In this document: in pieces, positions 1-28,681 of the stretch
Layout of the letters: every line of letters starts with the position of its first letter
How positions within the stretch are numbered: position 1 is the stretch's first letter
Origin: Deltaproteobacteria bacterium
Lineage (GTDB): Bacteria; Bdellovibrionota; JACOXK01
Assembly: GCA_016186995.1 (NCBI GenBank)
Contig: JACPKQ010000019.1
Location: 1 to 28,681, forward strand
Direction of reading: 5' to 3'
Length of the DNA stretch: 28,681 nt
Program-made: the position numbers and the translations under genes
The notes under the pieces: generated by a model
What the model saw: only the letters and a program-made list of their open reading frames with translations
Told to the model about the DNA's origin: nothing
Database searches by the model: none

Positions 1-42
1 ATTGCGATGATTTGAAAACGACGCGGCAATCCAAACCCGCTC

Positions 43-122
43 GTCATTGCGAGTGCAACGAAGCAATCCCATCGCGGTAGCGATGAGATCACCACGGGTT
101 CTTTCAGAACCCTCGTGATGAC
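43..122 (+). repeat. 80-nt palindromic repeat, intergenic copy
   Basis: The element starts GTCATTGCGAG and ends CTCGTGATGAC, so its ends are inverted. It has an inner hairpin, CATCGC-ggta-GCGATG. A second copy of exactly the same length lies inside carA at 21554-21633 in the opposite genomic orientation. The inner stem differs between the two copies but stays paired in each (CATCAC/GTGATG in carA). It is non-coding here. Confidence 0.85.
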
Positions 123-130
123 AAACAAAA

Positions 131-166
131 CGAGATCACCACGGTCGTTGCACTCCCTCGTGATGA
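131..166 (+). repeat. Partial copy of the 80-nt palindromic repeat
   Basis: This stretch (GAGATCACCACGGTCG to CTCGTGATGAC) repeats the right half of the element at 43-122. Its middle is closer to the carA copy, sharing GTCGTTGC. It looks like a truncated or recombined copy. Confidence 0.7.
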
Positions 167-176
167 CAGAGGGTCC

Positions 177-262
177 GACGTATCCATGAGAGAATTGGGG
201 TGCTGTTTTTTGCGCACGTTTAGGAGCAAAAAATATGCCCCCAATTCAGAACCAAGGTTGTA
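177..262 (+). repeat. 86-bp hairpin element, left copy
   Basis: The hairpin core is 193-246. Arms AATTGGGG (193-200) and CCCCAATT (239-246) pair, and TTTTTTGC (206-213) pairs with GCAAAAAA (226-233) around a short loop. An almost identical copy lies in inverted orientation at 4336-4421, on the far side of the polysaccharide gene pair. Outer-stem differences between copies are compensatory. An open reading frame runs through this repeat into the downstream gene, but that N-terminal part is repeat-derived and is not included in the gene call. Confidence 0.85.
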
Positions 263-272
263 TTCTGAATAC

Positions 273-300
273 TGGATCCCTGCCTGCGCAGGGATGACAG
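273..300 (+). repeat. Short palindromic repeat (GGATCCC...GGGATGACAG type)
   Basis: ATCCCTGC pairs with GCAGGGAT (276-295), and the element ends in the ATGACAG tail shared by the other short palindromes in this window, including those inside coding genes. Further ATGACA fragments follow up to about 340. Apart from repeats I see nothing in 1-380. Confidence 0.7.
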
Positions 301-380
301 AAGGAATCGCAGGAATGACAGAAGGGCTTGTGATGACAAAGAACCTTGAGAATTTGTCCTTAAAAACCGATAAGAAATGC

Positions 381-2795
381 GTGAAAAAACACTTTATATT
401 ATTATTTTTTATAATTATTTCAATAAGTTATAAAGCCTATCCAGCTTCAGAGGTTTATTGTGACCTTAAAGTTCAGAAGAAGTTTTTACAATCAACCGTT
501 TACGAAATTTCTTTTAAGGTTCCGAAAGCGAGCGAGTGCATTACAAAGCTTCCTTTAAACACAGGAAAAGAGTTTGATCTTTCCCAATCAGTGGGCATGT
601 CTTTTGAGATTAAAGGAGAAAAAGATGTTCAAGAGTTTATTGTGGGTTTGGAGGCAGAAGGCCCCACTCGATATTTAAGCAATATTATTGAGTATCTTCC
701 TTTAAGTGTTATCGATCAATGGAAACAAACAGGTCTTTTAACACAAGAAATGAAAAATAAAGGTCTGGATCTTAAAAAAATAAAATACTTAGTGCTTAAA
801 TTTCATAAAGCAGGCAAAGGCACTCTTTATTTTAAAAATTTTAAAAAAATTCCTCTACTTCACAATACCACCCGATTTGAAACAGTTCTTTTTCCTCTTT
901 ATGAATACGGTCTTCAGAATAAAAATGAAATTGGTATTATTTCTGCTGGATTTTATGGAGATGCAGGGTGGAAGATTGGAAATGTTTATAAAAAAGAGAA
1001 CAAAGTTGAGTTTTCTAAGATCGATCTTAAATCAGAAAAACCAAAAACAGATAAAAATTATTTTGTGGTTTCTGATTTTAATCAAGGAAATCAAAACTAT
1101 TTAGGAGGGTTTTTTAATGAGTTTTTTGCTCGCCCTTCTTACTCGAGAGTTACAGTGACAGATACAGAAAAAAGGGGTGAGGGAAAATCTTTGTATATTG
1201 AATATGATCAAAAACTCATTGGTTTTAGCGGTGCTTGGATTCATCTTTTTAATTTTAAAAAGCCACCGGAAGAGCGTACTTATTTTAATGCGGAAGATTT
1301 TAAATATTTAAGTTTTTGGGTTAAGGGGAGAGAAGGTGGGGAAGATATTTTTGTTCAATTAGCTGATGCACGGTGGGAACACAAAGAAGATTCAGTGATT
1401 GTAGGAAGGGTTAAAGATTTTCTTCCAAAAGGAATTACAAAAGAATGGCAACAAGTTCTTTTACCGCTTAATCAAACTCAACTGGGGGTTCTTGATATAC
1501 AAAAACTAGCAGGACTGATTTTTAATTTTCGCTTTCCGGGAAAAGGGCTTATTTACATTGATGATGTTGCTTTTCTTAAGAATAAAGAGGCACAAGTGCC
1601 TCCCACCCACCACTTTCAGAAAATTGAAAAGAAAAAAATACGAAATGCAATGTGGATCTGGGATACGATGAAGCAACTTGAAAACTCAGAAGAACAAAAA
1701 AAACTTTTAGAGTTCTCTAAACGCAACAATATTCATATTATTTTTTGGCAGCTTCAATATGATATTTTTAAGAATAATGAGACATACTCTATAAAATTAA
1801 AAAAAGAAGAAGAGCTTCGAAAGTTTATTGCTTTAGCTACTCAAGAAGGTATTTCTATTGAGGCTTTGGATGGTTTTAGTCGTTTTGCACTTAAACCGTG
1901 GCATCCGCTTGTACTTGAAGAAATAAGAGAAATTCTTGCTTATAATAATCGTGTAAAAAAAGAAGAACGTTTTTCAGGTATTCATCATGATAATGAACCT
2001 TATTTGATACCTACTTTTTGGGGGCGTGTAAACGAGCAAGCCATGCGTGAGTATTTAGAGTTGTGTGAGGCTTCTCAAAAACTTGTAAAAGAATCTGGGC
2101 AAAATATAGAGTATGGGGTGGATATTCCTTTTTGGTATGAAGAAAGAAATTTTGATTTTAAAGTGCCTGTTGAAATGAGATGGAAAGGGGTTAAAAAACC
2201 AGCGAGCTTTCATATCATTGATACTGTCGATAATGTAGGGATTATGGATTATCGTACCAAAGCCTATGGGGCTGACGGTACGATAATCCATGGTATTGAT
2301 GAAATGGAGTATGCAGAAAAGGTTCATAAATCGATCTATATTGGGTTAGAAACCTTTTATCTTCCAGATGAAAACTTTGCTGTTTTTGATTTCAAGAAAA
2401 AACTTATATTAAGAAAAGAAGGTGTTTCAAAAAATGGAGAGTCGCTTCCACACAATGGAGCTGATGAAGGTTATAAAATTTTAAGAGATAAATATTATCT
2501 TATTTTAGATCAATTTGAGGGTTTGGGCATTCTTTACATTAGAAGACTTCAAGAAAATGAGAAGTTTAAAGACATGTTAAACGATATTGTGGCTCTTTAC
2601 CCACAGCATCACATGATCCCCTCTCATATAGCCGTGGTTGTGCCGGGTAATAAACTTTCTTTTTATGGAATGAAAAAAGATTATTTTTTAGAAATTGTTG
2701 ATAAGAATCATGAGTTTTTTAGCCCCTATAAAAGCTTTCGAGGTTTTGCTTTTCACTTTTATGAAACCTTGAAAGAGCTTTTGGAGTCTCAATGA
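381..2795 (+). CDS. Exported glycoside-hydrolase-like protein with carbohydrate-binding-like region
   Basis: The predicted product has 804 residues. I chose the GTG at 381 because the upstream frame is translated repeat, and because a signal peptide starts here: VKKH, a hydrophobic stretch, then YPAS. The ATG at 333 is an alternative. Residues of roughly 30-200 and 230-430 look like beta-rich domains; the second resembles galactose-binding carbohydrate modules (inference). The C-terminal half (about 440-800) looks like a TIM-barrel hydrolase. It carries DNEP with Glu539 and, 118 residues later, GLET with Glu657. This matches the acid/base (NEP) and nucleophile spacing of clan GH-A glycosidases. 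The stop overlaps the start of the next gene as ATGA, so the pair is translationally coupled. A periplasmic polysaccharide-processing role is inferred from the partner synthase; the substrate is unknown. Family-level assignment is uncertain. Confidence 0.6.
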   Translation: MKKHFILLFFIIISISYKAYPASEVYCDLKVQKKFLQSTVYEISFKVPKASECITKLPLNTGKEFDLSQSVGMSFEIKGEKDVQEFIVGLEAEGPTRYLSNIIEYLPLSVIDQWKQTGLLTQEMKNKGLDLKKIKYLVLKFHKAGKGTLYFKNFKKIPLLHNTTRFETVLFPLYEYGLQNKNEIGIISAGFYGDAGWKIGNVYKKENKVEFSKIDLKSEKPKTDKNYFVVSDFNQGNQNYLGGFFNEFFARPSYSRVTVTDTEKRGEGKSLYIEYDQKLIGFSGAWIHLFNFKKPPEERTYFNAEDFKYLSFWVKGREGGEDIFVQLADARWEHKEDSVIVGRVKDFLPKGITKEWQQVLLPLNQTQLGVLDIQKLAGLIFNFRFPGKGLIYIDDVAFLKNKEAQVPPTHHFQKIEKKKIRNAMWIWDTMKQLENSEEQKKLLEFSKRNNIHIIFWQLQYDIFKNNETYSIKLKKEEELRKFIALATQEGISIEALDGFSRFALKPWHPLVLEEIREILAYNNRVKKEERFSGIHHDNEPYLIPTFWGRVNEQAMREYLELCEASQKLVKESGQNIEYGVDIPFWYEERNFDFKVPVEMRWKGVKKPASFHIIDTVDNVGIMDYRTKAYGADGTIIHGIDEMEYAEKVHKSIYIGLETFYLPDENFAVFDFKKKLILRKEGVSKNGESLPHNGADEGYKILRDKYYLILDQFEGLGILYIRRLQENEKFKDMLNDIVALYPQHHMIPSHIAVVVPGNKLSFYGMKKDYFLEIVDKNHEFFSPYKSFRGFAFHFYETLKELLESQ

Positions 2796-4276
2796 TAGAA
2801 GAAATTATTAAGATATTTTTTATTTTTTATTTTATTTCTTACAATACGATTAACCTTATACTTATTATTATTGCTTTTTATGAAGTTAAGTTTGGTTTTT
2901 ATCATTCTCTCATACATGAGTTTGGTGCTAACATCATTAATCCTGTTCAACATGGTGTTTCAATCTTAGTACCAGCTTACAATGAAGAAAAAAATATCGT
3001 TGAAAGTATTCATTCTCTTTTAAGACTCGATTATCCACAACTTGAAATTATCATTATAAACGATGGTTCTACTGATGGAACACTGCGACGCGTTAAAAGA
3101 CATTTTGGATTTGAAAAATCAGATATAGTTCCCAAAACTCATCTGGGCACTGCCAAAGTGTTGGGGGTGTATGCGCTTAAAGAAAAAACCCTGAATCATT
3201 TTCAAAGAATTCTTCTCCTTGATAAGGAAAATGGTGGTAAGGCAGATGCTCTTAATGTGGGGATTAACTATGCAAGTCTTCCTTACGTGTGCAGTATGGA
3301 TGCTGATTCTATTATGGAAAAAGATTCCATTTCAAAGCTTATGAGAATGTTTTCCGTCAAAAAACGTCCTGTCATTGCTATTGGAGGTCAAGTTGGAATT
3401 GTAAATGGTTGTAAACTTAAAGAGGGCGAAATTGTTCGCTATGAACTTCCTCAAAAGGTCATTACTCAAATTCAACTTACTGAATATTTAAGATCTTTTG
3501 TGGCAGGCCGAACAGCCTTAGCTAATTTAAATTCACTTCTTATTTTGTCCGGTGTTTTTTCCATTTTCGAAAAAGAGGCTGTGATTAAAATAGGTGGGTA
3601 TCTTACTAAATTTATGGATCTTGATATCGCAAAAAAATATGTTGGGAAGCCACAAAGTACTGTGTGTGAAGATATGGAAATTATTGTGCGCCTTCATCGT
3701 TACATTCAGGAAGAAAAGATTAATGGAGAAATTAGTTTTTACCCTAATCCTATTGCATGGACAGAAGCCCCGGAGAGATGGACTGATTTAGGTAAACAAA
3801 GAGATAGGTGGTATCGAGGGCTTGCAGAGTCCCTTATGATTCATAAAAGAATGCTCTTAAACCCTGGGTACAGGCAAATAGGTCTTTTTGCGATGCCCTA
3901 TCAGTTCTTTTTTGAATTTTTAGGGCCCCTTATTGAGTTTTTAGGATATGTCTGTTTACCAGTTGTTTTCTTTTTTGGAAGTGATTTTTTAGTTTACCTA
4001 AAGTGGTTTTTAGCGGCCTCTATACTTTATGGGGTATTCATCTCTTGTTTTTCTGTTATTTTCGGGATTTTTTTAGAAGAAGAAAATACAAAATATTCTC
4101 AAAAAGAACATTTTCTTATAGAAAACGAGTTTAGAAAAGTTTTAAGAATTCTTCTTTTAGCTATGGCTTCTAATATTTTTTATCGTCAATTTATTCTTTT
4201 ATGGCAGATCCGAGGTTTCTATGGGTTTTTGAGAAAAAAAGAATCGTGGGAAAAGATGGAACGACGCGGCTTATAA
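2792..4276 (+). CDS. Processive family-2 membrane glycosyltransferase (PgaC/BcsA-like)
   Basis: The product has 494 residues. An N-terminal membrane segment is followed by a GT-A catalytic domain. It shows the nucleotide-sugar motif NDGSTDG (Asp91), the metal-binding DAD-type MDAD (170-172), the CED acceptor-site motif, and QRDRW, the QxxRW signature of processive beta-glycosyltransferases. Several C-terminal membrane segments follow, as in poly-N-acetylglucosamine and cellulose synthases that couple polymerisation to export. It starts within the stop of the upstream hydrolase-like gene (ATGA overlap). The most likely role is synthesis of an exopolysaccharide at the inner membrane, with the upstream exported protein acting on or binding the polymer. 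No PilZ domain and no co-encoded outer-membrane porin are present in the window. The exact polymer cannot be read from the sequence. Confidence 0.8.
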   Translation: MIEEIIKIFFIFYFISYNTINLILIIIAFYEVKFGFYHSLIHEFGANIINPVQHGVSILVPAYNEEKNIVESIHSLLRLDYPQLEIIIINDGSTDGTLRRVKRHFGFEKSDIVPKTHLGTAKVLGVYALKEKTLNHFQRILLLDKENGGKADALNVGINYASLPYVCSMDADSIMEKDSISKLMRMFSVKKRPVIAIGGQVGIVNGCKLKEGEIVRYELPQKVITQIQLTEYLRSFVAGRTALANLNSLLILSGVFSIFEKEAVIKIGGYLTKFMDLDIAKKYVGKPQSTVCEDMEIIVRLHRYIQEEKINGEISFYPNPIAWTEAPERWTDLGKQRDRWYRGLAESLMIHKRMLLNPGYRQIGLFAMPYQFFFEFLGPLIEFLGYVCLPVVFFFGSDFLVYLKWFLAASILYGVFISCFSVIFGIFLEEENTKYSQKEHFLIENEFRKVLRILLLAMASNIFYRQFILLWQIRGFYGFLRKKESWEKMERRGL

Positions 4277-4301
4277 GTTCGTGTTCAAAAAGTACCCTGT
4301 C

Positions 4302-4328
4302 ATCCCCGTGAAGACGGGGAGGATCCAT
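4302..4328 (+). repeat. Short palindromic repeat
   Basis: CCCCGT-gaag-ACGGGG stem, with GTCATC on the left and GGATCC on the right. It belongs to the same family as the short palindromes elsewhere in the window and lies 26 bases after the glycosyltransferase stop. It could terminate transcription weakly, but no T-run follows on the plus strand. Confidence 0.6.
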
Positions 4329-4335
4329 CTTTTTC

Positions 4336-4421
4336 TACAACCTTGCTTCTGAATTAGGGGCATATTTTTTGCTCCTAAACGTGCGCAAAAAACAGCGCCC
4401 TAATTCTCTCATGGATACGTC
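4336..4421 (-). repeat. 86-bp hairpin element, right inverted copy
   Basis: This is the reverse complement of 177-262 with only a few differences. The hairpin core is 4352-4405, with arms beginning AATTAGGG and ending CCCTAATT. The fifth stem pair is A-T here and G-C in the left copy, so pairing is preserved. The two copies flank the polysaccharide gene pair. Confidence 0.85.
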
Positions 4422-4460
4422 AGATTCTCCTCTTCAAAACATACTAGGTAACTTTATTAT

Positions 4461-4523
4461 GTCACCCTGAGTGAAACGAAGGGTATAATACGAATTATAT
4501 TCTTCGCATACGCTCAGAATGAC
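4461..4523 (+). repeat. Interspersed palindromic repeat (CACCCTGAG...CTCAGAATGAC)
   Basis: The ends GTCACCCTGAG and CTCAGAATGAC are imperfect inverted repeats, with inner CGAAGGGT and ATTCTTCG arms. It is non-coding. It resembles repeats common in several bacterial lineages, but is seen once in this window. Confidence 0.6.
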
Positions 4524-4544
4524 AAAGAATTCGAATTTATGCGA

Positions 4545-4704
4545 AAAAATAGTTACTATCTGGAGCGGAAGTTAAGCGCAGCACACGGTTTGTAATTAAG
4601 ATAAATATTGAATCCCGGACAGTGCTTTAGCACTTACGGGATAACGAAGAATTCATGTGGGACAACTACAGCGAGCCATGAAGCGAAAGATAGTAACTAT
4701 TTTT
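4545..4704. mobile_element. 160-bp MITE-like element
   Basis: Perfect 16-bp terminal inverted repeats bound it: AAAAATAGTTACTATC at 4545-4560, and its exact reverse complement at 4689-4704. It contains no gene. Inside is a hairpin at 4612-4642 with stems ATCCCG/CGGGAT and AGTGCT/AGCACT, resembling the short palindrome inserted in carB at 18063-18104. I see no obvious target-site duplication. Its size and structure fit a miniature inverted-repeat element mobilised in trans, but no transposase is present in the window. Confidence 0.6.
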
Positions 4705-4705
4705 A

Positions 4706-4763
4706 AGAACCAAGGTTGTAAAAAAAGAAATACTGGATCCCAGGCCGCAGCATGGGATGACAG
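4706..4763 (+). repeat. Composite repeat remnant
   Basis: AGAACCAAGGTTGTA (4706-4720) repeats the right end of the 86-bp element (248-262). It is followed by a TACTGGATCCC...GGGATGACAG palindrome (4731-4763), in the same order as at 177-300. This suggests that the two modules travel or duplicate together. Confidence 0.65.
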
Positions 4764-4803
4764 AGAGGATCGCGGGGGTGACAAAGAAAGTTCGACCCAT
4801 TTC

Positions 4804-4833
4804 TTGACTAAGATGAATTCTACTGAGTATTAA
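4804..4833 (+). promoter_or_regulatory. Candidate sigma-70 promoter for the Rieske gene
   Basis: TTGACT (4804-4809) and TATTAA (4828-4833) are separated by 18 bases. They lie 25 bases before the start codon, with a GGAGGA ribosome-binding site at 4845-4850. The match to consensus is by eye only. Confidence 0.45.
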
Positions 4834-4858
4834 CTACAATTTATGGAGGAAAAGCAAG

Positions 4859-5164
4859 ATGTCTGAGTATAAAATAGTTGCTAAAGTAGAAGATTTAAAG
4901 TCGGGTGAAGGAAAATCTGTTGAAGTGAATGGTGAGAACATCGCTCTTTTTAAAATTGGTGAAGAGTTTTTTGCCGTTGGCAATACATGCCCACACCGAG
5001 GTGGTCCTTTGGGAGAGGGTTATTTAAATAGTGATGTTGTGTCTTGCCCCTGGCATGGGTGGCAATTTAATGTCAAAACAGGTGAGGCTGTGAGTGGCCC
5101 TGCAAAAATTAAAACCTATCCCGTTAAAGTTGAAGGAGATGAGGTTAAGATTTTGATCGGTTAA
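4859..5164 (+). CDS. Rieske [2Fe-2S] ferredoxin, small soluble
   Basis: The product has 101 residues and shows both Rieske motifs: CPHRGGPL (Cys-x-His) and CPWHGWQF (Cys-x-x-His), which ligate a [2Fe-2S] cluster through two Cys and two His. There is no signal peptide or membrane anchor, so this is a cytosolic electron carrier of the NirD/dioxygenase-ferredoxin type rather than a bc1-complex Rieske protein. A strong GGAGGA site precedes the ATG. The stop is immediately adjacent to the end of the convergent Fe-S oxidoreductase. The redox partner is not identified; proximity to that oxidoreductase is suggestive, but the genes are on opposite strands. Confidence 0.9.
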   Translation: MSEYKIVAKVEDLKSGEGKSVEVNGENIALFKIGEEFFAVGNTCPHRGGPLGEGYLNSDVVSCPWHGWQFNVKTGEAVSGPAKIKTYPVKVEGDEVKILIG

Positions 5165-7192
5165 TTAAGAGATGACTGAATCTAGAATTTCAGCAACATC
5201 TTGATTTTTGATAGAGTTTTGGGCGTCTTTCACTTTTGTGGCATCTTCAAACATCGTCATACAATAAGGGCACCCCATAACAACTTTTTGAGATTTGGTT
5301 TCTAAAGCCTCTTCAAGGCGTTCAACGTTAACTCGTTTATGCCCTCGTGATTCTTCAACCCACATGCGTCCGCCACCGGCTCCGCAACAGAAACCGTTTT
5401 CTTTGTTTCGAGGCATTTCTTTAAGTTTAATTCCTGGGATGCTTTTTAAAATTTCACGAGATGATTCAAATTCTCTATTATGACGTCCTAAATAACATGA
5501 ATCATGAAATGTAATTTGTTCGTAAAGTTCTTTATCAATTTTTAATTTTTCTTTTTTAAGGAGTTCTTTTAAAAAGGTTGTGTGATGAACCACTTCATAA
5601 TTTCCACCAAATTCAGGATACTCATTTTTAAAAGTGTTAAAACAATGTGGACATTGGGTAAGAATTTTTTTGATATTATATTTTTTAAAAGTTTCTACGT
5701 TTTCTTGAATTTGAGTTTGAGCAAGGTATTCATTACCTAAACGTCTTGAAGGGTCTCCTGTGCACTTTTCCTCTGCTGCCAAAATAGCAAATTTAACCTC
5801 TGCTTTATTAAGAAGCCTTGCAAAAGCACGACTTGTTTTCTGATTTCGCTCATCGTAAGAGCCTGAACATCCAACAAAATAAAGATATTCTATGTTTTTT
5901 CTTGCTTCCTCTGAAAGTGCAGCGAACACAGGCACTTGAAAAGTTAAGCCTTCTTTCCACTTACCTCTTTCTTCCCGTGAAAAACCCCATGGGTTTGAAT
6001 AGTTTTCCATTTTTGTGAAGAAATCTTGCATTCCCGGTTCCATTTTCCCTTCCATAAGAACCAAATAACGGCGCATATCAATAATTTTAGGAATATGTTC
6101 AATAAAAACAGGACAAGCTTCCATGCATGCCCCACACGTTGTACAATCCCAAATAGCATTTTCTGAAATAGCTTCAATTAAATTTTGAGAAGGTTTTTCT
6201 TCTCCTTTTAAAAGACGTTTCCCTTCGTGGTAAAGATGATGTCTTAAATCAGCAATCAAAGATTTTGGTTTGAGATCTTTACCTGTATTAAAGGTAGGGC
6301 AATAAACATTACACCTTCCACATTCGGTACAAGCATAGGTATCTAAAAGATTTTTCCACGAGAATTGTTCAACCTTTCCAACCCCAAAGTTTTCTTGGGC
6401 CTCATCTTCTAAATTTATTTTTTGAATCTTTCCCGTGGGTTCAAGTGTGTGAAAAAACACATTAGGCAATGCCAACATAATATGAAGATGTTTTGAAAAT
6501 GGAAGATAGTTTAAAAAACCTAAAATAAGAACAACATGCCCCCACCAAAAAAACTCATAACCTGTTATAAAATAAGAGGTTTTAATATTAAAATTAAAAA
6601 TAAGATGCTCTGCTATCCAATTGGCAACGGGCATTGAGTAGTGAAGGGATTCGTTCATTCCTGCGGCGTGTGCTATTTTAAAACCATTCATAAAAAGGTT
6701 TGTTGTAACAACCCCTAAAATCATACCCAAAACTAGAAGGGCATCTCGTTTTGCTGAAAGGGGGTTATCTTCCATTCTTTTAGGTTTAAGAACAAGCCTT
6801 CTAAAAAAAGCACAGGAAATAGCGCAAAAAACTGCAAAAGAAAGAATATCTTCGCCGGTTTTAAGGAACTTAAATAAAGATTCTGGTAAAAACTCTAAAG
6901 AAAAACTTGGGAAAATACCTGAAATCAAAATTTCAATGGTTCCTACTGTAATAAAAATAAAACCCCAAAAAATGAAAAAGTGCATGGTTCCTGCTACTTT
7001 TTCATTAAGAAGTCTTTTTTGGCCAAAAACGTTGATAAGAACTTTAAGAAGTCTTTGTGGAATGTGATCCCATCTTTTTTCGGGTTGGCCTTTGAGAACC
7101 CACCTTATAAGGCGAGACATAAAAAAACAAAAACTTGTAAAAGAGCCTAAGACAAGCACAATCATGATGATGGATTTTAAAGACATGAACAA
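5165..7192 (-). CDS. Membrane-bound heterodisulfide-reductase-like Fe-S oxidoreductase (FadF/GlpC-HdrD type)
   Basis: The product has 675 residues. The N-terminal 250 or so contain several membrane helices with scattered His residues, like the heme b-binding NarI/DsrM-type domain. Two CxxCxxCxxxC 4Fe-4S motifs follow, CTECGRCNVYCP (about 288-299) and CTTCGACMEACP (about 350-361). Then come two cysteine-rich CCG-type domains. The first is altered (VGCSGS, then EKCTGD); the second is canonical (DSCYLG and FCCGAGGG). This architecture is known from proteins that pass electrons between the quinone pool and flavoprotein dehydrogenases, such as acyl-CoA dehydrogenase/ETF systems. The substrate partner is not encoded nearby. 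A phosphoribosyltransferase gene lies 6 bases upstream on the same strand, so the two are probably co-transcribed. Confidence 0.8.
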   Translation of the reverse strand: MFMSLKSIIMIVLVLGSFTSFCFFMSRLIRWVLKGQPEKRWDHIPQRLLKVLINVFGQKRLLNEKVAGTMHFFIFWGFIFITVGTIEILISGIFPSFSLEFLPESLFKFLKTGEDILSFAVFCAISCAFFRRLVLKPKRMEDNPLSAKRDALLVLGMILGVVTTNLFMNGFKIAHAAGMNESLHYSMPVANWIAEHLIFNFNIKTSYFITGYEFFWWGHVVLILGFLNYLPFSKHLHIMLALPNVFFHTLEPTGKIQKINLEDEAQENFGVGKVEQFSWKNLLDTYACTECGRCNVYCPTFNTGKDLKPKSLIADLRHHLYHEGKRLLKGEEKPSQNLIEAISENAIWDCTTCGACMEACPVFIEHIPKIIDMRRYLVLMEGKMEPGMQDFFTKMENYSNPWGFSREERGKWKEGLTFQVPVFAALSEEARKNIEYLYFVGCSGSYDERNQKTSRAFARLLNKAEVKFAILAAEEKCTGDPSRRLGNEYLAQTQIQENVETFKKYNIKKILTQCPHCFNTFKNEYPEFGGNYEVVHHTTFLKELLKKEKLKIDKELYEQITFHDSCYLGRHNREFESSREILKSIPGIKLKEMPRNKENGFCCGAGGGRMWVEESRGHKRVNVERLEEALETKSQKVVMGCPYCMTMFEDATKVKDAQNSIKNQDVAEILDSVIS

Positions 7193-7198
7193 AAGTTA

Positions 7199-7831
7199 TC
7201 ACAGTGAATGAAGCAATTCAACGACCTCTTCGTCTGTTGTTTGATTAAAAAAAGTATAAAAAGTACTGACAGCTCCGAAATAAGAAGGGGCTTCAAGACA
7301 AACAACTTCATCTGCTTCATGACTTATTTTCTCAACACTTTCAAGGGCACCAACAGGAACTGCTACAATTATTTTTTTTGCTTGTTTTTTTTTGGCTGAG
7401 TGAATGGCAGCCATCATGGAGGCACCTGTTGCAAGACCATCATCTACAAGAATGGCAGTTTTATTTTTAAGTGAAAGAAGTTTTTTGTTTTTACAAAATT
7501 TTTTAATAGTAAGTTTTGCTTTTTTCTGTTCTTTTTCTTTCTCTTGATTTAAATACTCTTTTGAAACTCCAAGATCTTTACAAACATCTTCATTGATAAA
7601 AGCATTTCCTTCTTCATCTACAGCACCTATGGCTAATTCGGGGTTATAAGGCGCCCCCATTTTTTTAGTAATAATAACGCCTAAAGGTAAATGAAGCTCT
7701 TTTGCAATTTCATAAGCAACCACAATACCCCCTCGGGGAATTCCTAAAACAATAGTGTCTTTATTTTTCTTATAGGATTTAAGCTTTTCAGAAAGCCTTA
7801 AACCTGCATCTTTTCTATCATGAAAAAGCAT
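7199..7831 (-). CDS. Phosphoribosyltransferase-family protein
   Basis: The product has 210 residues with a type I phosphoribosyltransferase fold. The PRPP-binding loop reads ILVDDGLATGASM, and the N-terminus has the LGIPRGG segment typical of the free-standing family often annotated as putative phosphoribosyltransferases. The true substrate of this family is generally unknown. A lysine-rich stretch (about 95-120) interrupts the middle. Its stop is 6 bases before the Fe-S oxidoreductase start. The upstream gene mrp is divergent, so this is probably the first gene of a two-gene transcript. Confidence 0.8.
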   Translation of the reverse strand: MLFHDRKDAGLRLSEKLKSYKKNKDTIVLGIPRGGIVVAYEIAKELHLPLGVIITKKMGAPYNPELAIGAVDEEGNAFINEDVCKDLGVSKEYLNQEKEKEQKKAKLTIKKFCKNKKLLSLKNKTAILVDDGLATGASMMAAIHSAKKKQAKKIIVAVPVGALESVEKISHEADEVVCLEAPSYFGAVSTFYTFFNQTTDEEVVELLHSL

Positions 7832-7922
7832 GAGTTTATTATAGCCTATATTGTTTTGTGTGACATTGATTTTTCAGTCTTTTCTGATAGAAATCATGTG
7901 CTGGGATCTAGGAAGTGTGAAT

Positions 7923-8975
7923 ATGAAATTATTTAGCAAAAAGCAAAAAGATGTGACTAAGCAAGATTTAATTGATGCTCTCCGCTTTGTTCAAAATCCT
8001 ACAACTGAAAAAGATATTTTTGAGTCGGGTATCGTCAATACCACTGCCGTTTGTGATAATATTGCAAAAATTGTTGTATCTTTAGACCCTATTACTATTA
8101 AGTTTAAAAATAAATTTAAAGTTGAAATTGAGCACCAATTAAGAAAACTTCCTCTTAAAGAGTTTAAGGTTGAGTTTTTAGATCCTGTTCCACCCAAACC
8201 AAAAGCGCCAGAAGCTTCTGCGAAAATTAAAAATATTATTGCTGTTGCAAGTGGTAAGGGTGGGGTTGGAAAATCTACTGTAGCTACCAATTTAAGTTTA
8301 GCTCTTTCTAAAAAAGGTTTTACAGTGGGCCTGCTAGATGCTGATATTTATGGCCCCAGCATTCCTCTTATGATGCAAAAAACAGGTGTCCAACCCGAAG
8401 CAACTCAAGAGGGTGAAATTTTTCCTATCGAAAATTACGGAATTAAGATGATGTCTGTTGGATTTATTTCTCAACCTGGAGAAGCTGTTGTATGGCGGGG
8501 CCCTATGATCCATAAACTTCTTTCAGAATTTTTTTCTAAAGTTCTCTGGGGTGAACTTGATTATTTAGTTGTAGATCTCCCTCCAGGAACTGGTGATGCA
8601 CAGCTTTCTCTAAGTCAACTTATTCCTTTAACGGGTGCTGTCATTGTAACAACTCCGCAAGATGTAGCTTTGGTCGACGTTGACAAAAGTGTTGCTATGT
8701 TTAAAAAAGTGAACGTGCCTATATTAGGGGTTATTGAAAACATGAGTACTTTTGTGTGCCCTCAATGTGGTCATGAAGAAGAAATTTTTAGTCATGGTGG
8801 TGGAGAAAAAGCGGCATTCCAATGGGGAAATATTTTTCTAGGGAGTCTTCCACTTAAAACATCAATTCGTAAAAGCGGGGATGCTGGAAATCCGTTTGTT
8901 CTAGAAGAAACAAGTGAAGAATCAAAAAGTCTTTTTAAAATTACAGAAAATCTAACCAAAAGCTTAGTGAAGTAA
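7923..8975 (+). CDS. mrp: Mrp/NBP35-type P-loop ATPase, Fe-S cluster carrier
   Basis: The product has 350 residues from the ATG at 7923. An upstream in-frame extension to 7851 is possible, but it adds an unrelated hydrophobic stretch, and AGGAAG lies just before the chosen ATG. The N-terminal region of about 90 residues is MIP18/DUF59-like. The deviant Walker A is SGKGGVGKST, with the DADIYGPS switch and DLPPGTGD following. The CPQCGH motif (C-x-x-C) binds the transferable 4Fe-4S cluster at the dimer interface. The role in the family is Fe-S cluster loading onto target proteins. This fits the neighbourhood of Fe-S proteins (Rieske, CCG oxidoreductase). The 3' end overlaps the 3' end of selD by 12 bases. 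Confidence 0.9.
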   Translation: MKLFSKKQKDVTKQDLIDALRFVQNPTTEKDIFESGIVNTTAVCDNIAKIVVSLDPITIKFKNKFKVEIEHQLRKLPLKEFKVEFLDPVPPKPKAPEASAKIKNIIAVASGKGGVGKSTVATNLSLALSKKGFTVGLLDADIYGPSIPLMMQKTGVQPEATQEGEIFPIENYGIKMMSVGFISQPGEAVVWRGPMIHKLLSEFFSKVLWGELDYLVVDLPPGTGDAQLSLSQLIPLTGAVIVTTPQDVALVDVDKSVAMFKKVNVPILGVIENMSTFVCPQCGHEEEIFSHGGGEKAAFQWGNIFLGSLPLKTSIRKSGDAGNPFVLEETSEESKSLFKITENLTKSLVK

Positions 8976-10022
8976 TATTTTTGCGTTTTTTCTTGCCACC
9001 ACTTTTCCAATAATAGAAGCGCTTTTATAACCGGCTTGATGAAGTTTAGGTAAAATCTTTTGAGCTTCTTCTTCAGTTGTCGAAATCAAAAAACCACCTG
9101 AGGTTTGAGGATCAAAAAGAATATCTTTTTTCCATGTCATCTCGGGCTTGACCCGAGATCTATCAATTTTATCATGTGTTGCAAATTCGTTTGTAATTGT
9201 ACCCCCAATACGGAGCCCCTCTTTCATAAATTGCAAACTTTTTTCATATACAGGTATTTTATTAAGTTCAATGTGAAGAGCAAAGGGATTATCTCCTACC
9301 ATTTCAAAACCATGCCCTGCTAAACCAAAACCCGTTACATCAGTAACGGCATGAACTGTAAAATTTTTTAAAACTTCATAAGCATAGCGATTAAGCTGTG
9401 CCATATTTTCTAAATAAGGCTCAAAATCTTTTTCACTTAATTTATCTTTTTTAAATGCTGATACACCTACACCTGTGCCGATGGGTTTTGTGAGAATAAG
9501 AACATCATTTTTGTGAGGTGTATTATTTTTCCAAATTTTTTCTGGATGTACCTCTCCTACAAGAGAGATCCCATATTTTATTTCTGTATCTTTAATGCTG
9601 TGACCTCCTGCCATAAAAGCCCCTGCTTCGTGAATTTTTGAAAGCCCACCTTCTAAAATTTGTGAAAATATGTGCTTGTCTACCACAGTGATTGGAAAAC
9701 AACAGATGTTAAGTGCAATCCGAGGCTCACCACCCATTGCATAAACATCGCTTAAGGCATTGGCTGCTGCAATTTGACCAAATCGGTAAGGATCATCACA
9801 CACAGGTGTAATAATATCTAAAGTGGCAATCAATGCTTTATCTTTTGATGTTTGATACACAGCTGCATCGTCAGAAGATTTGTGTCCTACTAGAAGACGG
9901 GCGTCTTCATTGACATGTAGGTTTTTAATAATGTCTTTTAGATCCGCCGGACCTAACTTAGCACCTCACCCAGAGCTTTGGGAAAAATGTGTCAGACGAA
10001 TTTTTTTTCTTTGATCTGTCAT
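8964..10022 (-). CDS. selD: Selenide, water dikinase (selenophosphate synthetase), itself a selenoprotein with in-frame UGA
   Basis: It makes selenophosphate from selenide and ATP for Sec-tRNA. From the ATG at 10020-10022 it reads MTDQRKKIRLTHFSQSSG, then UGA, then GAKLGPADL. That is the standard SelD N-terminus (E. coli ...GAGCGCKISP), with the catalytic Cys position occupied by UGA at 9966-9968 (residue 19). The second Cys of the pair is Ala21. The same frame continues to AVYQTSKDK and the rest of the enzyme: LSDVYAMGGEPRIALNI, MAGGHSIKD, VTDVTGFGLAGHG and DPQTSGG. Total length is 352 residues, as expected for the family. A call starting at the GTG at 9860 would remove the active site. A SECIS-like hairpin follows the UGA. 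A palindromic repeat is inserted in frame near the C-terminus, encoding DRSRVKPEMT. An ATG at 10073 is an alternative start. Confidence 0.9.
9136..9164 (-). repeat. Short palindromic repeat inserted in frame in selD
   Basis: GTCATCTCGGGCTTGACC...GAGATC forms a perfect TCTCGGG/CCCGAGA stem. On the coding strand it is read as DRSRVKPEMT, just before the conserved DPQTSGG block. The same family member lies between lepB and pyrB at 24774-24800. Confidence 0.8.
9938..9956 (-). promoter_or_regulatory. Bacterial SECIS-like hairpin in selD
   Basis: On the coding strand, TTAGGTCC pairs with GGATCTAA (8 base pairs, one G-U) around a GGC loop. The loop starts 17 bases after the UGA, within the usual distance for bacterial SECIS elements, and has G in the apical loop as SelB recognition requires. 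It encodes residues around LGPADL, so it is both coding and structural. Confidence 0.6.
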
Positions 10023-10096
10023 GGTAGCACTAAAACAAATAGCCCCTTCCTGGTCAACGGATCCCCAATGCATAAGATATGTGCTATTCTTAAAAC

Positions 10097-10750
10097 ATGT
10101 TTGGATATCAAATGGAACTATTTGGTTTTAAATGGAATGTGTTTCATTGGGCTCTTATTTTGGGAATCGGTGGTTATTTTGTAGGAACACTTTCATGCCG
10201 AAGTATTCTTAATAAATTTTTTAAAAATATTTCTGAAGTTGTTGTTTTAATATGTGAAGCTTTGAAAGGTTTTATTTTTACTTATTTTATTTATTTAAAA
10301 CTACCACTCAAAGAACAACCCATGCGATTTCAGTCAAAAGGTTTGTGGGAGATGGTTGGAGAGGCTATTTCTTCTCTTGTACAAGGTATTCAAAATGTTC
10401 AATATTCAGCCCTTCTTATTATTGTGTTTACTGGTCTTTTCCTTTTAGGAAGTTCATTGAACCCATTTAAAAAGTTTAAAGGGGAGAATGGCATTGGTAT
10501 CACTTATGGTGTTTTTATGGCCCTTGCTCCTTTAGCTACCTTATGTGCAGTGCTTTTAAATTTAATTTTATTTTTTATAAAAAAAACAAGGAAAGCTTCT
10601 TACTTTTTAAGTTTACTTCTTCTCCCACTATTTATTTATATTTTTTATGATGAAAAAGATTTGGGTGTGTTCATTTTCTATCTTTCAATAGGATTTCTGT
10701 TTATTGTTTTTTTAAAACATGTAAGGAAGATCAAAAGAAGTTTTGTTTAA
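10097..10750 (+). CDS. PlsY-like membrane protein, degenerate at the acyltransferase motifs
   Basis: The product has 217 residues and is very hydrophobic. Its order of segments follows the glycerol-3-phosphate acyltransferase PlsY. The start is like the GSIPFGYLL segment (GYFVGTLSCRSILN). CEALKGFIF corresponds to the family's LDVLKG. NPFKKFKGENGIGITYGV corresponds to PVFLKFKGGKGVATALGV. A similar hydrophobic C-terminus ends in a basic tail. However, the GSGNIGATN phosphate-binding motif is absent, and the GKG motif reads GENG. About 50 extra residues sit in the middle. This suggests a neofunctionalised or decaying paralogue rather than an active acyltransferase. The reading frame itself is intact. 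It is divergent from selD, with 74 bases between the starts. Confidence 0.5.
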   Translation: MFGYQMELFGFKWNVFHWALILGIGGYFVGTLSCRSILNKFFKNISEVVVLICEALKGFIFTYFIYLKLPLKEQPMRFQSKGLWEMVGEAISSLVQGIQNVQYSALLIIVFTGLFLLGSSLNPFKKFKGENGIGITYGVFMALAPLATLCAVLLNLILFFIKKTRKASYFLSLLLLPLFIYIFYDEKDLGVFIFYLSIGFLFIVFLKHVRKIKRSFV

Positions 10751-10885
10751 TTTGAAAACACATAACCATCAGTATTTCTAATGAATTCATATTAAAATTA
10801 ATAATTTTCTATAATTTATTTTTTAAGTAATATGGCCTCAGTTTCAGTTAATGTAGTTTGCTTTCGCATAAGGTTTCAGCGCGAT

Positions 10886-10938
10886 CGTCTTAGGTAGAAG
10901 TTTGGCTGGGCTTTCATGTTGTGCAAAGCACGAAGACG
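10886..10938 (+). promoter_or_regulatory. Structured leader before the 144-residue secreted protein
   Basis: CGTCTT (10886-10891) can pair with AAGACG (10933-10938), enclosing a GTGC-AAA-GCAC hairpin (10921-10931) directly before the GAGAGG ribosome-binding site. It may be a cis-regulatory structure, or a remnant of the palindrome family sharing GTGCTTTGCAC with carB 18063-18104. I do not recognise a riboswitch class. The remaining bases back to 10751 are AT-rich with no gene. Confidence 0.25.
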
Positions 10939-10950
10939 AGAGGTATCGTT

Positions 10951-11385
10951 ATGAAAAAACTTATTCTAGGTCTTATTAGTTTTCTTTTGATTCAACCTAT
11001 TTTTGCTGCTGATTTAAGCAGTGGAAAATTCTTTCAAGAGCATGTTATTACTTTACAAAATGGTGAAAGCGTAAAGTTTGTTGCTACAACAGGAGAATAT
11101 AAAGCCCATTGGAAGGGTACTTTAGTGAATCTTATACAGGTCAATGAAGGACGTTTTGATACACTTTATGTTGTTGATCAAGAACCACTTTTTCACCCTA
11201 TGGTTGTTCCAAGTTGGGAACCAAGAATGTTTGAAGATAAAGCAGAAGTTGTTTTAACTGTTCCTGCAAATGATTTTAAAGTGATTAAAATTTTAGTTCC
11301 AAATAATCTTCAAGTTTTCCTCCAAGAAATACATGAAGTTGCTATTGACCCGGTTGTCTTAGAGCCACAACCGTTATTACCTTAA
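10951..11385 (+). CDS. Small exported protein of unknown function
   Basis: The product has 144 residues from the ATG at 10951, which is preceded by GAGAGG. The N-terminus is a classical signal peptide: MKK, a hydrophobic core, then IFA before ADLS. There is no cysteine at the cleavage site, so it is not a lipoprotein. The mature part (about 125 residues) is acidic and beta-rich in appearance, with no cysteines and a proline-rich end. I do not recognise a family. It lies 86 bases before another small exported protein on the same strand, and the two may form a unit. Confidence 0.6.
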   Translation: MKKLILGLISFLLIQPIFAADLSSGKFFQEHVITLQNGESVKFVATTGEYKAHWKGTLVNLIQVNEGRFDTLYVVDQEPLFHPMVVPSWEPRMFEDKAEVVLTVPANDFKVIKILVPNNLQVFLQEIHEVAIDPVVLEPQPLLP

Positions 11386-11427
11386 TTGCAATCTGAATAT
11401 GTGTGAGAAAAAGGGTGCTTTGCATCA

Positions 11428-11459
11428 GTGCCGTTGATGTCAATAAAGCTTTACGGCAC
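11428..11459 (+). promoter_or_regulatory. Hairpin upstream of the Cys-rich protein
   Basis: GTGCCGT (11428-11434) and ACGGCAC (11453-11459) form a perfect 7-bp stem with an 18-base loop, ending 12 bases before the ATG at 11472. It may be a translation-control structure or a weak terminator of the preceding gene. No T-tract follows. Confidence 0.3.
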
Positions 11460-11471
11460 AGTAAAGATATT

Positions 11472-11792
11472 ATGAAAAAATTTATTTCTATTTTTATTTC
11501 TTTTTTTATTGTTGTTTCACTTGTTTATTATTTTTCTAAGTCTACCCAAGAGAGTTCTTCGAATTCAAAAAAATATTCTCAATCAGATTCAGACAACTCT
11601 TCTGAAAAAAATCTTAAAACCGTTTGTGAAAAAGAAGGGGTTTCTGTAAAGCTTTTTTCAAATACGTGTGTTGATGAGTGTTACCCAACCGGAGAAGAAA
11701 GAGTTTGTGGTATGGCTTTAACCTATGGTTGTGACTGTGGGCCTGATAAATGCTGGTACGAAGGAAAGTGCATTCCTAGTGATGACAATTAA
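11472..11792 (+). CDS. Small exported or membrane-anchored cysteine-rich protein
   Basis: The product has 106 residues from the ATG at 11472. The in-frame extension upstream to 11403 runs through the hairpin leader and is not signal-like, so I reject it. The N-terminus is a signal sequence or anchor (MKKFIS, then a hydrophobic run). A Ser/Lys/Asp-rich linker follows. The C-terminal domain of about 50 residues holds eight cysteines, with pairs such as CVDEC, CDCG and CWYEGKC. The even Cys number and export suggest a disulfide-stabilised domain, or less likely a metal-binding one. I recognise no family. Its stop overlaps the tail end of the convergent broken permease gene. Confidence 0.6.
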   Translation: MKKFISIFISFFIVVSLVYYFSKSTQESSSNSKKYSQSDSDNSSEKNLKTVCEKEGVSVKLFSNTCVDECYPTGEERVCGMALTYGCDCGPDKCWYEGKCIPSDDN

Positions 11793-12423
11793 AGCCACAT
11801 TGCGTGTATTAAGGTGGCAATGCCTGCCATAAAAATGGAAACTGCAATCACTTTTTTTAATGAGCGATCCATCACACTGGAACTTTAAAAATATTGATCA
11901 TAATAGGGGTCTTTAAAATGCCCCCACCAATTCCAAATAGTCCGGCAACAATGCCAGATAAACCACCAAATAAACTAGCTGTCCAAAGACTTACCTTGTA
12001 ATCTTGTTTCTTAAGAATAGGCTCTCTAGAATTTAAGAAAGAAACTGCTTTGCTGAATGGGTGATGAGTATTTGATGGCTTCATAATTTTGTATGAAAGA
12101 ATCATTAAAAAAAGTGAAAAAATAATTTCTAAAGGGCGAGTGGGGATAATACTTGTGAAGTGAGCACCTATGATAGCACCACAAATGGTGGGTATTTCAA
12201 GTGCCCACATCAGCTTAAAATCCACAGTTTGTTTTCTAAAATTCCAATAAGTCGAAAGAAGACTCGATGGAAAGAGTGCAAATGCAGTAACACCTATGGC
12301 AATTTCAATGGGAACATCAAACCCCATCACCATTATCGGAACAATAAAAATACCACCGCCGAACCCAGCAAGAGTTCCAATGGATGATACAAGAGCTGCA
12401 ATTAAAAATAGAGTTAAATACAT
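11789..12423 (-). pseudogene. TSUP (TauE/SafE) permease broken by internal deletion
   Basis: The first 183 codons read as a normal TSUP transporter: GTLAGFGGGIFIVP near the N-terminus, and the second repeat motif GIVAGLFGIGGGILKTPIM. The frame then stops at TGA (11872-11874) after FKVPV. Family members continue here for about 60-80 more residues (HVATATS...). Directly after the stop, another frame reads MDRSLKKVIAVSIFMAGIA and ends at TAA (11789-11791). That looks like the family's last membrane helix. The simplest reading is a deletion that removed a membrane segment pair and shifted the frame. It starts 18 bases after the lgt stop and could be the last gene of the lspA-lgt transcript. Confidence 0.65.
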
Positions 12424-12441
12424 ACACCCCTTGAAAGAGAT

Positions 12442-13266
12442 TTATTTTCTAAATCGTTTAAAGATAGATTTAAGATATTCCTTTTTTAAACCTCGTAGTG
12501 AATGGAAAAGAAAAAAGAGAGTTATTCCAAAAACTAAAAGGCTTATGAATTGTGAAGTAGAAACCCACCCAAAAACAAAACCTCTGATTTCATCCCCTCT
12601 AAAAAACTCATTTGTAAATCGGAAAATAGAATAAAGTATGAAATAGACAAGAACCATCTGCCCATCAAATTTTTTGCGGCTACTTAAATAAAAATAAAGC
12701 AAAAGAAAAACAAAAAAAAGCGCTAAAGCTTCATAGAGTTGTGTTGGATGAAGAGGTGTGTGGAGGGGGCGAGCAAAGCTTTCTTCAAGATGAAATGAAA
12801 TGCCCCACGGTAAAGTCGTGGGTTTACCAAAACAACAGCCCGCAAGAACACAACCCAATCTTCCAAACATATGTACAAAAGCAACACCAGGGGCTGCCAC
12901 ATCAAGCATTTTCCAAAGGGGAATATTTTTCTTTTTGCAGTAAAAGATAATGGTAAGAGCCCCGCCTATGAGACCACCATAAAAAACAAGCCCCCCTTCC
13001 CATAGAGCAAAAATTCTTAAAGGTTCTTGGATATATTCGTGAAGGTTTGTAATAATGAAAAGAATGCGTGCACCTATTAAACCCCACAGTAGTGACCAAA
13101 AAGCAATATCAATAAAGGTGTTTGAATGAATACCTTCTTTTTTTGCTAAGCGAGTGATCAAAGGAAGCATGAGAAGAAACCCAAGAGCAATCATGATGCC
13201 ATAAGAGCGTACCTCAATGGGTATGTTTAAAAAGGGTAATACAATCTTAAAAAGAATAGGCTTCAT
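12442..13266 (-). CDS. lgt: Prolipoprotein diacylglyceryl transferase
   Basis: The product has 274 residues and is multi-spanning. It moves diacylglycerol from phosphatidylglycerol to the lipobox Cys, the first step of lipoprotein maturation. Family features visible are the N-terminal PIEVRSYGIMIALGF, WEGGLVFYGGLIGG (HGGL region), FGRLGCVLAGCCFG (the Arg-Gly signature region), and HPTQLYEA, which carries the conserved Gln-Leu-Tyr. Its start overlaps the stop of lspA by 4 bases, so maturation steps one and two are translationally coupled. Confidence 0.93.
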   Translation of the reverse strand: MKPILFKIVLPFLNIPIEVRSYGIMIALGFLLMLPLITRLAKKEGIHSNTFIDIAFWSLLWGLIGARILFIITNLHEYIQEPLRIFALWEGGLVFYGGLIGGALTIIFYCKKKNIPLWKMLDVAAPGVAFVHMFGRLGCVLAGCCFGKPTTLPWGISFHLEESFARPLHTPLHPTQLYEALALFFVFLLLYFYLSSRKKFDGQMVLVYFILYSIFRFTNEFFRGDEIRGFVFGWVSTSQFISLLVFGITLFFLFHSLRGLKKEYLKSIFKRFRK

Positions 13267-13772
13267 ACTCCCCTTTTATGTTTGTGTTCAAAAAAGAAAG
13301 AATAGATAATAAGTAGCGTGACCCCAATGCAAATAGAAGAGTCTGCAACATTAAAAGCGGGCCAGTGTTGTTTGTAAAAAGGAACCCAGGTTAGATCAAC
13401 ATCAATAAAGTCTCTTACATAATTAAAACGTAAACGATCTATCAAATTACCAATGGCTCCAGAAAAAATAAGAATAAGGCTCAGCTTGTAAAGTTTTTGG
13501 TTGGTTTCCGCATTGTGATAAAGGTAAAGAATAAAAGCCACGGCTAAAAGAGGAACGATAACAAAAAAAGTATTAAGAAAGCCCTCTCCCATATTCGAAA
13601 AAAGTCCAAAAGCACCACCTCTGTTGTGAATGTAAGTAATGTATAAAAACTTTGAAATAATAGTGAGGCTTTCAAAAAGGTGAAATTTAAGTTGAATCCA
13701 CTCTTTTGTGATCTGATCAAGTGCAATAATGGGAAGTGATCCTAAAACAAGATAAACATATTTTTTCTTCAT
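13263..13772 (-). CDS. lspA: Lipoprotein signal peptidase (signal peptidase II), catalytically complete copy
   Basis: The product has 169 residues with four membrane helices. It shows the expected blocks: ALDQITKEW, IHNRGGAFGLFS (conserved Asn), GAIGNLIDRLRF, VRDFID with catalytic Asp121, and FNVAD with catalytic Asp144. Both aspartates of the aspartyl-peptidase dyad are present, so this copy should cleave prolipoproteins after Lgt. It overlaps the upstream paralogue and the downstream lgt by 4 bases each (ATGA). Confidence 0.93.
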   Translation of the reverse strand: MKKKYVYLVLGSLPIIALDQITKEWIQLKFHLFESLTIISKFLYITYIHNRGGAFGLFSNMGEGFLNTFFVIVPLLAVAFILYLYHNAETNQKLYKLSLILIFSGAIGNLIDRLRFNYVRDFIDVDLTWVPFYKQHWPAFNVADSSICIGVTLLIIYSFFFEHKHKRGV

Positions 13773-14257
13773 GTTTTTTCCTCTCGAATATGTGAAAAGC
13801 TAATACAAAATATAAGAATAAGTCCCCCTACAATTAAAAAAATATCAGCTAAATTAAGTGGATGGCGGCGTGGTAGCCAATGAAACTCTAAAAAACCTAT
13901 AACAGAGTTAAAACGTAAACGATCTAAAAGATTTCCCAATGCCCCACCGGCAATAAGGGCAAGCCCACAGTAAAAAAGCTGGGATAGGTTTTTTAAAAAG
14001 ATAAAGGCACAAAGAATTCCAACAATAGAAATGAAAGGCACAAGAAGAAAAAAAAGCGTTCTTATGTGTGGATCTAAGTTTTGAAAAATAGCAAAAACCC
14101 CAGCTGTATTTCTTTGAAGTGTTATAGATAAAAAACCTTCAATAAAAGAAGCGGTTGTTCCTAATTTTAGTTCAGAATTGACCCAGAGTTTGGTAACCTG
14201 ATCCAAAGAGACAACAAATCCTGAGAGGGTGAGTAAGATGAGATATTTGATTTTCAT
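13769..14257 (-). CDS. LspA paralogue lacking one catalytic aspartate
   Basis: The product has 162 residues and the same four-helix layout as its neighbour. It has SLDQVTKLWV, LQRNTAGVFAIF, GALGNLLDRLRFNSV and NLAD (Asp138). The position of the first catalytic Asp reads Gly121 (VIGFLEFHW instead of V-x-D-F). A GAT to GGT change would explain this. The Asp-to-Asp segment is also six residues shorter than in the next gene. It is the first gene of the lspA-lspA-lgt overlap chain, divergent from ileS. It may be a non-catalytic partner, a decoy for LspA inhibitors, or an early stage of decay. The frame is intact and well conserved outside this site. Confidence 0.85.
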   Translation of the reverse strand: MKIKYLILLTLSGFVVSLDQVTKLWVNSELKLGTTASFIEGFLSITLQRNTAGVFAIFQNLDPHIRTLFFLLVPFISIVGILCAFIFLKNLSQLFYCGLALIAGGALGNLLDRLRFNSVIGFLEFHWLPRRHPLNLADIFLIVGGLILIFCISFSHIREEKT

Positions 14258-14351
14258 AAAGTGATTTTAACATCTTAGCTCATCTCGGGCAAACAACAGG
14301 GTTGAAGGAGTTTTGCTTTCATGTTAGGCATAATTGTGAGTTGGAGGGGCT

Positions 14352-17300
14352 GTGTTATCTGATTTTAATTCCAAAATTGATTTTGTTGATTCTGAGCATG
14401 AAGTTCTCGACTTTTGGCAGAAAAATAAAATTTTTCAAAGAAGTGTTTCTGAAAGAGATCCACAAAAACAATATGTTTTTTATGATGGGCCTCCTTTTGC
14501 AACGGGACTTCCACATTATGGGCATCTTCTTCAAAGCGTTGTGAAAGATGTTATTCCACGTTATTGGACGATGTGCGGGTTTCGTGTTGAGCGTCGCTTT
14601 GGTTGGGATTGCCATGGCCTTCCGGTTGAGTATGAAATTGATAAATCGTTAGGTCTTGAAGGAAGAAAAGCCATCGAAGATTACGGTATCGCAGAATACA
14701 ACGAAGCCTGTCGAAGTATTGTTCTTAATTACACAAAAGAATGGGAAAAAACTGTGACTCGTCTTGGTAGATGGGTTGATTTTAAACATGATTACAAAAC
14801 CATGGAGCTTTCTTACATGGAAAGTGTGTGGTGGGTCGTTAAATCTATCTGGGACAAAGGGCTTATTTATGAAGGTTATAAAGTTATGCCCTATTCAACA
14901 GCCTGTGCAACTCCACTTTCTAATTTTGAAGCCAATATGGATTATAGAGAGGTTCAAGACCCTTCTCTTACCCTTTTATTCAAGAAAAAAGATGAAGAAA
15001 ACACCTTCTTTGTGGCTTGGACAACAACACCCTGGACGCTTCCTAGTAACTTAGCCTTAGCAGTGCACCCAGATGAAGAGTACGTTAAAATATTTGATAA
15101 GGAACAATCGAAAAATTTTATTTTAGCATGTAAAAGATTGGCTGCTTATTATCAAAACCCCGATCAGTATGAAGAAAAAGAAAAATTTAAAGGAAAAAAT
15201 TTTTTAAACCAAAAGTATGAACCCCTTTTTCCTTATTTTAAAGATCAACCCAATTCTTTTAGAATAATAGGGGCTGAATTTGTAACAATGGAAGATGGCA
15301 CAGGGGTTGTTCACATAGCACCTGGTTTTGGTGAAGATGATTACGCGGTTTGTAAAAAAGAAAATATTGAGGTTGTGTGCCCAGTGGACGCTGACGGAAA
15401 ATTTACAAGTGAGGTGAAAGATTTTAAGGGGCTTCACGTCAAAGCAACCGACAAAAAAATTATTCAAAGGCTCAAAGAAGAAGGAAAAATTTTAAAACAT
15501 GAAACAATTCAGCATAGTTACCCATTTTGTTGGCGGTCAGAGACACCTCTTATTTATAGGGCTGTGAGTAGTTGGTTTGTGAATGTTGAAAAAATTAAAG
15601 ACGATATACTTGAAAGTAATCAAAACACAAATTGGGTGCCTCAGCACATTAAAGAGGGGCGTTTTGGGAAATGGCTTGAAGGGGCTCGTGATTGGGCTAT
15701 TTCAAGAAATCGCTTTTGGGGTTGCCCTATTCCTATTTGGAAAAATGAAGTTAGTGGCAAAACTATTTGTTTAGGAAGTGCAGCCGAGCTTGAAAAACTG
15801 GGTGGAAAAAAACTTAAAGATCTGCACAAGCATTTTATTGATGACATTACTTTTGAACTACCAGGTGAAAAAGGAAAGTATAAGAGAATAGAGCAAGTTT
15901 TAGACTGTTGGTTCGAAAGTGGTTCTATGCCTTATGCACAAGCCCATTACCCTTTTGAAAATAAAGAAACCTTTGAAAAAAACTTTCCAGCAGATTTTAT
16001 TGGTGAAGGTTTAGATCAAACTCGTGGTTGGTTTTATACTTTAACAGTTTTAGGCACCATTCTTTTTAAAAAATCGCCTTTTAAAAACGTTATTGTAACA
16101 GGAATGATTTTGGCCGAAGACGGCAAAAAAATGAGTAAGCGTCTTAAAAATTATCCTGACCCACACGGTATTTTGGAAAAATATGGGGCTGATGCTTTAA
16201 GGCTTGACCTTATTAATTCACCTGTTGTTCGGGCTGAAGAGCTTCGTTTTACAGAAAAAAGCGTTGAAGATATTGTTCGAAGGGTTCTTTTAAAATGGTG
16301 GAACTCTTATTCCTTTTTCATGAGTTATGCTGTGATTGAAAACTTTGAACCTCAAGGTACATTTTCAGAGTCAGAAAATATTTTAGATAAGTGGGTTCTT
16401 TCTCGTCTTCAATCCTTGATTAAAAGAACACATCAAGAAATGAAAGCATATAAACTTTATAACGTAGTGCCTGCCCTTTTAGATTTTATTGAAGAGCTTA
16501 CAAACACCTATATTCGTTTTAACAGAAAGCGTTTTTGGGTTGAAGGAGAATCGAAAGATAAAATTTTAGCCTTTGAAACTCTTTATGAAGTTCTTTTGCA
16601 GTTTACGAAAATTATGGCCCCTTTTACCCCGTTTCTAAGTGAGAAAACCTATCAAGAACTTCTTAAAAATAGTGCCCACAGAAAAGATAGTGTTCATCTA
16701 GAGAGTTATCCACAAGTAGATGAAAAGCTGATTCATCTTGATTTAGAAGATGCAGTGCGACGAATGGAAAATATTGTTGTTATGGGTCGGAACGTAAGAG
16801 AAAAAATGGGTGCTAAAGTAAAAATTCCTCTCAACAAACTTACTATTATTCACCGAAACAAAAAAGTTTTAGATCAGTTCAAAGTATTAGAAGCCACTAT
16901 TCAGATTGAACTTAATGTCAGAAAAATTGAGTATGATCAAAATGAAGGTGCTTACGTTAAGCTTCAAGCAAAACCCAATCACAAAGTTTTGGGCCCACGT
17001 TTTGGTAATAGGATGAAAGATATTGTAGCGGCTATTCAAAAACTTAAAGAAGAAGATATTTTAAAACTTGAAGATCAAGGTGAAGTTACTTTATTGGGAG
17101 AGAAGTTAACTGGGGAGGACATTCAAGTTTTAAGATTACAACAAAAGGGTCATGAAAATGTAGCTTCAAGCCCTTCTATTACAATAGAGTTTGATCTTAC
17201 TATTAATGAAGATCAAGTTTTAGAAGGTAAAAGTAGAGAAATTATTAATCGAATTCAAAAAATGAGGAAAAATGCCAATTTCAATTTAGATGATCGTATT

Positions 17301-17522
17301 GTAGTTCAGTTTCAGTGCGATAATACGCTTTCAAAAGTGATAGATCTGCATAAAGATTACATAGCTTCACAAGTTTTGGCTCAAAAGCTCGAAAAATCTT
17401 CCAAGCTCAAAGGAAAATATCAAGAGGAGCACAACATTGATGGAGACTCGATTAAAATAGCCATAACGGTGACAGACTCCGGGGGATGTTTTAATATAAA
17501 TCCTGAAGGCAAAAAATGCTGA
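14352..17522 (+). CDS. ileS: Isoleucyl-tRNA synthetase, eukaryotic-like type 2
   Basis: The product has 1056 residues from a GTG start with GGAGG five bases upstream. The class I signatures are HYGH (55-58, in GLPHYGHLL) and KMSKR (593-597). The CP1 editing domain with TTPWTLPSN is present, as is [19 protein letters not shown] and [11 protein letters not shown] are typical of the eukaryotic/archaeal-like IleRS2 group. The bacterial type 1 enzyme has HIGH and a C-terminal zinc finger. IleRS2 enzymes are known for natural mupirocin tolerance and slower, more accurate catalysis. Its 3' end overlaps the 3' end of carB by 32 bases on the opposite strand. Confidence 0.95.
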
Positions 17523-20500
17523 ACTCTTCTTTTTGGGCGGCGCCGATTGCATGAAGGGCACCTAAGCCCCCACTTAAAGTTGTAAAATAAGGAATTTGTT
17601 TTTCTAAAGCAGTGCGTCTGATGTCAAAAGAATCTCTTAAGGCTTGTTCTCCAATGGTTGTGTTAATGACAAGATGAATGCGTCCACTTTTAAGTGCATC
17701 AACAACATGAGGACGCCCTTCTAAAACTTTATTAATGGACTCAATGTGATTCATCTTTTTTTCTTTTAAAAACTGCGCTGTTCCTCGCGTTGCAATAATG
17801 TGAAATCCACATTTTTGAAGTTCAGCTGCAATTTCAAAAGCTTTAGCTTTGTCAGAATCTTTCACACTGAGAAAAACATTTCCTTTTTTAGGAAGTGGTG
17901 AGTTTACGGCCTCGGCAGCTTTAGCAAGGGCTAGTGGAAAGGTGTATTCAGTTGCCATGACTTCACCTGTTGATTTCATTTCAGGGCCTAACACAGCATC
18001 TTCGTGAGGATATTTAATAAATGGAAAGACAGACCTTTTTACTGAAAAAGTTTTGGTTTTAAGATCCCCGCTGTTGTGCTTTGCACTATGGGCGGGGATG
18101 ACATCAGAAAGTTTTTTTCCAACCATCAGTTTTGAGGCGATTTTAACAAGAGGAATTTTTCGTGCCTTTGCAATAAAGGGAATTGTTCTTGAAGCTCGTG
18201 GATTTACTTCTAAAACAAAAATATCTTTTTTGGTAAGTGCAAATTGAACGTTCATAAGACCTATGATGTTGAGTTCTAAAGCCAAGGCTTGGGCTTGGTT
18301 TTTAAGTTCTTCAATGGTTTGAGGTGAAAGACTAAAAGGTGGAAGACTACAAGTGCTGTCCCCAGAATGAACGCCAGCTTCTTCCAAATGTTCTAAAACA
18401 CCCGCGACATAAACATCTTTTCCATCTGAGAGAACATCCACATCAACTTCTGTGGCATCTTCGATATAACGATCAATAAGAAGTGGCTCATCTTCTGAAG
18501 CCTGTACTGCATTTTTGATGTATTTTTCTAAATTTCGATTGTCATAAATAATCTCCATAGCGCGCCCACCCAAAACAAAAGAAGGTCTTATGACCAGTGG
18601 AAATCCAAGTTTGTGTGCTGCAAGAAGGGCTTCTTTTTCATTGTGAGCAAGTGCATGAGGAGGTTGTTTAAGTCCCAGTTTATTAATAAGTTTACTAAAA
18701 AACTCTCTATTTTCTGAGGCAATAATTGTTTTAACGGAAGTGCCCAAAATTTTAAATCCGGCTTTTTCTATTTCGTAGGCTAATTTCAAAGGTGTTTGTC
18801 CACCCAGTTGGACAATGACACCCTCTGGTTTTTCTTTTTTAAGAATAGGAAGTACGTCTTCAAAAGTAAGAGGCTCAAAATAAAGTTTATCTGATGTGTC
18901 ATAATCAGTGCTCACCGTTTCTGGGTTACAATTGATCATAATGGTTTCAAAACCTTCCTCTTTTAAAGAAAGTGCTGCATGAACACAGCAGTAATCAAAT
19001 TCAATACCTTGACCAATTCTGTTGGGCCCACTTCCTATGATGACCACTTTCTTTTTATTTGAGATACGAGATTCATCTTCTTCGTCATAAGTTGAATAAA
19101 GATAGGGCGTAAAAGATTCAAACTCAGCTGCACACGTATCAATGGTTTTATAAACGGGCTCAATATTTTCTTTTTCTCTTAAGAGTTGGATTTCTATTTC
19201 TGATAAAGTGGTGAGTGTCGAAAGCCACTTGTCTGAAAATCCCCATTCTTTTGCCTTTTTAAGAAGGTGAGGATCTAGATTCCCGCCTTCGCGGGAATGA
19301 CATTGGATAACCCCTTCGAGTTCAATCATTTCTTTTATGTGGTTTAAAAACCAAGGGTCTATTTTTGTAAGGGTGTGGATAGTTTGGGTTGCAAAACCTT
19401 TTCTAAAAGCCTCGGCTATTATCCACAGTCTTTTGTGTGTAACTGTGGATAACTCTCTTTTGATTTCACTTTCTGAGAGGTGGGCAAAATTTCTTGATTC
19501 TTTAAGATTATCAAAACCATGAACTCCCATTTCTAAAGATCGAATAGCTTTTCCTAAAGATTCTTTAAAAGTTCGGCCAATGGCCATAACTTCCCCGACT
19601 GATTTCATCTGTGTTGTAAGAACTCTGGGCGTCATAGGGAATTTTTCAAAATTAAAACGAGGAATTTTTGTAACAACATAATCAAGAGTAGGTTCAAAAC
19701 AAGCTGGAGTTTTTTGTGTAATGTCATTTGCAATTTCGGAAAGCTGGTAACCCACTGCAAGTTTAGCTGCAATTTTGGCTATAGGAAAACCTGTTGCTTT
19801 TGAAGCTAGAGCAGAGCTTCGCGAAACCCTGGGGTTCATTTCGATTACAACCATTTTTCCTGTTTCAGGATTGACTGCAAATTGAATATTAGATCCGCCT
19901 GTATCGACTCCTATTTCACGAATGATTTTTTTAGAAGCCTCTCTTAAAACTTGATATTCTTTGTCTGTAAGGGTCTGAATAGGGGCAACAGTAATACTAT
20001 CGCCTGTATGCACGCCCATTGGGTCTAGGTTTTCAATCGAACATACGATAATAACATTATCTGCATTGTCACGCATGACTTCAAGCTCAAATTCTTTCCA
20101 ACCCTGAACAGATTCTTCCAATAAAATTTCATGAACCGGGCTTTGAAAAAAACCCCATTCTAAATATTTTTCAAATTCTTCTTGGTTGTAAGCAATGTTT
20201 CCGCCCATTCCACCCAATGTATAAGAAGGGCGCATTACAAGTGGAAAGCCGAGTTCTTCAAGAACTTTTTTGGCTTTTTCTTTGTCTTTCACGACAGAAC
20301 TTTTGGGCACTTCAAGTCCAATTTTTTCCATCGCTTTTTTGAAAAGTTCTCTATCTTCTGCTTTTTCAATAGCGTGAAGCTTGGCCCCGATAAGTTCAAC
20401 ATTATGTTTATCTAAAAAGCCTTCTCTGGCTAAATCTCTTGATAAATTGAGTGCCGTTTGTCCACCTAAGGTGGGTAAAAGAGCTTGTGGCTTTTCTTTT

Positions 20501-20736
20501 TCAATAATTTTTTTCAAAAAATCTAAGGTGAGTGGTTCAATGTAGGTTCTGTCTGCCATTTCTGGATCAGTCATAATGGTAGCAGGGTTAGAATTCACAA
20601 GAACAATTTGAAATCCTTCCTGCTTTAAAACCTTGCAGGCTTGAGCACCTGAGTAATCAAATTCACAAGCCTGTCCAATAACGATGGGACCACTTCCTAT
20701 GATAAGAATTTTTTTTATGTCAGTTCTTTTTGGCAT
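17491..20736 (-). CDS. carB: Carbamoyl-phosphate synthase large subunit
   Basis: The product has 1081 residues (family about 1070). It contains two homologous ATP-grasp halves: [18 protein letters not shown] and later [20 protein letters not shown]-terminal MGS-like allosteric domain follows ([21 protein letters not shown]). It combines bicarbonate, ammonia from CarA and two ATP into carbamoyl phosphate for pyrimidines and arginine. Two palindromic repeats are carried in frame. One, around residue 480, encodes [12 protein letters not shown] in the oligomerisation region. The other, around residue 880, encodes [15 protein letters not shown] in the second half. Neither hits a catalytic motif. 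The start overlaps the stop of the unknown gene upstream by one base (TAATG). Confidence 0.95.
18063..18104 (-). repeat. Short palindromic repeat inserted in frame in carB (second half)
   Basis: Outer stem ATCCCCGC/GCGGGGAT and inner hairpin GTGC-TTT-GCAC. On the coding strand it is read as [15 protein letters not shown], a segment with no counterpart in ordinary CarB. It has the same architecture as the hairpin at 4612-4642. Confidence 0.8.
19272..19303 (-). repeat. Short palindromic repeat inserted in frame in carB (first half)
   Basis: ATTCCCGC-cttc-GCGGGAAT stem with the ATGACA tail. The coding strand reads [11 protein letters not shown], in the helical oligomerisation region between the two ATP-grasp halves. 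The flanking CarB sequence resumes normally (EWGFSDK...). Confidence 0.85.
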
Positions 20737-21371
20737 TAAATTTTAGCGTCAAGGGAATAAATATGTTTTAAATCAATGTGGGGATAGCGATCATGTTTAA
20801 GCCGCATTTGGGCTAAATCTAAAAGAAGCTTTTCTCTAAACTCTTCTTCAAGACTTTTAATTTTTTTAATTCTTTGAAGAATAAAAGCTTTTGCTTGAGG
20901 TGGATGAAAGCAAAAGCCTCGTCCGAAATAATATTTTCCTTTATAGGGAATGGCTCTGGCTTCAAAAACATCCCCTTCACTTAAAGTAACTGTATGGGCT
21001 TCTTGTACCTCAATATTTTGATTTGAAAAAAGATCTGTAAGATAAAACATGTTTTTCTTAATTTTTCTAAGTTGGTAGATGCTATGGAGTGTTTGAGTCA
21101 ATCCATAATAAACATTTTTTTCTTCGGGGGTGAGTGATTTTTCTTTTTGGTTGTAGAAGAGTCTTACGGGTGAAAGATCATGTTTTATAAGAGGGCGTGT
21201 AAAAAGATACCAATCTAAAAAAAGATCAAGCCGCTCTTCATAGAAAGAATCTTTTTCAAAAGCAGTGCCTGTCAGTTTAAAGAAATCTTCTTTTGCTTTG
21301 CGCACTTCTTTTTCGTATTCACCTTGTGTGAATGTTTCAATAATATGGTCTAAATATTCTTCTGGAATCAT
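20736..21371 (-). CDS. Unknown protein translationally coupled between carA and carB
   Basis: The product has 211 residues. It is soluble, charged, and has no signal peptide or membrane segment. The N-terminal half is acidic and helical, with DFFKLTG and [14 protein letters not shown]. The middle reads [35 protein letters not shown] in pieces suggestive of a small beta domain. The C-terminus is Lys-rich and helical. It overlaps carA by 4 bases and carB by 1 base, so it is made in step with both carbamoyl-phosphate synthase subunits. I do not recognise the family. An accessory or regulatory role for CarAB is inferred from position only. Confidence 0.75.
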
Positions 21372-22567
21372 TGGCGTCCTTTCATCATGTTTATAAACTC
21401 ATCGAAAAGATAAAGTGAGTCAAGAGGGCCTGGGGAAGACTCTGGATGATACTGCACAGAGAGGATTTTTTTATCTTTTATATAAAGCCCTTCAACACTT
21501 CCATCGTTTAGGTTAATATGGGAGAAAAAGTTGTTATTTCCATAAAACTTTTTGTCATCGCGAAGGAGTGGCAACGACTGTGGCGATCTCATCACCTTCG
21601 GTGATGGGATTGCTTCACTACGCTCGCAATGACGGGGCTCTAGGCTGCCTTCAACTGCAAATCCGTGATTTTGAGCAGTTATTTCAACCTTTTGAGATTT
21701 TAAGAAACTTACAGGATGATTGGCTCCACGATGGCCAAATTTCATTTTGTAAGTTTTAGCTCCGAGTGCAAGGCATAAAAGCTGGTGCCCCAAGCAAATA
21801 CCAAAAATAGGTTTTTTTCCTACAAGATGCCTAATATTTTCTATGGCATAAGTAACCGAGGCTGGGTCTCCAGGGCCATTTGAGAGAAAAACTCCATCTG
21901 GGTTAAGATCTAAAACTTCTTTATAAGAAGTAGAGGCTGGAATAACTAAAATGCGGCATCCCCTTTCACTTAAATATTTAAGGATTGATTTTTTAATTCC
22001 AAAATCATAGGCGACTACGAGGTATGAAGGTGTATGTGGGGTGACATGATAAGATTTTTCCGTTGTAACTTCCTTAGCTAAATCTCTCAAGTTCATGGTT
22101 GGAGACTCAAGAATTTTTTTTAAACTTTTTTCCTTATCGAATTTTTCAGTGGTGATCAAAGCACGCATAGCACCTTTGTTTCTGATTTGCTTTGTAATGC
22201 TTCGTGTATCGACATCTGCAATAGCTACGATTTTATGTTCTTTCAAAAATTGTGGAAGTGATTTTTGATTTTTCCAAGAACTAGGTGTGTGGCACATGTT
22301 TTTTACAATAAACCCCTTAGCCCATATTTTATGAGATTCATTATCATCTTCATTTGTTCCATAATTGCCAATATGAGGATAGGTCATTGTAATGATTTGT
22401 TCATGATAGGAAGGATCCGTCAAAATTTCTTGGTAACCGATCATAGAGGTATTAAAAACAATTTCTCCAATAGTAGTGCCTGGAAAACCACAGGAAGTTC
22501 CCTCATAAACGTTACCGTTTTCAAGGAGTAAGGTTGCTTTACTGATCGGAGTAGACAAGTTGCCCAT
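21368..22567 (-). CDS. carA: Carbamoyl-phosphate synthase small subunit (glutamine amidotransferase)
   Basis: The product has 399 residues, longer than usual. The N-terminal CPSase domain has FPGTTIGEIVFNTSM and the GYQEILTDPSY region. The class I amidotransferase domain shows GPGDPAS, the nucleophile in GICLGHQLL, and the His-Glu of QYHPESSPGP. So it should hydrolyse glutamine and pass ammonia to CarB. The extra length comes largely from an 80-nt palindromic repeat translated as RHCERSEAIPSPKVMRSPQS plus neighbours. It sits in a loop between QNHGFAVEG and NLNDGSVEGL. The ATG at 22567 lies inside the end of pyrC (29-base overlap); a TTG at 22558 is an alternative start. Confidence 0.95.
   Translation of the reverse strand: MGNLSTPISKATLLLENGNVYEGTSCGFPGTTIGEIVFNTSMIGYQEILTDPSYHEQIITMTYPHIGNYGTNEDDNESHKIWAKGFIVKNMCHTPSSWKNQKSLPQFLKEHKIVAIADVDTRSITKQIRNKGAMRALITTEKFDKEKSLKKILESPTMNLRDLAKEVTTEKSYHVTPHTPSYLVVAYDFGIKKSILKYLSERGCRILVIPASTSYKEVLDLNPDGVFLSNGPGDPASVTYAIENIRHLVGKKPIFGICLGHQLLCLALGAKTYKMKFGHRGANHPVSFLKSQKVEITAQNHGFAVEGSLEPRHCERSEAIPSPKVMRSPQSLPLLRDDKKFYGNNNFFSHINLNDGSVEGLYIKDKKILSVQYHPESSPGPLDSLYLFDEFINMMKGRQ
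21554..21633 (-). repeat. 80-nt palindromic repeat inserted in frame in carA
   Basis: The ends are GTCATTGCGAG and CGCGATGAC on the coding strand, with inner hairpin CATCACC-gaa-GGTGATG. It has the same length and layout as the intergenic copy at 43-122. It is read through in frame as about 27 residues without a stop. Confidence 0.9.
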
Positions 22568-23852
22568 TACAAAAAGTATATTTAACTTTTCCTTTCACAC
22601 TCTTTCCTTCAAAAGGTGTGTTTTTAGATTTAGAGAGAAAATTCTTTGTATCGATTTTATATTTTTGTTCTAAATTGACAAGAACGAGATCAGCGGCGCT
22701 ATTTTCTTTAATTTCTGGTTTGGGTAAGCCAAAAATTTTAGCAGGTTCAACAGTTAACTTGCTGATAAGTTTAGGCAAACTTAAAACACCTTCTTGTACT
22801 AACTCATAAGAAAGTGAAAAGGCTGTTTCAAAACCTGCAATACCACACGCAGCCTCTACGAAGGGTAAATCTTTATATTTTTCAGACCAAGGCGCATGAT
22901 CTGTAGCGATACAATCAATCACATCTGTTTTGAGAGCGTGTCTTAAGGCTGCTCTGTGTTTTTCACTCCGAAGAGGAGGCGCTACTTTTGCTAAAGTATT
23001 AAAATCCTCAGTTGCTTTTTCTGTTAGAAGAAGATGATGAGGGCATACCTCAGCTGTAACTTTTACCCCTCTTTCTTTAGCGTGTTTAATATACTCAACA
23101 GATTGCCATGAAGTTACATGGGCTATGTGAAGACGAGCTTTCAATCTTTCAGCTAAAACAATATCTCTGGCGACAATCACTTCTTCTGCCAGAGCAGGGC
23201 TTCCTTTAAGCCCTAGGAGTGAGGCACGACGTCCTGTATGAATACCATATTCATAAACAAGAGAAGGGTCTTCAGCATGAACGACAACCGGAATATCAAA
23301 CTGTCTTGAGTAGGCCAAAGCTTTTGCCATGAAAGAGGTTGAAGAGATACATTTTCCATCATCAGAGATGGCAATAATACCTTCATCCACGCACAAACCA
23401 ATCTGAGCAAGACGTTTTCCTTCAAGCCCTTCAGAAATAGCTCCAATGGGAAAAACCTTAATAACGCTCGAGTTTTTGATTTTTTGTTGTAAGAGGCGAG
23501 TCACTTGCGGGTGATCGTTAACAGGGTTTGTATTAGGCATACAACAAATAGTTGTAAACCCTCCAGCTGCTGCAGCACGTGAACCTGATTCAATGGTTTC
23601 ACAATCTTCAAAGCCGGGTTCTCTTAAATGACAGTGAAGATCTATAAACCCTGGAAAACAATGAAGGCCTTTTCCTTCAATGACTTTATCAAAATCCTTG
23701 CCATTCCAGTACCCCGCCTTCGCAGAGTACAGGCTCCGACGGGAATCTCCCTTAAAAATTTTTTTAATCTTATCATTTTCAATAAGAAGTGAACCTAAGA
23801 AAGGTTTTTGATGAGGATTTAAGATGTGAATATTTTTAATAAGTGTTTTCAT
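22539..23852 (-). CDS. pyrC: Dihydroorotase (class I)
   Basis: The product has 437 residues. It closes carbamoyl aspartate to dihydroorotate. Motifs of the zinc amidohydrolase are GFIDLHCHLREPG (metal-binding His-x-His), CCMPNTNP (substrate), VVHAED, HIAHVTS, and CIATDHAPW (catalytic Asp). This is the class I type found in many bacteria alongside separate PyrB. Near the N-terminus, between KIKKIFKG and KVIEGKGL, lies a stretch read from a palindromic repeat (DSRRSLYSAKAGYWNG). It falls in the variable beta-sandwich region before the metal site. The start overlaps the pyrB stop by 4 bases, and the end overlaps carA. Confidence 0.93.
   Translation of the reverse strand: MKTLIKNIHILNPHQKPFLGSLLIENDKIKKIFKGDSRRSLYSAKAGYWNGKDFDKVIEGKGLHCFPGFIDLHCHLREPGFEDCETIESGSRAAAAGGFTTICCMPNTNPVNDHPQVTRLLQQKIKNSSVIKVFPIGAISEGLEGKRLAQIGLCVDEGIIAISDDGKCISSTSFMAKALAYSRQFDIPVVVHAEDPSLVYEYGIHTGRRASLLGLKGSPALAEEVIVARDIVLAERLKARLHIAHVTSWQSVEYIKHAKERGVKVTAEVCPHHLLLTEKATEDFNTLAKVAPPLRSEKHRAALRHALKTDVIDCIATDHAPWSEKYKDLPFVEAACGIAGFETAFSLSYELVQEGVLSLPKLISKLTVEPAKIFGLPKPEIKENSAADLVLVNLEQKYKIDTKNFLSKSKNTPFEGKSVKGKVKYTFCNGQLVYSDQ
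23701..23750 (-). repeat. Palindromic repeat inserted in frame in pyrC
   Basis: On the coding strand GATTCCCGTCGGAGCC and then GCGAAGGCGGGGTACTGGAAT form an imperfect TTCCCG...CGGGG hairpin. It is translated as DSRRSLYSAKAGYWNG. It has the same vocabulary (ATTCCCG, GCGAAGGCGGG) as the carB copy at 19272-19303. Confidence 0.7.
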
Positions 23853-24766
23853 CGTGCTAAAAACTCATTTCTTAAAAAAATCGATATTAAAGCCATACGC
23901 ATGGGGAGTCCATTTCTTACTTGAGAAAGCACAACCGATTGTGAGTGATTGTAAAGTTTATCAGACATTTCAACGTTTCTGTTCACAGGCCCAGGGTGCA
24001 TGATGAGTGCTTTTTTAGGGAAGCTCAAGGTTTCATTGAGTTGAAAGTATTTAACGTATTCTTTCATTGAGGGAATATCATTTTGTTCGTGTCTTTCTTT
24101 TTGTAATCTTAAAACCATGATGACATCGGCATCTGCAATAGCGCTCTTAAGATCATAACTAATCGAAAGGTCTAAATCAGAAAAACCTTTGGGAATAAGG
24201 GTTGGAAGACTGCAAAGAGTAATTTTAACCCCAAGTTTTGTAAGACAAAAGATATTAGATCTTGCGACACGACTGTGGAGAATATCTCCTAAGATAACCA
24301 CTTTAAGGCCTTTGAGATTTTTATGATATTCGACGATAGTCATAAGATCTAAGAGGGCTTGTGTTGGGTGCTCGTGAGCTCCGTCACCTGCATTAATAAT
24401 AGGAGTTTTTAAATATCGGGATAAATAATGAGGCATGCCTGCTTCAGAGTGGCGCATAATGAAAAGATCAACGCCCATAGCTTCAAGGTTAAGAAGAGTG
24501 TCAAAAATAGTTTCACCTTTAACAATACTCGAAGATTCTTGAAGAACATTAATAACAGAAGCCCCTAATTTTTTAGCTGCTATTTCAAAGGAAACACGGG
24601 TTCGAGTGCTGGGTTCAAAGAAAACATTGGCGACAACATGATTAGCAAGAAGGGTTTGAAGACTTGGATCCTTTTTTTGAACAAGATTTTTAAAATAAAA
24701 GGCCTCTTTGAGAATGGCGCGTATTTTTTGAGCGCTGAGCTCTTTAACACCTAGTAAATGGTTCAT
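23849..24766 (-). CDS. pyrB: Aspartate carbamoyltransferase catalytic subunit
   Basis: The product has 305 residues from the ATG at 24766. It joins carbamoyl phosphate and aspartate, using the product of carAB further down the same operon. Motifs are FEPSTRTRVSFE (carbamoyl-phosphate loop), HEHPTQALLDL, and LRLQKERH with the late MHPGPVNR loop. No regulatory subunit gene (pyrI) is present, consistent with the unregulated trimeric or DHOase-associated forms. An in-frame ATG four codons upstream (24778) lies inside a palindromic repeat (GGGATGACAG) and would add MTEK. I prefer the inner ATG because the family normally begins close to this helix. Confidence 0.93.
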   Translation of the reverse strand: MNHLLGVKELSAQKIRAILKEAFYFKNLVQKKDPSLQTLLANHVVANVFFEPSTRTRVSFEIAAKKLGASVINVLQESSSIVKGETIFDTLLNLEAMGVDLFIMRHSEAGMPHYLSRYLKTPIINAGDGAHEHPTQALLDLMTIVEYHKNLKGLKVVILGDILHSRVARSNIFCLTKLGVKITLCSLPTLIPKGFSDLDLSISYDLKSAIADADVIMVLRLQKERHEQNDIPSMKEYVKYFQLNETLSFPKKALIMHPGPVNRNVEMSDKLYNHSQSVVLSQVRNGLPMRMALISIFLRNEFLAR

Positions 24767-24773
24767 TTTTTCT

Positions 24774-24800
24774 GTCATCCCGGGTTTGACCCGGGATCTA
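24774..24800 (-). repeat. Short palindromic repeat between lepB and pyrB
   Basis: Perfect 9-bp stem ATCCCGGGT...ACCCGGGAT (24777-24797) followed by GACAG on the minus strand. It abuts the lepB TAG stop (24798-24800) and contains an in-frame ATG for pyrB. It could form an mRNA hairpin at the gene boundary. There is no T-run after it, so it is not an obvious terminator. Confidence 0.85.
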
Positions 24801-25619
24801 AATCAGTATCTTTGCGATTCTTTCTGTTCTCATGCCTTCAATTGTAGGGATATTCCAAAAAAGTTTTCCGTCTCCTAGCTTCAGCGACATCCAAATAAAA
24901 AGGGCTTTTCCTTTCAGGTTTTCCATAGGAACAAATCCCCAGGCACGGCTATCAGAACTATTATCGCGGTTATCTCCCATGACAAAGAGTGAGTTTTGGG
25001 GAACAACAATGTAAACTTCTTCCTTAAGATTAGGATAATATTTTTGAGAAAAAGATTTATATTTATTTTCTCGAATGAGGTGCTTCACTTGTTTTAATTC
25101 TTCTTCAAAAATGGAAGCAGGCCCAGACATATCTTTCAAATCATCAATATTTTCAAGCTTTATCTTTTGGATAGGTTCATCATTCACAAAAAGCTGCCCT
25201 TCAAGAGTGATCTCTCTTCCATCAGGAAGTATTTTTGTATAATCCCCAAGTCTTATTTTATCTCCGGGTAGGCCAATGACACGTTTAATAAAATCTTTCC
25301 CTTTATACTGTTTGTGTTCTGGTGGTGCTTGTTCGTGAGGAAACATAAAAACAATAACCTCCCCCCTTTTTGGTATTCTAAAGTTGATGACTCTTTTTTT
25401 AGTGAAAGGAACACGTAAACCATAAACAAATTTATTAACGAGGATGAAATCTCCTTCAAGAAGAGTAGGAACCATAGAAGGAGAAGGAATGACAAAGGCT
25501 TCCACAACAAATGCCCTTAAGAGAAGGGCAATAATGAGAGCAACCCCAATAGCCTCAAAAGCCTCTTTTTTAGAGCTTTCGACGATTTTACTTTTTAAGT
25601 TTTCAATCTTTTCTTTCAT
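24798..25619 (-). CDS. lepB: Signal peptidase I
   Basis: The product has 273 residues from the ATG at 25619; the GTG at 25637 would add six residues. One hydrophobic anchor near residues 20-40 is followed by the periplasmic catalytic domain. Box B is IPSPSMVPTL with the nucleophile Ser. Box D is KRVIGLPGDKI with the general-base Lys. Box E is GDNRDNSSDSRAWGFV. It removes signal peptides of exported proteins such as the secreted ones in this window. It follows lepA by 23 bases, the classical lepA-lepB order. Confidence 0.95.
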   Translation of the reverse strand: MKEKIENLKSKIVESSKKEAFEAIGVALIIALLLRAFVVEAFVIPSPSMVPTLLEGDFILVNKFVYGLRVPFTKKRVINFRIPKRGEVIVFMFPHEQAPPEHKQYKGKDFIKRVIGLPGDKIRLGDYTKILPDGREITLEGQLFVNDEPIQKIKLENIDDLKDMSGPASIFEEELKQVKHLIRENKYKSFSQKYYPNLKEEVYIVVPQNSLFVMGDNRDNSSDSRAWGFVPMENLKGKALFIWMSLKLGDGKLFWNIPTIEGMRTERIAKILI

Positions 25620-25642
25620 AATGGGTGCACACACCACGAAGC

Positions 25643-27439
25643 TTATTCATCTACTTTTAATATAGCGAGAAATGCTTCTTGGGGAATCTCTACTGTACCT
25701 ATCATTTTCATCTTCTTTTTTCCAGCTTTTTGTTTTTCAAGCAGCTTTCTTTTTCGTGTAATATCACCACCGTAACACTTAGCGGTGACGTTCTTTCTCA
25801 AGGCCTTCACTGTTTCTCGGGCTATGACTTTGGAACCGATAGCAGCTTGAATAGCAACCTCAAACATTTGTCGCTGAATGACTTCCTGCATTTTTTTGAC
25901 AAGTTCCCTCCCCTTATAATAGGCCTTAGCCCTGTGAACGATAAAAGAAAGGGCGTCCACGGCCTTTCCGTTAATAAGGATGTCGAGTTTAATAAGATCA
26001 GCAGGGTGATAACCTATAATTTCATAATCCATAGAAGCATAACCTTGAGAAATAGATTTAAGTTTGTCATAAAAATCAAAAACAATTTCGTTAAAAGGAA
26101 GGTCAAACTCGACGAGCACTCTGTTAGAGGTTAGGTAATCAAGTTTTCTTTGAACTCCTCGTCTATCGATACAGAGTTTAAGAATGTTACCTACATAATC
26201 GGCAGGGGTGTGGAGAAAGGCCCTTACCATAGGTTCTCTAATTTCAGCCATTTTCCCAGGGTCTGGTAAAAGCGCTGGGTTATCAATGCTTTTAATCTCA
26301 CCATTTGTAAGAACAACTTTGTAAACAACGGAAGGGGCTGTAGCTATGAGGCTTAAGTTGTATTCTCTTTCAAGTCTTTCTTGAATGATTTCCATATGTA
26401 GAAGACCTAAAAACCCACATCGGAAACCAAAGCCTAAGGCAACGGAAGATTCTGGTTCGTAACTAAAAGAATAATCATTCAATCTTAATTTTTCCAAAGC
26501 ATCTCTTAAAGATTCATATTCATTCGGTGAGGTAGGGAAAAATCCACTAAAGACAAGGGGTTTTACATCTTTAAAACCACCCAAAGGTTTATCACAAGGG
26601 TTTTCGGCATCTGTGACTGTTTCACCAATCTTTGTGTCGTGAATGTCTTTAATATTACAAACAAGATAACCTACTTCTCCTGCAGAAAGCTCTGGGGTTA
26701 TTTTAGCGTGTGGCGTAAAAAGCCCTACTTCTTGAACCTCATATTTCTTTTTATTCGACATGAGTTCTACGTGCCTATTTTTTTGGACAGAACCCTCAAA
26801 AACACGAGTTAAAATCACAACTCCTTTATAAGTATCAAACCAACTATCAAAAATAAGTGCTTTAAGAGGTTTGTTTTTTAAATCTTTGGGTGGTGGAATT
26901 TGCTTAACAACAGCTTCTAAGACATCATCTACACCCTCTCCTGTTTTAGCACTTACACACACAGAGTGATCCGTATTGACACCTAGTTCTTCAAGTTGAA
27001 GCTTTGTTTCTTCGATATTAGCATTGGGAAGATCGATTTTATTGAGCACGGGGATAATGGTAAGATTGTTATCCAGTGCTAAGTAAAGATTGGCCACGGT
27101 TTGTGCTTGCACTCCTTGAGCAACATCAACAACAAGTAAAGCTCCTTCGCAGGCTGATAAGCTCTTCGAAACTTCATACGTGAAATCAACATGGCCGGGT
27201 GTATCAATCAAATTAAGTTCATAGGGTTTCCCACTTTTTGATTTATAACGAAGCCGCACAGCTTGTGCTTTGATAGTGATACCGCGTTCCTGTTCTAACT
27301 CCATAGAGTCCAAAAATTGTGCTCTTTTTTCCCGTGCTGTTATGGCTTCTGTTTTATCAAGAATGCGATCTGCAAGGGTTGATTTTCCATGGTCAATGTG
27401 GGCAATAATGCAAAAGTTTCTAATATTTTCCGCACTCAC
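25643..27439 (-). CDS. lepA: Elongation factor 4 (LepA GTPase)
   Basis: The product has 598 residues, the usual family length, from a GTG start with GGAG about 13 bases upstream. G1 is [10 protein letters not shown]2/switch I is in the RGIT region, G3 is DTPGHVDF, and G4 is NKIDLP. Domains II, III and V-like follow, then the LepA-specific C-terminal domain ending in Lys-rich [10 protein letters not shown]. It is a ribosome-associated factor that back-translocates or assists translation under stress. It heads the lepA-lepB-pyrB-pyrC-carA-orf-carB series. Confidence 0.96.
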
Positions 27440-27467
27440 GTGTTATTTGTCTCCAAACGTTCTTTCA

Positions 27468-27496
27468 GTCATATGATTTTCTTATACGTTTCTCAA
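27468..27496 (-). promoter_or_regulatory. Candidate promoter before lepA
   Basis: On the minus strand, TTGAGA and TATGAC are separated by 17 bases, 29 bases before the lepA GTG. The match to consensus is modest. This is the only intergenic gap of any size upstream of the lepA-to-carB run. Confidence 0.3.
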
Positions 27497-27504
27497 TCGA
27501 TTTT

Positions 27505-28143
27505 TTAAGGTTTCTTGCTTAACACAGCATATTTCATAATATTCATGGGAAAAAGCTTCCAGGCAATCTTCAAGGATTGAATCTGAGTGAAATGGGACAG
27601 TTCAAAAGATTGAAGCATGGTTCGTTCTCCGAGAGGACTAAAATGCCACACCTTGCCACTTAAATAACCAATAAGATTATCTTTAATGCCTATAATAAGA
27701 AAAAGTCCCCCACTTTTTAAAATACGATAAACAAAGGGGAAAATTTTTTGTGGAATCCCATATTCAGAAATCGACGTTGAACTTACAACAAGATCATAGT
27801 GATCAGATTCAAACCTAAATATTTTTCCTTCAGGAAAAATTTTAAAACTACTTTCATCATTGTAATTTCCAGTAATAGTTTGTATTTCAGGGTTTCTTTT
27901 TTTGTATATTTTTAACATTTCGTGAGAGTAATCAAAACCTGTTATTTTACTTTGCGGATATTTTTCTTTTAACACTTGAGTTGTCACACCCGTACCACAC
28001 CCTAAATCAAGTATATGAGGGGTTTCGTGTGAAAGGGGAAGCATAAGAGATTTTATAAAATATTTTAGAGTAGAAAAATACCTGTGATGTTTCATCAAAT
28101 TGTCATACTTACGAGCCCATTTGTCGTAAATAAATTTTCCCAT
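27505..28143 (-). CDS. Class I SAM-dependent methyltransferase
   Basis: The product has 212 residues. The SAM-binding motif I is ILDLGCGTGVTTQ, with the following acidic motif II in ITGFDYS, and YDLVVSS plus LKSGGLFLIIG further on. This resembles the UbiE/methyltransferase-11 group. The N-terminal KWARKYDNLM is typical of that group too. The substrate is unknown. It begins directly after the copper-ATPase stop, so the two are probably co-transcribed. A quinone or small-molecule target is only a guess. Confidence 0.85.
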   Translation of the reverse strand: MGKFIYDKWARKYDNLMKHHRYFSTLKYFIKSLMLPLSHETPHILDLGCGTGVTTQVLKEKYPQSKITGFDYSHEMLKIYKKRNPEIQTITGNYNDESSFKIFPEGKIFRFESDHYDLVVSSTSISEYGIPQKIFPFVYRILKSGGLFLIIGIKDNLIGYLSGKVWHFSPLGERTMLQSFELSHFTQIQSLKIAWKLFPMNIMKYAVLSKKP

Positions 28144-28681
28144 TTAAACCACGTTTTTTGTTTTTAAGCGTAATGCGTTTAAAACAACTGTGAGAGAACT
28201 CAAAGACATAGCCCCCGCTGCAATCATAGGGTGAAGATATCCAAAGGCAGCTAAAGGAATGGCAGCAACATTATAAAAAAATGCCCAAAAAAGATTTTGT
28301 TTAATAATTTTTAAAGTTTTTCTTGAAAGAGAAATAGCATCACTTACTTTTAAAATATCGCCTGAAAGAAGTGTTATATCACTTGATTCAAGAGCCACAT
28401 GACTTCCGCCCTCGAGCGCAATGCCTACATTAGCCGTTGAAAGAGCTGGGGCATCATTAACACCATCCCCTACCATGGCTACAGTGAAGTTTTTGTTTTG
28501 AAGTTCTTTAATTTTTTCAAGTTTTTCATGGGGTTTCATGTGGGCTACGACATCCTCAATGAAAAGTTGATTGGCAATATTTCGTGCTGTTTGAGCATTA
28601 TCTCCAGTAAGCATCATGGACCGAATATTGAGTTCTTTTATTTTTTGCACAGCTAGACGTGCTTCTTCTTTTATTTTATCT
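28144..28681 (-). CDS. copA: P1B-type copper-transporting ATPase, C-terminal part (runs off window)
   Basis: About 179 C-terminal residues are visible, and the frame is open to the window end. The hinge motif GDGVNDAPAL and the TGDN of the P/N domain are present. The last two membrane segments carry NLFWAFFYN and MSLSSLTVVLNALRL. The YN pair and MxxSS are the transmembrane signature of Cu(+)-exporting P1B-1 ATPases. The CPC motif and metal-binding domains would lie beyond the window. Loss of copper-site residues cannot be judged here. Confidence 0.85.
   Translation of the reverse strand, partial: DKIKEEARLAVQKIKELNIRSMMLTGDNAQTARNIANQLFIEDVVAHMKPHEKLEKIKELQNKNFTVAMVGDGVNDAPALSTANVGIALEGGSHVALESSDITLLSGDILKVSDAISLSRKTLKIIKQNLFWAFFYNVAAIPLAAFGYLHPMIAAGAMSLSSLTVVLNALRLKTKNVV

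What the first reader, a model, noticed from the sequence alone, without database searches (positions are those of the whole stretch)
9938..10022. SelD is a selenoprotein: in-frame UGA at the catalytic position, with SECIS-like hairpin
Seen: the frame upstream of the GTG at 9860 stays open except for one TGA (9966-9968). It reads a canonical SelD N-terminus, with the TGA exactly where other SelD proteins have the catalytic Cys (or Sec). The second Cys of the pair is Ala. An 8-bp hairpin with a G-containing loop starts right after it. Known: Sec-containing SelD exists in several bacteria. Inferred: the organism has SelA, SelB and tRNA-Sec elsewhere, and automatic annotation will truncate this gene and miss the active site.
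Basis: partly seen in the sequence, partly recalled or inferred. Interest (0 to 1): 0.72.

Follow-up and report, generated by a model that had tools for sequence, protein, structure and literature searches.

The report
Selenocysteine-containing SelD selenophosphate synthetase gene
The apparent stop codon in this bacterium's selD gene almost certainly encodes the rare amino acid selenocysteine, so the enzyme that activates selenium is itself a selenium protein, a well-known arrangement found here in a poorly described lineage.

Summary
Confirmed and ordinary in kind. On the minus strand, ATG 10022 to stop 8964 encodes a 352-aa SelD (TIGR00476, E 1.6e-105). It is interrupted only by TGA 9968-9966, which aligns with the catalytic Cys/Sec. 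In 109 SelD loci that codon is TGA in 64 and TGT/TGC in 45, never anything else. The same genome (1.68 Mb, 93% complete) has selA, selB and a UCA-anticodon tRNA-Sec. Relatives with TGA-SelD have the Sec machinery; the one lacking a SelA hit is only 78% complete. An 8-bp, GGC-loop hairpin lies 9 nt after the UGA (17 nt to the loop). It meets published bacterial SECIS constraints, is unlikely under synonymous codon choice (p about 0.002-0.007), and recurs with compensatory changes in the sister genus and in Binatota-type SelD genes. One inference is too strong: at least one RefSeq record annotates such a selD straight through the TGA. New here: a second predicted selenoprotein (Prx-like, UxxC, G000:C10:56049-56603) with its own SECIS hairpin, also TGA in four relatives; no Sec-FdhA and no SelU found; and dispersed palindromic repeats read in frame in several genes, probably including selD.

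The parts
8964..10022 (-). selD, selenide, water dikinase (selenophosphate synthetase), 352 aa when the UGA is read as Sec
   Evidence: TIGR00476 1.6e-105; PF00586 + PF02769; solved Aquifex SelD 2yye, E 1.8e-63
9966..9968 (-). in-frame TGA, predicted selenocysteine 19, at the catalytic Cys/Sec position
   Evidence: 109 homologues: TGA 64, TGT/TGC 45, nothing else
9938..9956 (-). predicted bacterial SECIS hairpin, 8-bp stem with GGC loop, loop 17 nt after the UGA
   Evidence: fold, synonymous-codon test, compensatory changes in L099, L020, L049, L147
9858..9860 (-). GTG start that a naive ORF caller would choose (298-aa product without Sec19 and Lys22)
9136..9158 (-). copy of a dispersed palindromic repeat read in frame inside selD (SRVKPEMT)

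Best explanation
This is a Sec-containing SelD. The ribosome reads UGA 19 as selenocysteine because SelB, bound to the hairpin whose loop lies 17 nt downstream, delivers Sec-tRNA(UCA). The finished enzyme uses Sec19, in the flexible N-terminal loop, to handle selenide and, with ATP, makes selenophosphate. SelA uses the selenophosphate to turn Ser-tRNA-Sec into Sec-tRNA-Sec, so the enzyme needs its own product to be made. Shown by sequence: the gene, the UGA, the hairpin and its conservation, the complete selA/selB/selC set in the same genome, and the phylogenetic pattern. Inferred from the known pathway: incorporation of Sec, the catalytic role of Sec19, and the self-dependence. At least one other gene in the genome, a Prx-like protein with a UxxC motif, is predicted to use the same machinery.
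For: SelD family membership. TGA alternates only with Cys codons at this column in 109 loci; TGA also in the sister genus G001, in G002 of the same class, and in G047, G119 and G018 of the phylum. selB with C-terminal winged helix, selA, tRNA-Sec at 69.1 bits against a gathering score of 47, with a UCA anticodon. TGA-SelD genomes carry the machinery, while G072 (Cys SelD) has no selA, selB or tRNA-Sec. Hairpin: 8/8 pairs, p 0.002; in the TGA class the stem is paired at 0.63 against 0.50 expected from synonymous codons, with 21 of 67 holding 5 or more loop-proximal pairs, against 0 of 46 in the Cys class. No general UGA reassignment: 8 of 23 window genes end in TGA, and 101 TGG codons are used with no other internal TGA. 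Purifying selection against G001: dN 0.42, dS 1.8.
Against: No protein or peptide evidence. The 71-nt fold is no more stable than shuffles, and the hairpin alone is -7.1 kcal/mol against the published -7.5 threshold (-9.7 for the 42-nt stretch). The same hairpin is not kept in all TGA-SelD genes; G002 (L100), for example, folds differently. The assembly is a 30-contig draft.
Confidence: 0.96

Rival explanations
1. selD is a pseudogene or carries a sequencing or assembly error (TGC or TGT misread as TGA).
For: The genome is a draft; a single base separates TGA from TGC and TGT.
Against: The sister genus, a separate assembly, has TGA at the same codon and the same hairpin, and so do other phyla. 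The reading frame is under purifying selection on both sides. The genome has the complete Sec machinery.
Confidence: 0.01
2. The UGA is read by a near-cognate or reassigned tRNA (Trp, Cys or Gly), not as Sec.
For: Stop-codon readthrough without Sec is proposed for insect SPS1 genes (PMC4561486).
Against: UGA is an ordinary stop for 8 of 23 window genes, and TGG encodes Trp. tRNA-Sec and SelB are present. The site alternates only with Cys.
Confidence: 0.02
3. Translation really starts at GTG 9860 and the product is a shortened SelD-like protein without the Sec loop.
For: The open frame from GTG 9860 is 298 aa.
Against: The 54 residues upstream are conserved across phyla, contain the catalytic loop, and the hairpin covariation lies inside them.
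Confidence: 0.01

Closest known systems
Sec-containing bacterial SelD/SPS (e.g. Aquifex aeolicus SelD, PDB 2yye/2zod, and clostridial and deltaproteobacterial SelD)
   Same: Family, Sec at the same residue, Ala often at the second Cys position, bacterial SECIS in the coding sequence directly downstream
   Different: Only about 41-56% identical to the nearest sequences found; lies in a small-genome lineage probably of Bdellovibrionota; carries a small palindromic repeat in frame
Cys-containing SelD of the Bdellovibrio group
   Same: Same enzyme, about 41% identity
   Different: TGT/TGC at the site; G072, whose contig length equals that of B. bacteriovorus HD100 (from memory), has no selA, selB or selC, as published for B. 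bacteriovorus (PMC1273633)

Membership tests
SelD (selenide, water dikinase) | Match to the SelD equivalog model above its curated cut-off | tested here: met
   TIGR00476 352.8 bits against 125; PRK00943 320.7 against 299
SelD (selenide, water dikinase) | Cys or Sec at the N-terminal catalytic site, followed by the conserved Lys | tested here: met
   SSG-U-GAK-LGP; alignment
SelD (selenide, water dikinase) | ATP-dependent selenophosphate synthesis | not testable with these tools
   needs biochemistry
Bacterial selenoprotein gene | In-frame UGA aligned with Cys of homologues and alternating only with Cys | tested here: met
   64 TGA / 45 Cys of 109
Bacterial selenoprotein gene | bSECIS: 3-9 nt loop, 4-16 bp stem, G in the first two loop positions, 16-37 nt spacing, MFE at most -7.5 (PMC13188914) | tested here: met
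   3-nt loop GGC, 8 bp, 17 nt, -9.7 for the 42-nt stretch (hairpin alone -7.1)
Bacterial selenoprotein gene | selA, selB and selC in the genome | tested here: met
Bacterial selenoprotein gene | Sec shown in the protein | not testable with these tools
   needs mass spectrometry or 75Se labelling

The most novel reading that the evidence does not exclude
A small-genome lineage probably of Bdellovibrionota keeps the whole Sec-decoding apparatus for as few as two proteins, SelD itself and a Prx-like redox protein, with no Sec-formate dehydrogenase and no selenouridine synthase. That is an unusual way to hold on to the trait: published Sec-decoders without FdhA mostly also make selenouridine.
Probability: 0.3. 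Interest if true: 0.35.

Novelty: new member of a known kind. Interest (0 to 1): 0.2.

Why it matters
It corrects the start and the active site of a gene that plain ORF callers truncate. It documents Sec decoding in a lineage whose best-known relative lacks it. It gives a clean covariation example of a SECIS hairpin conserved across phyla inside a conserved protein motif. The selenoproteome without FdhA or SelU bears on the published idea that FdhA or SelD maintains the Sec trait.

Tried and rejected
ARAGORN missed the tRNA-Sec, but the Rfam model finds it. Read-through ORFs near selA, selB, selC and in the window showed no convincing further selenoprotein. The window alone has no Rfam match or tRNA. 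General UGA reassignment, pseudogene and sequencing error were considered and rejected. The extra TAG in the G001 copy lies at the contig end, beside a repeated stretch, and looks like an assembly edge.

Full report
What is there. On the minus strand, ATG 10022 opens a frame that runs to a stop ending at 8964, with a single internal stop, TGA at 9968-9966, codon 19. A plain ORF caller starts at GTG 9860 and loses 54 residues. Read through, the 352-aa product is SelD by every test: TIGR00476 at 352.8 bits (cut-off 125), PRK00943 at 320.7 (cut-off 299), PF00586 plus PF02769, and the solved Aquifex SelD at E 1.8e-63 (the source organism is from my own knowledge). The TGA sits in SSG-U-GAKLGPADL.

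The codon. I aligned 109 SelD loci from many phyla at this column. TGA occurs in 64 and Cys codons in 45; no other codon occurs. The sister genus (G001, 56% identity) and G002 of the same class have TGA. Among more distant genomes of the phylum G047, G119 and G018 have TGA and the large Bdellovibrio-like group has Cys. The second Cys of the E. coli motif is Ala in most homologues (82 of 109), so its absence here is ordinary. In a tree of 112 SelD proteins the TGA/Cys label changes about 8 times (35.7 expected after shuffling). The window's gene pairs with G001 (support 100/99), and 26 Cys genes of the phylum form one clade.

The decoding machinery. The window's own genome (1.68 Mb, 30 contigs, 93% complete) has selB with a C-terminal winged helix, selA, and tRNA-Sec at 69.1 bits against a gathering score of 47, with anticodon UCA and a long variable arm. 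The three lie on three different contigs and not next to selD. Across relatives the pattern fits. G000, G001, G002, G047 and G119 have TGA-SelD and SelA, SelB and tRNA-Sec. G018 has TGA-SelD, SelB and tRNA-Sec but no SelA hit in a 78% complete genome. G072 (contig of 3,782,950 bases, which from memory is the size of Bdellovibrio bacteriovorus HD100) has Cys-SelD and none of the three. G003 has no SelD and none of the three. Published work says B. bacteriovorus has selD without Sec decoding (PMC1273633).

The hairpin. UUAGGUCC-GGC-GGAUCUAA at 9956-9938 begins 9 nt after the UGA, with its loop 17 nt after it. Published constraints for bacterial SECIS are a 3-9 nt loop, a 4-16 bp stem, G in the first two loop positions, 16-37 nt spacing and MFE at most -7.5 (PMC13188914). 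All are met, the energy for the 42-nt stretch (-9.7) though not for the bare hairpin (-7.1). With the protein fixed and codons redrawn from the gene's usage, all 8 pairs recur in 0.2% of draws for this gene, 1% for G001 and 1.4% (7 pairs) for G018. The same register holds in two genes whose records are titled Candidatus Binatota (L020) and Deltaproteobacteria (L049). Pair 4 changes G-C to A-U and pair 1 changes U-A to C-G on both sides. In the TGA class 21 of 67 keep five or more loop-proximal pairs; in the Cys class 0 of 46 do. Not every TGA gene keeps this hairpin; some fold others. A 71-nt fold against shuffles is unremarkable.

Alternatives. UGA is a normal stop here: 8 of 23 window genes end in it, and there is no other internal TGA in 8,984 codons. 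Error or pseudogene is contradicted by independent copies and by dN 0.42, dS 1.8 against G001.

Annotation. In a RefSeq plasmid record, however, the selD of Terrisporobacter mayombei is annotated across its TGA.

What else uses Sec. A PF00578 search of the genome returned one match with an internal TGA, at C10:56070-56378. Read through (184 residues), it is an AhpC-TSA_2/Prx-like protein with FLRHLA-U-LLC-QEH. A hairpin GCACUU-GGUCG-AAGUGC has its loop 20 nt after the UGA. G001, G004, G005 and G006 also have TGA there, G003 and remote homologues have Cys, and the GCAC..GGUGC hairpin predicted there in G004, G005 and G006 carries matching changes. No Sec formate dehydrogenase, no SelU and no SelW-like protein were found. 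Zhang and others report that FdhA-lacking Sec decoders all have Sec-SelD and mostly also the selenouridine trait (PMC1794560). This genome fits the first half and, if the draft is complete enough, not the second.

Verdict. The observation and the interpretation stand. It is a new member of a well-known kind (Sec-SelD is described across bacteria: PMC1794560, PMC4561486). I found no paper describing selenoproteins in Bdellovibrionota in the held library, which is a limited search. The assignment to Bdellovibrionota is itself an inference from a genome size.

Noticed in passing
L157:1480-2034 (+), G000:C10:56049-56603, same genome outside the window: Second predicted selenoprotein: Prx-like (AhpC-TSA_2) with in-frame TGA in a UxxC motif and a SECIS-like hairpin with GG-starting loop. 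TGA is conserved in G001, G004, G005 and G006; Cys in G003.
   Followed up: yes
window 9136-9158, 19267-19311, 21545-21640, 267-326, 24774-24796; also L143 (selA), L142, L144, L005: Dispersed short palindromic repeats (such as CATTCCCGCGAAGGCGGGAATC and TCTCGGGTCAAGCCCGAGATGAC). Some copies are read in frame inside genes: carA, carB, the 869-aa ORF, selD, and apparently selA. They resemble Rickettsia palindromic elements in habit. The selD copy adds about 3 residues relative to homologues.
   Followed up: partly
window 12442-14257 (-): By their sequences, two tandem lspA-like (signal peptidase II) genes, overlapping by 4 bases and followed by an lgt-like gene; not tested against families.
   Followed up: no
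G004 (loci L101, L161, L186, L197): A relative with Cys-SelD but a TGA-containing Prx-like gene, SelB and tRNA-Sec; SelA not found in an 83% complete genome. It suggests that SelD switched to Cys while Sec decoding was kept.
   Followed up: partly
window 10097-10750 (+): Divergently transcribed, weak PlsY-like (G3P acyltransferase) membrane protein of 217 aa next to selD, far below the PlsY equivalog cut-off.
   Followed up: no
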